A DNA stretch of 64,000 nt from Marinicella litoralis. Its GTDB lineage: Bacteria > Pseudomonadota > Gammaproteobacteria > Xanthomonadales > Marinicellaceae. Each line of letters begins with the position of its first letter. The first letter of the stretch is position 1. Position numbers and translations under genes: made by a program. This document shows positions 1 to 64,000 of this stretch, piece after piece. The notes under the pieces are model-generated. The model made no database searches and was not told the origin of the DNA. It saw only the letters and a program-made list of their open reading frames with translations. The DNA is taken from the NCBI RefSeq assembly GCF_002591915.1, contig NZ_NIHB01000001.1, forward strand, positions 896,781-960,780, in the 5' to 3' direction.

Positions 1-347
1 ATTTGTCTAGTGTCCATGAACTTAACATCCTTGTTGCTTTCGTTAGCATATTGAATAACTAACACAAGCTCAAAACCCTTGTCTTTTAAATTAGCCAAAA
101 TTGTTTCAGCTGTAAATCCGTCAATTGCAGGGTAGTTATGATTGATAGACAAACAAGGGATTGATAGCTTTTCACAAAATGCAATTGTTGCTCTTGAAGC
201 AGAAACATCATCATATCCACCGATGTAGACAGCAATACTATCGGCAGGCCTGGTAACAAAGCTAGATTTATTGCCTGTTACGCTTGTTCCTGATTCAGAT
301 TGATTTGAAATTAATAACAATAATATCAATGAAATTGATTTAAGCAT
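1..347 (-). CDS. Hypothetical exported protein, N-terminal part (cut by window edge)
   Basis: The reading frame starts at an ATG preceded by a strong GGAGGAGG ribosome binding site and stays open for 115 codons to the window edge, so the C-terminus is missing. The first 16 residues, MLKSISLILLLLISNQ, form a hydrophobic signal-peptide-like segment without a lipobox cysteine. The mature part contains SIAVYIGGYDDVSASRAT and two cysteines (AFCEK, IPCLS) in an alternating strand/helix pattern. I do not recognise the family. It is transcribed away from the gene at 570, so the 348-569 gap is a divergent promoter region. Confidence 0.7.
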   Translation of the reverse strand, partial: MLKSISLILLLLISNQSESGTSVTGNKSSFVTRPADSIAVYIGGYDDVSASRATIAFCEKLSIPCLSINHNYPAIDGFTAETILANLKDKGFELVLVIQYANESNKDVKFMDTRQ

Positions 348-569
348 GCCTCCTCCTATTTTTAGTAAGCCACACAACACACGATTTAATTGTACAAGAA
401 TTACAGCTGTAAGAAAACATTGACATTAATTTCAGAAATCCTTGATATCTGCTGGATTATGTATTGATGATAATACTGGTCAGGTCACTGATTCACTACA
501 GGTGAACCGACAAAGAAAACGTCAGGTGTTAGGTTTGTCAGTGACCAACTTATTAACAGGGAATGAAAA

Positions 570-797
570 ATGATGACACAACCAAAGAATATAAAAGCAC
601 TGATTCAGACGGCGCATTATTTGCAAAGGCCAGACATTGAGCTACTGGATAAACTGCAACAGTTGAAAGATGAAATTGTGCGGGTCTCACATCAACCAGA
701 GCCGGATTTAAAGTTACACAGATTTTTAATGAACCACTTGAAAAGAACACAACAACAGTTGTCAGAGTTTAGAAAGTCAAACAGCTTCGATGGTTAA
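570..797 (+). CDS. Small hypothetical helical protein (75 aa)
   Basis: A 75-residue charged protein, predicted mostly helical (for example PDIELLDKLQQLKDEIVRV), with no membrane segment and no cysteine. AGGG lies about 9 bases before two adjacent ATG codons (570 and 573); either could be the start. I do not recognise a family. The composition is protein-like and the start signal reasonable, but a chance frame cannot be excluded because nothing next to it shares an operon with it. Confidence 0.5.
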   Translation: MMTQPKNIKALIQTAHYLQRPDIELLDKLQQLKDEIVRVSHQPEPDLKLHRFLMNHLKRTQQQLSEFRKSNSFDG

Positions 798-816
798 TTT
801 TTACACACTATAAAAA

Positions 817-865
817 GAATTTTCCGACACCGTAAAAGGGGGAATTTTCTGACACCGTAAAAGGG
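817..865 (+). repeat. Tandem 24-bp direct repeat, period 25
   Basis: Two adjacent copies of a 24-bp unit, gaattttcYgacaccgtaaaaggg in outline, at 817-840 and 842-865, differ by a single C/T change. It lies 20 bp past the stop codon of the small gene. No flanking transposase is visible. Confidence 0.8.
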
Positions 866-1208
866 AAGGTACGAGGGGGTAAAAAAGTAAATAACACTGT
901 ATCTGGAAAAACGAACGCCCCGACATTTTTTTATTTTTCCAGAATTTCACTTTGTTGGCATAAACCTAGCAAAGATAGCTTTTGTGTTCTGACCAACAAA
1001 CTTGTGGTCTAGGTGTTTGGCAGATGCATTGATAAACGATGAAATAATCCCTAATCTTGGTACAAAACTTGGTACATCTGGTTTACATAATCAATATAAC
1101 CTTTGTTTTCAGTGATTTATGTGGTCAATATGACTCTTGGTGTCGGCACCATTTCTTCTATTCAATTCATCCGACCAATCACCGAATAAATTCAACCTTT
1201 TGACTTAA
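866..1208. other. Non-coding stretch with an inverted and a direct repeat
   Basis: No convincing gene. It holds a 10-bp inverted repeat (tctggaaaaa 902-911 and tttttccaga 934-943, loop of 22 bases) and a 9-bp direct repeat cttggtaca at 1056-1064 and 1068-1076. A minus-strand frame of about 47 codons ending near 963 (last residues FARFMPTK) is open but has no start codon or ribosome binding site; it could be a gene remnant or chance. Confidence 0.5.
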
Positions 1209-1406
1209 ATGGCCAAGGCTTCTTTGTGCTTTAAAACCCATAAGATTGGATGGTTTCTTTCGACCAACTTTAATAAACTAAAGTGTAATCAATCAAAAAA
1301 GTTGGATGACAGTCAATATTCCTTCAGTTGCTTTCTGGATGAAGATGGTTCGCCACTTTTTGATGTCATTCTACAAAATTGGGATGAATTGTATTCAGAG
1401 GAATGA
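1209..1406 (+). CDS. Doubtful small ORF (65 aa)
   Basis: A 65-codon frame whose second half (FLDEDGSPLFDVILQNWDEL) looks protein-like. The ATG has no ribosome binding site and no neighbour in the same operon. It could be the end of a decayed gene. I do not recognise it, and list it only because the composition of its C-terminal half is coding-like. Confidence 0.25.
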   Translation: MAKASLCFKTHKIGWFLSTNFNKLKCNQSKKLDDSQYSFSCFLDEDGSPLFDVILQNWDELYSEE

Positions 1407-1518
1407 ATTTTAGGAATTTAAAGCATCCATGGTTCTGGCATAATAAGGTTGTTTTAACGGTTGTTATGTTTTCAAATAAACTGGTAAATCCGATTATGAT
1501 TGAATTTTTGATGAGTCA

Positions 1519-3387
1519 ATGAACCACAAGCCATTAAACCAGCACGCCATTCAATGGGCTTCAGCCTTGTTGATGGTGATGATGGTTGGTTTTTATGCTT
1601 GGAGCTTTGTTTACTCAGTCTTGGTGCTTGACAGCTCACGTGATCTTTACCGAGCCACGCAAATCAGTCAATTAACACATTTCCCCCTGCTTGGACCGGA
1701 TGTTGGCGGCATGTTTCATACCGGACCACTCTGGTTTTATATTTTGGCCATTCCAGCTTTTTTTGGTTCGCTGCCATGGGTGGCATATTTTGTCGGTGTC
1801 TTGGCCGGTTTAAAGTTTGTTTTTGCCTACCTGCTGGGACGAGACTTGATCAATCGTCGTTTTGGATTGATATGGGCTTTGATGCTGTTGATACCTGGTT
1901 GGCAATTTTTAAGTCAGGTTTTTATCAACCACACCAATTTGCTTGAAACCCTTTCCTTGTTATTCTTGTTGATGTTGTATCGTTATTACCAGCGGGGTGA
2001 CATCAAATATGGTTTATGGTCAGCCTTGGTCTTGGGTTTGGGTTTCCATGCACATCCGAGCTTTTTGGTGCTGGTGGTGTTTTATGTTCCGCTTATTTGG
2101 CACAGCAAACATCCTGTTGCTTTCAGCCACTTGCTGATTGCTGTGCTTTTATTTTTGTTGCCATTGTTACCCTATCTGATTGATCAAGTGATCAATGGGT
2201 TTCCTGATTGGACCAGATTCTTACAACATGATTCGCTACAAAACCAAATCAAAGCCAGTGGATCGGCCTTGCATGCAGACACCCATATTCTCCTGCATTT
2301 CTGGCAGAACCTAAAGGCCGTTTTGTTCGGTGGTCCTGACCGAATCATCACTTTTGTTGCTGCAGGGTCTCCTCAAATGGGCCTGTGTTTAGCTTGGCTA
2401 TTTGGGCTGGTTGTGGTGACGTCTTTGTTGGGAATTGGCTGGATTATGAGTGGTTCAACTCAATTCAGAAAAGGGTTGGTGCATGGGTCAATATGGGTTT
2501 TGTGTGCTTTGTTTTTGCTAACAGCACTCAGGTCGTTTACGCCTTTTTATATGTTATTGCCCATCATTGCTTTGGTACACGGTATTTTGGCCCTTGGCTT
2601 TTATCAAGTGATCAGTGGCCTGAAAAATGCTTGGCATTTATGCCTGCCCATGCTGTTTGTACCGCTGGTCGTTTTGCCCTTTTGGGCACTGCAAAAAGCG
2701 GCAGTCAATGGCCAAGTCAATTTTGGTTCAGTGATGAATGTGAATGTCGAAATGTCTGATGATTGGACCAAACAGCAGAACACACTGGATCTGATGAGCA
2801 TCAATGAAAGCCAGCCCATTGCAGATTATTTTTGTGATCAATCAGTGACATTACATGGCCCCTTCACTGCGGTGTTGGACGTCACAGCAGCTGTTCCCTT
2901 GTACTTTTATTGTGATCAGTTTGGTTTGATTTTGGGTGGTCAATTTAAGCCGGCCTACAAATCGATCTTTGTCATGCACAAATCATTTTGGGATCAAACG
3001 GGATTGGTGCCACAGCAGTGGTTGTCACCATCATGGGGGCTGACTGAGGGTCATCAAAATCACAATTCAGCACAAGGCTTAAGTCTGCCGGTATTTAATG
3101 ATTATGTGCACCCTCCCAGATCAAACCATCAGCTGAAAGCCGTTAAAACCCATCAACTTGAGATTCAGAGCAAAGCTTCCAGTTATTTGGTTTTAAGTAA
3201 TATGTTGCCCTTCAATGTGCAGTTTGCTGTGAAGAATATCACCGCAAATCATCGGCCCGTTGAATTAGTGGTGGCGAATGCCGCCAATCGTTTGTATCAT
3301 TGTGCTGACTGTCAAAGCGAGCCAGTTACATGGCGCATATCACTCAGCACCAATGACATCAATGTGATTGACATCAACACCCTATAA
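1519..3387 (+). CDS. GT-C (ArnT/PMT-like, GT39-type) membrane glycosyltransferase
   Basis: A 622-residue integral membrane protein with roughly 11-12 hydrophobic segments in the first 400 residues and a soluble C-terminal domain of about 220 residues. The first periplasmic loop carries DSSRDLYRA near residue 40, matching the acidic loop motif of GT-C transferases that take sugars from polyprenyl-phosphate donors on the outer face of the inner membrane. The next genes are another large polytopic protein and a DPM1-like GT2, which would make the polyprenyl-phosphate sugar; this supports the call. The acceptor (lipid, glycan or protein) cannot be read from sequence. No operon partner lies upstream. 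Confidence 0.7.
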   Translation: MNHKPLNQHAIQWASALLMVMMVGFYAWSFVYSVLVLDSSRDLYRATQISQLTHFPLLGPDVGGMFHTGPLWFYILAIPAFFGSLPWVAYFVGVLAGLKFVFAYLLGRDLINRRFGLIWALMLLIPGWQFLSQVFINHTNLLETLSLLFLLMLYRYYQRGDIKYGLWSALVLGLGFHAHPSFLVLVVFYVPLIWHSKHPVAFSHLLIAVLLFLLPLLPYLIDQVINGFPDWTRFLQHDSLQNQIKASGSALHADTHILLHFWQNLKAVLFGGPDRIITFVAAGSPQMGLCLAWLFGLVVVTSLLGIGWIMSGSTQFRKGLVHGSIWVLCALFLLTALRSFTPFYMLLPIIALVHGILALGFYQVISGLKNAWHLCLPMLFVPLVVLPFWALQKAAVNGQVNFGSVMNVNVEMSDDWTKQQNTLDLMSINESQPIADYFCDQSVTLHGPFTAVLDVTAAVPLYFYCDQFGLILGGQFKPAYKSIFVMHKSFWDQTGLVPQQWLSPSWGLTEGHQNHNSAQGLSLPVFNDYVHPPRSNHQLKAVKTHQLEIQSKASSYLVLSNMLPFNVQFAVKNITANHRPVELVVANAANRLYHCADCQSEPVTWRISLSTNDINVIDINTL

Positions 3388-3408
3388 ACCCAATTTTTTC
3401 GGATTATT

Positions 3409-5727
3409 TTGAATTTAAGCCCAACTAAAATCAACAGTGACTATTTCAAAGCAGCTTTGATCTATGCGGTTTTGGTTTTGGTTTTTTTCTATCCGGTCTT
3501 CCAAGGCAAGGTGATCACGCAAACTGACTTTTTGAATTTTGTCAGTCCTTGGGATGCAGTTAATGTCGAGGGATTAACGGCACCCAGCAACAGCCATTTA
3601 CAGGACCAAAGCACAGAGTTTTTGCCTTTTTTTATGGAAGCCAAAAGACAGTTTGCGGCGGGTGATTTTCCATTGTGGAACCCTTATATATTTGCCGGAA
3701 ACCCATTGTGGGCCAACACCCAATCAGCACTGCTGTTTCCTTTGAATCTGTTTCACTATGTACTTGAGCCCCCATTGGGTTTCACCATCAGTGCCCTATT
3801 GAAATTGTTTTTTGCTTGTTTCTTTATGTATGTATTCATCAGAAAGCTCAGTCTGGCTCATTATCCAGCCTTGTTATCGGGGGTTGCTTTTGGTTTTTGT
3901 GCGTTCACTGTTTTTTGGCTGAACCACCCTCACATCAATGTGGTTTGTTTGATACCGCTTAGTTTTTATATGGTCGAGCGGTTGTTACAGCAGCGCGATG
4001 CCAAAAATATAAGTGGGTTTGCCTTGGTGGTGGCTTTGACCTTAATTGCGGGGCATGTGGAAATTGCGTTCTTAACCGCAGCGGGTTGTGGTTTGTATTA
4101 TCTGATCAGGTTGGTACAACTGAAAAAATTCACCATAAAAGCATTGTTGGCATTTTTTACCGTGTATGGCTTTGGATTGTTGTTGGCTGCTGTTTTGGTG
4201 TTCCCATTCATTGAGTTTTTGTTCAATACAGCGATCTGGACTGAGCGCGATGCAATCAAACAGTTACACATTCCAACAGCTGGTCTGATTAATTTGTTCA
4301 TGGGGGAGTTTTTTATATTCAATGGCTGGCATGACAATCAAATTGGTTTTCATGCCTTCAGTCCATACGTGGGTGTGGCTTGTTTGCCATTGGCGGTATA
4401 TGCAGCGCGAGTCAACTTTAAACAGTCTTTGCCTTTTTTGCTTTTGACCTTGCTTTCATTGGCGGTGGCCTTTGGCGTCAATCCATTTTATTTTTTGGTT
4501 AAAAGCCTGCCTTTATTTAACCACTTACCCCTGTTTTACTTTTCTGTGTTGGCTGCATTTGGTACGGCTGTGTTGGCAGCCATGGGTTTGCACCAAGTCA
4601 TAAAGCAACAACCTAAAATCACTGACATGGTGGTTTTACTGGCTACAGCCGCCTTAACTTATGTGGCCATCAAGTGGTTCTGGCAACCGGGTGATTTAAG
4701 TCCGTTTGTGCAATCAGCAACTGACTTGGTCACAACAGTCAGGGGTTATGCTGATTGGTTGATTCTGGCCTTGGTGTTGGTTATATTGTTGATGACATTG
4801 GCCAACCGCTTTTCTGCCATGGCCTCGGTGTTGCTGATTGCTTTGGTGTTTGTTGATTTGTTTCAACAGGGACATGAGTGGAATCCTGTGGTGGAAAAGG
4901 CCCACGCCTTACCAACAAAAACACCAGCGGCATTGAACTTTCTTCAATCCCAATCACCCCCTTTCCGAACAGTGGGGTATGATTATATTTTAAAACCCAG
5001 CACCAATATGTTGGCACAGGTGCATGACATCCGTGGTTATGATGTCCCTGTGATTGATCGCTACCATCATTTTTTCAACCAAGCCCTGAATGGAAAAGAC
5101 GCTTTTTGGTATTATGATTTGGCGGCATTTGACCCGGATATTTTGCCATTTCTAGATATTTTGAATGTGCGTTTTTTGTTGTCGAAAAAGGATTTGAGTG
5201 CAAAAATCCCACCACAAATCGAACTTGTTTATGACGATGAAATTAAAATATATCAAAACCAACAAGCCAAAGGATTGGCTTATATGGTGCAGCAAAGTCT
5301 TTGGGTTGATTCAGCCGAACAGGCATTAGCGCAAGTCATCAACCAAAAACTGAATTTGTCCGATGTGGTGGTTTTAGAAGGTGATCAAGCAAAACATTTG
5401 GATGAAGGGCCTGTCGGCTCAATCAGCAACCATCAACACATTGAATACGGTACAATAAAAGCCAACCAAGTCGATATGCAAGTCACAACAACGCAAAACG
5501 CCTGGTTAATTTTTTCACAAAATCACTACCCGGGTTGGCAAGCCAGTATCAATGGTGAAAAAACAACGATATTTGCTGCCAATTATGTACTCCAAGCCAT
5601 TAAAATACCCGCTGGGTCTCATTCAGTGACATTTACTTATAAACCTTTCAGCTTCACATTAGGCTGGGTGGTCAGCTTAAGCAGTTTGATATTTGCCTTA
5701 TGGATAATCAGAAGAAAAACAAAATAG
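3409..5727 (+). CDS. YfhO-like polytopic membrane protein
   Basis: 772 residues, with about 12 membrane segments up to residue 490, a soluble periplasmic part, and a final helix near residue 750 followed by IIRRKTK. The N-terminal loop has QTDFLNFVSPWD and the region FPLWNPYIFAGNPLWAN, both typical of the YfhO family, whose best-studied members act in lipid-linked sugar transfer onto teichoic-acid-type polymers. The start is TTG, with GGAT a few bases upstream; no ATG fits. It begins 21 bp after the GT-C gene and overlaps the GT2 gene by 28 bp, so the three are probably co-transcribed. Substrate unknown. Confidence 0.7.
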   Translation: MNLSPTKINSDYFKAALIYAVLVLVFFYPVFQGKVITQTDFLNFVSPWDAVNVEGLTAPSNSHLQDQSTEFLPFFMEAKRQFAAGDFPLWNPYIFAGNPLWANTQSALLFPLNLFHYVLEPPLGFTISALLKLFFACFFMYVFIRKLSLAHYPALLSGVAFGFCAFTVFWLNHPHINVVCLIPLSFYMVERLLQQRDAKNISGFALVVALTLIAGHVEIAFLTAAGCGLYYLIRLVQLKKFTIKALLAFFTVYGFGLLLAAVLVFPFIEFLFNTAIWTERDAIKQLHIPTAGLINLFMGEFFIFNGWHDNQIGFHAFSPYVGVACLPLAVYAARVNFKQSLPFLLLTLLSLAVAFGVNPFYFLVKSLPLFNHLPLFYFSVLAAFGTAVLAAMGLHQVIKQQPKITDMVVLLATAALTYVAIKWFWQPGDLSPFVQSATDLVTTVRGYADWLILALVLVILLMTLANRFSAMASVLLIALVFVDLFQQGHEWNPVVEKAHALPTKTPAALNFLQSQSPPFRTVGYDYILKPSTNMLAQVHDIRGYDVPVIDRYHHFFNQALNGKDAFWYYDLAAFDPDILPFLDILNVRFLLSKKDLSAKIPPQIELVYDDEIKIYQNQQAKGLAYMVQQSLWVDSAEQALAQVINQKLNLSDVVVLEGDQAKHLDEGPVGSISNHQHIEYGTIKANQVDMQVTTTQNAWLIFSQNHYPGWQASINGEKTTIFAANYVLQAIKIPAGSHSVTFTYKPFSFTLGWVVSLSSLIFALWIIRRKTK

Positions 5728-6458
5728 TCATCATCATGCCAGCATACAATGCTGAAAAAACCTTACAGGACACGCTTGACGCCATCCCTAAGGATTGCTG
5801 TGATGAAATCATCTTGGTGGATGATTGCTCCTCTGATCAAACAGTGAGTCTGGCCAAGTCACTTGGACTCAGTGTTTTTGAGCACGAAACCAACAAAGGC
5901 TATGGCGGCAACCAAAAGCTGTGTTACCAACAGGCATTGGATGCTGGGGCTGACATCATTGTGATGCTCCATCCGGACAATCAATACGACGCCAGTTTGA
6001 TTCCATTTTTTACGGGCTTCATTGATCACGGCGTCTGTGATTTTATGTTGGGTGCTCGCATCAGAACACGCAAGGAAGCATTGCATGGTGGCATGCCATT
6101 TTATAAATATTTCAGCAATCGGATGTTGACCTTGATGATGAATGTCATTTTGGGCCAAAACTTAGCCGAAGGGCATTCAGGCTTTCGGGTTTACCATCGC
6201 AAAGTATTGGAAACCATTCCATTTGAGAACAATGCCGATGACTTTTCATTTGATGCCGAATTGATTACTCAAGCGGTTTATCATGGCTTTAAATTGGGTG
6301 ATGCACCGATGCCGGTTCGGTATTTTTCTGAAGCATCCAGCATCAGTTTTAAAGACAGCAGCATTTACGGTTTGAAAATAATCAGTACTTTATGCAAATT
6401 CATGCTGACCAAGTTAAAAATTAAAAAATCAAAATTATTCAAAGATAAATCAGCCTGA
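5700..6458 (+). CDS. GT2 family glycosyltransferase, polyprenyl-phosphate sugar synthase (DPM1-like)
   Basis: 252 residues. It begins with IVIIMPAYNAEKTL, then VDDCSSDQT (nucleotide/metal binding, near residue 41) and MLHPDNQYD (the second Asp motif, near residue 96), the order expected of DPM1/DpgS-like GT2 enzymes that move a sugar from a nucleotide onto polyprenyl phosphate. It has no C-terminal membrane anchor, so it is a soluble or peripheral form. Its start lies inside the end of the YfhO-like gene, implying translational coupling. Together with the two upstream membrane proteins it suggests a flippase-independent sugar transfer pathway at the inner membrane. Confidence 0.85.
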   Translation: MDNQKKNKIVIIMPAYNAEKTLQDTLDAIPKDCCDEIILVDDCSSDQTVSLAKSLGLSVFEHETNKGYGGNQKLCYQQALDAGADIIVMLHPDNQYDASLIPFFTGFIDHGVCDFMLGARIRTRKEALHGGMPFYKYFSNRMLTLMMNVILGQNLAEGHSGFRVYHRKVLETIPFENNADDFSFDAELITQAVYHGFKLGDAPMPVRYFSEASSISFKDSSIYGLKIISTLCKFMLTKLKIKKSKLFKDKSA

Positions 6459-6509
6459 TTCATTGTTAACCATGACTTCTCGCACTGTTTAATAACATTT
6501 CTTTCATAC

Positions 6510-6530
6510 ATAATGATATCATTATGATAT
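6510..6530 (+). promoter_or_regulatory. Candidate RHH operator upstream of the SPFH operon
   Basis: A 16-bp perfect palindrome, ataatgatatcattat (6510-6525), overlaps a second palindrome (atatcat-t-atgatat, 6516-6530), giving ATGATAT twice in the same orientation 11 bp apart. It ends 17 bp before the chosen SPFH start. The operon's second gene encodes an Arc-type ribbon-helix-helix protein, a class that binds such repeated half-sites, so autoregulation is a natural inference. Confidence 0.5.
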
Positions 6531-6547
6531 TAAGTAGGAGAAAGAAA

Positions 6548-7414
6548 ATGGTTACTGAAAAAAGAATCAATGCCAAAAGTGGCATTCCCATGTTGTTGCT
6601 GTTTTTGTTGTTGTTGGCATTAGACATTGTGTTATTGATCTATGCCGGAAAGTCCAGAATCATTCCATTGATAATATTTGCTGTGTTGATGTTGCCGACC
6701 ATCCTAGTCATGATGGCGGGGTTGTTTATGGTGAACCCCAATGAATCCAAAGTATTGCAATTATTCGGCAAATATGTGGGCACGGTCAATGATTCTGGCT
6801 TACGCTGGGCCAATCCTTTTTACGGTAAAAAAGCGGTTTCATTGCGTGTGCGTAATTTTGAAAGTGGCCAATTAAAGGTCAATGACAGTGCCGGAAATCC
6901 GATTGAGATAGCCACTGTAGTGGTATGGAAAGTGGTGGATACAGCAGAGGCGATATTCGAAGTTGATGACTATGAGTCTTTTGTTCACATCCAAACTGAA
7001 GCTGCTTTGAGAAATTTAGCCACTGCACATCCCTATGAGTCACACAACGATGAAAAAATCACATTGCGATCAGATCCTCAAGGCATTGCTAACCTACTAC
7101 AAAAAGAAGTACAAGATCGCTTGGATAAAGCCGGTGTGGAAGTGATTGAAGCTCGAATCTCTCATCTGGCTTATGCGCAAGAAATTGCTGCATCGATGTT
7201 AAAACGACAACAGGCGCAGGCCATTGTTGCAGCCAGAACACAAATTGTTGCAGGCGCTGTGGGTATGGTTGAGTTGGCCTTGAATCAATTGAGTGAGAAG
7301 AACATCATTGAATTGGACGATGAGCGCAAAGCCGCTATGGTCAGTAATTTATTGGTGGTCTTGTGTGGGGAGGAAAATGTCCAACCTGTGGTTAACTCTG
7401 GTAGTTTGTACTGA
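6548..7414 (+). CDS. SPFH/Band 7 (prohibitin-like) membrane protein
   Basis: 288 residues from the ATG at 6548, chosen because AGGAG sits 9 bases upstream; an in-frame ATG at 6524 lies within the palindrome and lacks a site. Two hydrophobic helices near the N-terminus (about residues 13-33 and 37-60) are followed by an SPFH domain: MVNPNESKVLQLFGKYVGT, then LRWANPF, ending in a helical region (QQAQAIVAARTQIVAGAVGM). Band 7 proteins form oligomeric membrane assemblies in microdomains. A gene for a small Arc-like protein follows after 4 bp. This SPFH-RHH pairing recurs in many bacteria, but its function is not established to my knowledge. Confidence 0.85.
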   Translation: MVTEKRINAKSGIPMLLLFLLLLALDIVLLIYAGKSRIIPLIIFAVLMLPTILVMMAGLFMVNPNESKVLQLFGKYVGTVNDSGLRWANPFYGKKAVSLRVRNFESGQLKVNDSAGNPIEIATVVVWKVVDTAEAIFEVDDYESFVHIQTEAALRNLATAHPYESHNDEKITLRSDPQGIANLLQKEVQDRLDKAGVEVIEARISHLAYAQEIAASMLKRQQAQAIVAARTQIVAGAVGMVELALNQLSEKNIIELDDERKAAMVSNLLVVLCGEENVQPVVNSGSLY

Positions 7415-7418
7415 ACCA

Positions 7419-7589
7419 ATGGCCAAGAAAAAATCATTTCCCTTAAGGATAAATGAAGACACCTTATCAGCAGTCCAACAATGGGCTGCTGATGATTTGC
7501 GCAGTGTGAATGCGCAAATTGAATATGTATTGAGAGAAGCACTGCGCCAATCTGGAAGAATTAAAAAGAAGCCTCCAGGCAATAAGTAA
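7419..7589 (+). CDS. Arc-type ribbon-helix-helix DNA-binding protein
   Basis: 56 residues starting MAKKKSFPLRINEDTL: a short basic beta strand (FPLRI) and two helices (TLSAVQQWAADD, SVNAQIEYVLREALRQSG), the classic Arc/MetJ fold that dimerises and inserts the strand in the major groove. The start is the ATG 4 bp after the SPFH stop; a longer frame exists upstream but runs inside the SPFH gene. The basic tail KKKPPGNK could contact DNA. It most likely represses its own operon through the palindromic site at 6510-6530; that target is inference. Confidence 0.8.
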   Translation: MAKKKSFPLRINEDTLSAVQQWAADDLRSVNAQIEYVLREALRQSGRIKKKPPGNK

Positions 7590-7699
7590 GACTTCGGTGT
7601 GAAGTGGTCATTGGTCGCTCATTTCTGTGACACATGACCTTAAAATAGACATGATATTTATGATAGAATTTATTTGACCTTGAGAAATATAATAAATGA

Positions 7700-8203
7700 A
7701 TGAACACTGAGTTGGACCGAGAAATATATCAACAATTAAAAATCATTGCCAATAAACTCATGTCCAATGAACGAAATAACCACACCTTATCACCCACTGA
7801 TTTGGTGCATGAAGCCTTTGTTAAAATTAAATTCCCTGCGCTTACAGATTTAGCAACAGAACATGGTGTTTTCATACTTGCCAGACAAATGCGACGCTTA
7901 TTGGTTGATTATGGCAGGCAAAATTCAGCCCTAAAAAGAGGGGGTAATCAGCAAAAAATCATGTACACCGATGCCCTTGGCATTCACAACAATAATTTGA
8001 CTGATTTTTCAATCATCAGTGCTGCCATTGATGATTTGGAAGCCATGGATAGCAGGGCGGCAAGGGCCATCGATTTGTTTTACTTCACCAGTATTGATAA
8101 ATGTAAAACGGCAGAAATTCTGAATATTTCAGTACCTACCTTGGAAAGAGATTTGCGTTTTGCCAAGGCACACATCAGTCATTACCTGAGTGAACAGGCT
8201 TAA
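7700..8203 (+). CDS. ECF-type RNA polymerase sigma factor
   Basis: 167 residues resembling the ECF subfamily that sits beside Ser/Thr kinases. Region 2: LSPTDLVHEAFVKI and the -10-binding helix HGVFILARQMRRLLVDYGRQ. Region 4: the helix-turn-helix KTAEILNISVPTLERDLRFAKAHI. No anti-sigma factor gene is adjacent. Instead the stop codon overlaps the ATG of a kinase gene by one base (TAATG), so the two are translationally coupled and control of the sigma factor by phosphorylation or by the kinase's TPR domain is plausible. Target promoters are not visible. Confidence 0.88.
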   Translation: MNTELDREIYQQLKIIANKLMSNERNNHTLSPTDLVHEAFVKIKFPALTDLATEHGVFILARQMRRLLVDYGRQNSALKRGGNQQKIMYTDALGIHNNNLTDFSIISAAIDDLEAMDSRAARAIDLFYFTSIDKCKTAEILNISVPTLERDLRFAKAHISHYLSEQA

Positions 8204-10914
8204 TGCCAGAAGACCAGCAAAATCCCTTAACCCGAGGCCAACAGATCAGGCAACTGTTTGACCAATGTTTGGATTTGACTTTGTCAGAGCAAATCGATTT
8301 GATACAACATTCAGCGGCATCGCCTGAGGTAAAAAAACATGTTTCTCAACTGCTGCAATTCAGTGAAGCAGAGATAGAATTGACGCAAGCCGTGGTTAAC
8401 CGGGTTCAGCTAAGCTTAGACATTAAACCGATTGTCCCTCAAATGAAAATTGGTGCTTATGAATTGATTAAGCCCCTGGGTGAGGGTGGCCAAGGAGAGG
8501 TCTGGCTGGCCTGTCGCAGTGGCGGAGATTTTCATCATCAAGTTGCGATTAAATTCCTTAAACCTGTGCACAGCCAAATTGAATTGGCTCGATTCCAAAG
8601 TGAACGAGAGTTGTTGGCCAGTTTAAAACACCCCAACATTGCCCAATTACTTGATGGTGGCGAATTGGATGACAACAGGCCATACATGGTCTTGGAATTG
8701 GTTGAGGGATTACCATTACTTGATTACTGTAAACAAAATCAATTCACCCTCAAAGACTATTTAAAATGCTTTTTACAAATATGTGATGCCATCAGTTACG
8801 CCCATGCCCATTCGGTGATACATCGAGACATCAAGCCGTCAAACATTTATGTCACCCATGATGGCACCGTCAAGTTACTGGATTTCGGTATCGCTAAATT
8901 CATGGACAAGGATGAAGTCAAAACCCAAACCTTGCCTATGATGACTTTGGCATACTCAAGTCCAGAACAGGTGACCGGTTCACCGGTTTCAACCACGACG
9001 GATGTATACACCCTGGGTTTGCTGTTGTATGAAATGTTGACCGGTCAAAGGGCGCAAGCCGTTAAAAGTGATGTACCGGCTGAGTTGATGCATGAAATCA
9101 CTCAATTAACACCCATACTACCCAGTCAGTTAATCCAAACCATAGACTTTAAGCGCAGTTATGGGCGCAGTCAGCTCAAAGGGGATTTAGACAATTTAAT
9201 TTTGATGGCAGTACGTAAAGAACCGGCACGACGCTACCAAAGTGTTGAAGCCATTTCACAAGACATCAAAAATTTTCTCAACGGAATGCCATTATTGGCC
9301 GCAGGTGACAGCCATTGGTATCATGCCAAAAAGTTTGTCACAAGAAATCCATTGGCGTCCACCTTATCGACGGTGCTGGTGTTGTTTATGGTTGCCTTAC
9401 CTTTGGTACTAATAAATAACCAAAAACACCTTAAAGTTGAGAGAGACAAGGCCCTGCTGGCACAAGAAGTAGCCCAAGAACAATCCACCATAGCCAACAG
9501 GACAACAGATTTCTTGGTCAATATTCTAGAGTCAGCTTCACCTTTGGCGAATAAAGGAGAAGCCATTGATTTAGATGATGTATTGGCCAGTGCAGAGCGA
9601 CAGTTGGCCGTAGGTTTGGATGAACAACCTAAGATTAAGGCCACTTTACTCAGTAAATTGGCAGGTATTCAACATCAGTTGGGCCACCATGATCAAGCCA
9701 TAAAATATTACTTGTCGGTGCTTGAACTGCACCAAGCAGAAGGCAACCTCAGCGGTCAAGCGTATGCTTACGGGCAGTTAGGCATCATGGCATATTTTGC
9801 AGATGATGAAACGGCCGCCATTGAGTACCAAAAAAAAGCGATGGCATTGGTGGATGATGTGGCTGATCCAAAAGATTTGGCTTGGTTGCATATTCGCATT
9901 GCCACCATTGATGGTTTTTTCAGAAAAGACGAATTGGTCATTGACAGATTGCAGCAAACACTCGAAAGTTTGCTGGCACAAGGCATTGAGGACCAAGCGT
10001 TGTTAGGCAGGATTTACAATGAAATGTCAAATGTCACACCTGATAAAGAATTGGCTTTGCAATACATCAGCCTGGCTGCTGAATACGCTGAAGCCTTGAA
10101 TGGCCGCATGCACCCCTTATTTCAAGTTCGGCAGCAAAACAAAGCTTTGAAGTTAAAAGAGCTGGAACGGTATGCAGAAGCAGAAGCCATTTTTATTGAA
10201 AACCGTGAAAATGCCCGAAAACTGTATACTGAAGAACATCCTAATTATTCGAGTGTCACTGCGGAGTTAGGTGCTTTGTATCATGACCAAGGGAAATATC
10301 AAGAGGTTAAAGCCATTTATGCAGAAGCCATAGACATCAGTCAGCGGGTTTCTGGTAAAAAAAGCCTCAATTATGTGCTACAAATAAACAACATGGCCTA
10401 CTTATATGAAGACATGGGTCAATTTGAATTGGCCGAACCATTGTACCGAGAATCCATTGAATTAAGACAAAAGTACCATTCTGGCAGTCCATATCGAATC
10501 GCCAGCAGCCGCAGTAACTTGGCTCGATTGTTGTCAAAAATGGGACGACACCAAGAATCACAAAAAATATTGGATGAAATTATCCCAATTTATGTAGCGT
10601 ACCAAAAATCGAACCTGCAAAATGACATCACCGCCATTGCCAATTTTATCGGCCAAAATCCCAGCACAGCCACTTGTCAAAGCGCTTGGCAAAAAATAAA
10701 TACCTTGTTGCCAGCGTTAGAGCAGTTGTCAGATAAAAGTTGGCGACGCATGTTCAATGAATTGCGGCTGGGCGAGCTGGCCTATGAATGTGGCAGGCAA
10801 GAATTGGCAGAATCTTTGTTGTCTGCGGCTGCCAAAAAATCCATGCAAATATACGCAACGGGATCAGACGGTCAAAAAATGATCCAATTTAAAGTCAATT
10901 CTCTACTCGATTAA
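8203..10914 (+). CDS. Transmembrane Ser/Thr protein kinase with TPR sensor region
   Basis: 903 residues. A short helical N-terminus is followed by a Hanks kinase domain from about residue 85: glycine loop GEGGQGEVW (93-101), VAIKFL with the ATP lysine near 117, HRDIKPSN (207-214), DFGIAK (227-232) and the activation-loop end SSPEQV. All catalytic residues are present. One membrane helix lies near 380-404 (STVLVLFMVALPLVLI). The remaining 500 residues are periplasmic or extracytoplasmic TPR-like helical pairs (for example HDQAIKYYLSVLELHQAEG, YQEVKAIYAEAIDI). Coupled to the ECF sigma gene, it probably senses an envelope signal and acts on that factor; the signal is unknown. Confidence 0.9.
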   Translation: MPEDQQNPLTRGQQIRQLFDQCLDLTLSEQIDLIQHSAASPEVKKHVSQLLQFSEAEIELTQAVVNRVQLSLDIKPIVPQMKIGAYELIKPLGEGGQGEVWLACRSGGDFHHQVAIKFLKPVHSQIELARFQSERELLASLKHPNIAQLLDGGELDDNRPYMVLELVEGLPLLDYCKQNQFTLKDYLKCFLQICDAISYAHAHSVIHRDIKPSNIYVTHDGTVKLLDFGIAKFMDKDEVKTQTLPMMTLAYSSPEQVTGSPVSTTTDVYTLGLLLYEMLTGQRAQAVKSDVPAELMHEITQLTPILPSQLIQTIDFKRSYGRSQLKGDLDNLILMAVRKEPARRYQSVEAISQDIKNFLNGMPLLAAGDSHWYHAKKFVTRNPLASTLSTVLVLFMVALPLVLINNQKHLKVERDKALLAQEVAQEQSTIANRTTDFLVNILESASPLANKGEAIDLDDVLASAERQLAVGLDEQPKIKATLLSKLAGIQHQLGHHDQAIKYYLSVLELHQAEGNLSGQAYAYGQLGIMAYFADDETAAIEYQKKAMALVDDVADPKDLAWLHIRIATIDGFFRKDELVIDRLQQTLESLLAQGIEDQALLGRIYNEMSNVTPDKELALQYISLAAEYAEALNGRMHPLFQVRQQNKALKLKELERYAEAEAIFIENRENARKLYTEEHPNYSSVTAELGALYHDQGKYQEVKAIYAEAIDISQRVSGKKSLNYVLQINNMAYLYEDMGQFELAEPLYRESIELRQKYHSGSPYRIASSRSNLARLLSKMGRHQESQKILDEIIPIYVAYQKSNLQNDITAIANFIGQNPSTATCQSAWQKINTLLPALEQLSDKSWRRMFNELRLGELAYECGRQELAESLLSAAAKKSMQIYATGSDGQKMIQFKVNSLLD

Positions 10915-11090
10915 ATAGGCCTTGAAGGCACTGAACAATGGAAAGTCGTACCAAGAACTTCATTGCAGAATGAGATTAATTTTTATCCAATAAGCCTTAA
11001 TTCTTGATGGCATAAAATCCGATTCTTTCACTATTTCAATTTTTTTTTAAATACTTTGATGGAAATTAAGCTGAATTACGCTTTATAGGG

Positions 11091-11233
11091 TAATGACAAA
11101 TGTCATTGTACGTAGGATTTTTATTTACCTGTCCTACCGAATGCTGGATTAATTAGGGCTATTAATGCAAGCATTCTACTTATATCGACTCGTTGGCATG
11201 TGGGGGAAGCTGCACTCAACGGGTCTTTTTTTT
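11091..11233 (+). ncRNA. Candidate structured RNA with intrinsic terminator
   Basis: Four consecutive hairpins follow one another without a gene: aatgac/gtcatt (11092-11107), gtagga/tcctac (11112-11137), gaatgc/gcattc with an inner attaat/attaat stem (11139-11176), and a 9-bp GC-rich stem ending in eight T (11187-11233). It starts 180 bp after the kinase stop. I do not recognise a known RNA class. It may be a free sRNA, a 3' end of the kinase mRNA, or a leader of the small gene that follows. Promoter not clear. Confidence 0.4.
11187..11233 (+). terminator. Intrinsic terminator
   Basis: gactcgttg (11187-11195) pairs with caacgggtc (11217-11225), one wobble pair, followed by eight T residues. 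Confidence 0.75.
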
Positions 11234-11245
11234 ACTTAAAGGTTG

Positions 11246-11455
11246 GTGGCTGAGGTGATCAATCATCAACAGTTATTAACCCTTAAAATACAATCTCTGA
11301 TTCAAGGCCATACCTGTGGTGATTGTCATGGGGTGAACCAAATTGATCAAGCAGGGCAACTCCCTTCGCTGATTAAAGCTGAAGCCTTTCAGCCATTGTT
11401 GCTCCATTGGGCTGCCAGTTTTAGATATTTAATATTGGGCGATGATTTTGAGTAA
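11246..11455 (+). CDS. Small hypothetical protein with CxxCH motif
   Basis: About 70 residues; starts considered are TTG 11243, GTG 11246 and GTG 11255. AAAGG just upstream favours 11246, but none is certain. The sequence contains THTCGDCH-type spacing in HTCGDCHGVNQ, which could bind heme or metal, but there is no signal peptide, so a c-type cytochrome is unlikely. It ends 7 bp from the convergent cysteine-rich protein gene. I do not recognise the family. Confidence 0.4.
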   Translation: MAEVINHQQLLTLKIQSLIQGHTCGDCHGVNQIDQAGQLPSLIKAEAFQPLLLHWAASFRYLILGDDFE

Positions 11456-11461
11456 AAGGGG

Positions 11462-11653
11462 CTATTCGTTTTCTGCCGTGACTTCGAAGTTCAAGATAGA
11501 TTCACCATCTGTTTGTACTTGAAACACCAGGGGCCGGCAACACACATAACAGTCTTCAACATAGGATTGATCAGACACTGAACAGTCAACAACAGCTTCA
11601 AAAGTTTCCCAACAACATGGGCATTGAACCAAGGTGGTAATTAATCCATTCAT
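11462..11653 (-). CDS. CPXCG-type cysteine-rich small protein
   Basis: 63 residues with two cysteine pairs, QCPCCWE near residue 11 and CYVCCRPL near residue 35, the pattern of the CPXCG cysteine-rich family. The spacing suggests a four-cysteine zinc ribbon or knuckle. The rest is acidic and ends VTAENE. The biochemical role of the family is unknown. It is convergent with the small gene before it and divergent from the PhoD-like gene. Confidence 0.8.
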   Translation of the reverse strand: MNGLITTLVQCPCCWETFEAVVDCSVSDQSYVEDCYVCCRPLVFQVQTDGESILNFEVTAENE

Positions 11654-11849
11654 CTTTGTGACTAAGACCTATATTCATGACTTTCTTCACTATAGTCATT
11701 TATAGGTATATTTTAAAGTGTAATAACCACATGCTTAATAACATCAGTAATAATCAGTGCTTAATTACACTGCAGATACGTTAAAATTTAAAACTGATAA
11801 GTTAAATCGTCAGGGTATAAATCAAAGCCACTGCTTTATTAGGAAAGAT

Positions 11850-12863
11850 ATGAAATATAAATTATTGGGCATAATTGGCCTGTGTTCCATTCTTTTGTCT
11901 TGCGCAGACAGGAACAAACCGCTGGATACAAATCTTGTCATTGATACCATTGCTTTTGGATCTTGTAATAAAGAATATGAAGCGCAACCATTCTGGGCTG
12001 AAGTTGCAGCCCAAAATCCCGATCTGTGGATATGGTTGGGTGATAACATCTACGCCGATACAGCTGACATGACATTGATGGCCGAGAAATACCAGCAACA
12101 ACAAGATATACCTGAATACAATGCCTTCAGAAGCCGTATACCGATAACCGGAATTTGGGATGACCATGATTATGGGATGAATGATGGTAACAGAACCTTC
12201 AGTCAAAAGGAGGCAGCCAAAGGTCAATTCATGAAATTCATGGGCCTGGATTCGACTCATGCGGTTAATCAACATTCGGGGATTTATCAAAGCCTACAAT
12301 TCGGCCAACCCCCACAGCAAATTAAATTGTTTTTGCTGGACACCCGAACCTTTCAAGACCCCTTGGTCAATTTACCCAAGGGCAGTGAGAAAAATTATGC
12401 CGTCAACCCAGGGACCATTCTGGGTGCCGAACAATGGGCTTGGCTCAGTAATGAATTGCATCAATCTGACGCCAATATCAATTTAATAGCCAGCAGCATT
12501 CAAGTGATTGCAGCAGATCACCGTTATGAAATGTGGGCTAATTTCCCACAAGAACGTGAAAAACTATTGGATTTGATCGTTGCATCAAAAATCAAAAATC
12601 CTTTGATATTGTCAGGTGATCGTCATTTGTCTGAAGTATCAAAAATCAACTGGCATGGACAAATTATTTATGACATCACTGCCAGTGGTTTGACTCACTC
12701 ATACAATGGCACGGAGGAGTACAACTCACATCGTGTGGGTCATTTAGTCACTGATACCTCTTTTTCAACCATGAAACTCAACTGGCAGAACAGTACGGTA
12801 ACAGTCACCCAATTCAGTACCCAAGGTCAGGTCTTGAATCAAGTAGAAATTAAATTACAGTGA
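11850..12863 (+). CDS. PhoD-like metallophosphatase lipoprotein
   Basis: 337 residues from the ATG at 11850, preceded by AGGAAAG; an upstream in-frame ATG lacks a ribosome site. The N-terminus MKYKLLGIIGLCSILLSCAD is a lipoprotein signal peptide with lipobox LLSC, so it is membrane-anchored in the periplasm or outer membrane. Metal-site motifs of the PhoD/metallophosphatase class follow in order: FGSCN, WLGDNIYAD, IWDDHDYGMND and LSGDRHLSE. The family hydrolyses phosphate mono- or diesters. The Pit transporter lies 1.5 kb on, but the two genes face opposite ways, so a shared phosphate role is only suggestive. Confidence 0.85.
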   Translation: MKYKLLGIIGLCSILLSCADRNKPLDTNLVIDTIAFGSCNKEYEAQPFWAEVAAQNPDLWIWLGDNIYADTADMTLMAEKYQQQQDIPEYNAFRSRIPITGIWDDHDYGMNDGNRTFSQKEAAKGQFMKFMGLDSTHAVNQHSGIYQSLQFGQPPQQIKLFLLDTRTFQDPLVNLPKGSEKNYAVNPGTILGAEQWAWLSNELHQSDANINLIASSIQVIAADHRYEMWANFPQEREKLLDLIVASKIKNPLILSGDRHLSEVSKINWHGQIIYDITASGLTHSYNGTEEYNSHRVGHLVTDTSFSTMKLNWQNSTVTVTQFSTQGQVLNQVEIKLQ

Positions 12864-13057
12864 TCAGCTTACAGTTGTCATTTAATGCATTGATTGAAAA
12901 AATTTGAGGCAATCAGTGGATTCATCATTGTCCTCGCTTCAATTTATTCCAGACATTACTTACCATCTAATAACCATTGATGAATTGATTGTTTGTAACA
13001 TTCAGGCTCATCCAGCGTTATCAATAACAAGCCATTAAAATCAAAGAGGACAGAACC

Positions 13058-13822
13058 ATGAAAAAAACAGCGATTATCAGTGCCATCAGCCTGGTTTCAT
13101 TATCAGCCATATCAGCCAATAACTTGAAGTTTGACCGGTCTCTAGAAATGTCTACAGATCGCATCAGCGCGGTTGAATTTGATGTTGGGGCAGGGTCATT
13201 AAATATTGTAGGGACCACTGGCAACGAAATCAGAATCAATGCAACCATAGAGTCAGAAGATTACAGAAAATTGGATGACTTGGTCGATGCTTTTGAAAAT
13301 AAAATGTTGTTTTCGATTGAACGACAAAGTGAATATGCCATGGTGTATGCCAAAAAGAAAGAAAGCATGGGATGGGGTAATTCGAAGAACATCATGATTC
13401 ATTTGGAAGTTGAACTGCCTCGTGGGATGGACTTGGTGATTGACGATGGGTCTGGTTCCATGACAGTAGAAAATATCGCCGGTGAACTCAAAATAGATGA
13501 TGGTTCAGGGTCCATTACATTGAGAGACATTGCTAACGATGTACAAATAGATGACGGATCAGGTTCAATTCAAGTGGCTGGCGTTAATGGAGACCTCAGT
13601 ATTGAAGATGGATCTGGGTCGATAGAATTGAAAAACATCAGTGGTTCGGTTGACATTGAAGATGGGTCTGGTGGCATCATGGCAAAAGACATCGGTGGTG
13701 ATTTCACCGTAGATGATGGCTCTGGTGATGTGGTGGTCAAAAACTTAACAGGGCAATTTACATTGATTGATGATGGCTCTGGATCAGTCACTGTTAACGG
13801 CGCGCGGTGGGGCAAAAAATAA
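13058..13822 (+). CDS. Exported DUF4097-like beta-solenoid protein with 18-residue repeats
   Basis: 254 residues with a signal peptide (first 20 residues, cleavage near ISA/NN) and AGAGGA as ribosome binding site. The N-terminal half matches the DUF4097 putative adhesin pattern (VEFDVGAGSLNIVGTTGNEI). From about residue 127 there are seven consecutive repeats of about 18 residues, consensus hDDGSGShxhxxhxGxhx, giving a regular ladder with DGSGS at each turn, as expected of a right-handed beta solenoid with stacked Asp-Gly turns. Such turns could bind calcium; that is inference. A terminator follows 22 bp after the stop, so it is monocistronic. Confidence 0.8.
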   Translation: MKKTAIISAISLVSLSAISANNLKFDRSLEMSTDRISAVEFDVGAGSLNIVGTTGNEIRINATIESEDYRKLDDLVDAFENKMLFSIERQSEYAMVYAKKKESMGWGNSKNIMIHLEVELPRGMDLVIDDGSGSMTVENIAGELKIDDGSGSITLRDIANDVQIDDGSGSIQVAGVNGDLSIEDGSGSIELKNISGSVDIEDGSGGIMAKDIGGDFTVDDGSGDVVVKNLTGQFTLIDDGSGSVTVNGARWGKK

Positions 13823-13843
13823 TCCATTTGACAACACAAACTT

Positions 13844-13871
13844 AAAGGCGTGGTGATTACCCGCCTTTTTT
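13844..13871 (+). terminator. Intrinsic terminator of the DUF4097 gene
   Basis: aaggcg/cgcctt stem (arms 13845-13850 and 13862-13867) followed by a run of T residues to 13871. Confidence 0.75.
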
Positions 13872-13913
13872 ATTGGGCGCCAGCTGTTTTGAAAGGGGTT
13901 GGATGGCTCAATA

Positions 13914-14258
13914 TCATCGGACTTCAACGTGTCTGATTAAAGCATCAACCACCACCAAGCGTTCAACGCCTGATCTTTCTACAACCACCCCAGAGTGATC
14001 AGTGGTGAGGCAGGTAAATTCAGTTTCAGTGATGTGTTGATCTGTGGCTTTCATGGCATTGATTTGCCAATGGATGGAACTGAATTGGTCAAAGAATTTT
14101 TTCATCATGGCCATGATGTCGTCGATGCCATAATATAAACCAGTATGGGCAGAACTGTAGGTGGCTTCGGGATGAAACAACAATTCGATGGCGTTTAAGT
14201 TGGCTTGATTGGATAAGTTGAAATAAAGTTCAGTGATTTTAAGTGGATCATTATTCAT
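13914..14258 (-). CDS. SnoaL/NTF2-like fold protein
   Basis: 114 residues from the ATG at 14258 (MNNDPLKITELYFNLSNQ). The pattern helix, then LLFHPEATYSSAHTGLYYGIDDIMAMM, then a four-strand sheet, with EFTCLTTDHSGVVVERSGVERLVV near the end, is that of SnoaL-like NTF2 proteins. These form a cone-shaped pocket and may be small isomerases or hydrolases or have no enzyme activity. A longer frame upstream runs through the terminator and the pit gene and is not real. Substrate unknown. Confidence 0.7.
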   Translation of the reverse strand: MNNDPLKITELYFNLSNQANLNAIELLFHPEATYSSAHTGLYYGIDDIMAMMKKFFDQFSSIHWQINAMKATDQHITETEFTCLTTDHSGVVVERSGVERLVVVDALIRHVEVR

Positions 14259-14274
14259 ACCGGTATTTTGACAT

Positions 14275-14303
14275 AAAAAAGCCCGATTGGTTGATCGGGC
14301 TTT
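14275..14303 (-). terminator. Intrinsic terminator of the pit operon
   Basis: A 10-bp stem aaagcccgat/atcgggcttt (14278-14287 and 14294-14303) lies 24 bp past the pit stop, with six U on the minus-strand transcript. Confidence 0.85.
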
Positions 14304-14326
14304 AAAATGATTTTTCTGATTTATGA

Positions 14327-15589
14327 TCAGCCAAAGATGGCTTTCAAGATAAAGAAAAACACAATCGACAAGCTGGCACCTGCAGGAATGGTGATGACCC
14401 ATGAGGCAAAGATATTGCGCACCACTTTCAAGTCAATCGCTGAAATACCGCGCGCCATACCGACACCCAATACAGCACCAACCAAGGTTTGTGTGGTTGA
14501 AATGGGCATGCCGGTTCCTGAAGCCACCACAATGGTGACCGAAGCAGCTAATTCAGCAGCAAAGCCGCGTGACGGGGTTAAGTGAGTGATTTTTTGACCA
14601 ACCGTCCTGATGACGCGGATACCATAAGTGGCTAAACCAATCACAATACCAATACCACCTAACAACAGTATCCATGTTTGCACCCCTGCTTTGGCTGAAA
14701 CGATACCGGTTTGCGCGGTTGAGACAATGGCAGCAACAGGGCCAATGGCATTGGCCACATCGTTAGAACCATGGGCAAACGCCAAGCCTGATGCGGTAAT
14801 CACCATCAACACAGCAAACACCTTTTCAACGGTATAAAAGTGAAAATCTTTTTCTTTCTTCTTGTCGACTTTAATCCTGGAAATAAAGAAGGCACCAATC
14901 AATGAAACAACCACCCCTGATAGAGCTGCATAGGTATAAGCTTGAGGATCAGTCAACTCTAAACCAACGTGTTTAAGTCCCTTCTTGATTGTAACCAGGG
15001 TCAAAACAAAGGCAGTAATGAACATGTAAACAGGTACATACCGTTTGGCCATATCCAAAGGATTCTTTTGTTTCAAAATCAGGTGATGTACGGTTTGAAA
15101 TATCAAAAAGGCCAGAAAGCCTGCGATCACTGGGGTGATGATCCAACTCATCACGATGTCACCGACTTTACTCCATTTGATTGCTTCAGTTCCGATACCC
15201 ACTGCTGCAAAACCCACCACAGCACCGACGATTGAGTGCGTGGTTGATACTGGCCAACCCTTTTTTGAAGCCAACAATAACCAACATCCGGCAGCCAGCA
15301 AAGAAGCCAACATACCAAAAATAAGCAGTTCAGGATTGCCCGCAATAGAATCGGCATCAATGATGCCTTTGCGGATGGTAGATGTCACTTCACCACCCGC
15401 CAATACTGCGCCAGCAAACTCAAAGATGGCCGCAATGATGATGGCCTGTTTGATGGTGATTGCCTTTGAACCGACGGATGTTGCCATGGCATTGGCAACG
15501 TCATTGGCGCCGATACCCCATGCCATGAAGCCACCAAAAACACCGGCAAGAATGACGTACGTTAGGCCATATGTTAATTCGAATTCCAT
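14327..15589 (-). CDS. pit: Low-affinity inorganic phosphate transporter, Pit family
   Basis: 420 residues, about 10-11 membrane segments. The duplicated PHO-4 signature is clear: GIGANDVANAMATS near residue 25 and HGSNDVANAIGP in the second half, each with the Asn-Asp pair required for metal-phosphate/H+ symport. SGTGMPISTTQTL and KKGWPVSTTHSIVG are further conserved loops. It imports phosphate as a neutral metal complex through the inner membrane. It starts 11 bp after a DUF47 gene, the usual partner, and has its own terminator. Whether the cation dependence is H+ or Na+ is not decidable. Confidence 0.92.
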   Translation of the reverse strand: MEFELTYGLTYVILAGVFGGFMAWGIGANDVANAMATSVGSKAITIKQAIIIAAIFEFAGAVLAGGEVTSTIRKGIIDADSIAGNPELLIFGMLASLLAAGCWLLLASKKGWPVSTTHSIVGAVVGFAAVGIGTEAIKWSKVGDIVMSWIITPVIAGFLAFLIFQTVHHLILKQKNPLDMAKRYVPVYMFITAFVLTLVTIKKGLKHVGLELTDPQAYTYAALSGVVVSLIGAFFISRIKVDKKKEKDFHFYTVEKVFAVLMVITASGLAFAHGSNDVANAIGPVAAIVSTAQTGIVSAKAGVQTWILLLGGIGIVIGLATYGIRVIRTVGQKITHLTPSRGFAAELAASVTIVVASGTGMPISTTQTLVGAVLGVGMARGISAIDLKVVRNIFASWVITIPAGASLSIVFFFILKAIFG

Positions 15590-15600
15590 AAATTTCCCCT

Positions 15601-16275
15601 TTATTTAGCCAGCAACAACTCTAAACGACGACCAATGCGTTCAGCTTGGTCTGCCACATCACCTGTCATATCAATTAATTTATATAAAAACATCACTTCA
15701 ACCGGCGGTAAATCATTTTCCATTGAGAACACCTTGGCTTGTAAGCTGTGCTGCATGCCATCGGTTTCAGTTTCAATTTTATCGAGTTTGGCTATTAATT
15801 TTTCAACCACTTTGACTTCAGCGCCACGGAATCCTGTTTCATACAACTCATCCAACTCATTGACACTTTGTTTGGCTTTCTTGGCAGCATCAACACACCT
15901 TTCAACGAATTCAATGAATTGCTCATACAGGCTGGCAGGCACTTGTAATTTACGCACCTTAACCATGCTTGAAATTTGTTTACTGAGGTTAGCTACTTTG
16001 TCTTGAACCAACACCAACTCAAGTAAATCTTGTCGTGGCACAGGCATGAATAAACTTTTCGGCAAATTGGCTCTGATGTCATTTTTCATGTCATCGGCTT
16101 CATTTTCCAATTGTTTGATCTGTTCGCATATTTCATCGACTTTCACCCAGTCATTTAAATTGGCTGCCTTAAACATATCTGGTAATAAAGTCGCTGCTTG
16201 GTATGCAGTTTTGATGTGGTCTTGTAAAGGTTCAACTGGAGATCGGCCCAGCATATCTGAGAGAAAGCTTCCCAT
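15601..16275 (-). CDS. DUF47/PhoU-like accessory protein of Pit
   Basis: About 224 residues from the ATG at 16275 (MGSFLSDMLGRSPVEPLQDH); a TTG five codons upstream is the alternative. All-helical, with the PhoU-like repeat pattern (DEICEQIKQLENEADDMKNDI, then a second copy LDKIETETDGMQHSLQAKV). This family accompanies Pit transporters in operons and is thought to modulate them. It precedes pit by 11 bp. A Pho box could not be identified by eye. Confidence 0.88.
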   Translation of the reverse strand: MGSFLSDMLGRSPVEPLQDHIKTAYQAATLLPDMFKAANLNDWVKVDEICEQIKQLENEADDMKNDIRANLPKSLFMPVPRQDLLELVLVQDKVANLSKQISSMVKVRKLQVPASLYEQFIEFVERCVDAAKKAKQSVNELDELYETGFRGAEVKVVEKLIAKLDKIETETDGMQHSLQAKVFSMENDLPPVEVMFLYKLIDMTGDVADQAERIGRRLELLLAK

Positions 16276-16427
16276 AATTTTAATGTCCAAAATAGATTTG
16301 CCGATATTATACGTTTCAATTGTTACATTTTGATGACGATTTTGTCACAAACAATTCTGATCATCATTTTGTCTTGCCAGCATGGCTGGCCATGCATTGA
16401 ATCTTTATGCACAATGCTTGAAAGGGG

Positions 16428-17771
16428 TCAAATCAAATCCACCAATTCAGGATAACAATACAGCAACAACAACATCAATAATTGTAAACCAATAAAGGGC
16501 ATGACACCCCGGTACAAATCACGGGTTCTGACGTCACTTACCCCCCGCAAATAAAACAAAGCAAAACCAAATGGTGGTGTCAGGAATGAGGTTTGTAGGT
16601 TGATGGCAATCATGATGCCCAGCCAAACTGGGTCAAATCCCATCATCAATAAGATTGGCCCAACAATCGGTATCACCACAAAAGTGATTTCAATGAAGTC
16701 CAAGATAAAACCCAATAAAAACAACACCAGCATCACCAACAACAGGGCCATGGCTTTACCACCCGGTAAATGAGTCAGAAAATGCTGTACCGCTTCATCA
16801 CCATGAAAACCTTTAAAAACCAAAGAAAATAAGGCCGCACCAATCAGAATCATAAACACCATCGCAGTGACTTTGACTGTTTCCTTCAAGGCTTCGCGCA
16901 CCATATCAATGGACAACATCCGATTGATGGCCGCCAACAGCAAAGCGCCCATTGAACCGACCGATGCGGCTTCAGTTGGGGTGGCTATACCGGAAATGAT
17001 GGAACCCAAAACGGCCAAGATTAAAAACAGTGGCGGTAACAAGGATTGTAAAATGGCTGATAAACTGGGTTTGTTGTCTACTTTGATTTCGGGCATGGCT
17101 TCAGGCCTGCGTATCCTGACCCACAACAAGTACAAGGCATACAACAGCACCAACAAGAAACCAGGGACCAATGCACCCATGAATAAGTCTTGAACCGAAA
17201 CAGTTTTTGGGTTGAAAATCTGTAATTGGAGTTGTGCTTGTTGGTAGGCATTGGATAACACATCTCCCAATAAAACCAAAACAATCGAAGGAGGAATGAT
17301 TTGTCCCAAAGTACCCGAGGCACAAATGGTGCCAGCTGAAAGGGCAGGGTCATAACCCTGTTTCTGCATCACTGGCATGGCCAATAAACCCAAGGTAACC
17401 ACAGTGGCACCAACGATACCTGTGCTGGCAGCCAATAACATGCCAACAATCAATAAGGCAAAGCCCAAGCCGCCTTTTTTACCACCTAGCAGCGCCGCCA
17501 TATTCTGTAACAAAGATTCTGCCAACTTGGCTTTTTCCAACACCACGCCCATAAACACAAACACCGGCACAGCCATCAAAGTTGCATTGTTTAATATGCC
17601 ATTGAGTCGATTGGGTAAAGCCGCGATAAAATCGGCATCAAACCAACCGGTTAAAAAACCAATCAAGGCGAACCACAAGGAAACTCCACCCAAAGTAAAA
17701 GCCACCGGGAAACCAGCCATCAAAGTGCCGGTCACAGTAAGGAATAGCAACAATGCCCACCAAGCTTCCAT
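16428..17771 (-). CDS. dctM: TRAP transporter large permease (DctM type)
   Basis: 447 residues with about 12 membrane segments. Family signatures: GFPVAFTLGGVSLWFAL near the N-terminus, GATVVTLGLLAMPVM and SAGTICASGTLGQIIPPSIV, and PPFGFALFYLRGV near the end. In TRAP systems the DctM subunit carries the solute with Na+ and forms a complex with the small DctQ subunit, whose stop codon overlaps this start (TGATG). No DctP-type solute-binding protein lies next to it, so the substrate is unknown and the binding protein must be elsewhere or missing. Sequences resemble the mannitol/chloroaromatic group. Confidence 0.9.
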   Translation of the reverse strand: MEAWWALLLFLTVTGTLMAGFPVAFTLGGVSLWFALIGFLTGWFDADFIAALPNRLNGILNNATLMAVPVFVFMGVVLEKAKLAESLLQNMAALLGGKKGGLGFALLIVGMLLAASTGIVGATVVTLGLLAMPVMQKQGYDPALSAGTICASGTLGQIIPPSIVLVLLGDVLSNAYQQAQLQLQIFNPKTVSVQDLFMGALVPGFLLVLLYALYLLWVRIRRPEAMPEIKVDNKPSLSAILQSLLPPLFLILAVLGSIISGIATPTEAASVGSMGALLLAAINRMLSIDMVREALKETVKVTAMVFMILIGAALFSLVFKGFHGDEAVQHFLTHLPGGKAMALLLVMLVLFLLGFILDFIEITFVVIPIVGPILLMMGFDPVWLGIMIAINLQTSFLTPPFGFALFYLRGVSDVRTRDLYRGVMPFIGLQLLMLLLLYCYPELVDLI

Positions 17772-18283
17772 CAGTTGGCTGCCTCATGGTGATCATCCTT
17801 GTCATCGGCGGTATTGGGTTTTTTAAACAAGGAAACCAACACATAAGCCAACATAGAAAGTGGCATCAGCAGCAACAGGGTTTTGAATAAAAACATCAAA
17901 GGCAGTCCACCAGTTTCACCAGACCCTTCCAGACGCAACCAAGCATCCATGACGTACTGGAAACAGGACCAAACCACAAAGCCCATCATTGGAATCAACA
18001 ACAACAAAGTACCCCAGAAATTCAGTCTGCTTTTCTTATGTGACGAATAACTTTGGTAAAACACATCCACGCGAACGTGTTTGTCGTGGTGCCAAGCATA
18101 AACCATCCCCAGCATCAAAGCGGTCGCATGACAATAAATGGCCAGCTCTTGTACTGGAATCCACACCACATTAAATACATTGCGTGAAACCACAGTGACA
18201 AAACTGAACAGCACCATGGAAAAGGTAATCCAGCCTAGCATGGCACCGTATTTTTCCATCCAATGATTGGTCTTTTGGTTCAT
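17771..18283 (-). CDS. dctQ: TRAP transporter small permease (DctQ type)
   Basis: 170 residues from the ATG at 18283 (a TTG three codons earlier is the alternative). Four membrane helices (about residues 13-36, 45-63, 86-107 and 127-149) with WIPVQELAIYCHATALMLG in the second, the usual DctQ pattern. It overlaps the DctM start by one base, so the pair is translationally coupled. DctQ scaffolds the large permease and completes the binding-protein interface. The acidic/basic tail TADDKDDHHEAAN is unstructured. Confidence 0.88.
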   Translation of the reverse strand: MNQKTNHWMEKYGAMLGWITFSMVLFSFVTVVSRNVFNVVWIPVQELAIYCHATALMLGMVYAWHHDKHVRVDVFYQSYSSHKKSRLNFWGTLLLLIPMMGFVVWSCFQYVMDAWLRLEGSGETGGLPLMFLFKTLLLLMPLSMLAYVLVSLFKKPNTADDKDDHHEAAN

Positions 18284-18460
18284 TTTGTGCAAAGTTAAAA
18301 GACAGCGATTCTACCATGCCAGCCAAAAAGCTGTCACGGTGAATGGGAAACAAGCTGAGCCAAAAGCTGTTTGGTTGACATGACAAACATTCGCCTGGAT
18401 GTGCGCCAAGGGGGTGCGGTAAAAAGCAATTTTAGTAGCGGTCAACCCAGCAAAATAACG

Positions 18461-19096
18461 TCACTGTACAAAAGCCCATAAAACCGCCACAACCATCAAA
18501 ACCGCGAACACCACACGAATCATCCTGGCCTGGACGGGTTGTTGCAAGCAAGGTCTTATGGCACCACCCAATGCCAGCCAAAGGGTGTCAACCACCACAG
18601 CCACGGTAAAACAAATCACCGCAGTGGATAAAAACGCCATGGGAACAGAAGGTGTTGGTAATAAAAACTGTGAAAATAAACCCAACAAAGCGGCATAGGC
18701 TTTGGGGTTAAGTAAATTCAAGATAAAACCATCAATAAAGCGGGGTGGTGCAGAGGATGCCGCAGTGCTTTGGTGGGGTGCTGTGGCTATTTTTACCGCC
18801 ACATACAAGATGTACAAAGCACCGATTATCTGAACGGTGATTCTTACCGATGGGAAGGCTTCAAACAAACTAGCAAGCCCTAGGGCAGTGCCTAAAATCA
18901 CCACAATAAGCCCAGTCAGAATACCGGTTAAAAAAGGCAGGCCATTTTTGAATCCTGAGGTGGCACCGATACCAGCAAGTCCCAAAGTGGCAGGTCCCGG
19001 AGAACCCAACAACAAGGCAGTGGCAGTGATTAAAGAAGTAATCGCTTCTGGCAAAATCTGTTTCCTTAGGGTGCAAAGAGTCGGGGAGTTTACCAT
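18461..19096 (-). CDS. LysE/RhtB family amino-acid exporter
   Basis: About 211 residues from the ATG at 19096; an upstream ATG (19150) would add a polar stretch that the family does not have. Motifs: SPGPATLGLAGIGATSGFKNG near the N-terminus, the family's hallmark SPGP loop, and LNLLNPKAYAALLG in the middle. Six membrane helices are expected. These proteins export amino acids or related metabolites; the substrate cannot be deduced. It stands alone, divergent from recQ, with the recQ promoter in the gap. Confidence 0.82.
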   Translation of the reverse strand: MVNSPTLCTLRKQILPEAITSLITATALLLGSPGPATLGLAGIGATSGFKNGLPFLTGILTGLIVVILGTALGLASLFEAFPSVRITVQIIGALYILYVAVKIATAPHQSTAASSAPPRFIDGFILNLLNPKAYAALLGLFSQFLLPTPSVPMAFLSTAVICFTVAVVVDTLWLALGGAIRPCLQQPVQARMIRVVFAVLMVVAVLWAFVQ

Positions 19097-19204
19097 GTCG
19101 CATGAGGTTCGGGTTTTAACTGAGGACACAAGCTTGTTCCTGTGCGGCATTTTTCCCGTATAATTGATACGGTATGATCATTTAATTAATAAGGAATGTT
19201 GGAT

Positions 19205-21136
19205 ATGGAAGTTTTGGAAACATTAAAAAATAATTTTGCTTTTGACGCATTCAAACCAGGTCAAAAGCAGGTGATAGAAAAAGTGTTGGCGCAGCGATCT
19301 GCAGCCGCCATATTCCCCACTGGTTCGGGCAAGTCCCTGTGTTACCAATTACCCGCAACCCAATTGCCTGGCTTAACCTTGGTGGTTTCGCCCTTGTTGT
19401 CATTGATGAAAGACCAGTTGGACTTTTTACTTAAAAAGAACATCAAGGCCGCCAGATTAGACCATTCTTTGGAACGCGCTGAGTACAACCAGGTGATGAG
19501 TCAGGCCAAAAACAAACAACTAAAAATACTGATGATTTCAGTGGAGCGGTTCAAGAATGAACGGTTTCGTGCACAATTGAAACATTTGGACATCGGCTTG
19601 TTGGTGATCGATGAGGCGCATTGTATTTCTGAGTGGGGGCATAATTTCAGACCAGATTATTTAAAGTTACCGCAATACCAAAAAGAATTCAACATCCCAC
19701 AAAGTCTGCTACTCACAGCCACAGCAACGCCCAAAGTCATTGCCGATATGCGAGCCAAGTTCAGCATCGATGAGGATGATGTGGTGGTGACAGGTTTTTA
19801 TCGCAATAATTTATTTTTACAAATGAGCCCGACCTTGGCTGTTGACCGCCATGAAAAATTGTTGGCACGGATCAAACAAGACATTACAGCCCCAACCATT
19901 GTATATGTGACTTTACAGAAAACGGCTGAAACGGTGGCGGCCTATTTGGCAGCAAACAACATCCATGCACAACATTACCATGCAGGCATGAAACCAGATG
20001 AGCGTGAATTGATACAGAGCCAATTCATGCAAGGAAAATTGAACGTTATCGTTGCGACCATTGCTTTTGGCATGGGGATAGATAAAAAAGACGTCAGGCG
20101 GGTGTTGCACTTTGATTTACCCAAGTCCATTGAAAACTATTCACAAGAAATCGGCCGAGCTGGACGAGACGATGCAGCATCTTTGTGCGAAATATTTGCC
20201 AACAACGACAGCCTACAAGTGCAAGAAAATTTTGTTTATGGTGACACCCCCGAACAGACATCCATTCAGCAATTGTTGCATCAGATTCAACAAACAACAG
20301 AACCATTTTGGGAAACTAAATTGTTGTCCTTATCCAATGAACTGAACATCCGGACCTTACCGTTGAAAACCCTGTTGGTGTATTTAGAATTGGCTGGCAT
20401 CATCAAGCCCAAATTCACTTATTTTGAAGAATATTCATTCAAAAACATAAACAATACGGCAGATTTGATCAATCGTTTTACAGGTGAGCGGCGTCATTTC
20501 ATTGCTGCCATGTTTGAACATTGTGTGGTCAAGAAAACTTGGACCTATGTAGATGTTGAAGCCATCATAACAGCTTACAACACCGATCGTGGACGCATCA
20601 TGACTGCTTTGGAATGGTTTGATGAACAAGGCATGATTGAATTACAAGCCAAACAAGCAGTGGAGCGATTTGACATCATTGAACGTTCCTTTGATTTGAC
20701 GGTGTTAAGCGCCCAGTTACATCAACTGTTTATCAACAAAGAACAAGCTGAAATTGAGCGCATTCACAATATGTTGGCGATGTTCGAATCAACATCATGC
20801 CTCAGTAAACAGCTGGCCAGTTATTTTGGAGAAGAATTGCCCATCGATGCTTGTGGGCATTGTTCAGTGTGCGTCACGGGTCCTGCCAGTTTCAAAATCG
20901 TTCAGCAGAGCGCGTCTTTACAAGCATTGGATTTGCCCTCATTAAGTTCGGAATTCATCGGTAAAATGGGCGCTGCTTATACGGCGAATAACTTGACCAA
21001 GTTCCTTTGTGGTATACACACGCCTGTTTTCAGTCAATTGAAAATCAGGGCGCTACCGCATTTTGGACTGTTGGAAAACCATCCGTTCAGCGAAGTGCGT
21101 GCGTGGGTAGCAAGCAATGAACAAAACCCACGCTGA
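19205..21136 (+). CDS. recQ: RecQ-family ATP-dependent DNA helicase
   Basis: 643 residues from the ATG at 19205, with AAGGA 9 bases upstream; the ATG at 19196 touches that site and is too close. Helicase motifs in order: FPTGSGKSLCYQLPA (Walker A), DEAHCISEWGHNFRPDYL, LTATATPKV, YHAGMKPDER, ATIAFGMGIDKKDVRRVLHF and SQEIGRAGRDD, all complete. A zinc-binding CGHCSVC follows near residue 560, so the RecQ-C zinc domain is present, though I see no clear HRDC domain. It unwinds DNA in recombination repair. The -10 box TATAAT (19159-19164) lies inside an inverted repeat ccgtat/atacgg, a possible operator. Confidence 0.88.
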   Translation: MEVLETLKNNFAFDAFKPGQKQVIEKVLAQRSAAAIFPTGSGKSLCYQLPATQLPGLTLVVSPLLSLMKDQLDFLLKKNIKAARLDHSLERAEYNQVMSQAKNKQLKILMISVERFKNERFRAQLKHLDIGLLVIDEAHCISEWGHNFRPDYLKLPQYQKEFNIPQSLLLTATATPKVIADMRAKFSIDEDDVVVTGFYRNNLFLQMSPTLAVDRHEKLLARIKQDITAPTIVYVTLQKTAETVAAYLAANNIHAQHYHAGMKPDERELIQSQFMQGKLNVIVATIAFGMGIDKKDVRRVLHFDLPKSIENYSQEIGRAGRDDAASLCEIFANNDSLQVQENFVYGDTPEQTSIQQLLHQIQQTTEPFWETKLLSLSNELNIRTLPLKTLLVYLELAGIIKPKFTYFEEYSFKNINNTADLINRFTGERRHFIAAMFEHCVVKKTWTYVDVEAIITAYNTDRGRIMTALEWFDEQGMIELQAKQAVERFDIIERSFDLTVLSAQLHQLFINKEQAEIERIHNMLAMFESTSCLSKQLASYFGEELPIDACGHCSVCVTGPASFKIVQQSASLQALDLPSLSSEFIGKMGAAYTANNLTKFLCGIHTPVFSQLKIRALPHFGLLENHPFSEVRAWVASNEQNPR

Positions 21137-21160
21137 TTTAAAATGTGTACAGACTTAATT

Positions 21161-21544
21161 TCAGATTAAATTAAGCACAGCACCAACCAATCCACCGATG
21201 ACCAATACATGAGCAGCAACAAAACTTAAGGTAAAGCCAAGTCCTCTGGATTTGGGGTCAGCAATATAGGCTTTGTAATAAATCATGCGACCGATGAAAA
21301 ACACCAGACCCAAACCAGCAGCCGTTAATGCGTGGACATAATGTGTAAATAACAACATGCCAGGCACAAATACAATGAGCTGTTCCAATGTGTTTTGTTG
21401 GACTCTGTAATAGCGTTCGAACATTTCATCGCCAGAAACAGCAGGTGCGTTGATGTTATAAGTGCCACGCGCCTTACCAACCATAAATGAAATGAATGAA
21501 TATTGAAGTAAGACCAAAACCAAAACAATAACTGCGTATTCCAT
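21161..21544 (-). CDS. MAPEG-family membrane protein
   Basis: 127 residues with four membrane helices and the MAPEG signature YYRVQQNTLEQLIVFVPGML. Members include microsomal glutathione transferases and leukotriene-type synthases, which bind glutathione at the membrane face. The neighbouring gene on the same strand encodes a soluble glutathione transferase, though 61 bp and no shared start-stop overlap separate them. The biological substrate is not known for bacterial members of this type. Confidence 0.85.
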   Translation of the reverse strand: MEYAVIVLVLVLLQYSFISFMVGKARGTYNINAPAVSGDEMFERYYRVQQNTLEQLIVFVPGMLLFTHYVHALTAAGLGLVFFIGRMIYYKAYIADPKSRGLGFTLSFVAAHVLVIGGLVGAVLNLI

Positions 21545-21605
21545 AATGTACCCATTTGATAAAAAGTATATAGATTTTACCTTGGAATGGTGGTGAACGG
21601 CGCAA

Positions 21606-22187
21606 TTATAATGGCGTACTCTTCACCACACAGTCAAACCCTGAGAGTTTTTCTATGTGTTGCTGAAGATGCGGGTGCTTGAGTTGAAACATCTGGTACA
21701 GCAATAAATGATCCCATAAACAGATTAAATGAAAACCAGCATATGAGGGTTGTTGTGGGAATAAATCAGCCTGGTTTTCAAGCCAGTTCATGCCTTGAGT
21801 CACAGTGGCCCTGAGTTTATCGAAGCGCTTGAGATGTTGGGTGTTGATACCGCTTCTTTCAGCCATGATCAGCTCCACTTCTGCTGTCATCACGCCATTC
21901 ATCACCGCCCGTAGATTCAGTTGATTGACATCATTGGTTAACACTTGATAACTGTCTGTTGGATCAAATTTACGGACCAAATAGGCAGCAATGTGATCTG
22001 ATTCATAAATCACCTGATGGCCATCCACTAAGGTTGGCACTTTCATCAATGGGTTGTTGGCAAAAATTTCAGGTGTGCTGTCAGCGACGTTACCTGCATC
22101 AACCAATTCAACCTCCAAAGACAAGGCATCAATCAAGATTCGATTTTTTCGAGCAAAATGTGATTTGGGGGTATAGTAAAGTTTCAT
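21606..22187 (-). CDS. Glutathione S-transferase family protein
   Basis: 193 residues. The N-terminal thioredoxin-like domain starts KLYYTPKSHFARKNRILIDA and carries PLMKVPTLVDG (cis-Pro) and YESDHIAAYL (glutathione gamma-glutamyl binding, usually ESxAI). The position normally held by the catalytic Ser/Cys (after TPKSH) suggests a Ser-type enzyme. The C-terminal helical domain is shorter than usual. It detoxifies or isomerises by conjugation to glutathione; the substrate cannot be read. It is separated from the first regulator gene by a divergent promoter region. Confidence 0.8.
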   Translation of the reverse strand: MKLYYTPKSHFARKNRILIDALSLEVELVDAGNVADSTPEIFANNPLMKVPTLVDGHQVIYESDHIAAYLVRKFDPTDSYQVLTNDVNQLNLRAVMNGVMTAEVELIMAERSGINTQHLKRFDKLRATVTQGMNWLENQADLFPQQPSYAGFHLICLWDHLLLYQMFQLKHPHLQQHIEKLSGFDCVVKSTPL

Positions 22188-22282
22188 GTTTTGATTATAG
22201 TTTAATCGATTGAATGGGCGCGCTTACATTCTAATGTTGTGGGCTTGATGTATTCCAGGAATTTAAGCTTTATCTGTCGCAA

Positions 22283-22337
22283 TGTCCTAAAATGTCGTCT
22301 TATTGTCTTATCAGACAATCGGATTTTGAGATATACT
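22283..22337 (+). promoter_or_regulatory. Promoter and triple TGTC operator of the first GlxA-type regulator
   Basis: Three TGTC half-sites at 22283, 22293 and 22304 are spaced 10 and 11 bp, so on one face of the helix. A TATACT -10 box (22332-22337) follows 24 bp after the last one. A good -35 box is absent, as in activator-dependent promoters. The ATG lies at about +2 of the expected transcript. The same arrangement recurs before the second regulator. Confidence 0.6.
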
Positions 22338-22344
22338 TAAAATC

Positions 22345-23313
22345 ATGCACAACCCATCATCACACAATGTGGCATTTGTCGGTTATGACCAAATTCAACT
22401 GTTGGACATCTTTGGGCCATTGGAAGCATTTAAGTGTGCTAATCGGGTGATCAAATCCACTCCTTACCATACATTTATTGTCAGTGAATACGATACTTTT
22501 GTCAGTGAGTCGGGTGTCAGGGTCTGCTCTGACCACAAATTCAGCGAAGCAATGAACATCGACACTTTGGTGGTTACTGGAGGCAGGGGGACCAGAATTC
22601 CAGCCATTGCCAACCGCTGTATTTCATGGATCAATGAACAATTTGAATCAGCAAGCAGGGTGATTTCAGTGTGTAGTGGTGTGTTTTTATTGGGCAACCA
22701 CCCTTACTTGAATGGCAAGGAAGTGGTGACTCATTGGTCGTTGGCAGATTTGCTGCAAAAGACCTTCCCGCATTTGGATGTAAACCATAATCGCTTATTT
22801 ATCAAACAAGGCAAATTTCATTCTTCAGCTGGCGTCCTCACTGGCATTGATTTGGCCTTAAATTTAATTGAAGCTGATCATGGGGTGGACGTGGCTACAT
22901 ACGTGGCTAAGCACTTGATCACTTATTTAAAACGATCTGGACACCAGTCACAATTCTCTGAACCGTTGAAATTTCAGTCAACCAACAACTCCCACATTGA
23001 CCGCATCAATCGTTGGTTGATTGATCATTACAGCGATCCAATTACGGTCAGTCAACTGGCTGAAAATGTGCACATCAGTGAACGGCATTTAAATCGGGTG
23101 ATCCAAGGCCATTTCAACATGAGTGCCAGTAAATACATTGAGCACATCAAACTGGAACAATCGAAAGTGTATTTGGCCAAACAAAACACCGCTGTGGATG
23201 CCACAGCTTCTATGGTTGGTTATGCCTCATCAGATGCTTTTCGACGCAGCTTCAAACGCAAATATGGCATTGCGCCACACACTTACCAATTGCGTTTTCA
23301 AGGAGAAATGTAG
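22345..23313 (+). CDS. GlxA-type AraC-family transcriptional regulator (copy 1)
   Basis: 322 residues. N-terminal DJ-1/PfpI domain: VVTGGRGTRIP near residue 75 and the nucleophile-elbow cysteine in VCSGVFLLGNHPYL. C-terminal AraC/XylS domain with two helix-turn-helices: VHISERHLNRVIQGHF and ATASMVGYASSDAFRRSFKRKYG. Proteins of this GlxA group sense small amino-acid- or choline-like compounds and activate uptake or catabolic genes; the ligand here is unknown. It is paralogous to the gene at 23580, with whole stretches of identical sequence in the DNA-binding domain, so a recent duplication is likely. The upstream TGTC repeat suggests autoregulation. Confidence 0.88.
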   Translation: MHNPSSHNVAFVGYDQIQLLDIFGPLEAFKCANRVIKSTPYHTFIVSEYDTFVSESGVRVCSDHKFSEAMNIDTLVVTGGRGTRIPAIANRCISWINEQFESASRVISVCSGVFLLGNHPYLNGKEVVTHWSLADLLQKTFPHLDVNHNRLFIKQGKFHSSAGVLTGIDLALNLIEADHGVDVATYVAKHLITYLKRSGHQSQFSEPLKFQSTNNSHIDRINRWLIDHYSDPITVSQLAENVHISERHLNRVIQGHFNMSASKYIEHIKLEQSKVYLAKQNTAVDATASMVGYASSDAFRRSFKRKYGIAPHTYQLRFQGEM

Positions 23314-23373
23314 CTAAGTTCGACTCACCAACCTGGAAAGTCAAATCATGAATCCCCAAGAGCATTCATTAAA

Positions 23374-23400
23374 TGTCCTTAATTGTCGTGGTGTTGTCAT
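23374..23400 (+). promoter_or_regulatory. Second copy of the triple TGTC operator
   Basis: TGTC at 23374, 23384 and 23395, the same 10/11-bp spacing and nearly the same flanks as the operator before regulator 1 (shared tgtccttaa-like start). It is 180 bp before the second regulator and has no adjacent -10 box, so it may be an upstream or looping site, or belong to the 3' region of copy 1. Confidence 0.5.
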
Positions 23401-23517
23401 CAAGTGATCACATCACTTGAGTTAAGCTCGATAAAACGTGGTGGACATGTGCGATTAAACCCTCCTACAGGTTAACCTGATACTTGTCCACTCACGTTTT
23501 TTGGTCAGAAACCCAAA

Positions 23518-23573
23518 AGTCCGAATTTGTCGTGTTGTTGTCATAACGGCCATTGCTGGATTTCAACTATACT
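23518..23573 (+). promoter_or_regulatory. Promoter and third operator, before regulator 2
   Basis: AGTC at 23518, TGTC at 23528 and 23539, then TATACT at 23568-23573. The distance from the end of the last TGTC to the start codon is 38 bp, as in copy 1. This fixes the start of regulator 2 at 23580 and puts the ATG at +1. Confidence 0.6.
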
Positions 23574-23579
23574 GAATGC

Positions 23580-24539
23580 ATGACAGAGATTCGTGACCAC
23601 AACATTGCATTTTTAGGCTTTGATCAAATCGAGCTGATGGACCTCATTGGCCCGCTTGAGGCTTATAACAATGCCAACAGGGTTCTTGAGACCAATCATT
23701 ACAACACTTTCATAGTGAGTGAACATGACAACTTTGTCAGTGAATCGCATTTGAAAATCAGCAGTGATTATTTGCTTGGTGAAGAACCAGAGATCAACAC
23801 CCTGGTGATTCCAGGTGGTCGCGGTGCCAGAATTCCTGAAATCATCAAGCCATACCAGCAGTGGTTTGATAACAATTATCAAACCATTGATCGCATTGTG
23901 GCGGTATGCACGGGTCTATTCATGATTGCCGAGCACCCGTTTTTAATGGATAAAGAGGTGGTGACACATTGGAGTTTCGTCGATCGATTGAAAATTCAAC
24001 ACCCGCACTTAAAGGTTTGTCCTGATCGATTGTTTATTCAACAAGACAATTTTTATTCAGTAGCTGGGATCCTCAGTGGCATAGATTTGGCTTTGCATTT
24101 AATAGAAGAAGACTGTGGGGTTGATGTGGCGACTTTCGTGGCCAAGGACTTGATCACTTATTTAAAACGATCTGGTCATGAATCACAATTTTCAGAACCC
24201 TTGAAATTTCAATCGACCAACAACACCCACATAGATCGGATCAACCGCTGGTTGATGGGTCATTACAGTGAGCACACCACTGTCAACGAATTGGCCAGCA
24301 AAGTACATGTCAGTGAACGACATTTGAATCGATTGATCAAAACACATTTTCACATGAGTGCCAGTAAATACATTGAGCACATCAAGTTGGAACAGGCCAA
24401 AATTTATTTGGCCAAAAAAGACACTGCTGTGGATACCGCAGCGTCCATGGTTGGCTATGCATCGGCTGATGTGTTCAGGCGCAGCTTTAAACGAAAATAC
24501 GGCATGGCCCCACACACTTATCAATTACGTTTTCAATAA
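23580..24539 (+). CDS. GlxA-type AraC-family transcriptional regulator (copy 2)
   Basis: 319 residues from the ATG at 23580 (MTEIRDHNIAFLGFDQ), chosen because its spacing from the operator equals that in copy 1; an in-frame ATG nine codons earlier does not fit. DJ-1/PfpI domain with VIPGGRGARIP and AVCTGLFMIAEHPF, then AraC domain with VHVSERHLNRLIKTHFH and the second helix-turn-helix ending FRRSFKRKYGMAPHTY. The first recognition helices of the two regulators are nearly identical, so both should bind the same TGTC sites. A small secreted protein gene follows after 25 bp and may be co-transcribed. Confidence 0.88.
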   Translation: MTEIRDHNIAFLGFDQIELMDLIGPLEAYNNANRVLETNHYNTFIVSEHDNFVSESHLKISSDYLLGEEPEINTLVIPGGRGARIPEIIKPYQQWFDNNYQTIDRIVAVCTGLFMIAEHPFLMDKEVVTHWSFVDRLKIQHPHLKVCPDRLFIQQDNFYSVAGILSGIDLALHLIEEDCGVDVATFVAKDLITYLKRSGHESQFSEPLKFQSTNNTHIDRINRWLMGHYSEHTTVNELASKVHVSERHLNRLIKTHFHMSASKYIEHIKLEQAKIYLAKKDTAVDTAASMVGYASADVFRRSFKRKYGMAPHTYQLRFQ

Positions 24540-24564
24540 GCCAGCTTATTAAAGGAGAATAGAC

Positions 24565-25008
24565 ATGAAAATAATCAGTCTAATACTTGCCACTTTGTCG
24601 GCAACCAGTTGGGCCATAGCCATGGACTTCAATAACGAGGAAATGCTTCAATCCATGCAGCAGATTAACCAATTCCAGATGGTGTCAGACCAACTGGCAA
24701 GTGCTGCTACCCCAGAACTGCACCAGTACCAACACCTCAAAGACGCTGGATTTAAACACATCATAGTTTTGAGCACGGGATTACATTTGGTTGAGAAAAT
24801 CCATGCCGAAGCCTTGGGCATGACTTTTGTACAAGTCAGCGTGTCGCTGACGAAGCCAACCAATGATTTATTTTATGTATTCAGTGATTTGCTGGAAGCC
24901 TATGGTGATGATCCGGTGTTTGTTTATAGTGAACAGAATTGGCGAGCGGCCACATTTGTACACCGCTATCAGGGTTTGATATCTGCCGGTTTATTGGCAG
25001 CTAAGTAA
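24565..25008 (+). CDS. Exported phosphatase-like protein (DUF442/TIGR01244 type) with a degenerate active site
   Basis: 147 residues with a signal peptide (cleavage after about residue 19, SWAIA/MD). The fold pattern matches DUF442, dual-specificity-phosphatase-like proteins: LKDAGFKHIIVLST, ALGMTFVQVSVSLTKPT and VFVYSEQNWRAA. The phosphatase loop HCxxGxR is replaced by YSEQNWR, so the catalytic cysteine is a serine and the protein is likely not a phosphatase. It begins 25 bp after the second regulator with an AAGGAG site, suggesting a common transcript. Role unknown; a ligand-binding pseudoenzyme is possible. Confidence 0.6.
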   Translation: MKIISLILATLSATSWAIAMDFNNEEMLQSMQQINQFQMVSDQLASAATPELHQYQHLKDAGFKHIIVLSTGLHLVEKIHAEALGMTFVQVSVSLTKPTNDLFYVFSDLLEAYGDDPVFVYSEQNWRAATFVHRYQGLISAGLLAAK

Positions 25009-25060
25009 GCCAATTTGAATTAGGGGTCAAACAGGTGAAAACAAGTATGATCCACAAGTT

Positions 25061-28000
25061 TTAATGGTGTTTCATAAACTGTCGGTACAATACCGGGACC
25101 ATAAACAGGGTCAACAATGATGAGAAGGCCAGTCCGAAAACTATTGACGAAGCCACTGGTCCCCACAGTAAGGATTTGCCCCCCAGGCCTGCGGCCAATG
25201 AAAACAGCCCAGCAATGGTTGTGGTGGTGGTCATGATGATTGGTACCACACGCCGGCGGGCAGCATAAATGGTTGCATGTAAGGGTCGCTTACCGTTTTT
25301 GATTCGCTCATTGGCGGCATCAATCAGTACTATGGCGCCGTTAACCGCGATTCCTGTCAAAGCAATGATGCCATACAAGGTGTATAAACTCAGGGGGTTG
25401 TTGGTGGCGAATAAACCAAACACCACGCCGGTAAAGGCCATCGGTACAGTCACCAATATGAGGAAGGGCTGGAAGTAACTGCGTAACTGAGTGGCCAAAA
25501 TCAAATAAATCAAGCCCAAACCTAACAGGAACAAGGCACCCATGGCACCCAGGCTTTCATTGACGTCATCCAACTCACCTGAAAAATCCAAGTCGGTGTT
25601 GGGGTATTGGTTTTTGATTTGATCCCAAGCCGCCACGATGTCGGCATTGATTGTTGGGGTGTCAGTAAGTTCAGGGTTGATTTCTGCTTCGACTGTGATG
25701 GCGCGACGCAGATTATAATGCTTGATGGTACTGCGGCCTTGGCCGGTGGTTTGGGTAAACAAGTGGCCTAGAGTTGTCTGTCCACCGTTGGGCAATGCCA
25801 CTGGATCATTCATGATTTCATCAATGGCTTGCAGGTTGCGTTTTTTCGCTCGTACTCGCATTTCGACTTTTTCGCCTTCATCGCGCATCAAGGCGACAAT
25901 TTCACCGTCTAAATGCAAGCGCAATAAGCGCGAAGCGGTGGCTGGATCCAGTCCCAAATTGCGGATGTTTTGATGGTTCAATTCAAGCACCAGTTCTGAG
26001 CGGCCGGGAACATCATTGTCAGCCACATCGCGTGAACCTTGTTGTGTTTCAACGATATGTTTCACTGCATCGGCCGCTGCACGCAATTCAACAAAATCGT
26101 CACTGCGCACTTTGACACTGACAGGCTTGCCTGCCGGCGGTCCACCCGAAATTTCCAAGAAGGAAACAATGCCATCGCCGGGCGTATTGACCAAGGTCTC
26201 GCGCATCGCTTCAACCACGCTTGACACCGAACGCATGTCGCCGGTTTTGGGCATCAAGGAAACTTGAATCTGACCGTATTGATCACCGACCAAGATTTCA
26301 ATTTCGGTGAACTTAATCCCAGCCAAAGAAGTGATGGCTCGGACTTCATCCGCTTCGACGAATTGTCGCAGGCGTTTTTCGACTTCAATGGTTTGTGCCA
26401 AAGTTTGTTCCAAGGGTGTATTGGATGGCATATCTACATTGACATAAAACAACCTGAAAGGATCAAAAGTAAAAAATTCACTGCGGACTTTGCCTGATTG
26501 CATGATGTTGATGGCGCCGAAGAAACACAGGATGCCAAACACAATAATGACATAAGGTCTGCGCAACATAAAACACAAAGCTTGGGTGTATTTTGTGCGC
26601 AATTTACGGGTCCATCCATGGCGCCAAGACTGCATTCGATTGGAGCCACGGGCCATTATTTTTTTAGTGGGTTTGGTCGCGATGCTGAGGCCTGAAAGGA
26701 TGTATTTAACGGGGTTAAAGCGGCTGCGAATCTTGATCGGTTTTTGGCGTTGTGTACTTTCTTCACTGCCAATCACATGCGATGGCAAAATCCAAAAAGC
26801 TTCAATCAAGCTGATGGCCAAGCCCAGGGTTACCACAAACGGAATGACGAACATGAAGGCACCTAATATGCCAGGCAATAACATCAGAGGCAAAAAAGCG
26901 GCCATGGTGGTTAACACCCCCGCGGTCACTGGCGCGCCGACTTCACGCAGTGATTCCAAAGCGGCCGTTAGTGCATCGGCCCCGCGTTGCATGCGGTAAA
27001 AAATGGCTTCGACCACCACCACAGCATCATCAACCAACATGCCCAAGACAATCACTATGCCCAATAGTACCGAAACATTTAAGGTGTTGCCGGTCATGTT
27101 CAAAATCCACAAAGTACCCGTGATGGAAAACACAATACCCAAGGTCACAAAAAAGGCAATTTTAAAGCCCAAAAACAACCAACAAACAAACAGCACCAAA
27201 ATCAGTCCCAATCCAGCATTGGTTTGCATGATGGCGAGGGCTGACCGAGTTTGGATGGTTTGGTCATCAGCCAAAATCAGTTGAATGCCCAGGTCAGACA
27301 CTTGTTTATTTTTTTCATCAATATAAGCATTGATGCGATCAACCAATTGCAAAGTATTGACCATAGACACTTTGGTCACCGCCATTGATACGGCTGGTTT
27401 GCCTTGGTAGGCTGCCAGCTGAGAGGCATCTTCTCGACCACGTGCAATGGAAGCAAGACTGTCTAAAGTAACTGCTGAACCACCCACGGCAGGTAATTGA
27501 ATTTGTGCCACTAAATCAGGATTGTCGGTGGTGCCTGAAACTCGAACCAACCATTCATTGCCGGCCACTTTGGCACTGCCGGCAGACACATCACGAAATG
27601 CGCCGCGCACAGTTTCTGCCAGCTGTGCTGCATTCAAACCATGGGCTGCGAGTTGATCAGGATCAAACTCAACATGCAGTTCCGGATCATGTAAACCAGA
27701 CGGTGTCACTTGATCAACACCTCGCAGGCCCTCTAAATCTTCTTTGACTTTGCGTGCTTGGGAACGCAGCACTTCATCATCGGCTTGGCCGGTAACCACC
27801 ACCAGTGCAGTTGGAAACCCATTGGATGTAGTCAATTCAATGATTAAAGGATCATCGGCATCATCAGGTAATTCAGCAGAGGCTTTGTTTTGAATTTCAC
27901 GCCTCAGGTCATTGATTCGTTTGTCAAAGTTTCGTTCACCAATGTCTCTGAATCTTACCAAAATATTGGAAATTGATTCACGCGAAGTGGAATTGGTGAA

Positions 28001-28228
28001 ACTGATGTCTTGGACGTTCTTAATCGAATCCTCTAGTGGAGAAGTGACCAGTTTTTCAACATCTTCGGCAGAAGCTCCAGGTAACACCGTGCTGATGTTA
28101 ACCCAATAAAAATTAATCTCAGGGTCTTGCTCCCTGGGCATGATGAAGTAAGACATCAAACCCATCGCCACCACCACAGTGAACAGGATATTGACTAATG
28201 GGTGGTTGGTCAGCAATCTGGATAACAT
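25061..28228 (-). CDS. RND efflux permease (HAE-1/AcrB-like)
   Basis: 1055 residues from the ATG at 28228 (MLSRLLTNHPLVNILFTVVV), with AGGA upstream; earlier in-frame starts overlap the adaptor gene. Twelve helices with two large periplasmic loops. The first helix is followed by REQDPEINFYWV, then TSPLEDSIKNV, DDAVVVVEAIFYRMQ (TM4 acidic pair of the proton relay) and the TM10-12 block PMAFTGVVFGLFATNN. Drives drugs or metabolites outward with H+ exchange across the envelope. The adaptor gene lies 10 bp upstream; a TolC-type channel is not in the window. Substrates are unknown. Confidence 0.9.
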   Translation of the reverse strand: MLSRLLTNHPLVNILFTVVVAMGLMSYFIMPREQDPEINFYWVNISTVLPGASAEDVEKLVTSPLEDSIKNVQDISFTNSTSRESISNILVRFRDIGERNFDKRINDLRREIQNKASAELPDDADDPLIIELTTSNGFPTALVVVTGQADDEVLRSQARKVKEDLEGLRGVDQVTPSGLHDPELHVEFDPDQLAAHGLNAAQLAETVRGAFRDVSAGSAKVAGNEWLVRVSGTTDNPDLVAQIQLPAVGGSAVTLDSLASIARGREDASQLAAYQGKPAVSMAVTKVSMVNTLQLVDRINAYIDEKNKQVSDLGIQLILADDQTIQTRSALAIMQTNAGLGLILVLFVCWLFLGFKIAFFVTLGIVFSITGTLWILNMTGNTLNVSVLLGIVIVLGMLVDDAVVVVEAIFYRMQRGADALTAALESLREVGAPVTAGVLTTMAAFLPLMLLPGILGAFMFVIPFVVTLGLAISLIEAFWILPSHVIGSEESTQRQKPIKIRSRFNPVKYILSGLSIATKPTKKIMARGSNRMQSWRHGWTRKLRTKYTQALCFMLRRPYVIIVFGILCFFGAINIMQSGKVRSEFFTFDPFRLFYVNVDMPSNTPLEQTLAQTIEVEKRLRQFVEADEVRAITSLAGIKFTEIEILVGDQYGQIQVSLMPKTGDMRSVSSVVEAMRETLVNTPGDGIVSFLEISGGPPAGKPVSVKVRSDDFVELRAAADAVKHIVETQQGSRDVADNDVPGRSELVLELNHQNIRNLGLDPATASRLLRLHLDGEIVALMRDEGEKVEMRVRAKKRNLQAIDEIMNDPVALPNGGQTTLGHLFTQTTGQGRSTIKHYNLRRAITVEAEINPELTDTPTINADIVAAWDQIKNQYPNTDLDFSGELDDVNESLGAMGALFLLGLGLIYLILATQLRSYFQPFLILVTVPMAFTGVVFGLFATNNPLSLYTLYGIIALTGIAVNGAIVLIDAANERIKNGKRPLHATIYAARRRVVPIIMTTTTTIAGLFSLAAGLGGKSLLWGPVASSIVFGLAFSSLLTLFMVPVLYRQFMKHH

Positions 28229-28238
28229 AGGGATGTCC

Positions 28239-29237
28239 TCACTTAAGCTTGATGGCTTGACCATCCTGTAAACGTTCTCGCCCGCCAATGATCACTTGCC
28301 AATCGGGTGTTACGCTCATCGGCACAGGCCGGCCTTCTTGTGCATTGGGTAAAGGCATGAATTTGGCTTGCTTGTCGTTGACAATAAAAACGCCTAATTG
28401 ACCTGCCCGTTTAACCACCAAATCGGCAGACAGTAATTGTCCCTTCAAATACCACACCAACTGTCCTGTTTGGCCGACAAGCACTTCAGCCAATGGTTTA
28501 AAACGAGCGGTTTGTAATGACGATTGTTGTTCAATCACTGGTGATAATTGGATCAATTCAACGGGGATTTCCTGGTTGTTTTGGCTGAATACAATGCGAT
28601 CTGCGGTGGCCAATTGACGGCTTAAATGGTTTGGGATATTGGCATGAATTTGTTTGTCAGAAAGTTGGACCAAATGCATGATGGGCGAACCCAATGTCAA
28701 TAATTGTCCTTGTTGGGCTTGTCGGTTGGTAACCACGCCATCAAAGGGTGCGGTGATTTGCGCTTTATCCAATTGACGCGTGGCAATTTTTTCGGCCACT
28801 TTTAAGCGCAACAATTCAGCGCGCAAGACCGCCACATCGGTTTCTCGACCGAGTAAGTCATCGGCGGAAATGTATTGGCTTTGCTTTAATTCATTGGCCC
28901 TTTTCAGGCGCAACTCAGCTTGCTGTAATCTGGCTTGTGCCGCCTGACTGTTGGCTTTGGCTTGGTCCAATTGTAAGTTCAAATCAAGGACATCCATGGT
29001 CAATAACAAGTCACCTTGTTTAACCTCATCACCGACATCAACATGCAATTCACTGACCACTGCGGTTAATTCAGAGGAAAGTTGGGTGTTGTTCACTGAC
29101 ATGACTTCGGCATTGGCAGTGAGGCGGCGTTCAATCAAGACAGCTGTCAAGGGTTGAGTCGTTACTGGAACGCTCGGCTGCGATTCAGGTTGGGCAGATG
29201 CTGACAAGGTGATTATGAATAATAGTAGGTATCGCAC
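28239..29237 (-). CDS. RND efflux periplasmic adaptor (membrane fusion protein)
   Basis: 332 residues with a signal peptide (MRYLLLFIITLSASAQPE). It has the lipoyl half-motif GDEVKQGDLLLTMD, an alpha-helical hairpin (QAKANSQAAQARLQQAELRLKR and neighbours) and the second half ITAPFDGVVTNRQAQQGQLL, then the beta-barrel. It joins the RND permease to an outer-membrane channel. It has no lipobox cysteine, so it is held by protein contacts. It begins the operon and the permease starts 10 bp after it. Confidence 0.88.
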   Translation of the reverse strand: MRYLLLFIITLSASAQPESQPSVPVTTQPLTAVLIERRLTANAEVMSVNNTQLSSELTAVVSELHVDVGDEVKQGDLLLTMDVLDLNLQLDQAKANSQAAQARLQQAELRLKRANELKQSQYISADDLLGRETDVAVLRAELLRLKVAEKIATRQLDKAQITAPFDGVVTNRQAQQGQLLTLGSPIMHLVQLSDKQIHANIPNHLSRQLATADRIVFSQNNQEIPVELIQLSPVIEQQSSLQTARFKPLAEVLVGQTGQLVWYLKGQLLSADLVVKRAGQLGVFIVNDKQAKFMPLPNAQEGRPVPMSVTPDWQVIIGGRERLQDGQAIKLK

Positions 29238-29372
29238 GTTAAAAACTCCAGAAACTCAGGTGACATCGAATCTATTTTGATTGAATTGATACAGGACATT
29301 TTAAATGATTTGTGCTGGTTTTGGGCTTTTCCTTCTCAATTGGAAACACTTTGACCCACTGGGTTTGGGTTT

Positions 29373-30533
29373 TTATGCTTTTATTTGTAAACGATTACGT
29401 CCTTTTTTCTTGGCTTGATACAAGGCCTCATCAGCCACTTTGATGGTTTGTTGTGCATTGGCTTTGTGAATAGAATCAGTCAAGCCAATCGAGATGGTGA
29501 CTTGAACGCCCTTGGGTTTTTGATTTTTGCGCCGATTGACCACAAACGGGGTTGCAGCCACATTTTCTATCAAAGCCTGTAAGTGGGTTTTGATTTCATC
29601 GGCGCTGTGGTTGCTGAATACCACGGTAAATTCTTCACCGCCATACCGATAGGCCTTACCGCCCCCACTGACTTGGCCAATTTTGGCTGCAATCATGCGC
29701 AACACATCATCTCCCACGTCATGTCCATAATTGTCGTTGAATTTTTTGAAGTGATCGATATCTACCATGGCCAAAGCATAAATTCCCAAGCTGCGTTGCA
29801 GTCTTTCCTCCAGTGCACGTCGGCCCGGTAAGGCCGTGAGTTCATCCACATATGCCAAATGCCAGGACTTTTGTAAGGCGCTGAATAACAATGTCATAAA
29901 ACCAGCGACAGCCGTTAAGCTCAATGCCAATGTATTGTGTTTGAAATGGAATGACAACGCCAACACCATCAAGGTGACGATGGCATTGAACGCTTGTCTT
30001 TTTTGTTGGATGGTAAAAATTAAAATCAGTACCGCAAAAGCAAACAACAATAAGAGCCAAGTGCTTTGCCCCAATGGTGTCGATTCAAACCAACTGCTGG
30101 GTAAAATGTGTGGGTGCAACCAAGCAGCTAACCACGTTGGTTGTCGAACCCATAATCCGTAACTGGTCGCTGCAACCATACCAACCAAGGTATGTGACAA
30201 CCAAGCGGAATAGGTCATCAAACCTTTTTCCGCCAACACGCCAATTAACACGACCACCAGCAGGATCCCGATGAAGGCGATGTTCATCGCTTGGGCATTC
30301 AATAGCAGTGAATGATCAAGCAGCACCCAAGCCAAAAAACAGGCGAGGCTGAAATAAAACAATCCACTTAAGTTGTAATAAAACGCCATCAAAATAACCG
30401 CAGTGAACAAGATGTACGGCAACAAGGGCAGGGCTTGTTGTAGTGGCAAAGGTAATTTCGAAAAAAAGAAATAGACCAAAACAGCACCCATGGCAAGCAA
30501 CAGCGAAGGTAATATGGTTTTAACAGGGTTCAA
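29373..30533 (-). CDS. Membrane diguanylate cyclase (GGDEF domain)
   Basis: 386 residues. About seven to eight membrane helices in the first 210 residues are followed by a GGDEF domain (LTALPGRRALEERL, DIDHFKKFNDNYGHDVGDDVLR, YRYGGEEFTVVF) near residues 222-386. GGEEF is an active-site variant with the needed acids, so it can make c-di-GMP from GTP. The inhibitory RxxD site five residues upstream of GGEEF is absent. The membrane region has no named sensor fold that I recognise. It is transcribed toward the RND operon but 136 bp separate them, so it is probably independent. Confidence 0.88.
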   Translation of the reverse strand: MNPVKTILPSLLLAMGAVLVYFFFSKLPLPLQQALPLLPYILFTAVILMAFYYNLSGLFYFSLACFLAWVLLDHSLLLNAQAMNIAFIGILLVVVLIGVLAEKGLMTYSAWLSHTLVGMVAATSYGLWVRQPTWLAAWLHPHILPSSWFESTPLGQSTWLLLLFAFAVLILIFTIQQKRQAFNAIVTLMVLALSFHFKHNTLALSLTAVAGFMTLLFSALQKSWHLAYVDELTALPGRRALEERLQRSLGIYALAMVDIDHFKKFNDNYGHDVGDDVLRMIAAKIGQVSGGGKAYRYGGEEFTVVFSNHSADEIKTHLQALIENVAATPFVVNRRKNQKPKGVQVTISIGLTDSIHKANAQQTIKVADEALYQAKKKGRNRLQIKA

Positions 30534-30600
30534 TTTATAATAACTTCAAATAATTTCACAAAGTGTTGTCGATGCCTCTTGAATAGATTGATGCACAATA

Positions 30601-30625
30601 AAAACAGCCTCCACCAGCTGTTTTT
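30601..30625. terminator. Terminator-like hairpin in a divergent intergenic region
   Basis: aaaacagc (30601-30608) pairs with gctgtttt (30617-30624) and five T follow. It lies between two divergent genes, so it is not an obvious end of either transcript; it may end an unseen RNA or mark an insulator. Confidence 0.4.
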
Positions 30626-30716
30626 GACGAAAGCCTGTCAGACAACTTTAAACAATGATAAACACAGATTGATGAAAATGCTATGATTACTCTTCCACTC
30701 CGATCAGAGGTATGCA

Positions 30717-30800
30717 ATGGAGCCTGAAAATCCTATTAAAAATACAGGTGTTTGTGACAAAGGTTACAGTCGCCATTTATTGCTTCATTCAGTTGAATGA
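30717..30800 (+). CDS. Short leader ORF (27 aa) overlapping the cupin start
   Basis: A 27-codon frame, MEPENPIKNTGVCDK and on, with AGAGG 6 bases before its ATG. Its TGA overlaps the ATG of the cupin gene (ATGA), so the two could be translationally coupled. Its product has no known family. Chance is possible at this length. Confidence 0.35.
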   Translation: MEPENPIKNTGVCDKGYSRHLLLHSVE

Positions 30801-31123
30801 AAAATCGCCTCACCCCAAATGCTGCATTATCAGCGCTAAAAAATCACGACCAAGTCTTTGTTGAACTGTTCAAACATGGCTCACTGGTTGTCGAAATGTA
30901 TCAACCGGTCAATGTCGATTTACAACAGCCACACAACCGAGATGAGCTGTATGTGGTGGTTTCAGGCTCGGGTTGGTTTGTTAACGGCGCCAGTCGTCAT
31001 CCCTTTGAAGCCGGTGAAGTGTTGTTTGTTCCTGCTGGCACTGAACATCGATTCGAACAATTCAGTGATGATTTCGCCACGTGGGTTATTTTTTACGGGC
31101 CAGAAGGTGGGGAAAACCCATGA
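30797..31123 (+). CDS. Small cupin-domain protein
   Basis: 108 residues, one cupin domain. Motif 1 is RDELYVVVSGSGWFVNG (the first metal ligand His replaced by Asn-Arg-Asp-Glu context, so binding is uncertain), motif 2 is PAGTEHRFEQFSDDFATWVIF, with GTEHRF providing a His. Single-domain cupins bind metals, sugars or serve as small isomerases or dioxygenases. It may lie on one transcript with the amidohydrolase gene 37 bp downstream. No ligand can be inferred. Confidence 0.8.
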   Translation: MKNRLTPNAALSALKNHDQVFVELFKHGSLVVEMYQPVNVDLQQPHNRDELYVVVSGSGWFVNGASRHPFEAGEVLFVPAGTEHRFEQFSDDFATWVIFYGPEGGENP

Positions 31124-31160
31124 ATATTTTTGCTAATGAATTAATTAAATGAGGAATGAA

Positions 31161-32492
31161 ATGAAAAAAATAAGTTTAATAATTATCGTGTTGATGTGCC
31201 AATTTACGGCGCAGGCAGAGAACGTCAAAGCTTTGGTTGGCGGCATGTTGATTGATGGATTTAAGGACCATCCCATTCAAAACTCTGTGGTCATTATTCG
31301 TGACGACAAAATTGTTGCAGTCGGCCAAAAAGGGCAGATAGAGATTCCTCAAGATGCGGAAATCATTTCCACTGAAGGCATGACGGTGCTACCCGGTTTA
31401 TGGGACATGCACGTGCATTTACAAATCAATGGTCATGCCGACTACAAGCATTGGCACAGCACCTATCCACCCAGGTTTGAAAAGGAAATCATGCCGGCAT
31501 CGGCCCACCAACTACTGATGGCAGGTGTGACCTCTGCCCGTGATTTGGGTGCACCGCTGGAAACCATCATCAATGTCCGTGACGCCATCAATCGTGGTGA
31601 CATACCTGGCCCAACCATGTATGTTTCAGGACCTTTTATACAGAAAAAACCATACCCTGGAACTGAGCTGTATCGTTGGGGCGTAGATGGAGCCAAAGAC
31701 GCACGGGCCAAAGTGAAAAAGTTGGCAGATGCTGGGGTCGATGTGATCAAGTTGATCGATCAAGATCAGATGAGTGAAGCCGAATTGATGGCGGTGGTAG
31801 ATGAAGCGCATAAAAACAACATCCCAGTGGTGGCCCATGCCCATCGCCCTGAAGAAATTTTGTTGGGATTAAAAGCAGGTGTGGATAATTTTGAACACAC
31901 TGGTTTATCGACCGCACCTGAATACCCACCAGCCGTGATAGCTGGCTTGCGTGAGCGGGCGGCACAAATGAACATCGGCCCTTTGTTTTGGACGCCGACA
32001 GTGGAAGGTTTGTTCAATTATGATTATGTGAAAAACAACACCGAAAAATTAGACAATGACAGTTGGCATTTAGACATGCCACAAGACATCATTGATGACA
32101 TCAAGGGTTCCATCCAACACCCAGACCAGTTACCGTACTATCAAATCACCAGCAAGCGTAAACCCACTTTGAAACGTAAATTCCAACAATTGATTGATGC
32201 CGGTGTGGTGTTGATGGTTGGGACCGACAGTGGCATACCGTTGAAATTCCACAGCCAATCAACTTGGAACGAAATGGATATATGGGTGCGTGAAATGGGT
32301 GTGTCACCCATGGACACCATCCGTGGTGCCACCTATTGGCCGTCGGTGATGATGAAAGTGTCTGATCAAGTGGGCACCATCACTCCTGGTAAGTATGCCG
32401 ACATCATCGCGGTCAAAGGCGATGTGTTGCGTTACATGAATCTGTTGCAACGTGTGGACATGGTATTCAAACACGGTAAGCGAGTTAAGTAG
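31161..32492 (+). CDS. Exported amidohydrolase-superfamily metal-dependent hydrolase
   Basis: 443 residues from the ATG at 31161, preceded by GAGGAATG; a start four codons earlier is possible. A signal peptide (MKKISLIIIVLMCQFTAQA) precedes the TIM-barrel: LPGLWDMHVHLQ (the two metal His), DVIKLIDQ (Lys that is carbamylated in the family), VVAHAHRPEEI (His) and MVGTDSGIP (Asp). Ends with GTITPGKYADIIAVKG, the usual closing strand motif. Related to imidazolonepropionase- and dipeptidase-like enzymes; the substrate is unknown. It is exported, so probably acts in the periplasm. A terminator follows 66 bp after the stop. Confidence 0.88.
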   Translation: MKKISLIIIVLMCQFTAQAENVKALVGGMLIDGFKDHPIQNSVVIIRDDKIVAVGQKGQIEIPQDAEIISTEGMTVLPGLWDMHVHLQINGHADYKHWHSTYPPRFEKEIMPASAHQLLMAGVTSARDLGAPLETIINVRDAINRGDIPGPTMYVSGPFIQKKPYPGTELYRWGVDGAKDARAKVKKLADAGVDVIKLIDQDQMSEAELMAVVDEAHKNNIPVVAHAHRPEEILLGLKAGVDNFEHTGLSTAPEYPPAVIAGLRERAAQMNIGPLFWTPTVEGLFNYDYVKNNTEKLDNDSWHLDMPQDIIDDIKGSIQHPDQLPYYQITSKRKPTLKRKFQQLIDAGVVLMVGTDSGIPLKFHSQSTWNEMDIWVREMGVSPMDTIRGATYWPSVMMKVSDQVGTITPGKYADIIAVKGDVLRYMNLLQRVDMVFKHGKRVK

Positions 32493-32557
32493 CCCGCCGA
32501 CCCTATTGGCTTTCCTTTTTATGGGTGGCGGTGGGTTTTGAATCAGTAATTAACATG

Positions 32558-32587
32558 AAAAAACTGGCGTTATCAGGCCAGTTTTTT
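32558..32587 (+). terminator. Intrinsic terminator (strong, bidirectional)
   Basis: An 11-bp stem aaaaaactggc/gccagtttttt (32558-32568 and 32577-32587) with T residues on both strands; ends the cupin-amidohydrolase transcript. Confidence 0.85.
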
Positions 32588-32621
32588 CGCATGTATGGGT
32601 AAGTAAAATTGGAAAAATCCC

Positions 32622-33995
32622 ATGCGAACTCACTTCTTTGTGCTGTTTTTAATCCTAATAACCCCTGTGCATGCCACTGAACAATGGGTTCATGCTGCCA
32701 GCCCCAATCCTTTGACTTACACTGGTTTCGGTGATGCCATCGATGTACTGGACAACTGGATGGTTATTGGTGATCCTGAGAATGATGATCAGGCGATTGA
32801 TGGCGGTGCGGTTCATGTGTATGAAAATTCACAAGGTCAATGGCAATTGTTTGATACCTTGTATGCAGATGAGGCCGATAATTTTGATGAATTTGGCTCG
32901 GCGGTGGCGATTGAACGATTGCATGATACTGGTGAGGTTTGGATCATGGTCAGTGCTTTGGGTGATGACGATACAGGCAGTGACAGGGGGGCGGTGTATG
33001 GCTTTCAAATGCTTGAAAATCAGCCCATCACTTATGAAGTCAAATTCACTGGAGATACATTCTCCAGAGACTATGGATCTTCTTTGGCTTTGAATTACGA
33101 TTATGTCGAGGACATCAGTACCTACTTATGGGTTTTGGTTATTGGCGACAAGTCGGCTGTCCGCTATGTAGACCCAAACAACCCCAACGGTGGCACCCGT
33201 GCGACTGGTGATGCCACCATTTATAAAAGGTCAGGTGGTTTACCCTGGGAACAAGAGCCCATTCAAGGCTTGGTTACTTTAGACAACTTAGGCACCAATG
33301 ATCAATTCGCTGCGTCGGTGGCGACTGATGGGATATATGTGGTGGCAGGAGCCCCGTTTGCTGACAATTCTGCATTGGGTAATGAGGGTGTGGATACGGG
33401 TGCGGTTTATGTGTATGTTCGTTCAGGAATCACTCAGACATGGAGCTGCTGCTCCACCATCAGGGCAACACAAACCACCCGTGGTGCGCGCTTTGGTTTC
33501 GATGTTGATGTGGCCAAACAATTCAACGACAACGTTTATATCTATGCTGGGGCACCCTTTGAGGAAGACCTGTCCGGTCGACGATTAGGCGCCGCCTATG
33601 TCTGGTCAAATGGTAACTTGATTCAAAAGTTTCAGCCCACTGTGATTGTTGGCGGTGCCGGTGAAAATTTTGGCACGTCGGTCTCGGCCAATGGTGATGC
33701 CTATTTTGGCACCACTGAATTTTTAGTCGGTGCGCCGTTGAGTGAGGACTATAAAGGACGCATTTATCAATACACTTTTAACCCTGATTATAATGGAAGC
33801 AATGATGTGTTTATTGAACGGCAACAAATGGTGGCAGATAATCGCAACCAAATGCCTTGGGACTTGGGGCAATTTGGCAAAAATGTAGTGACTGATGGAT
33901 TGAATCACGCAGCCAGCAGTGAGTCAACTTACCTGGGTTCACACAAAAGTGTTTATACCAAGGAAGCGCCTATTTTTAAGGATGGATTTGATTGA
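32622..33995 (+). CDS. Exported FG-GAP beta-propeller protein with DGFD tail
   Basis: 457 residues. The signal peptide is MRTHFFVLFLILITPVHA. The rest shows repeated blades with integrin-alpha-like turns (YTGFGDAIDVLDNWMVIGDPEN, DEFGSAVAI, ARFGFDVDVA, ENFGTSVSANGDAYF), the pattern of FG-GAP repeats that bind calcium in loops such as DDDTGSD. The last seven residues, IFKDGFD, form a tail that recurs in three other secreted proteins here. It is probably surface or extracellular. The stop lies 23 bp from that of the convergent ThuA-like gene. Confidence 0.75.
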   Translation: MRTHFFVLFLILITPVHATEQWVHAASPNPLTYTGFGDAIDVLDNWMVIGDPENDDQAIDGGAVHVYENSQGQWQLFDTLYADEADNFDEFGSAVAIERLHDTGEVWIMVSALGDDDTGSDRGAVYGFQMLENQPITYEVKFTGDTFSRDYGSSLALNYDYVEDISTYLWVLVIGDKSAVRYVDPNNPNGGTRATGDATIYKRSGGLPWEQEPIQGLVTLDNLGTNDQFAASVATDGIYVVAGAPFADNSALGNEGVDTGAVYVYVRSGITQTWSCCSTIRATQTTRGARFGFDVDVAKQFNDNVYIYAGAPFEEDLSGRRLGAAYVWSNGNLIQKFQPTVIVGGAGENFGTSVSANGDAYFGTTEFLVGAPLSEDYKGRIYQYTFNPDYNGSNDVFIERQQMVADNRNQMPWDLGQFGKNVVTDGLNHAASSESTYLGSHKSVYTKEAPIFKDGFD

Positions 33996-34018
33996 TTGAA
34001 ATTTAAATCTGACGGTGT

Positions 34019-34933
34019 TTAATTGGTTTCAAAACCAGCGGTAAAAATCACATCCCATCGGTATGCAGTGACATGGTAAATGGCATTAAGCAGGATTTGA
34101 AAATTATTGCCTGTGGTGGCATTGGGTTGGTATTCACCGGGTTGATACACCACCACTTTTGACAACCAATCTGGGCATTGTAAGGTGTAGCCGAGCAGGT
34201 GCTGATTGCCATTGTCTGGGTAATTGCTTTCAAACAAGTTTTCAATGTCACAACTTGTGGCGCCCAAATTGAAGTCCATTTGTGGGTAACGTTCATCCGG
34301 TGTGTTGTTGAAATACGGGTAATTATTCAAAGCAATGCCATGACTGGGGTTATCGTAAGTGGTGGTGCCGGTATAGTTGATTTGATGGCTGCCTATAAAA
34401 TGATCACCACCCACGAATATCACATCTTGACCATTGACGGTGTCCCAGGGTACTGCGCCAGTGGCTTCAGACCCAAGCAGGTCTTGTATGGCCTGTTTAC
34501 CTGTGGTCATGTAGATACCGTGATGAAAGGAAATAACCCCGCCACCGGTCTGTAGAAATTGTTCAACAGCAGAGACAAAAGCCGCTTGGCGGCCGCTGGC
34601 ATTGTTGCCATTGTTGGGGATGCGATGCGCAAAATAGATCAACACTTCTGGGCGGTTGGCATCACTGCTTGCGAGACTCAACAAAGCCGTAGCTTGTTCA
34701 ATGTCATTGGTGGCTACCTCAGTGATGGTGTTGGTGTTTAAGGTGGCCGCACTGTTCAAGGCCGAAGACAAATCGCCCGGTTGCATCAAGTCAGCATCGC
34801 CTAGACCATGTGGATTGACTTCATCAGATACTATCAACACATCAATTGGATCATGCACGGGCAAAGTCTGTGCTTGGCTCATTGAGTTGAACAACAGAAT
34901 AATAATAATGACTTGGGTTGATGACTTAAACAC
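34019..34933 (-). CDS. Exported ThuA-like (trehalose-utilisation type) protein with AGFETN tail
   Basis: 304 residues with signal peptide (cleavage after about SQA). It has a flavodoxin-like fold of the ThuA/glutamine-amidotransferase-like type: VLIVSDEVNPHGLGD near residue 35, RPEVLIYFAHRIP near residue 95 and GGGVISFHHGIYM near residue 130. The Cys nucleophile of true amidotransferases is replaced by His-His-Gly, as is usual for ThuA-like proteins. It ends in VIFTAGFETN, matching the shared tail. Function unknown. Confidence 0.7.
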   Translation of the reverse strand: MFKSSTQVIIIILLFNSMSQAQTLPVHDPIDVLIVSDEVNPHGLGDADLMQPGDLSSALNSAATLNTNTITEVATNDIEQATALLSLASSDANRPEVLIYFAHRIPNNGNNASGRQAAFVSAVEQFLQTGGGVISFHHGIYMTTGKQAIQDLLGSEATGAVPWDTVNGQDVIFVGGDHFIGSHQINYTGTTTYDNPSHGIALNNYPYFNNTPDERYPQMDFNLGATSCDIENLFESNYPDNGNQHLLGYTLQCPDWLSKVVVYQPGEYQPNATTGNNFQILLNAIYHVTAYRWDVIFTAGFETN

Positions 34934-35186
34934 AATACAAACATTTTAAATCAAACCATCGAAAAGAACAGGAAATACGTCACATCAATGACATAAATAA
35001 TCAGCTCAGCTCACTGAATCGACCACCGGCTGGCGATTTGAAAAGTAACTTTTCAAAAGCCAATGCGTTAATAAAAGGACCCTTGACCCATTGTTGTATA
35101 GAAATCTTTACTCTCTCTCCTCTTCTTTCTATACGTCAATAGGCCAAAGGCCAAACTTGGTGCCAGATCAGGCAGACACGTTTTAC

Positions 35187-36398
35187 CTACTTCCTGATCT
35201 CGGCGCTTTTTTGGTGATAAATCAATCCTTCTGCAGCGGCCAATTTGGCCGAAATATTGGCCAATACACCTCGGCCCGTGTTGTTGATTTTTTGCGTTGA
35301 TAAGACTTTTAAAAATTGGTGCACACTCAAACCACCTGAAAATTTGGCCGATCCTGCTGTTGGTAAAGTGTGGTTAGGACCTGCACAATAATCGCCAAAG
35401 GCCACCGCAGAGTTCTCGCCAATAAACAGCGAACCATAATTGGTGAACAAAGCCGTTTTCATCGACTCATCACAAACCATCAAATGTTCAGGTGCGTAAT
35501 CATTAATGAATGACAACGATTGTTTTTGGTCATCTGACAACAACAGCACGATGTTGTCATTGGCCAGTAAAGCTTTACCCTTGTCATGATCAGCCAACAA
35601 GGTGTAAAGCTTGTCTAACAGTGCGGTTGATTCACTGACCACAAGGCTGATGGCATTGGCGTCATGCTCAGCTTGGGCCAGTGCATCATACATCAACCAT
35701 TCGGGGTGTTTGATCTGGTTGGCATAGATTAACAATTCACTGGGACCCGCCAAAGTGTCAATTTGGGTGCGGTGTTGTACCTGAGCTTTGGCTTGATTGA
35801 CGTAGGCATTGCCTGGTCCGACGATCATATTCACGGGTGCTGTTTGTGCAAAACCGTAGGACAAGGCACCAATGGCTTGGGCACCACCAATGTGTAAAAA
35901 TTGCGTTGCACCGGCCAAACTGGCAGCCGCTAACAAAGCAGGGTGGTCAGATGGCGAACAAGCCACCCTGACCGGACAACCGGCCACCTTGGCTGGGACC
36001 AAAGTCATCAAGGCCGTTGAAATCAATGGAAATTGACCGCCAGGTATGTAGGCGCCGATGCGTTCAATCGGTTGATATACAAACCCAAAATCACCCATTT
36101 CATCACTGAATTGGTCATTTTTTAAATCTTTGATTTGAAATTGGCAATATTTTTGGATGCGACGATAGGCACTTTTAATCGCATCTTTAAGCCCTTGATC
36201 AATGGCATAATCATCAAATGGTAATAAATCAATGTACTAAGCTTGTTGTTGGTCTATTTCTTGGCTGATGGCCTGTACTGCTTGGTCACCATGGACTTTG
36301 ATTTTGTGCAATATTTTGGCCACCGTGTCTTCAATTTTGCTCTGGTCTTTAAAAGCAGGTCGCTGGTAATCTTTGACCAGACTGTAGTTAACGTTCAT
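35187..36398 (-). pseudogene. hisD: hisD, histidinol dehydrogenase, interrupted by an in-frame TAG
   Basis: Two open segments in one reading frame are split by a single TAG at 36237-36239; the frame itself is not shifted. The N-terminal piece (52 residues) ends DQQQA, and after the stop the chain resumes with YIDLLPFDDYAIDQGLKDAI, exactly where HisD continues. The rest is intact and holds GGAQAIGALSYG, the Zn ligands in LAQAEHDANAI, the catalytic YAPEHLMV pair, AGPNHTLPT and the C-terminal His of LIYHQKSAEI. Length fits HisD (403 codons). Start is the ATG at 36398, overlapping the fused hisA-I-E gene by 11 bp. Without suppression it would make no HisD; sequencing or assembly error and a real nonsense mutation cannot be told apart here. 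Confidence 0.9.
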
Positions 36399-37623
36399 TG
36401 TTGCGGCTCCGCAAATCGTTGACAATTTCTTGAATACTGACGCCTTTGGCTTTGGCCATCACCAGCGTGAAGAACAACAAATCAGCCGCTTCCCAGCGCA
36501 CGTGGTTGTGGTCAGTGGCTTCAATCAACTCATCGCATTCTTCTTTCAGTTTTTCTATTTGTAAAGCTTCGCTGGCGAACAATGCTTGGGTGAAAGATTG
36601 GCCTTCTGGCGAATTGATTCTGGCTTCAAAGACTTCGTCCAAATAGTCCAAGGAATAATTTTTGGTCTGGCTGGCAAAACAAGAATATCGCTCAAAATGA
36701 CAGGCGTTGTTTTGCTGTTCAACCAAAAACAACAGGGTGTCGCCATCACAGTCGACATCCACTTGAACCAGTTTTTGGGTGTTGTTGCTGGTTTCACCCT
36801 TGGTCCACAGTTGTTGGCGTGAACGTGAAAAATAGCTACCAGTGCGTGTCTTTAGGGCATGTTCCAAAGATGCTTTGGATGAATACGCCATCATCAATAC
36901 TTTGTGCGTCTTGGCATCTTGCACCACGGTCGGTACCAAGGCGGTTTTATTGAAATCAACCAATGACATAAAGGCTTGGTTCAATGACATGTGGCCTGAG
37001 TAGATGGCCATACCAATTTGTGAATTGGCACCCTGGGCATTGATCCATTGCAAATCCTCATAATGGGTGATGCCACCGGCCACCGTCACTGGAATCGGCG
37101 ATGCCTTGATCACATCGCTGATGCGTGGTTGGTCTATGCCTTGCATCATGCCTTCTTTTTTAACTTGGGTATAAAGAAACTCGCCACAGTTTTCTGCCCA
37201 ATCCGCAATGATGTCCAAAACTTTCACATCTTGGGTTTTTTGCCACCCGTGGGTAGTCAAATAATCATCTTTGGCATCGATGGCAAAAATCAGTGCTTGG
37301 CGCGGTAATTTTTTGACCCAATCTTGACTGGCAGAAGTGCCAAGAATGATCTTGGTGGCGCCGGCTGCCAAATAGCTTTTTGCGGTTGCCAAATCACGTA
37401 TGCCGCCGCCGACGCGACAGGGCCTTTGACGCAACATTTTTTCAATCAATGTCTGGTTTGAGCCCTTGCCCATGGCGGCGTCCAAATCAATGATTGCCAC
37501 TTCACCATATAGGGCGAATTGTTCCAACAATTCAAAAACGTCTGTACGTTCAATGATCTTTTTGTCACCTTGTTCCAGTTGAACGGCTTTGCCATCCATA
37601 AGGTCGATACTGGGTATTAACAT
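36388..37623 (-). CDS. hisA-hisI-hisE: HisA-HisI-HisE trifunctional fusion
   Basis: 411 residues from MLIPSIDLMDG, with GGAG upstream; an ATG 11 codons earlier is less likely. Residues 1-225 are a HisA TIM-barrel isomerase (IDLMDGKAVQLEQGD, CRVGGGIRD, IFAIDAKDD with the second catalytic Asp, VAGGITHYED). Residues 230-325 are HisI cyclohydrolase (VLMMAYSSKASLEHALKTR, VQVDVDCDGDTLLF). The rest is HisE pyrophosphohydrolase (KLKEECDELIEAT, WEAADLLFF). It would perform three consecutive steps from phosphoribosyl-ATP to PRFAR. HisI-HisE fusions are common, but fusion of HisA in front is unusual to my knowledge. Confidence 0.9.
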   Translation of the reverse strand: MLIPSIDLMDGKAVQLEQGDKKIIERTDVFELLEQFALYGEVAIIDLDAAMGKGSNQTLIEKMLRQRPCRVGGGIRDLATAKSYLAAGATKIILGTSASQDWVKKLPRQALIFAIDAKDDYLTTHGWQKTQDVKVLDIIADWAENCGEFLYTQVKKEGMMQGIDQPRISDVIKASPIPVTVAGGITHYEDLQWINAQGANSQIGMAIYSGHMSLNQAFMSLVDFNKTALVPTVVQDAKTHKVLMMAYSSKASLEHALKTRTGSYFSRSRQQLWTKGETSNNTQKLVQVDVDCDGDTLLFLVEQQNNACHFERYSCFASQTKNYSLDYLDEVFEARINSPEGQSFTQALFASEALQIEKLKEECDELIEATDHNHVRWEAADLLFFTLVMAKAKGVSIQEIVNDLRSRNNER

Positions 37624-37760
37624 ATTTTCTCCGGTGTTTTCATTTGGCAACCACAACAGCGTAATGGGTGTTATCGAATGGAACGTATAAGCTTATATGC
37701 TCCCATGTTCCGAGCTCCCATGCCTTGATTTGTCTGCCAGATAAAACCATTATTTTAAGG
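37624..37760 (-). other. hisF-hisA intergenic spacer with repeats
   Basis: A 137-bp gap inside an otherwise tight operon. It holds the 12-bp palindrome tataagcttata (37686-37697), two copies of gctcccatg-like 8-9-mers around 37700 and 37717, and ggaac/gttcc flanking the palindrome. A processing site, internal promoter or regulatory stem are possible; none is proven. Confidence 0.4.
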
Positions 37761-38549
37761 TTATGTGTTCCTTATTTTGATGTTGTTATTAATTAAAAAC
37801 GCTTTGATTTGACCAACGGTGTATTCACCGCGGTGAAACAAACCAGCGGCCAAAACCGCATCAGCGCCAGCATGAATCGCATCTAAAAAGTCTTGCGGCC
37901 CTTTGGCGCCTCCGGACGCTATCACTTGTACCGGAAAATCTGCACCGAATTGTGCCAGTAAATCGGTGTCGAATCCACTCCCAGTGCCATCTTTGTGCAT
38001 GGCTGTGAGTAAAATTTCACCCGTGCCACGATCAACCACTTCATCGATCCATTGTTGATACGCTATGGGGACACGTTTTGAACCGCCGTGGGTGTAAATG
38101 GCCAGTTCGCCATCAGCTTCCAGATTGACATCAACAGCCACCACAATACTTTGTGAACCATATTGTTTAGAGATTTGATTGATCAATTCTGGTTTTTCCA
38201 CAGCCATGGTATTCAATGTCACTTTGTCAGCACCCGCGTGGAAAAATTTGTGCACATCATCCAATGTTTTGATGCCGCCGCCTACGGCAAATGGAATCGA
38301 TAAATGTGTGGCCACTTGATAGACCATGTCTAAAGCGGATTGTTGGCCATCGACAGAGGCTTTGATGTCGAGAAAAACCAATTCATCGGCCCCTTGCTGT
38401 TCGTACATTTTGGCCAGTTCAACGGGATCGCCCATATCGATTAATTGTTTGAAATTGGTGCCTTTGACCACCCGCCCATAAGCCACATCCAAACAGGGTA
38501 TGATGCGTGCGGTTAAATCTGAATTGGAATTTTTGTCATTGACATACAT
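37761..38549 (-). CDS. hisF: Imidazole glycerol phosphate synthase, cyclase subunit
   Basis: 262 residues. TARIIPCLDVAYGRVVKGTNF near the N-terminus carries the first catalytic Asp; VFLDIKAS, IPFAVGGGIKTLDDV, AVDVNLEADGELAIYTHGG (the second Asp) and IASGGAKGPQDF complete the TIM barrel. With HisH it turns PRFAR into imidazole glycerol phosphate and AICAR using ammonia from glutamine. A 12-residue extension (MYVNDKNSNSDL) precedes the usual start; no internal ATG is available. It overlaps hisH by 14 bp. Confidence 0.93.
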   Translation of the reverse strand: MYVNDKNSNSDLTARIIPCLDVAYGRVVKGTNFKQLIDMGDPVELAKMYEQQGADELVFLDIKASVDGQQSALDMVYQVATHLSIPFAVGGGIKTLDDVHKFFHAGADKVTLNTMAVEKPELINQISKQYGSQSIVVAVDVNLEADGELAIYTHGGSKRVPIAYQQWIDEVVDRGTGEILLTAMHKDGTGSGFDTDLLAQFGADFPVQVIASGGAKGPQDFLDAIHAGADAVLAAGLFHRGEYTVGQIKAFLINNNIKIRNT

Positions 38550-39171
38550 ATTGAATCAACTCCTTACCAAAAGCGCCGGATTTTTCAGGGTGAAACTGAA
38601 AGCCATATAAATTGCCCCTTTGTACCGAGGCACAGAAAGTTTGGCCATAAGTCACCTTGGCCGTAGCGAAGGGACATTCGGTGACCGCAAACGAATTCAC
38701 AAAGTAGGCAAATTGGTCTTTCAAGCTCAGTTTATATGAATCCAACTGAGCCCACCCGACCATTGGGGTTTTGGGGTGTGCAAGTTTTTGACAGCGGCCG
38801 GGGAACAAGCCCAAACCGACTGCTTCAGGGTCTTCATCACTGCCCTCGAACAACACCTGCATGCCTACACAAACACCGACCAAGCGTTTGCCATTGCGAC
38901 ACCATTCCAATAAAAATTCTCGCCAACCAGAAGCCTCAATCTGCGCCATCACATAAGCAAAACGACCTTGACCCGGCATTACTAAAACATCAATGTCCTT
39001 GAGCAAAGCAGGACTGGGTTTTTGCACGGTGCTTAACTCACAACCGGCTGCTTTGATCGCTGTTTGCATGCTCAGTAAGTTACCTGAGTTCAGGTCGATG
39101 ACACCCACTCTGGTTGCATTGGAGCCTGCATTCACCGGAGCATTCAAGGATGTATTTAAATTGGTGCTCAT
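38536..39171 (-). CDS. hisH: Imidazole glycerol phosphate synthase, glutamine amidotransferase subunit
   Basis: 211 residues from the ATG at 39171; a TTG at 39177 would overlap hisB instead. The N-terminal 20 residues are a polar extension, then VGVIDLNSGNLLSMQ, VMPGQGRF (oxyanion strand), GVCVGMQVLFEGS with the nucleophile Cys, and FQFHPEKSG with His-Pro-Glu completing the class I triad. It supplies ammonia to HisF. It sits between hisB and hisF with only a few bases of spacing. Confidence 0.92.
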   Translation of the reverse strand: MSTNLNTSLNAPVNAGSNATRVGVIDLNSGNLLSMQTAIKAAGCELSTVQKPSPALLKDIDVLVMPGQGRFAYVMAQIEASGWREFLLEWCRNGKRLVGVCVGMQVLFEGSDEDPEAVGLGLFPGRCQKLAHPKTPMVGWAQLDSYKLSLKDQFAYFVNSFAVTECPFATAKVTYGQTFCASVQRGNLYGFQFHPEKSGAFGKELIQYVCQ

Positions 39172-39173
39172 AA

Positions 39174-39746
39174 TCAAAGCACCCCTTTGGTTGACCGTTC
39201 ACCTGCCACAGGTTGTAAGGCTTCTTTCAAGGCATATGCCAGTGCTTTAAAAGCACCTTCAACCAAGTGGTGGTTGTTGCGAAAATACTGGTTTTTTAGG
39301 TGCAGACAGACCTTACTGTTGATAGCCAAAGTGTAGAAAAAGTGTTCCCACATTTCGGTATTGATGCCACCTAACATCGGTTGAGAGAAAGGCAAGTCAA
39401 TCACCGCGTAAGGTCGACCACATAAATCAACAGCACACAGGGTCAAGGCTTCATCCATGGGCAACAGTCGTTGTCCATAACGCTGGTTGGGTTTGGCGGC
39501 CTGCCATGCTTGGTACAAGGCTTCGCCCAGACAAATGGCCACATCCTCAATGCCATGGTGGTCATCAACTGCCAAGTCAGCGGTGACCTGTAAATCCATG
39601 TACCAGCCTGCGTGAGCAGCCAGTTGGTCTAACATGTGATCAAAGAATGGTAGCCCGGTATTTATATTTTTTTCACTGGGGTTGCCATTGATGTCTAATG
39701 ACAATTCTATTTGAGTTTCTTTGGTGTTTCTGGATACCTTAATCAT
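39174..39746 (-). CDS. hisB: Imidazoleglycerol-phosphate dehydratase
   Basis: 190 residues: only the dehydratase domain of HisB, no N-terminal phosphatase as in enterobacteria. The two duplicated Mn-binding motifs are DHHGIEDVAICLGEAL and NNHHLVEGAFKALAYALKEAL. It removes water from IGP to form imidazole acetol phosphate. It overlaps the hisC-HAD fusion gene by ATGA, and hisH starts 2 bp after its stop. The missing phosphatase activity is likely in the HAD domain fused to HisC. Confidence 0.94.
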   Translation of the reverse strand: MIKVSRNTKETQIELSLDINGNPSEKNINTGLPFFDHMLDQLAAHAGWYMDLQVTADLAVDDHHGIEDVAICLGEALYQAWQAAKPNQRYGQRLLPMDEALTLCAVDLCGRPYAVIDLPFSQPMLGGINTEMWEHFFYTLAINSKVCLHLKNQYFRNNHHLVEGAFKALAYALKEALQPVAGERSTKGVL

Positions 39747-41377
39747 AGTAAAGTCTCAAGTTGGTTGATGTTTTCAAGGACCACATCGGCCCCCGCTTGG
39801 TATAAGTTTTCAGTGGCCGCGGCTGTGTTGGCGCCAATGCCGATACACACACAGCCTGCTTGGGTTCCGGCTTGCATGTCATCGACCGTGTCACCACAAA
39901 ACCAAGCTCGATCAGCCTGTGTAGCGGACAACACTTTAAACAGGCCTTCTGGATCTGGTTTTTGTGCTTTGACATCATCAGCGCTGATGATGAATTTGGG
40001 TTTAATATTCAGTTGTGCAACCCCTTGTTCGGCTTCCTTTCTGGGACGACCGGTGACAATCGCTGTGATTGGCTGACTATTGAACAATTGTTGTTTCAAA
40101 GGGTCCAGTAATAAATTTTGTTCTTGCGCTACCAAACCAAGATTCAAATCATCGCCTAAATACAGTTTTTGAAATGTTTCAACCACCGATTCATAAGCCA
40201 CTTCAACGCCCTGTTGTTTTACCAATTCTGCTGCCAACACCCAGTCATTGTTAAAGCCACCTTTGGCTCTGGTGACTTCAATGTCAGTTTGGTTAACGCT
40301 TTGGCCGGTTAAAATGGCTACGGTTTGGATGATGCATTGGTCATAGCTTTTGGAAGTGTCAATCAATACCCCATCCATGTCAAAAGCCAAAACTTCAGGC
40401 GCTAAGACCAGCTGCAAGGCTGAGGTCAATGAGGTGATGTTTTCAGGGATGGTTATTCTGATCGCATTGGGTAATCCAGCCAACTCAGTTTTGATTTGGA
40501 TGCGCCGTTTACGCATCACCGCAGCGAACAATTGTTTTTGCATTGGATTGGTTTCAAACAACAAAAAATTACCTTTGCTGGCAAATGATTTTAGGCCATT
40601 ATTTGATAGCAATTGCTTCACTGTTTCACGGTTGTTGGCAATGGTTTGACAATAAGCTTTGATTTCATCTTTGGCTTGCCAAGCTGCTACTGCCAGTTGT
40701 AAATTGGCTCGAGATACATTGAAGGGCATGGCAATTTTGCGAAATTGTTCGGTCATTTGCGGCGTGCCAAATAGATAACCGATGCGCGCACCAGCCAAGC
40801 CGAAGGCTTTGGAAAAGGTGCGTAAGGTGACTAAATTATCATAAGCGGTGTAATCAATGGGTGAATCTTCATTGGCGAATTCCACATAGGCTTCATCCAA
40901 GAAAACCCAGGCCCCTTTTTGTTGTGCGGTTTCTATCAAATCAAGCAAAACATCAACAGCCAAATATTCACCAGTGGGATTGTTGGGGCGAGTCAGAACC
41001 ACCCATTGCCTGGCTGACATGTTGTCTTTTAAGGTTTTGGTATCAATCGATAAATCATCGCAAGCTGGGGTGAAGACGGTATCATTTTGCCACACCCTTT
41101 GGTTGTGGGTGTATTGACTGAAGCAGGGTTCTGGTATCAACAAAGCATAACTGTTCAGCTTACTGTGCTTATACAACAATTCAATGCTTTCATCTCCGCC
41201 ATTACTTAACATCACACTGCCAGGCGTTAAGCCCATGTCGCTGGCCATTTGATTTTCCAATTCGGTGCGATCCGGGTAACGCCACAAGTCTGTGACATTC
41301 AACTGAAAGGATTTCAGCCATGCCGGCTGTGAATCTGCCCTTTCATTGAAATCGAGTTTAAGGCTGGTGTTTTTCAT
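39743..41377 (-). CDS. hisC: HisC aminotransferase fused to a HAD phosphatase
   Basis: 544 residues. Residues 1-325 are HisC: LSNGGDESIELL, RPNNPTGEYLAVD, VFLDEAYVEF and TFSKAFGLAGARIG with the PLP lysine near 195. From residue 328 a HAD-like domain follows: FDMDGVLIDTS (nucleophile Asp), IVTGRPRKEAEQG, DDVKAQKPDPEG and CGDTVDDMQAGTQAG. All four HAD motifs are present. The aminotransferase makes histidinol phosphate; the HAD domain probably dephosphorylates it, as the operon has no other phosphatase. That assignment is inference from context. Confidence 0.88.
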   Translation of the reverse strand: MKNTSLKLDFNERADSQPAWLKSFQLNVTDLWRYPDRTELENQMASDMGLTPGSVMLSNGGDESIELLYKHSKLNSYALLIPEPCFSQYTHNQRVWQNDTVFTPACDDLSIDTKTLKDNMSARQWVVLTRPNNPTGEYLAVDVLLDLIETAQQKGAWVFLDEAYVEFANEDSPIDYTAYDNLVTLRTFSKAFGLAGARIGYLFGTPQMTEQFRKIAMPFNVSRANLQLAVAAWQAKDEIKAYCQTIANNRETVKQLLSNNGLKSFASKGNFLLFETNPMQKQLFAAVMRKRRIQIKTELAGLPNAIRITIPENITSLTSALQLVLAPEVLAFDMDGVLIDTSKSYDQCIIQTVAILTGQSVNQTDIEVTRAKGGFNNDWVLAAELVKQQGVEVAYESVVETFQKLYLGDDLNLGLVAQEQNLLLDPLKQQLFNSQPITAIVTGRPRKEAEQGVAQLNIKPKFIISADDVKAQKPDPEGLFKVLSATQADRAWFCGDTVDDMQAGTQAGCVCIGIGANTAAATENLYQAGADVVLENINQLETLL

Positions 41378-41381
41378 TGTG

Positions 41382-42230
41382 TTAAATCACTTTCCTGATG
41401 GGTAATTCAAGGATGTCGGTGGCACCGGCTTGCTTCAATTTAGGGATTAAATCCTTGGCCGCCACTTTGGGAATTGCGGCCCTCACAGAATACGCATCTG
41501 AATTAAATAATTGACTGACGGTGGGTGAGCGCATGGCTGGTAACAAGGCCACAATTTTTTCGATGTGTTCACTCAAACAATTCATTTCCAACAACACGCG
41601 ATTTCTGGCATTCATCACCCCATTGATTAACAACAACATGTCATCAATGACGGCTTTCTTCGCCGGATCTTGCAAAGCGGCTTTGTTGGCAAAAAATTGT
41701 GTGGCACTTTCATACACCACATCGCAAATTTTTAAACGATTGGCTTTGATGGTGCTGCCGGTACTGGTGTTGTCGATCACCATGTCAGCATCTTCGGGAG
41801 GAAAAACTTCGGTGGCTCCATAAGAGCGGATCAAAGTGGCGTCAAATCCATTGTTTTGCAAAAACTGTTCCGCCAAATTCATGTATTCAGTGGCCACAAT
41901 GATTTTTCGTTGTTTCAATGATTCATAATCCCAGTCCTCAGGAATACAGGCCACAATTTGTACTGGGTTAAAGCCCAAGGGTTTAATCACTTCTACCTCA
42001 GCGCCTTGTTCGGCAATCCAATCTAACCCAGAAAACCCTATGTCGTGCTGTCCCAGCTCCACCAATGATGGGATGTTTTGTCCTTTAAGTAATTTGATTT
42101 CAAACCGTTCATCTGAACATGTGGGGCGGTAATTTCTTTCATCTCCCATGATGTCAATACCAATGTCTGACAGCAATTTAACGATTTCTATTTGTAATTT
42201 CCCTTTGGGAATGGCCATTTTGATTTTCAT
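41382..42230 (-). CDS. hisG: ATP phosphoribosyltransferase, long form
   Basis: 282 residues, so the long HisG with a C-terminal regulatory domain and no need for HisZ. Starts IKMAIPKGKLQIEIVKLL; YRPTCSDERFEIKLLKGQ and VIDNTSTGSTIKANRLKI (PRPP-loop region) follow, and PIPKVAAKDLIPKL begins the regulatory domain that binds histidine. It performs the first and feedback-inhibited step of the pathway. It is the first structural gene after the attenuator leader, with hisC-HAD 4 bp downstream. Confidence 0.94.
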   Translation of the reverse strand: MKIKMAIPKGKLQIEIVKLLSDIGIDIMGDERNYRPTCSDERFEIKLLKGQNIPSLVELGQHDIGFSGLDWIAEQGAEVEVIKPLGFNPVQIVACIPEDWDYESLKQRKIIVATEYMNLAEQFLQNNGFDATLIRSYGATEVFPPEDADMVIDNTSTGSTIKANRLKICDVVYESATQFFANKAALQDPAKKAVIDDMLLLINGVMNARNRVLLEMNCLSEHIEKIVALLPAMRSPTVSQLFNSDAYSVRAAIPKVAAKDLIPKLKQAGATDILELPIRKVI

Positions 42231-42277
42231 GTTATTTTCTCTGTTATATTTGTTCGGTTCAGGCCGGTTATTTGGCC

Positions 42278-42304
42278 AAAAAAAACCCCGTATTATTGAC
42301 GGGG
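42278..42304 (-). terminator. his attenuator terminator 2
   Basis: On the minus strand, CCCCGT pairs with ACGGGG (42299-42304 and 42286-42291) and eight U follow, 48 nt before hisG. A competing 6-bp pairing TGACGG/CCGTCA (42336-42341 with 42297-42302), overlapping the stop of leader peptide 2, would disrupt it. Confidence 0.82.
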
Positions 42305-42338
42305 CTCAGTGAATTAAATGCGAATATCAGCGGCGCCG

Positions 42339-42389
42339 TCAGTGATTAGATAAGTGATGGTGGTGTGCTGTAGTGATTCGATTGTTCAT
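42339..42389 (-). CDS. his leader peptide 2 (MNNRITTAHHHHLSNH)
   Basis: A 16-codon ORF with four consecutive His codons (CAC CAC CAT CAC) and a fifth His just before its TGA. It lies between attenuator terminator 1 and terminator 2. A ribosome stalled at the His run would leave TGACGG free to pair with the terminator-2 arm. It has no counterpart in the single-leader enteric arrangement. The start codon ATG has no strong ribosome site. Confidence 0.8.
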   Translation of the reverse strand: MNNRITTAHHHHLSNH

Positions 42390-42419
42390 TGATTTATATT
42401 ATGTCAGTTATTTAAGTCC

Positions 42420-42452
42420 AAAAAAAAGCCCCGTTTGGTAAAACGGGGCTTT
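42420..42452 (-). terminator. his attenuator terminator 1
   Basis: A 12-bp stem (aaagccccgttt 42425-42436 with aaacggggcttt 42441-42452) is followed on the minus strand by eight U. A competing 7-bp antiterminator, AACGGGG (42484-42490, after the His codons) with CCCCGTT (42442-42448), is present as in classical his attenuation. Confidence 0.9.
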
Positions 42453-42475
42453 AAAGAATGCTTTTTCTTATGGCA

Positions 42476-42535
42476 CTATGCCACCCCGTTGTCAGTTAAC
42501 GAATGGTGATGGACATGTGCAAATCTTGTGATCAT
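42476..42535 (-). CDS. hisL: his leader peptide 1 (MITRFAHVHHHSLTDNGVA)
   Basis: A 19-codon ORF with His-Val-His-His-His and a TAG stop. An ATG three codons upstream (42544) lies within the -10 box and cannot be transcribed from this promoter, so translation should start at 42535, at or near +2 of the transcript. The codons after the His run (GAC AAC GGG GTG) encode the antiterminator arm. It senses charged tRNA-His and is the analogue of enteric hisL, though with four His rather than seven. Confidence 0.85.
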   Translation of the reverse strand: MITRFAHVHHHSLTDNGVA

Positions 42536-42542
42536 GGTTCGC

Positions 42543-42571
42543 ATGTTAGAGAGTATCGAATTTTTTGTCAA
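42543..42571 (-). promoter_or_regulatory. his operon promoter
   Basis: Near-perfect sigma-70 boxes on the minus strand: TTGACA (42566-42571), 17-bp spacer, TAACAT (42543-42548). The expected start point is at about 42536, so the first leader peptide would be almost leaderless. Confidence 0.85.
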
Positions 42572-42674
42572 TGGATTTTAAAAAGTTTTTAGCAAAACTT
42601 TAAAATTCAATACAATTGTTTTTAATCACCCTGAAAGGTATATTCAATGAACCACTTAACATTGCAGGTGCATT

Positions 42675-44207
42675 ATGACTGATAAGTCTATCGGGTTTTT
42701 TATTTTGTTGTCAGCGGTGACTGCTGTTGTGGCTGAACCGATTCATGAAGCGGGTGTTTTGTCATTACAAAAATTGATGAACTCTGGTGAGTTGACCGCA
42801 GCGCAGTTAACCCAACATCATTTGGAGCGGATTCAACGACTTGAACCCAAACTGAATGCCATCATCAGCCTTAATCCAGATGCGCTTAAAGACGCCAGAC
42901 ATTCCGATGTACTCAGAAAGCGCGGTGAAATCAAAGGACCCTTACATGGCATTCCAGTTTTATTGAAAGACAACATAGAAACAACAGGTGCTGTGGCCAC
43001 CACCGCAGGGGCATTGGCCTTAAAGCACAACATAACCAACCGCGATGCCAGCTTGGTGAAGAACCTCAAAGCAGCCGGAGCGATTATATTGGGTAAAACC
43101 AACTTAAGTGAATGGGCTAATTTCCGTTCGGAACGATCATCCAGTGGATGGAGTGCAATCGGCGGACAAACCAACAACCCCTACGACTTTGCCAGAAACC
43201 CTTGTGGTTCAAGTGCCGGATCAGCCGTTGCTGCCGCTGCGGGGTTGGCGACCTTAACTGTAGGTACCGAAACCAATGGCTCTATTGTTTGTCCAGCCAG
43301 TGCCAACGGTGTGGTGGGTTTGAAACCGACCTTGGGTTTGGTCAGCAGAACTGGTGTGGTGCCCTTGGCGCACAGTCAGGATACTGCTGGACCCATCACC
43401 CGTTCGGTCAGTGATGCTGCCATGCTGCTGACAGCCATGCAGGGCCATGATGTCAATGATGCGATCACACTGGACGCTAGAGCACATCAACAACGGGATT
43501 ATTCAAAGGCATTGCAAATCGATGGCATCAATGGCAAACGCATCGGCATTTTGCGCAGTTCCAAAGGCTTTCACAGTGAAGTGAATCAACATTTCGAATT
43601 GGCCATTAAAGAGTTCGAGGCGGCCGGTGCCACCATGGTTGATGACCTCAGCTGGCAGCCACCCAAGGGGTTTTGGGACGCCAGCTATGAGGTGTTGTTA
43701 TTTGAATTTAAACATGATCTGAATCAATATTTAGCCAACTTACCCAATGCATTATCAAACTTGACTTTGATCAACATCATTGCCGACAATGTCAACAATA
43801 AAGCCGTTTCAATGCCATGGTTTGAGCAAGAAATATTGGTCAAAGCACAAGCCAAAAGTGACTTAAGCAGTGATGAATACAAAGCGGCATTGGACTTGGT
43901 TCAACAAGCGACCCGAGCCAACGGGTTGGATGCTTTGATCAATGAACATCAACTTGATGCCATCATTGCTCCCACAGGGGACCCGGCATGGACCACTGAT
44001 TTAATCAACGGTGATCATTTCGGTGGCAGTTCTTCATCATTGGCGGCGATTTCTGGGTATCCGAACATCACTGTGCCGATGGGAAATGTTCACGGCTTAC
44101 CAGTGGGTCTATCGATATTTTCAAAGGCCTATCAAGAGCCCACCCTGATCGCCATTGCATATGCCTATGAACAAAGAACCCAACACAGAAAGCCGCCTTT
44201 GGATTGA
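42675..44207 (+). CDS. Exported amidase-signature hydrolase
   Basis: 510 residues with signal peptide ending about VVA/EP; AGGT site 8 bases before the ATG. Amidase-signature triad: the Lys in PVLLKDNIE, the cis-Ser in NPCGSSAGSAVAAA and the nucleophile Ser in TETNGSIVCPAS. C-terminal GYPNITVPMGNVHGLPVGLS is typical. Such enzymes split amides of peptides, acylated or aromatic amides; being exported, it is probably periplasmic and may act on cell-wall or scavenged substrates. No operon partner; divergent from the his leader. Confidence 0.88.
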   Translation: MTDKSIGFFILLSAVTAVVAEPIHEAGVLSLQKLMNSGELTAAQLTQHHLERIQRLEPKLNAIISLNPDALKDARHSDVLRKRGEIKGPLHGIPVLLKDNIETTGAVATTAGALALKHNITNRDASLVKNLKAAGAIILGKTNLSEWANFRSERSSSGWSAIGGQTNNPYDFARNPCGSSAGSAVAAAAGLATLTVGTETNGSIVCPASANGVVGLKPTLGLVSRTGVVPLAHSQDTAGPITRSVSDAAMLLTAMQGHDVNDAITLDARAHQQRDYSKALQIDGINGKRIGILRSSKGFHSEVNQHFELAIKEFEAAGATMVDDLSWQPPKGFWDASYEVLLFEFKHDLNQYLANLPNALSNLTLINIIADNVNNKAVSMPWFEQEILVKAQAKSDLSSDEYKAALDLVQQATRANGLDALINEHQLDAIIAPTGDPAWTTDLINGDHFGGSSSSLAAISGYPNITVPMGNVHGLPVGLSIFSKAYQEPTLIAIAYAYEQRTQHRKPPLD

Positions 44208-44248
44208 CCTTTGCTGCCATCCAATGAAATAAATGTATAATATTTAGC

Positions 44249-44701
44249 ATGAGAATTTATTTCTTGGTGTTGATTTTGCTGTGCCTTTATGGCTGCCAAC
44301 ATACTGTGGATTCAATAGATGAATCGACTGTCTTAAACAAATTGTATGAACGTCATGAGCAGTGGCAGGGTGTGCCTTATCAACTCGGTGGCATGAGCCA
44401 ACAAGGCATTGATTGTTCAGGGTTTGTGGCTTTGACGTTTGCCGAAATGTTTGATCTTAATTTACCCAGAACGACCCATCTACAGTCACAAATAAAAGGA
44501 CAAATCCCTTTGGACATGATTCAAGCGGGTGATTTGTTGTTTTTTAAAATCCCGCAACAAAAAAAATATTATCACGTGGGCATTTACCTGGAAGCCGGAC
44601 TTTTCCTGCATGCCTCAACGTTAAAAGGGGTGATGATCTCCGATTTAAAAACCGATTACTGGCAACATAGTTTTTGGCAAGCCACCAGGGTACTTGATTA
44701 A
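44249..44701 (+). CDS. NlpC/P60-family lipoprotein endopeptidase
   Basis: 150 residues with lipobox signal MRIYFLVLILLCLYGCQH. The NlpC/P60 triad is clear: Cys in GIDCSGFVALTF, His in YYHVGIYLEAG, and the third polar residue in FLHAST. These papain-like enzymes cleave the bond between D-Glu and diamino acid in peptidoglycan stems. Short, without additional binding domains, like the Spr/MepS group. It starts 41 bp after the amidase and may be independent. Confidence 0.87.
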   Translation: MRIYFLVLILLCLYGCQHTVDSIDESTVLNKLYERHEQWQGVPYQLGGMSQQGIDCSGFVALTFAEMFDLNLPRTTHLQSQIKGQIPLDMIQAGDLLFFKIPQQKKYYHVGIYLEAGLFLHASTLKGVMISDLKTDYWQHSFWQATRVLD

Positions 44702-44822
44702 ATTATTTAGGCGATGTTGGTTTAAATGAGCATGGAATGCTGTTTGCTTCCTTACCTAGACTTGGTTTTTTTAATATTTTAAACGTTTACGCTTTATAAA
44801 CCACATTTTTCAAGTTATCCTT

Positions 44823-44933
44823 ATGAGTCAAGGAAGGTCAGAGGAGAGGAGCTGTTCACATAACCACGATTATGCTGGCGAAGCTGTTCAAAAATTTGGA
44901 ACCATTAAATATTATCGGGGTTATCCTAAATGA
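44823..44933 (+). CDS. Possible short leader ORF (36 aa) before the protease
   Basis: An open frame of 36 codons whose TGA overlaps the ATG of the protease gene (ATGA). The product starts MSQGRSEERSCSHNHDY. It has only a weak ribosome site, and open frames of this length arise by chance. It is listed because the same overlap occurs at the cupin gene. Confidence 0.2.
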   Translation: MSQGRSEERSCSHNHDYAGEAVQKFGTIKYYRGYPK

Positions 44934-47491
44934 GTAAAAAACTATTAATTATCTTACTGTTGATTTTATCAACAAGCAGTTTTGGTCAATTTGAAGTGTT
45001 GTCACAAAGCGAACATTCGGTTTCTTGGTTGGATGAATTGCAATTCAAACCTAAGAAAACAATCAAATCACAAAGTCTGGCATCCAATGAGGCCAGTATT
45101 GTTGGTGAATACATCAAGCAAGCTTACAGTTCACCATCACCTTATCTGGGGAATAACACCAGCAGCACACAGTTGGTTTGGACTGATGTGATTCATTATG
45201 CCAGTGGTACTTATATTTCACCCTATTTCAGTATGATGGATTTGGGCCCTGATGATTATGTGGTTTTGCGCTCTCCGGACAATTCAAGAAAATGGGTGTA
45301 TCGTGATCAAGGCATTAATGGTCAAGGCACTAAAAGTGGATTTTGGGGCATTCCCATTCATGGCAACACGGCCATAGTTGAACTCTATGTCAATTCAGCC
45401 ACTGGTGGTAAAGGTTATCAAATCAGCGAATTTGCCAGGGGTTATACCCGCGCTGAAATGGGCTTTGATGGGGAATCAATATGTACCACGGATGACACAC
45501 AAGAAGCCAAGTGTTATATGAATTCAGAACCTGAAGTTTATGAAAAAGCACGGGCAGTGGTCAGAATCTTATCCAATGGTAACGCCCATTGTACCGGCTG
45601 GTTGGTTGGAGATGAAGGCCATATTTTGACCAACGAGCATTGCGTCACTGACCAGTCTTCGGCCAACAACCTGACTTTAGAATTGATGGCTGAAGGGGCT
45701 GATTGTGCGACAAACTGTAGTTCGGCATTGGGTTGTCCAGGTATTGTTGAAGCCACCGGGCCAACATTCATCACGGACAGTGGTCCTTTGGATTATGCCT
45801 TGTTGATGCCTACCAATACGGTGAATGATTTACCAACAACTTATGGCTTCATGCAATTGCGTGCAACAGGTGCGGTTTTGAATGAACAAATTTATATCCC
45901 ACAACATCCTGCCGGTTGGGGCAAAAGGGTGGCTTTCAGTTCAAGTTATCCAGATGATGTGAACAACAACAACGGCTTAGGTACGGCCAACAGCATCAGT
46001 GAAGCAGGCTGTAGTGGGCCTGAACCTGATGTGGGTTATTGGCTAGACACCCAAGGTGGTTCATCGGGTTCGCCAGTCTTGGGTTACAGTGATCACAAAA
46101 TCGTTGCTTTACACCATTGTCGTGGCAGTGCTTCATGTACCACAGGTAATTCAGGGTCAGATGACCCCAATCGTGGCGTTCCAATTCAGGCCATTATCGC
46201 TGATTTAGGAGCAAACTTACCCAATGGTGCAGTTTGTGATTCGCCCGATGCGCCGACCAACGTCAACGCTGTTGCCAATGGCGATAACCAAATTGATGTC
46301 AGCTGGTCCTCACCTGGTGCAGGTTCATTTTTATACGATGTCTACCGTGCGGTTGGCAACTGCTCTTCCACAACTTATGAAAAAATAGCCACTGGTGTCA
46401 GCGGTACCACTTATGTAGATACCGATGTATCAGGGACTTCAGAATATGCTTACAAAGTGAAAACATATGACACGGTCGAAGCATGTACTTCGGTTTTTTC
46501 ATCATGTGATACAGCTACAGCGACGGGTATATGTACCTTGGCTCCGACTTTTTCAGGGGTAGAGCAAGTGGTTAATCAAAAGCAAAACACTTGTGCGGTT
46601 CAAGTTGATTGGTCGCAATCGGTAAATAATTGTGGGGATGATGTGGTTTATAACGTATACCGCTCACCCTTAGAAGAATTTACCCCCTCAGCAAATAACT
46701 TGGTTTCTTCTTGTGAAACCGGCACTACCTTTACAGACACTGGCATGGTATATGGTCAGGATTTTTACTACAGTGTTCAAGCAGAGGACAACAGCAACAA
46801 TGGATCTGGTATGTGTTCAGCGGGTAATGAAACCAGTAACTTGATTAATATGGGGGTTGTTGCCACAGGTCCAGACAATGTTGCTTTCAGTGATGACATT
46901 GACTCAGGCACTGGAAATTGGTCTACCCAAGCTGGCACCGCTGACAGCGGGACTTCTGCTTGGGAAATCAATACAACCACAGTTAATTCAGCACCCAATT
47001 CTTGGTTTGTTTCAGATGAACCAACCACCAAAGATCAGTTATTGATCTTAGATGAAATCATCAATGTTAGTTCAGCTGGATTGGAACTCAGGTTCAATCA
47101 TAATTTCAATACCGAAGCCACATGGGACGGCGGGGTATTGGAATACACCACGGATGGTGGTGTCACGTGGTTTGATATTTTGGCAGGCGATGGCGGCAGT
47201 GTTGCAGCCAACCCTGATCGAATTATCCAAAACGGCTACCCCAGTGCACTGCGAGGTGGTCCAGCCACTGGCCGCGATGCGTGGAGTGGCACCAGCAGCG
47301 GTTGGCAACAGGTTGTTGTTTCACTCAGTGATTTTGTTGGTGAAACGGTGCAATTCAGGTGGCGGATGTCTTGTGATGGTTCTGTTTCTGGTGAAGGTTG
47401 GTATATTGATGATGTTTCAGTGGTAGAACCTACCCAATGTGACTTCAATGACCTGATTTATGCCGATGGATTCGGCCCCACTCCTGATTAA
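44930..47491 (+). CDS. Exported trypsin-like serine protease with FnIII domains and DGF tail
   Basis: 853 residues. Signal peptide ends about SFG/QF. After a propeptide-like region (to about residue 200), a chymotrypsin-fold protease has His in LTNEHCVTD, Asp in GPLDYALLMP and Ser in TQGGSSGSPVLG. It is followed by two fibronectin type III-like repeats (PTNVNAVANGDNQIDVSWSS and VNQKQNTCAVQVDWSQ) and a jelly-roll C-terminal domain (FNHNFNTEATWDGGVLEYTTDGG). The final LIYADGFGPTPD matches the tail shared by other exported proteins here. Likely secreted or surface-held; its targets are unknown. A strong terminator follows. Confidence 0.85.
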   Translation: MSKKLLIILLLILSTSSFGQFEVLSQSEHSVSWLDELQFKPKKTIKSQSLASNEASIVGEYIKQAYSSPSPYLGNNTSSTQLVWTDVIHYASGTYISPYFSMMDLGPDDYVVLRSPDNSRKWVYRDQGINGQGTKSGFWGIPIHGNTAIVELYVNSATGGKGYQISEFARGYTRAEMGFDGESICTTDDTQEAKCYMNSEPEVYEKARAVVRILSNGNAHCTGWLVGDEGHILTNEHCVTDQSSANNLTLELMAEGADCATNCSSALGCPGIVEATGPTFITDSGPLDYALLMPTNTVNDLPTTYGFMQLRATGAVLNEQIYIPQHPAGWGKRVAFSSSYPDDVNNNNGLGTANSISEAGCSGPEPDVGYWLDTQGGSSGSPVLGYSDHKIVALHHCRGSASCTTGNSGSDDPNRGVPIQAIIADLGANLPNGAVCDSPDAPTNVNAVANGDNQIDVSWSSPGAGSFLYDVYRAVGNCSSTTYEKIATGVSGTTYVDTDVSGTSEYAYKVKTYDTVEACTSVFSSCDTATATGICTLAPTFSGVEQVVNQKQNTCAVQVDWSQSVNNCGDDVVYNVYRSPLEEFTPSANNLVSSCETGTTFTDTGMVYGQDFYYSVQAEDNSNNGSGMCSAGNETSNLINMGVVATGPDNVAFSDDIDSGTGNWSTQAGTADSGTSAWEINTTTVNSAPNSWFVSDEPTTKDQLLILDEIINVSSAGLELRFNHNFNTEATWDGGVLEYTTDGGVTWFDILAGDGGSVAANPDRIIQNGYPSALRGGPATGRDAWSGTSSGWQQVVVSLSDFVGETVQFRWRMSCDGSVSGEGWYIDDVSVVEPTQCDFNDLIYADGFGPTPD

Positions 47492-47503
47492 TGAATATTA
47501 ATG

Positions 47504-47531
47504 CGCGTACATTGTTGAATGGATGTACGCG
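47504..47531 (+). other. Hairpin after the protease gene
   Basis: cgcgtacat (47504-47512) pairs with atgtacgcg (47523-47531), 9 bp, 12 bp past the protease stop. No T run; probably a 3'-end stability stem. Confidence 0.55.
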
Positions 47532-47551
47532 TGCTTGTTCCATTGTGATGA

Positions 47552-47582
47552 ATCACGCCATAGCTATGGCGTGATTTTTTTT
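47552..47582 (+). terminator. Intrinsic terminator of the protease gene
   Basis: A 24-bp perfect palindrome, atcacgccata and its mirror (47552-47575), followed by eight T. It also lies just past the stop of the convergent HutD gene. Confidence 0.9.
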
Positions 47583-47584
47583 GT

Positions 47585-48154
47585 TCAATCGAATGGTTTC
47601 AAATCAATCACGAGAAACCCAGCACCCACAACATTAACTTGAACAGCGCACGCTTCAATTTGTAACAGATGGCCAGCAGGCAGGCATAAACTGTGCTGAT
47701 TGATTTGCACTTTTAGCGATTGATAGGCCGCATACACAAAGACCAAGTCACCGCAATGAATATCAAGATTTTGTCGTTGTGAGTAAGTTTTGATTTGAGC
47801 AGAACATGTTTGTTGATTGGTCATCACATTGAAACCTTCAATTGGTCGCTTATGCAACTCTCCCAAGGTTTGATAGGAGCCATCGAAAGCAGCGATTGAC
47901 AGCGGTGAACGCAAATCATCGAAGTGTCGTTGATTGTGAGTCAGTTTGATGCCGTTGCCTCGCAATAAAATCAATTGTCGGTCATAGCCGCTGAAATCTG
48001 AAAACACACCATCTTTATTTACGCTGGCAATGCTCAATCGCCAGTCAAAATTTTGTAAAGTTCCACCCGGGCTGATGGCCAATTCTGTGGTGTTGCCTGA
48101 GCCATTTTTCCAAGGGATGGTTTTGTATTGATCAGGAGTGATGATTTTAAACAT
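47585..48154 (-). CDS. HutD/Ves-family protein
   Basis: 189 residues from the ATG at 48154 (MFKIITPDQYKTIPWKNGSG); longer frames upstream have no start signal. The motif WKNGSGNTTELAISP and the later SIAAFDGSY and LPAGHLLQIEA are the two halves of the double cupin-like fold of HutD/Ves. The family lies near histidine-utilisation genes in some species and in Escherichia coli is a cold-induced protein; its activity is unknown. No hut genes are nearby. Confidence 0.82.
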   Translation of the reverse strand: MFKIITPDQYKTIPWKNGSGNTTELAISPGGTLQNFDWRLSIASVNKDGVFSDFSGYDRQLILLRGNGIKLTHNQRHFDDLRSPLSIAAFDGSYQTLGELHKRPIEGFNVMTNQQTCSAQIKTYSQRQNLDIHCGDLVFVYAAYQSLKVQINQHSLCLPAGHLLQIEACAVQVNVVGAGFLVIDLKPFD

Positions 48155-48394
48155 GATGACATTTAACCGGCTGTGCAGGCTGTTGTCAATTATTGTCAGT
48201 TCCATTCAAAATGTAGATTTTTAGAAGCATTTAAAAATAATTATCGCGTTGGGTATTAACCCTGCTGTCAAGCTGATTTATTTTTCATTGATATTGAGAG
48301 TGAATTTATAGAAAATTATCACCCAATACATTTCTGGTATGGTTTTTGATGGCCATGTTGGGGTAACCGTTTAAATTTCGAAATAGGGGAAACG

Positions 48395-49840
48395 ATGAAA
48401 ATCAAAAAATCGGTCGTTACAATCGTGATGGCATTATCAATGTTCACTACACAATCTCAAGCACAAAACAATTTCTTTCAACAAATGCTGCAAGAAATCA
48501 TTGATATCATCAATGCATCTGAATATCAGGTACCAACGATGAACACCTTTGCTCAACTTCCAGAGCCCTTAACTGATGCTGACTTTCATCTGTACAGCGA
48601 TGAAAAAGTGCAACTGGGTAACATATTGTTTTATGACAAAATACTCAGTGGCAACATGAATGATTCTTGTGCCACCTGCCACCATGGCATGGCTGCAACA
48701 GGTGATGGTTTGTCATTATCGATAGGTGAAGGGGGATCAGGCTTAGGGGTTTCGCGTGATACCGGTTATGAAAACGACGCAGTGCACGAGCGAGTGCCAC
48801 GAAATGCCCCACATGTTTTCAATGCTGGAGCCAAGGAAATGACGGTGATGTTTCACGACGGTCGGGTCTTTGCAGATGCCAGCCAACCCAGTGGTTTTTC
48901 CAGTCCCGCAGGCGCTGACTTGCCTATGGGCTTAGACAACACTTTAGCTGCTCAAGCGATGTTTCCAGTGACTTCAGGCACAGAAATGGCAGGTCAGGCC
49001 GGAGAAAATGAAGTGGCAGATCAAGCGGCAGTGGGTCGCTTGGCCGGTGTCGGTGGCGTCTGGGACTTGTTGTCTAAAAGGATACAAAACATCCCCGAAT
49101 ATGTGACTTTGTTCCAAGCCGCTTTTGAAGATGTCAATCAAGCATCGGACATCACTTATGTACACATTGCCAATGCCTTGGCTGCCTTTGAGGCAGTGGT
49201 TTGGCGTGCAGACAATTCTCCGTTTGATCAATACTTACGTGGCGACAAAGGTGCCATGAGTCCCAATCAAATAGCTGGGATGAATTTGTTTTATGGTGAT
49301 GCAGGTTGTGCAGATTGCCACTCTGGCAAGTTGTTGGGTCCGGCCGACAGTTTTAAATCCATCGGCATGATTCAGTTTGGACCGGGTAAAGGAGACAACC
49401 TGGATGGATACAATGATGGTCAAGATGATTTTGGTCGTGAACGTGTCACCGGTGATGTAGCCGACCGATTTAAATTCAGGGTGCTTTCAGCTCGAAATGT
49501 TTTGTTAACCGGCCCCTGGGGCCATACCGGTGCATATGATAATTTGGAAGACTTGATTAAACATCATTTAGACCCGGTTGAAGCCACTTTAAATTATGAT
49601 CGTTCACAAGCAAAATTGCCCATTCGTGATGATTTAGATGCCATTGATTTTACGGTTTTGGATGATGACAACAGAACCGCACAAATCTTGGCCAGCAGTG
49701 AGCTTACACCGCGCAACTTAAACGCCACTCAAATTGCCCGCTTGATTGATTTTCTTGATGCGGCGACAGACCGTCGCAGCGTTAACCTAAGAAATGAGGT
49801 GCCTCGTCGGGTTCCCAGTGGACTGCCCGTTTTTGATTGA
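48395..49840 (+). CDS. Di-heme cytochrome c peroxidase/MauG-like protein
   Basis: 481 residues with a signal peptide (cleavage near SQA/QN). Two CxxCH heme sites, NDSCATCHHGM near residue 90 and DAGCADCHSGK near residue 305, place it in the bacterial di-heme peroxidase/MauG family. It reduces hydrogen peroxide in the periplasm or oxidises a protein substrate. Longer than most peroxidases because of inserts such as the acidic DGYNDGQDDFGRERV. No electron donor gene nearby. A hairpin follows 10 bp after the stop. Confidence 0.88.
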   Translation: MKIKKSVVTIVMALSMFTTQSQAQNNFFQQMLQEIIDIINASEYQVPTMNTFAQLPEPLTDADFHLYSDEKVQLGNILFYDKILSGNMNDSCATCHHGMAATGDGLSLSIGEGGSGLGVSRDTGYENDAVHERVPRNAPHVFNAGAKEMTVMFHDGRVFADASQPSGFSSPAGADLPMGLDNTLAAQAMFPVTSGTEMAGQAGENEVADQAAVGRLAGVGGVWDLLSKRIQNIPEYVTLFQAAFEDVNQASDITYVHIANALAAFEAVVWRADNSPFDQYLRGDKGAMSPNQIAGMNLFYGDAGCADCHSGKLLGPADSFKSIGMIQFGPGKGDNLDGYNDGQDDFGRERVTGDVADRFKFRVLSARNVLLTGPWGHTGAYDNLEDLIKHHLDPVEATLNYDRSQAKLPIRDDLDAIDFTVLDDDNRTAQILASSELTPRNLNATQIARLIDFLDAATDRRSVNLRNEVPRRVPSGLPVFD

Positions 49841-49850
49841 TCAATGGCCT

Positions 49851-49883
49851 TCATCAAGAGGTGAGTTTTTCACCTCTTGATGA
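49851..49883 (+). terminator. Strong stem-loop after the di-heme peroxidase gene
   Basis: A perfect 14-bp stem (tcatcaagaggtga 49851-49864 and its complement 49870-49883) with loop gtttt. The T run after it is weak, so it may end transcription or protect the 3' end. Confidence 0.6.
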
Positions 49884-49989
49884 TTGGTTTATCTGTGCCA
49901 AAAGTCAGTTTATTTAATAATTTGCAATAAGGGCTGAACCTTCATCAACGGCCTCAATCTAATCCAACAGTTTAATTGAGTCATTTATC

Positions 49990-50772
49990 ATGCAAGGTTT
50001 TCACTGGGATTATGAAGTGTTTTTGTTTTTGGCGGCGGTTTTGACATTGTTGGCTTGGTTGTACAGCAGACAGAAAAAAGCACGAGTCAGTCAATATAAA
50101 TATATCCGATTCACTGCGGCTGCGGGTAGTTTTTTCCCCTTGTTGTTTTTGATTTTATCCGTCAGGTCATTTGCGTTTGAACCATTTCGCATTCCGTCAT
50201 CTTCGATGATGCCAACCCTATTGACCGGTGATTTCATCTATGTGGATAAATCTGCATATGGTTTAAAAATGCCGGTATTTCACAACACTTTGATTGAAAC
50301 CGGTCAGCCGAAAAAAGGCGATGTGTTTGTGTTCAGATCAGTCGAGGACCCATCAATTGATGTGATCAAGCGGGTGGTGGGCGTGCCCGGTGATCACATT
50401 CGATACGATCAAAGAACCAAACAACTTTTCGTTAATGAACAAAGGGTTAATGAACAGTTCATTGGCTCCTATAAAGGTTTTCATGATGACATCAACCCCC
50501 AAGGATTGAACCAGAAACAAGCCACCACGGGTGAACAACAACACACTGTTTTGTATTCAAATGGCGTGCATCGCAGTTACCAATACACTGACTTGGTGGT
50601 ACCGGAAGGTCATTATTTTGGCATGGGTGACAATCGAGATTTCAGTAAAGACAGTCGGGTGTTTGGTTTGATTCCAGCAGAAAATATTGTGGGTCAGGCT
50701 AAATTTATCTGGATGCATTGGCGACCGAACGCTTTTATCGACGGGCTTAAACGCATAGGTAATCTACTGTAG
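49990..50772 (+). CDS. lepB: Signal peptidase I
   Basis: 260 residues. Two N-terminal membrane helices (about residues 9-25 and 46-62). The serine of the Ser-Lys dyad lies in RIPSSSMMPTLLTGDFI, and the lysine in DVIKRVVGVPGDHIRYD; the closing box is GDNRDFSKDSRVFGLIP. It removes signal peptides of exported proteins at the periplasmic face. No lepA/rnc operon partner is present. It is convergent with umuD. Confidence 0.93.
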   Translation: MQGFHWDYEVFLFLAAVLTLLAWLYSRQKKARVSQYKYIRFTAAAGSFFPLLFLILSVRSFAFEPFRIPSSSMMPTLLTGDFIYVDKSAYGLKMPVFHNTLIETGQPKKGDVFVFRSVEDPSIDVIKRVVGVPGDHIRYDQRTKQLFVNEQRVNEQFIGSYKGFHDDINPQGLNQKQATTGEQQHTVLYSNGVHRSYQYTDLVVPEGHYFGMGDNRDFSKDSRVFGLIPAENIVGQAKFIWMHWRPNAFIDGLKRIGNLL

Positions 50773-50812
50773 GAGGCATTTTGATGGTGAAAGCTTGGGT
50801 ATGTGTGACCTC

Positions 50813-51235
50813 TTATTTCAACGACCGAGCCACGCCGGTAACCACACCCCAAATAATCAGTTCAGTTTCACCGGTAATGGGTATGTCTTCATAGTTGCTG
50901 TTTTCAGCTTGTAGGCGCAAACCTCCTTGGGTACATAACCGTTTAACAGTGAACTCGTTGTTGACCAAAGCGACCACAATGTCTTTGTTGGTGGCGGTGT
51001 ATGATCGGTCAATCACCAGCATGTCATTTTGAAAAATACCGGCACCGATCATTGAATCACCTTCCACCCGAGCAAAAAACGTACTGGCTGGGTTTTTAAT
51101 CAGCAGTTGGTCTAAACTCAAAGCACCTTCCAAATGCTCCTCAACCACACCAGGGAAACCCGCTGAAATATTACCCGTGTAAAATGGGATGTCGGTGTAG
51201 CTTCCTTTTGGCTTTAATAGGGTTACTTTACTCAT
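50813..51235 (-). CDS. umuD: UmuD-like autoproteolytic polymerase subunit
   Basis: 140 residues from the ATG at 51235 (MSKVTLLKPKGSYTDIPFY). It has the LexA-like cleavage site (NISAGFPG), the nucleophile Ser in RVEGDSMIGAGI and the catalytic Lys in LVNNEFTVKRL. After self-cleavage at the site, the UmuD' form joins UmuC to make polymerase V. No umuC gene follows; the next gene is lepB on the other strand. I could not find a LexA box (CTGT-N8-ACAG) in the upstream region. Confidence 0.82.
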   Translation of the reverse strand: MSKVTLLKPKGSYTDIPFYTGNISAGFPGVVEEHLEGALSLDQLLIKNPASTFFARVEGDSMIGAGIFQNDMLVIDRSYTATNKDIVVALVNNEFTVKRLCTQGGLRLQAENSNYEDIPITGETELIIWGVVTGVARSLK

Positions 51236-51408
51236 GTGGCTTGGCTGTTCAGTGATTGTTTGTAAGTTCTTATTAAACAACAGCCCACCATGGATTTAAA
51301 CTGTTTTGTGTTAATTAGTGCTGAGACTGGCGATTAAAGTGCTTTTGCATAATTTGTCCTTGTGGTAGGTTGGGTATAGACTCATTTATCATTGAAAGCG
51401 TACTGAGT

Positions 51409-52629
51409 ATGATACAAATAAAAAGTTCACAACAACTCAAACGCCTGCGCCGATTGGCATTGGCTTCACAAGGATTGTTGCAGGCCGAAGCTTTTGGGCG
51501 GGGTTTGTCAGCCGCTCGCCGAGCCATCGAACACATGGGTTATGTTCAGCTGGACACCATCTCAGTGGTGGAACGGGCCCATCATCATGTGCTGCATACC
51601 AGGGTGCCTGGGTTTAAGCCAGGCATGCTTGAACAAATGATGCAGGACAGAGATGTCTTTGAATATTGGTCTCACGCAGCGGCCGTTTTACCGGTTGAAG
51701 ATTTTCGTTTTTCTTTGCCGTATAAACAGGCGATAAAAAGGGGACAAATCCATTGGTATAAAAATCCCGATCAAAAGCTGATGACAGCGTTGTTGGCACG
51801 CATCCGCAGTGATGGCCCGTTGCGATCCAGAGACCTAGAAGTTACCAGTAAGAATAAACCCAAAGGTGCTGGCTGGTGGGATTGGAAACCAGCGAAAAAA
51901 GCGCTTGAACAACTGTACATGCAAGGTGACCTGATGGTCAGTAAGCGCGAAGGTTTTCAAAAATCCTATGACCTCACCGAACGGGTGCTGCCAGCACAAA
52001 TCGATACCCGCATGCCAAGCACAGAGGAATTCGCTGCTCATTTGTTGGATCAGCAGTTGCGCTGTCATGGCTTGGTTTCACTCAAAGGTTTGACTTACTT
52101 GCGTCGCAATGCGGCACTCAGGTTGGCGATGAAAAATCAGCTCAATGAGCGCTTGGCACAGGGTTATCTACAGGCCATCCAGTTACCCAATAATGAGGTG
52201 TACTGGCTCGAATCCGACCGACTTGAAGCGCCCATGCCACGTGTCAGTAAACGCTTGCATATCTTGTCACCGTTTGACAACAGTGTGATTCAGCGCGAAC
52301 GACTCAAAGCCTTGTTCCAATTCGACTACCAAATAGAATGCTATGTGCCCGCGGCCAAACGCCAATATGGTTACTTCAGTTTGCCGCTGCTTTATGGTGA
52401 TGAATTCATTGGTCGCATGGACTGTAAAGCACACCGAAAAGCGCGCCATTTGGTTATCAATTCACTGCATTTCGAAACGCATGACCATGATCCAGAATCA
52501 GTCATCCAAGCCTTGGTCACCGCATTGGTTCGGTTCCGTGATTTTCAGCAATGTGACAGCATGGCCTTAGACAAGGTCAAACCGAAAAACCTGCATTCAG
52601 TTTTACACAAGGCATTACAGCAAGCTTGA
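51409..52629 (+). CDS. YcaQ/AlkX-like winged-helix DNA glycosylase
   Basis: 406 residues from the ATG at 51409. It has the HTH_42 family features: tandem winged helices with ARRAIEHMGYVQLDTISVVER, where QLD is the catalytic signature of the YcaQ group (AlkZ has QxQ), then LFQFDYQIECYVPAAKRQYG in the third winged helix. YcaQ in Escherichia coli opens interstrand crosslinks and removes alkylated bases. Divergent from umuD, and a shared damage response is conceivable; the upstream region has no LexA-like box that I can see. The start lacks a strong Shine-Dalgarno sequence. Confidence 0.85.
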   Translation: MIQIKSSQQLKRLRRLALASQGLLQAEAFGRGLSAARRAIEHMGYVQLDTISVVERAHHHVLHTRVPGFKPGMLEQMMQDRDVFEYWSHAAAVLPVEDFRFSLPYKQAIKRGQIHWYKNPDQKLMTALLARIRSDGPLRSRDLEVTSKNKPKGAGWWDWKPAKKALEQLYMQGDLMVSKREGFQKSYDLTERVLPAQIDTRMPSTEEFAAHLLDQQLRCHGLVSLKGLTYLRRNAALRLAMKNQLNERLAQGYLQAIQLPNNEVYWLESDRLEAPMPRVSKRLHILSPFDNSVIQRERLKALFQFDYQIECYVPAAKRQYGYFSLPLLYGDEFIGRMDCKAHRKARHLVINSLHFETHDHDPESVIQALVTALVRFRDFQQCDSMALDKVKPKNLHSVLHKALQQA

Positions 52630-52630
52630 A

Positions 52631-54097
52631 TCACTGGGTGGATTGATTTGGCGAGATTTTTCGATGGCTTATCAGCCACAAGCCCAAATAAACCAAGCCG
52701 CCATTGATCAATAAAATTTCATAACCAAATTGATAGCCGCCGAGCCAGGCTGAACCATAATTGGCCAATAAATATGACAACACAGGTGCAAGGATGGCAA
52801 TCAACGGAATCCATCGGCCTCTGGGTGTTTTTTGACTGAGCACCCCAAAGGCAAATAGACCCAACAAGGGACCATAGGTGTAACTGGCGGCTTTGAGTAA
52901 GGCATCAATGGCATTGGTTTGCATGTGGTAATAAAACAGCACCACCGTGATGAAAACCAATAAGGAGAAACCCAGGTGAATGATTTGTCTGAGGCGCGGT
53001 TTGTCCTCATCCTGTTTATCTAAAATATCCAAATAAAATGAAGTGGTCAATGAGGTCAAAGCCGAATCGGCACTGGAATAAGCACTGGCCAATAAACCCA
53101 AAACAAACACAATGGCCAATTCCACTGGAAAATGAGTCAATGCCAAGCTAGGAAATAACAAATCTGATTTTTCAGGGAGGGCCAGATTAAAGGCATCGGC
53201 GTAGAGGTACAAGCCTGAGCCGAGTAACAGGAACAAGAAATTCACTGCCACCAAAATCAATACAAAGGAATACATGTTTTTTTGTGATGATTTGAGGTTT
53301 TTACAGGACAGGTTCTTTTGCATCATGTCTTGATCCAAACCGGTCATCACAATCACGATCAGGATGCCGCTGAGGAATTGTTTGTAAAAGTTTTTGCTGT
53401 CAGTCCAACCATCGGCAAAGAACAATATTTGGCTGTACTGGCTGTCAGCCATCAGCTTGATACCGTCCCAAGTGGTGACCCCTAAATGGGCTGCCACGAA
53501 GATCAAAGCACCGGCGGCTGCAATGATCATAAAACTGGTTTGTAGCAGGTCACTCCAAACAATGGTTTTGATTCCGCCCTTAACCGTATAGGCCCAAATC
53601 ATCGCTATCGAAATCAAGGCCGTGAGCCAGAATGACAAGCCAAATTGAGCAAGGATAAAGGTGTGCAGCACCAAAGCCACCAAGTACAGCCGAAAGGCAC
53701 AACCAACCACCCGTGAGAGGATGAAAAAAGCCGATCCGGTTTTGTGTGCATGCCAACCAAAGCGTTCTTTAAGGTAGGTATATATGGTGGTGTAGCCACC
53801 GCGGTAATACAAGGGCAGTAGCACCTGAGCAACAATGGCATAGCCTATGATGTAGCCCAACACCATTTGGAAATAGGAAAACTGTGATCCGGCCACCCAA
53901 CCAGGAATGGAGATAAAAGTCACGCCGGATAAACTGGCACCAATCATGCCGAAGGCCACCACTGGCCAAGGTGATTGGCGGTTACCAATAAAAAATGCTG
54001 AATTAGACGCCCTGCCAGCCGTTAGCCGAGCAATTAACATCAAAAAAGCAAAATACAATCCAGCCACCAGGGCCAAGGTCATCGGTTCAATACGCAT
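52631..54097 (-). CDS. Sodium:solute symporter (SSS family)
   Basis: 488 residues with about 13 membrane helices. Family features: FFIGNRQSPWPVVAFGMIGASLSG near the N-terminus, the Na+-site helix near VKGGIKTIVWSDLLQ, and FVLGLLASAYSSADSALTSLTTSF, which is the typical SSS segment around TM8. It imports a small organic solute (sugar, proline, pantothenate or similar) with Na+; the substrate is undetermined. It is convergent with the glycosylase gene with no room for a terminator between them. Confidence 0.88.
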   Translation of the reverse strand: MRIEPMTLALVAGLYFAFLMLIARLTAGRASNSAFFIGNRQSPWPVVAFGMIGASLSGVTFISIPGWVAGSQFSYFQMVLGYIIGYAIVAQVLLPLYYRGGYTTIYTYLKERFGWHAHKTGSAFFILSRVVGCAFRLYLVALVLHTFILAQFGLSFWLTALISIAMIWAYTVKGGIKTIVWSDLLQTSFMIIAAAGALIFVAAHLGVTTWDGIKLMADSQYSQILFFADGWTDSKNFYKQFLSGILIVIVMTGLDQDMMQKNLSCKNLKSSQKNMYSFVLILVAVNFLFLLLGSGLYLYADAFNLALPEKSDLLFPSLALTHFPVELAIVFVLGLLASAYSSADSALTSLTTSFYLDILDKQDEDKPRLRQIIHLGFSLLVFITVVLFYYHMQTNAIDALLKAASYTYGPLLGLFAFGVLSQKTPRGRWIPLIAILAPVLSYLLANYGSAWLGGYQFGYEILLINGGLVYLGLWLISHRKISPNQSTQ

Positions 54098-54218
54098 ACT
54101 GGCATTGTACTATGAATGTATTTCAACCGAAAATAGTCATGTCTTGTTGGGTTTTGGCCCCAGCAAGCCTAAATTCATTGCGGACCTTTAGGCTTGGCTT
54201 GATTGGTTTGTAGCAAAC

Positions 54219-55232
54219 TCAATACGAATTACCCACGCCCACATCTGAAACTTCAGTCAACGTGCCGGTATAGGTGTTGTCAGTGGCATCATTGTAGTGC
54301 GCATCGGTGTTGAAAAAGATACCAAGGTCATTGTCATACAGTTTGTTGTAATTGAGGTAATTGAGCGTGACATCGTCATTTGAACTGAGTCCAACGCCAA
54401 CCACTATGCCGGTATCAAAGTCGATGGAATGATTTCCAATGAACTGGTTTTTATAACTGGTTTTGGAGCCAGTATCCAGGCACCGGCCACCCGCATCAGC
54501 CAAAATTGAAAGGCCAACCCTGCCGATTCGAAGGGAATTGCTTTTGATGGTGTTGTAGGAAGCGTTGTTCAAGCGCATGGCAGTGGTGCCGCTGTCTAAA
54601 ATTTGATTACTGCTTATTTGATTGCGGTTGCTTTGTATCAAATGAATGCCATAACTTTGACTTTTCAAAATTAAATTGTCCTGAAAAACATGGCGATCAC
54701 TGTCATCTCCACACACCACTATGCCGACGAAGTTTTGATAGAACTCGTTGTTGATCACACTGTTGTTGTTGGCAACCAAACCCGGCACATGATTGGCAAT
54801 CCGAACGCCTTCGGCAGACATTTTAATGAAGTCGTTATTTTTGATCAAAGCATGGCTGCCCGATGAAATGATCACACCATTGCCTGAATCATAAAAAGTG
54901 ATGTCATCGACTTCGAGCACATCACTGCTTGAGGCATTGATGCCGACCCAGAATCCGGTGATGGCACCACCACCTCTGATGGTTACTTTGTCTTGGCTGT
55001 AGACAGAAATACCCACCAAGTCATTGGTGCCTGATAAGGTATGACCATTCATGTCTAAGGTTACATTATTGGCTTGTATTTCAAGCGCATAATAACCACT
55101 GGTACAATGTAAATCTGCGGTCATCACTGTGTTGGTGGTGATGATGTCTCCACAACTGAGGGCATGGCTCTGTTGGCTTAAGCACAACCCCATCAGGCTG
55201 GCTGTAATCAATAAAATTTGATTGAAATTCAT
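54219..55232 (-). CDS. Exported right-handed beta-helix protein (PbH1/NosD-like repeats)
   Basis: 337 residues with signal peptide (cleavage near HA/LS). It shows 22-24-residue repeats such as ALIKNNDFIKMSAEGVRIAN, GIHLIQSNRNQISSNQILD and MRLNNASYNTIKSNSLRIG, the turns of a right-handed parallel beta-helix. Such folds serve as polysaccharide lyases, adhesins or NosD-like maturation factors. The protein has five cysteines and lacks the shared tail. Function unknown. The next gene on the strand starts 172 bp away, so it is probably monocistronic. Confidence 0.78.
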   Translation of the reverse strand: MNFNQILLITASLMGLCLSQQSHALSCGDIITTNTVMTADLHCTSGYYALEIQANNVTLDMNGHTLSGTNDLVGISVYSQDKVTIRGGGAITGFWVGINASSSDVLEVDDITFYDSGNGVIISSGSHALIKNNDFIKMSAEGVRIANHVPGLVANNNSVINNEFYQNFVGIVVCGDDSDRHVFQDNLILKSQSYGIHLIQSNRNQISSNQILDSGTTAMRLNNASYNTIKSNSLRIGRVGLSILADAGGRCLDTGSKTSYKNQFIGNHSIDFDTGIVVGVGLSSNDDVTLNYLNYNKLYDNDLGIFFNTDAHYNDATDNTYTGTLTEVSDVGVGNSY

Positions 55233-55403
55233 AAACGACTCCTTAAATTATCTGTTGGTATTAACAGGATTCGTTAAAGCCAAGTAATTCATGACATGAT
55301 TCAAGCAAATAATTCCCTCAGGAATGAATTTAAATAGGTGTCAGTCAAGACAAGGTTTGGTTTTTAACCAAAGGTCGTTGCTTCAACCAGGCAGCGACAT
55401 CAC

Positions 55404-56654
55404 TCAGTCCAGTCCTTTGAGCATGTCTTCATAGTGTAATTTTACTTGCGCAAAATCGATTTGATTCAAAAATGAAGTATATGCCAAGTAACTCAGCAGA
55501 AATCGCAGGTCTTTGGCCCAGGGTGGTAAATACTTCGGTGTTTGACACAAGCCAATGGCTGACAGGTGGTGTAACACAGGAATGTCCTCAATGTCGAGCT
55601 TGCCACAAAACAACAAGCGCAAACAATCGGTTCGACCGTTGACGACAATGGCACGCAAAAAGTTGTGGACTCGCATCAATCCCTCAAGATACACAATGTC
55701 TTTGGTGAACGGTGCGCCGCCAGTCAGAACCCCACCCCTGAACACCCTGCGGGCATTTTCATAGGCTTGTTCTTGGTTGCCAATGCGGGTCAAAAAGTAT
55801 TGATAGACCTCGAGAAAATCAGCGCCTTCTACAGCCATCTGAATCGCCAAGACCCGATCTGCCAAGCGTTGTAAGCGGTCAATGTCCATGGAGCCGGTGA
55901 TGAATTCAGCAAACACCGCTAAACCTTCTTGGGTTTTGGTGGTCCCTGGGTGACCCGCTTGCAGTATGGGTAAGTCAGTTTGTGCCATGCCATTGAGTGA
56001 AGTGGCTACATGGATGTAGGCCTCGTGGTTGATTAATTGCCGGGTGTCTTTGTCGGTAAAACAGGCATTGCGACGAATCCGAATTTGTTTGGCACTGGCC
56101 AGTGCGTTGGCAGACAATTCATCCACCACCAGGATTTCTGGTGCGTCATCACCAAATATATCCAGCACTGCTTTTTTCATGTCAGCAGCGACCGTTTCGG
56201 CCAGAAAACAAGCCGGCTCAGGTGCGCCCAGGTCGATTTTACAGAATGTACCAATCAGTGAATCGATTTGCTTGGCCAAATCCAATGAGGTGCTTTTTTG
56301 ATCGACCAAGGTATCCAAAGGCGAGCCATACAAGCGACTGGAATAAGTATAAAAAGCATCGGTTCCGCACGCCATCAAAAGGTGTGCTGTGTTCTCAATG
56401 TTGTCAGCGGTGCGTTGAAACCAGTCATTGACCACACATGTACCTTGCATGTGGCGGCGTGCTTCAGTCAGCGCCGCAAAAACGTCAGTGGGGTTAAACG
56501 TTGGGTATTCAACGTGAGGCAATGCTTGGGCTTTTTGCCTGAAAAATTCTTCTTTGACCGACTCAGGCCAACTGATGTGCGCCAGTATCCGAATCGGCTT
56601 GGTGGCTTGATACAGCAAGCTGTTGATTTTAATGATGTTGTTTTTATCAAGCAC
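55404..56654 (-). CDS. QEGLA-motif protein (MATCAP/flavohemoglobin-expression type, DUF1704)
   Basis: 416 residues. The metalloprotease-like site appears as INHEAYIHVATS (HExxxH) followed by TTKTQEGLAVFAEFITG with the third ligand Glu. The family includes eukaryotic tyrosine carboxypeptidases of tubulin; bacterial members are named after an effect on flavohemoglobin expression. Activity in bacteria is not established. No signal peptide, so cytoplasmic. It stands alone, followed on the other side by a long non-coding gap. Confidence 0.82.
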   Translation of the reverse strand: MLDKNNIIKINSLLYQATKPIRILAHISWPESVKEEFFRQKAQALPHVEYPTFNPTDVFAALTEARRHMQGTCVVNDWFQRTADNIENTAHLLMACGTDAFYTYSSRLYGSPLDTLVDQKSTSLDLAKQIDSLIGTFCKIDLGAPEPACFLAETVAADMKKAVLDIFGDDAPEILVVDELSANALASAKQIRIRRNACFTDKDTRQLINHEAYIHVATSLNGMAQTDLPILQAGHPGTTKTQEGLAVFAEFITGSMDIDRLQRLADRVLAIQMAVEGADFLEVYQYFLTRIGNQEQAYENARRVFRGGVLTGGAPFTKDIVYLEGLMRVHNFLRAIVVNGRTDCLRLLFCGKLDIEDIPVLHHLSAIGLCQTPKYLPPWAKDLRFLLSYLAYTSFLNQIDFAQVKLHYEDMLKGLD

Positions 56655-57295
56655 TGATTGTCTCCTTAAAGCTTTTTATGTTGTTCATATTTGGCTGCTT
56701 ATGGTGTGATTGAATCAATCATCATAGGATGACCGATACTTAATCAGCAGGCGTTCAATGAGTCTACTCAATTCACTCAAAGACTGTAAAAGTTGGTAAA
56801 TAGAAACAAATGATTTTAATGATAATATTTAGCATTAAAATCAATCCAATCCAATCAAGATTACAGCACAAAGATGGCTTCATATTGTAATCTATTTTAG
56901 TGACGTTCCTATTCCCAACGATTTTAAACCAATCCACAATCTTAATAATCCAAACAGCACCCTTGCAGATCGTTTTATCACGTATTGTAAGTATGAATTT
57001 GTGGGCATTGTTATGAGAGGTTAAGGTGGCGGTTAACCTGCAAATGTCATTTTTCGGTGATTTTAAGAAAGTCTTCAATTATCGACTTTTGAGCGGATTA
57101 ATGTCCGTTTAAAGAATGAGATTCAAATCCAGACATATAAAACTAATTTAATTTACTTATATTAAATTACATAAAAAATGTTATGAGATTGAATACGCCG
57201 TTCTGTGCTTATATAATCGTCAATTCCCCAGTGGTTTGTCCTCGAAACACATCATTGCTATTCAATAAAAAGACAAGGAAGGTTCAGAAAGTATT
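56655..57295. other. Long AT-rich non-coding gap upstream of the giant gene
   Basis: No convincing gene; a 101-codon minus-strand frame here has no start signal and an AT-rich composition and I do not accept it. It contains a 9-bp inverted repeat taatttaat/attaaatta (57144-57152 and 57161-57169) that could bend or bind a regulator. The last 25 bases before the giant gene hold aaggaaggttcagaaag, giving a ribosome site. Confidence 0.5.
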
Positions 57296-60200
57296 ATGAA
57301 ATTCAATATATTAATCAAAACGCTGCAGTTGTTGTTGGTATCTGCTATTGGAATTCTCAATGCAAACTCAAGCCCATTAACAAACAATGATTTAAAAGAA
57401 ATCACTGCTGATATTGAACTGATTAATCAGTTCAAAGAAGAACAGACCATCGAAAAAAACACCAAGTATTTATATAAAAAGTTTATTAATTACGACATAT
57501 TGTTAACTCAATACAAAACCCTTCATTCCTTCAACATGGAAACGGATGAGTTTAATAACAGAGTTCATCATAAAATTAAATCAGCACTTCATATGATGAA
57601 TAACGATTACCCTGTGCCTGAATTGTCATCATTTTCATACAGGGAATCAAACAGAGGTGGGAGTGGCATCATACGTGGCAAGGTTATTGATGAAAACACT
57701 CAATTACCATTAGAAAATGTCCATATGGCTTTCTATTCTGATGCAGGTACATACGTTTCAAGTACAACTACTGATTTATCAGGAAGGTACATCATGCAAA
57801 ACTTGGCTCCTGGCCGGTATTTAGTTAAGGCAAGTGAAACAAACTATGCTGAGGAGTTTTATAACGGTATTTTGTGCCCACGTGGGCTGGGGTTTGGTTG
57901 TCAGGTCAATGACATTGATGCATTGGATTTACAACCATCTCAAATTATCAGCGATGTTGATTTTAGCTTGGTTAATGGACCTGTCATTACAGGTAGAATA
58001 GTAGACCAAGATACTGGGCTTCCGTTAAGAGCAAGGGTTAATTTATTAACTGATAATGAAATGTTTGATGCATATGTCAACTCTTCATCTTCAGATGGTA
58101 GTTTTGAGCTCGTAGCCAGTGGCTCAGGTGAATACTATATTCAATTTGAAAACAATTTATACATTGATGAGATGTATGATAATGTCTGGTGTGGTCAGCA
58201 ATGTGATTACGATTTGGTTCCAACAGTCACATTATCGAGTAATACAACCACAGATTTAGGTGACATTGGATTAAAAAAACCAGCCTCAATATCAGGGACT
58301 TTATTCGACCAAGATGATAACATGCCAATCTTAAATGGCTATCCGTCTATTCGGCTGTATAACTCAACTGACGAATTTATTGACAATCTCAGTTCTTGGC
58401 AAATCAATGAAGGTTTGTGGGAATTTGAGGGCATTCAGCCTGGTGAATATTACACCATAGCTTCATCTAATGGCTATTTTGCTGAAATGTATTTTAATCA
58501 GGACTGCCCTTCACGCGATATTTCTTCATGTTTTACTTTTACACCGGACCTGATTGTTCATGATGGCGTAGCTGCCGTTAACAATGTCGACATGACATTG
58601 ATAAAAATTCCACCGGCACCAACCTTTATTAACGGTGTTGTTAGGTTGCCCAATGGGGATCCCATAGATAGCGATTCATATGTAAGGCTGCATCGCATTC
58701 TTGATAATGGGACGCCATCTAGTTCATACCATCAATCAAATGTAGATCAAAATGGCAATTATGCTTTCAGTGATGTGGCTGCGGGAAGTTATCTTTTTGT
58801 GGCAAGCACAAGTGACTATCATAACGACGCTTATCCAGGCGTACCCGGTTGTGACATCAGCATATACAATTGTTCGCCTGAATTATTCGGCACACCATTG
58901 GTTATCAGCGAATCAACTCAAACGATTAATTTTGATTTTAACTTGCACCAATACCCTTCGCTTTCAGGTCTGGTAAAGGATAACAACAATGCGACCATTG
59001 GATCTGCTACGGTTACACTTGAGGATATTGATACTGGATACAGATACACTGAACGTACTGACAGTAATGGGGAATACCTGTTCGAACAAGTCCAGCAGGG
59101 TAATTACAAACTTTATGCAAGTTTTGATGGGCATGCATCAGTAGCGTACCAACAAGTGGTTTGTTCAAATTACAATTGTAGCAATCAATCTGGGGCACAA
59201 ACCATTGATATTGAAGTTGGTAATGATTTAATTGGTTATGAATTTTCACTGTCACAATTGCCAACACTTAATGTTGAATTTATATCAGCAGTGAACTCGA
59301 TTCGAGGAGAATTGAAAATTTATGATTCCAACGGAAACAATGTTTACAATCAATATGTTAATGGTTTAAATAAAGAATTCAACATCTATCCTGGATCTTA
59401 TTATTTAGTCTATAAAGAAAATCAATATTCAGACAATAAAAATGTAAATAAAATTTATGGTGGCCCCAATTGTTATGAAACCTGCGACCCACTGTTAGGT
59501 CAATTGGTCACTGTCGGATTGAATCAATCCTATGATTTTATATTTAATTTGGATCAGCACTTTAAGGTGCAGTTTCAGGACAAAAACTTTAGAAATTATT
59601 TCGATATCAAGTTTTATGATTCAAATAATCAACTGGTTTTAAATCGGAGTTCTAGCAGTTCATCAAGTGGCGAGATTTACTTCGATAGCCTTGAAAGCAT
59701 TAAAATTGGAGTTACTAAGCTTGGCTATTATTCATATTATCACGAAAACATACAGTGCCATGGTGAGGCCTGTGGGCTAGATACAGCGACAGTTATCAAC
59801 CCTCAGGTCAATCAATCAATATCTATAGATTTTAGCTTGCAAAGTCTGGCTGACATTTCAGGTATAATGATGGATGAAAGTCAACAGCCGTTAGATGGTA
59901 TTGTAGAATTGTTTAATGCTTCTGGAAACAAGGTTAAATCTTATGCCACCAGCAATGATGGTGTGTTTTCTTTAATTGGAATTTCACCTGGGAATTATTA
60001 TCTCAAAGGTATTAGCTCAGGTCATCAAAGCATGCTTTTTGATGGGGTGACCTGTCTTGAAAATTGTGATGCGACCATTGGAAGCCCAATTGAAGTTTTC
60101 ATAGGCGTTGATATTTCAGATATCGAAATCCGTCTTCCTCGATATGGATCAATAGAAATTAATGCGGCCAGATATGTCAATGGAGATGTTGTGAACAGTG

Positions 60201-61432
60201 TTCGGGTCGAAATGGTTGATGTGAATAATTTGAACCAAAACCACCCAGGAAAAACCATCTATGATGGCAATACACAACCCCTGCTGTTACCACCTGGTAT
60301 GTACCAAATCATTACAGATGATAACGATGTGATCAGAACGGCTTATCCTGATATAGACTGTTCGCAAATCAGTCAACAAGAATGTATCAATCAATCAACA
60401 ATAATTTCCATTGATAATTATGATGAAGTCACATTGACTGATTTTATCATTCATAAAAAAGGAGAAATCAGAGGTGAGGCTTTAGATGAAATAACAAATG
60501 AGCCGGTTATTTATCACAGAATCAATCTTTATGATGATGACTTTCAATTGGTTGATTATGCCAATACAAATTCTAATGGTGAATTTGTTTTTTCTGATTT
60601 AAGTTCTGGAAGTTATTACTTGGAACTGATAAAGGGAAACAGTCACATGGGTGAACTTTTCAATGATGTGAACTGTTATGAAGGCATCGGCGTGAGCTGT
60701 ATGTTTACCGAAGGATTTGCTGTTGATGTAGCCGCTGACACTATCGTGTCGGTTAACTTTTCGCCGACTCAAAAGCCAGAACTCAATATTCATGCAATAA
60801 ATTCTTACAACTTAAGTGGAATCAATACTGATGTTCGTGTTTATTCACACTTGCTTGGAAGCGCGGTTATTTCATCAAACAATAAGACCATTCACAACTT
60901 ACTACTTAGCCCAGGTGAGTATTGGATTATTGCTGAAGCAAGAGATTACAACATCAAAGGTTATCCTGACGTGATATGTGAGTCATTTAACATCAATCAA
61001 TGTGAGAGTGGATTGCTGTCTATTAACCTTGAAATGGGTGATTCAAAGTCCATACAACTTGAACTTGAATTATTGCAAGGAATTAACGGATTTGTCACTG
61101 ATGCTGTGTCTGGAGAGCCAGTTGCCGATGTAATTATTGATGCTTGGAGAAACAATTATCATGATGATCTGACTGTAACGTCACCCAATGGTGGATACTC
61201 CATTCGATTAAATCGTGATCAAGATTATTATTTATCAACTGATTTGCCAACAAGTCTGCCTTATTACAATGAGGTTTATAAAAATAAACATTGTTTTGAT
61301 GGCCCTGCAATTTTGGATTTTTGCTCACCATACTCAGGGTCTCCACTGAGGTTTGATTATTATAATGACCAACCTATAGAGGCTAATTTTGAACTTGATA
61401 TAGATGAAATCTTTTTATCGGATTTTGAGTAA
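57296..61432 (+). CDS. Giant exported protein with about 12 carboxypeptidase-regulatory-like modules
   Basis: 1378 residues. A signal peptide (MKFNILIKTLQLLLVSAIGIL) and a 90-residue helical region are followed by about 12 beta-sandwich modules of roughly 95-110 residues of the CarboxypepD_reg/SdrD-B type. Each starts like ISGLVKDNNNATIGSATV, passes SNGEYLFEQVQQGNYKL and ends in a loop with two cysteines, for example CPRGLGFGC, CGQQC, CPSRDISSC, CDISIYNC, CYETC and CLENC, likely disulfide-closed. Cys pairs occur in every module. It ends DEIFLSDFE, matching the shared tail. Probably a surface or secreted filament; binding partner unknown. AT-rich relative to its neighbours. Confidence 0.82.
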   Translation: MKFNILIKTLQLLLVSAIGILNANSSPLTNNDLKEITADIELINQFKEEQTIEKNTKYLYKKFINYDILLTQYKTLHSFNMETDEFNNRVHHKIKSALHMMNNDYPVPELSSFSYRESNRGGSGIIRGKVIDENTQLPLENVHMAFYSDAGTYVSSTTTDLSGRYIMQNLAPGRYLVKASETNYAEEFYNGILCPRGLGFGCQVNDIDALDLQPSQIISDVDFSLVNGPVITGRIVDQDTGLPLRARVNLLTDNEMFDAYVNSSSSDGSFELVASGSGEYYIQFENNLYIDEMYDNVWCGQQCDYDLVPTVTLSSNTTTDLGDIGLKKPASISGTLFDQDDNMPILNGYPSIRLYNSTDEFIDNLSSWQINEGLWEFEGIQPGEYYTIASSNGYFAEMYFNQDCPSRDISSCFTFTPDLIVHDGVAAVNNVDMTLIKIPPAPTFINGVVRLPNGDPIDSDSYVRLHRILDNGTPSSSYHQSNVDQNGNYAFSDVAAGSYLFVASTSDYHNDAYPGVPGCDISIYNCSPELFGTPLVISESTQTINFDFNLHQYPSLSGLVKDNNNATIGSATVTLEDIDTGYRYTERTDSNGEYLFEQVQQGNYKLYASFDGHASVAYQQVVCSNYNCSNQSGAQTIDIEVGNDLIGYEFSLSQLPTLNVEFISAVNSIRGELKIYDSNGNNVYNQYVNGLNKEFNIYPGSYYLVYKENQYSDNKNVNKIYGGPNCYETCDPLLGQLVTVGLNQSYDFIFNLDQHFKVQFQDKNFRNYFDIKFYDSNNQLVLNRSSSSSSSGEIYFDSLESIKIGVTKLGYYSYYHENIQCHGEACGLDTATVINPQVNQSISIDFSLQSLADISGIMMDESQQPLDGIVELFNASGNKVKSYATSNDGVFSLIGISPGNYYLKGISSGHQSMLFDGVTCLENCDATIGSPIEVFIGVDISDIEIRLPRYGSIEINAARYVNGDVVNSVRVEMVDVNNLNQNHPGKTIYDGNTQPLLLPPGMYQIITDDNDVIRTAYPDIDCSQISQQECINQSTIISIDNYDEVTLTDFIIHKKGEIRGEALDEITNEPVIYHRINLYDDDFQLVDYANTNSNGEFVFSDLSSGSYYLELIKGNSHMGELFNDVNCYEGIGVSCMFTEGFAVDVAADTIVSVNFSPTQKPELNIHAINSYNLSGINTDVRVYSHLLGSAVISSNNKTIHNLLLSPGEYWIIAEARDYNIKGYPDVICESFNINQCESGLLSINLEMGDSKSIQLELELLQGINGFVTDAVSGEPVADVIIDAWRNNYHDDLTVTSPNGGYSIRLNRDQDYYLSTDLPTSLPYYNEVYKNKHCFDGPAILDFCSPYSGSPLRFDYYNDQPIEANFELDIDEIFLSDFE

Positions 61433-61576
61433 AGATTAAAATTTGAACTGGCTGGGTTCAGCCAAATAAGACTGAAGTGGCATTTATAGATACTGTTGTG
61501 TAAGTTATTAGCACCAGGTGATTCAAATAAAAAAAATCGACTGGAAGTGCTAAACTGATATCAACTCAAACATAAA

Positions 61577-63526
61577 ATGCAGCCCATGACTGAAAAATCA
61601 CAGTTCCAGTTACTCAAAGAACGTCGGTTCTTGCCATTCTTTTTGACCCAGTTTTTTGGGGCGTTCAATGACAATGTGTTCAAAAACGCATTGGTGATCA
61701 TGATTGCGTTCAGGGTCGCCGATGATCAAGTTGATATCCTGACCAACCTGGCCTTTGGATTGTTTATTTTACCCTTTTTTCTGTTTTCAGCCTTTGGTGG
61801 TCAAGTGGCTGATAAGTTTGAAAAGTCGGTGTTAATGAGGCGGGTTAAAATTGGGGAAATCACCATCATGTTGTTGGCTTCCCTGGGGTTTTATTTGAAC
61901 AGCATTCCATTGTTGATTTTTGTTTTGTTCTTGATGGGCGCTCAATCAACTTTATTTGGCCCGGTTAAATATGGCTATTTGCCAGAAAAACTGAGCAATT
62001 ATGAATTGATGGGTGGCAATGGCTTGGTCGAGTCCAGTACCTTCATTTCAATTTTGTTGGGTACCATTTTAGGCGGCATCTTGATTGCCATGGATTCCTT
62101 TATCCCCATTTCAGTTGCGGTCATCTCATTTGCGGTAATGGGGTATTTGTCGGCACGAGCCATTCCTCTGTGTGAAGCGGCCGATCCAACCATCAAACTG
62201 GACTTTAATTTATGGCGAGCCACGGTAAAAAACCTCAAAATACTGCCTGAGAAAAAGGTGGTTTTCTTGTCAGTTTTGGGTATTTCATGGTTTTGGTTTT
62301 TTGGTTCAATATTCCTGGCTCAAATGCCTAATTTCAGCCGCACAGTGCTCGGTGGTAATGAACATGTGGTGACTTTGTTGCTGACCATGTTTTCAGTTGG
62401 CATTGGTTTGGGTTCTTTGGTTTGTGAAAAATTATCAGGTCGGCGGGTTGAAATCGGCTTGGTTCCTATTGGTGCGATCGGGCTGGCTTGGTTTGGTTTC
62501 GATTTGTATTGGGTCAGCAGTCAATGGCCAGACGCTGGTTTGCAAAATCTAGGTATTGCTGCAGTGATGCAAGTATCTGGTGCCTACCGAGTGTGTATAG
62601 ATTTGGCGATGATTGGGGTCTTCGGTGGCCTGTACATTGTGCCCCTGTACGCCTTGGTTCAAGAGCGGTCCGACCCTAATATTGTGTCGCGAATTATTGC
62701 AGGTAACAACATCATCAATGCGATATTTATGGTAGTGGCAGCGGTGTTGGGCATGGTGGTTTTGGGTGTTTTGGATTGGAGCATTCCGCAACTGTTTTTA
62801 ATCACTGTGGGTTTGCACATTGTGGTCAGTCTGTATATATTCACTATTGTGCCTGAGTTTATTTTGCGTTTGGTGGCTTGGTTTTTGGTGTCATTGGTGT
62901 ATCGAGTTAAGTACAAAGGCTTGGAAAAAATTCCTGCAGAAGGCCCTGTGGTATTGGTGTGTAATCACGTGGCTTTTGTTGATCCGGCGATTGTGATGGG
63001 TCGGGTACGACGACCAACCAAGTTCGTAATGCATCACAAGATTTATAACAAGTTTGGCATGAAGCTGTTGTTCAATGCAGCCAAAACCATTCCGATAGCC
63101 AGTGCCAAAGAGGACCCTGAAATGATGGAAGCTGCTTTTGCATCGGTTAAACAGGCCTTGGAAGAGGGCGATGTGGTGTGTATCTTTCCAGAGGGACGTT
63201 TAACCCCAGATGGACAAATTGGACAGTTCAAAAAAGGCATTGAACGCATCATGGCAGAAACGCCGGTACCAGTGGTTCCTATGGCTTTGAATAACTTGTG
63301 GGGCAGTATGTTCTCACGCCATTCGAAAAATGTGTTGAAGCGCATACCCAGAAAGTTTCTGGCCAAGGTGGAGTTGATTGTCGGTGATGCCATACCTCCT
63401 GAAAAAGTCTCTGCTGATTATTTAAGGCAGTTGGTCATTGAGTTAAAGAATCAGGCTGAAATCGCCAACCCATTGTCCGAAAAACAGTTGCCTGATGCAG
63501 CATCAAAAACCGACTCAAATGCCTGA
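61577..63526 (+). CDS. MFS transporter fused to a PlsC-type acyltransferase
   Basis: 649 residues. The first 420 form an MFS-like transporter resembling LplT (FFGAFNDNVFKNALVIMIAF; PVKYGYLPEKLSNYELMGGN), and the last 200 a 1-acylglycerol-3-phosphate acyltransferase with VCNHVAFVDPAIVMG (the NHxxxxD site), VCIFPEGRLTPDG and PVVPMAL. Enterobacteria keep LplT and Aas as separate proteins for lysophospholipid uptake and reacylation; here the transporter and acyltransferase are fused and the acyl-ACP ligase domain is absent. An inner-membrane lysophospholipid flippase and reacylase is likely. The 3' end overlaps the convergent PLP enzyme gene by 76 bp. Confidence 0.85.
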   Translation: MQPMTEKSQFQLLKERRFLPFFLTQFFGAFNDNVFKNALVIMIAFRVADDQVDILTNLAFGLFILPFFLFSAFGGQVADKFEKSVLMRRVKIGEITIMLLASLGFYLNSIPLLIFVLFLMGAQSTLFGPVKYGYLPEKLSNYELMGGNGLVESSTFISILLGTILGGILIAMDSFIPISVAVISFAVMGYLSARAIPLCEAADPTIKLDFNLWRATVKNLKILPEKKVVFLSVLGISWFWFFGSIFLAQMPNFSRTVLGGNEHVVTLLLTMFSVGIGLGSLVCEKLSGRRVEIGLVPIGAIGLAWFGFDLYWVSSQWPDAGLQNLGIAAVMQVSGAYRVCIDLAMIGVFGGLYIVPLYALVQERSDPNIVSRIIAGNNIINAIFMVVAAVLGMVVLGVLDWSIPQLFLITVGLHIVVSLYIFTIVPEFILRLVAWFLVSLVYRVKYKGLEKIPAEGPVVLVCNHVAFVDPAIVMGRVRRPTKFVMHHKIYNKFGMKLLFNAAKTIPIASAKEDPEMMEAAFASVKQALEEGDVVCIFPEGRLTPDGQIGQFKKGIERIMAETPVPVVPMALNNLWGSMFSRHSKNVLKRIPRKFLAKVELIVGDAIPPEKVSADYLRQLVIELKNQAEIANPLSEKQLPDAASKTDSNA

Positions 63527-64000
63527 TGAATGTCTGCAATGATGTCGTCTATGTGCTCCAGCCCAACTGACAAGCGAATCAAGGTTGGGCTGATCAGGTG
63601 AGCCAATAGTTCTTCTTCGGTATAGGTCGAATGAGTCATGGAAGCCGGGTGTTGAATCAAAGTTTCGGCATCGCCCAAGCTGACTGCACATAATATCATT
63701 TTCAAACTGTTTACAAATTGTGCCGATTGTTCTCTGCTGGCATTCAATTCAAAGGCGATCATGCCACCTGTATCACGCATTTGTTTGGCGGCTAAGTTTT
63801 TTTGTGGAAAATTTTCCAAGCCTGGATAAAAGGTGTGTTTGACATGTGTTGATTGGTTTAAATACTCCGCCACTTTTTGTGCATTTTCACAATGCCTGTC
63901 CATGCGCACATGCAAAGTTTTTAAACCACGCAGTAACAGTGAAACATCAAAACCAGAAATCACTGCGCCAGTCATGTCTTTCAAACCAAACATGCGGATG
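63451..64000 (-). CDS. Cys/Met-metabolism PLP enzyme, C-terminal part (cut by window edge)
   Basis: The C-terminal 182 residues of a fold-type I trans-sulfuration enzyme such as methionine gamma-lyase or an O-acylhomoserine sulfhydrylase. The piece begins RMFGLKDMTGAVISGFD and holds GGMIAFELNA, SLGDAETLIQHPASMTHSTYTEEE and RLSVGLEHIDDIIADI. The PLP lysine and N-terminal domain are beyond the window. After the usual end, about 20 extra residues (SVFDAASGNCFSDNGLAISA) run over the end of the opposite-strand gene. The exact reaction cannot be decided from this part. Confidence 0.85.
   Translation of the reverse strand, partial: IRMFGLKDMTGAVISGFDVSLLLRGLKTLHVRMDRHCENAQKVAEYLNQSTHVKHTFYPGLENFPQKNLAAKQMRDTGGMIAFELNASREQSAQFVNSLKMILCAVSLGDAETLIQHPASMTHSTYTEEELLAHLISPTLIRLSVGLEHIDDIIADIHQAFESVFDAASGNCFSDNGLAISA

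Follow-up and report, generated by a model that had tools for sequence, protein, structure and literature searches.

Organization of the his leader and gene cluster

The window, by which we mean the whole 64,000-nt stretch of DNA that was analysed, contains a Marinicella his gene cluster on its minus strand. Two complete ribosome-mediated attenuator units are located between the promoter of this cluster and hisG (Table 1). In each, a short ORF containing a His run is combined with an antiterminator strand and an intrinsic terminator. The leader is 312 nt long, lies upstream of hisG and is divergent from an amidase gene at 42675. Its elements are ordered promoter, ORF1 (HVHHH), T1, ORF2 (HHHH), T2 and hisG, an order in which two full units for sensing and termination separate a single promoter from the first gene. 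The original prediction, made from the DNA letters, had proposed a near-consensus promoter and two His-run leader peptides, each followed by its own intrinsic terminator. The promoter and both peptides were found, as were both terminators at the level of sequence.

Table 1. Features of the his leader and gene cluster (positions in the window).
Feature	Position	Strand	Remarks
Promoter, TTGACA-17-TAACAT	42543..42571	-	10/12 matches; 6-7 nt gap recurs in 29/30 loci
Promoter boxes	TTGACA 42571-42566, 17 nt, TAACAT 42548-42543	-	
ORF1, leader peptide 1, MITRFAHVHHHSLTDNGVA	42476..42535	-	probably leaderless; His codons within 42517-42503
Antiterminator strand 1, AACGGGGT	42483..42490	-	inside the end of ORF1
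T1, intrinsic terminator	42425..42452	-	12-bp stem, loop of 4, U tract; compensatory changes in relatives
ORF2, leader peptide 2, MNNRITTAHHHHLSNH	42339..42389	-	His run 42365-42354
Antiterminator strand 2, TGACGGCGCCG	42331..42341	-	begins at the ORF2 stop codon
T2, intrinsic terminator	42283..42307	-	9-bp stem, loop of 7, U tract
hisG	41382..42230	-	first gene of the cluster; long-form HisG with HisG_C
Remaining his cluster	35187..41377	-	HisC-type aminotransferase-HAD fusion, hisB (IGPD), hisH (glutamine amidotransferase), hisF, HisA-HisI-HisE fusion, hisD

Domains in the cluster were assigned from Pfam, and the gene names are our reading of those domains. In the ORF at 39743-41377 (minus strand), a HisC-type aminotransferase is joined to a HAD-type hydrolase domain, which could possibly supply the histidinol-phosphate phosphatase step. 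The ORF at 36388-37656 (minus strand) is a three-part fusion, combining HisA-type, PRA-CH (HisI) and PRA-PH (HisE) domains. The hisD ORF, of 303 amino acids, lacks the N-terminal portion of the protein. This portion can still be read upstream, without a shift of frame, but is separated from the ORF by a single in-frame stop at 36237-36239 (minus strand) that could be a sequencing error or the mark of a broken gene.

None of 1500 dinucleotide shuffles of the 312-nt leader contained two units of a His ORF and a terminator, and only one of the 1500 contained a single unit under a lenient rule. No Rfam family matched in the window at its gathering score. At E values up to 10, the region 42230-42600 gave 29 weak matches scattered over many families, the His leader family not among them, and a known Rfam element at the leader was rejected on this basis. 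No match to the T-box covariance model occurred in the window or among the weak matches in 42230-42600.

Occurrence of the double leader among relatives

We compared 35 hisG loci encoding a HisG with 60% or more identity to that of the window: 17 from Marinicella, nine from a sister genus of the same family, seven from Kangiellaceae and two that are Aliikangiella-like. Two units were present at 22 of the 35, namely at 12 of the Marinicella loci, three of the sister-genus loci, all seven Kangiellaceae loci and neither Aliikangiella-like locus. For L018, one of the sister-genus doubles, the first unit is presumed, as the contig starts inside T1. The remaining 13 loci, including L058 as read by eye, have a single unit. 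Conservation of the second His run and terminator, on which the original prediction depended, thus extends over two families, and the doubles share their His codons, the terminator and a matching antiterminator. Of two more distant loci, L029 (a Planctomycetota MAG, 46% identity) has one unit and L031 (45%) has none. No hisG match was present in Marinicella genome G012 or in two sister-genus genomes.

We also surveyed 69 other hisG upstream regions, comprising 30 of the 31 other genomes with HisG_C (one contig was too short) and 39 chosen among the listed rows for spread over families and genera. At most four of the 69 have a His leader, all single, and none has two units; the stretches were placed from match coordinates with hisG starts unchecked individually, one stretch is only 79 nt long, and the terminator of L072, one of the four candidates, is doubtful. 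These data led us to reject a general gammaproteobacterial habit of doubling. Four own-family members (distant HisG, two other genera) lay outside the survey.

Covariance models of the units gave a similarly narrow range. The unit-1 model yielded one strong match per genome, of at least 71.9 bits and just upstream of hisG, in all 17 Marinicella genomes with hisG, 12 of whose leaders had been used to build the model and so match by construction. The next best match scored 37.1 bits. Six weaker matches were read, representing one Thr/Ile leader, two Arg-rich leaders and three without a recognised leader; a His run was absent from all six. In 274 genomes of the class, the unit-2 model matched strongly in the own genome only (91.7 bits, a sequence in the model), and all other matches scored at most 26.3 bits. 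Both searches score only the best first-look candidates and so bound the range roughly. Finally, a search of 369 class genomes with the Kangiella HisG, at E values up to 1e-60, matched the genome of the window alone; the class sample thus showed no sign of Kangiella, which also limits how closely the range is bounded. According to these comparisons, the double leader is, in the samples examined, confined to the hisG lineage common to Marinicellaceae and Kangiellaceae.

The first unit and its ORF

In unit 1, AACGGGG (42490-42484) pairs with CCCCGTT, a pairing that also comes directly out of the fold when a ribosome occupies the His codons. The unit-1 stretch of the window also folds better as a whole than its shuffles (z = -4.25).

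The -10 box of the window ends 7 nt before the ATG of ORF1, which leaves no room for a 5′ UTR or a Shine-Dalgarno site. The gap from the end of the -10 box to the first in-frame ORF1 start is 6-7 nt at 29 of the 30 loci with a promoter call, where a call required T at -10 positions 1 and 6; under a stricter earlier rule, which required A at -10 position 2, the same gap was found at 23 of 31. The exception is L030, with a gap of 49 nt; L003 is without upstream sequence, and L021 and L027 gave no call. Transcription from sigma-70 promoters starts about 7 nt after the -10 box. Given a gap of 6-7 nt, the first base of the RNA would be at or next to the ORF1 AUG. ORF1 is therefore probably leaderless in Marinicella and its relatives, which adds a probable leaderless leader ORF for gammaproteobacteria. 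This start was missed by the original prediction, which was made without knowledge of the phylogenetic range; the parts of the leader that it did list were all found.

The second unit

In unit 2, TGACGG (42341-42336) pairs with CCGTCA, again as obtained directly when the RNA is folded with the His codons occupied by a ribosome. The unit-2 stretch of the window as a whole folds no better than shuffles (z = -0.93; 32 of 200 shuffles as good), and the case for unit 2 accordingly rests on the comparative tests described below. In 11 of the 12 Marinicella doubles, T1 is the stronger terminator of the two.

ORF2 is internal, starting 17-69 nt downstream of T1. No Shine-Dalgarno site was seen before ORF2 in Marinicella, so that we infer its translation there; several Kangiella loci have a weak GAG. 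A second promoter before ORF2 was considered and rejected, as no site stood out from shuffles at the 21 loci tested (L018 was left out for too little sequence). The best promoter-like sites were those of L021 and L003, for which 0.18 and 0.20 of shuffles, respectively, were as good. ORF2 is thus probably made only from transcripts that have passed T1.

In four loci (L012, L013, L016 and L017), the T2 loop, GTCGCCATTG, has a complement or near-complement, AATGGCGA, between T2 and hisG. Through this pairing, transcripts that read through could fold an additional hairpin.

Folding with a placed ribosome

To model the choice at each unit, a ribosome with an assumed footprint of 18 nt back and 13 nt forward of the A site was placed on the RNA, and the transcript was folded up to just before the 3′ arm of the terminator. 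For unit 1 (n = 33), the mean probability of upstream pairing of the terminator 5′ arm was 0.94 with the ribosome stalled on the His codons and 0.16 with the ribosome at the stop codon. The corresponding values for unit 2 (n = 22) were 0.88 and 0.28. When the intervening sequence was shuffled, the His-stall values were 0.49 and 0.48, respectively. The margin of the His-stall state over the stop state was more than 0.1 in all 33 first units and in 20 of the 22 second units. In the two failing units, of L024 and L026 (both Kangiella), the stop state was antiterminated (1.0 and 0.99) because the ORF2 stop lies well past the antiterminator strand. Less marked exceptions were a weak His-stall state in L033 unit 2 (0.34), a leaky stop in L010 unit 2 (0.53), a leaky stop in L030 unit 1 and a His-stall value of 0.72 in L027 unit 1. 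With no ribosome, the means were 0.53 for unit 1 and 0.68 for unit 2, and termination was not clearly chosen by the model. The antiterminator pairings proposed originally, AACGGGG/CCCCGTT and TGACGG/CCGTCA, are both exact and are also those of the ribosome-state folding. Geometry and this folding model likewise support the proposal that each unit would be a His attenuator in its own right.

The distance from the first base of the last His codon to the antiterminator strand is 9-16 nt in all first units but two (31 of 33) and 11-19 nt in all second units but six (16 of 22). In the exceptions, it is 3-7 nt. Several of these short spacings arise from a stray His codon after the run, as in the window, where the strand lies 15 nt from the run itself.

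Matched changes and codon conservation

In dealing tests, the whole free region from the stalled ribosome to the terminator was paired with the terminator 5′ arm of its own locus or with arms dealt from other loci. Own-arm pairing averaged -12.9 kcal/mol against -11.9 for dealt arms in unit 1 (33 rows) and -12.2 against -10.1 kcal/mol in unit 2 (21 rows), and in neither unit was any of 5000 dealings as good. When arms were dealt within taxonomic groups, 46 of 5000 dealings were as good for unit 1 and none for unit 2; these tests correct for relatedness incompletely, and the figures are not probabilities. The own region surpassed 95% of its own shuffles in 31 of 33 first units (not in L025 and L030) and 19 of 21 second units (not in L033 and L018). 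A test on picked strands gave 193/225 against a mean of 183.3 for unit 1 (25 distinct rows) and 119/162 against 108.8 for unit 2 (18 distinct rows), with 0 of 2000 in each case, although it is biased to own pairing because the strands were picked by folding with their own terminator. The unpicked whole-region test agrees with it. The arms of T1 and of T2 also fit their own partner arms best (0 of 5000 dealings each). Individual two-sided changes include GC for AT in unit 1 of Kangiella and GTCAACAG with CTGTTGA in unit 2 of L010.

The His codons are conserved in the same manner in both ORFs. In the 12 of 17 Marinicella first units that were aligned, three His codons have kept their first two bases unchanged while the third base varies, and the same holds for three His codons in the ten aligned second units of the 12 Marinicella doubles. 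Such wobble-only change looks like selection on the His codons, in ORF2 as much as in ORF1. All 22 second units have at least three His codons, with runs sometimes broken by other codons in relatives.

History of the units

In a tree of the unit tails, built on few columns, unit 1 falls mostly apart from unit 2. The unit 2 sequences of the pacifica clade group with those of Kangiella (98/93). Marinicella singles are placed with unit 1, such that unit 2 seems to have been lost there. L010 unit 2 lies among unit-1 rows on a long branch, and unit 2 of the clade to which the window belongs sits apart. In the HisG tree (34 rows; L032, a HisG fragment, L057 and L058 were left out), the distribution of double and single leaders needs seven changes, of which at least four are forced by well supported branches. 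A single origin of unit 2 is possible, and the unit tree, with its few columns, suggests an ancient double leader that was lost repeatedly.

A model of serial attenuation and its alternatives

On this evidence, we consider it very likely that the his leader RNA carries two independent ribosome-mediated transcription attenuators in series, both responding to the same signal. This reading is based on the parts of the leader, their conservation and the matching changes in their sequences. According to the model, transcription would start at or within about 1 nt of the ORF1 AUG, and ORF1 would be translated as a leaderless message. With ample charged tRNA-His, the ribosome at the ORF1 stop would cover AACGGGG, allowing T1 to form and most transcripts to end. 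When His is short, the ribosome would stall on the His codons, leaving AACGGGG free to pair with the T1 5′ arm, so that RNA polymerase could proceed. Past T1, it would meet a second copy of the decision, made by a new ribosome on ORF2, the strand (U)GACGG and T2. Only transcripts past both terminators would reach hisG.

Since both units must be passed, their read-through probabilities would multiply, giving a lower basal level, a wider range and a steeper response. The lower basal level and steeper curve follow if the units act independently: were each terminator to stop nine of ten transcripts, one in a hundred would get through both, and in starvation both terminators would open. The original prediction allowed for either a sharper or a graded response; we favour tighter shut-off together with a steeper response as the predicted effect of the pair, in that two serial switches should hold the his genes more firmly shut until histidine is really low. 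What we infer from these features is where transcription starts, that both ORFs are translated, that termination and antitermination take place, and how the response is shaped.

In one alternative, only unit 1 would regulate, and unit 2 would be a remnant copy with a terminator that does no more than reduce expression by a fixed factor. Such a role would fit the lesser strength of T2 in all but one of the 12 Marinicella doubles, the dispensability of a unit absent from 13 of 35 loci, the lack of a visible Shine-Dalgarno site before ORF2 in Marinicella and the unremarkable folding of the unit-2 stretch in the window. However, across the ten aligned loci unit 2 has kept three His codons that vary only in their third position; its free region fits its own arm better than dealt arms, even within taxonomic groups; in L010, it has changed on both sides in a matching way; and it is retained in all seven Kangiellaceae. 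Keeping codons, pairing and presence is not expected of a dead copy, and we consider this alternative unlikely. In another alternative, the double leader would read two conditions. By this account, leaderless ORF1, with 70S initiation, and internal ORF2 would report on different states of the translation machinery in addition to charged tRNA-His, in agreement with the near-constant position of the ORF1 start after the -10 box, the internal position of ORF2 without a promoter-like site that stands out and the mostly separate grouping of the two units in the unit tree. The same amino acid run in both units speaks against it, and we regard it as very improbable.

The independence of the units was examined through their possible coupling in the RNA, in which the 3′ arm of an antiterminated T1 would be free to pair with the 5′ arm of T2 and block it, making a single decision rule both units. 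The two arms can indeed pair in all 21 doubles examined (-9.8 to -17.5 kcal/mol), a complementarity that arises because the units share a stem sequence. Own cross-pairing was nevertheless weaker than dealt cross-pairing (mean -13.7 versus -14.2 kcal/mol; 4846 of 5000 dealings at least as good), there was no sign of covariation, and cross-pairing was weakest in the pacifica clade and Kangiella. Coupling by this route was therefore rejected, with hardly any probability left to it in our estimate. Since T1 3′ arms show no preference for the T2 5′ arms of their own locus, we read the units as independent.

A narrower form of the favoured model, in which two independent attenuators act in series, combines this arrangement with the difference between the ORFs. 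Leaderless ORF1 and internal ORF2 would decide on tRNA-His twice, by different modes of initiation, and the operon would open only if starvation outlasts both. We offer this form tentatively, at well below even confidence. If it holds, the response would be near-digital, perhaps also varying with the condition of the initiation machinery, and the leader would represent the first natural series pair of ribosome-mediated attenuators for the same amino acid within the literature matches listed.

Comparison with known systems

In textbook bacteria, a single histidine attenuator precedes the his genes. The double his leader is a conserved variant of this classical mechanism and no new kind of mechanism. 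Among the literature matches listed, in which subscription papers are thinly covered and an earlier mention is possible, none described a biosynthetic operon whose first gene is preceded by serial ribosome-mediated attenuators for the same amino acid. This agrees with the statement in the original prediction that no double his leader had been described, as far as those matches reach, given their thin coverage of subscription journals.

The single leader of enterobacteria, hisL, whose mechanism is described in an account available in part (PMC9413887), similarly has a His-run leader peptide and a choice between antiterminator and terminator before the his operon. Marinicella differs from it in having two full units in series, a probably leaderless ORF1 and no match to the Rfam His leader. 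The leader peptide of trpL in Sinorhizobium meliloti is known as leaderless, its ORF starting at the 5′ end of the RNA (PMC7298713, in part). By the same partial source, trpL is one Trp leader of an alphaproteobacterium with a reported RNA 5′ end (PMC7298713), whereas the Marinicella start is derived from sequence.

Other leaders combine two sensors. The mgtCBR leader of Salmonella contains two ribosome-sensed ORFs, but these sense ATP and proline, whereas both Marinicella ORFs would sense His; as presented in the paper's metE comparison, mgtCBR is also without two intrinsic terminators, while each Marinicella unit has its own (PMC3641672, in the part available). In the mefA/msrD macrolide operon, which its authors call a 'double-lock', two ribosome-mediated transcription attenuators respond to one inducer (PMC10314930, in part). 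There, according to the same excerpt, a leader precedes each gene (mefAL for mefA and msrD, msrDL for msrD only) and the signal is a drug (PMC10314930), whereas the Marinicella pair, both members of which precede the first gene, would sense an amino acid.

Tandem T-box riboswitches, including those of Enterococcus histidine transporters, place two sensors of tRNA charging for the same signal in series (PMC9413887, PMC12452182, each in part). They differ, as far as these sources describe them, in binding tRNA directly without translation, whereas the Marinicella sensor would be a ribosome on a leader ORF. By analogy, tandem T-boxes are a functional parallel of unrelated mechanism. For tandem riboswitches and T-boxes, the available parts of the same sources anticipate a response that is sharper or digital-like (PMC12452182, PMC9413887). 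With the Marinicella leader, tandem RNA regulators that share one signal, as known from T-boxes and riboswitches, would come to include ribosome-mediated leaders as well. In the rimP leader of some Gammaproteobacteria, a second tandem terminator with a potential antiterminator lies upstream of the first, although leader peptides or amino-acid sensing are not described in the excerpted text (PMC2965389). Models of attenuation have asked how a single leader gets its sensitivity (PMC1183508, in part). Sister species with one or two units offer a natural comparison of the benefit and cost of a second switch.

Other leaders in Marinicella

Seven other loci of the own genome were scanned (leuA-like, trpE, pabB-like, ilvB and three aspartokinase loci, labels read from family hits). 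No double was found, and a general Marinicella habit of doubling attenuators was rejected. Only one of the seven, an aspartokinase locus, has an amino-acid leader with a terminator, in the form of a single Thr/Ile leader. Single Thr/Ile leader peptides followed by one terminator precede aspartokinase-type genes in L136 (own genome) and L148 (another Marinicella), their sequences being MMQNQTTTSTTLITTLQILVMC and MIKIIDTTTIITTIQKSVMC. In two other Marinicella, an ORF with an Arg run (VVVRRRR...) is followed by a terminator (L152, about 230-400; L153, about 200-310); both came up as weak matches of the covariance models. The downstream gene is, judging by its motif, presumably of the ornithine-carbamoyltransferase type, and these leaders may possibly be arginine-sensing attenuators.
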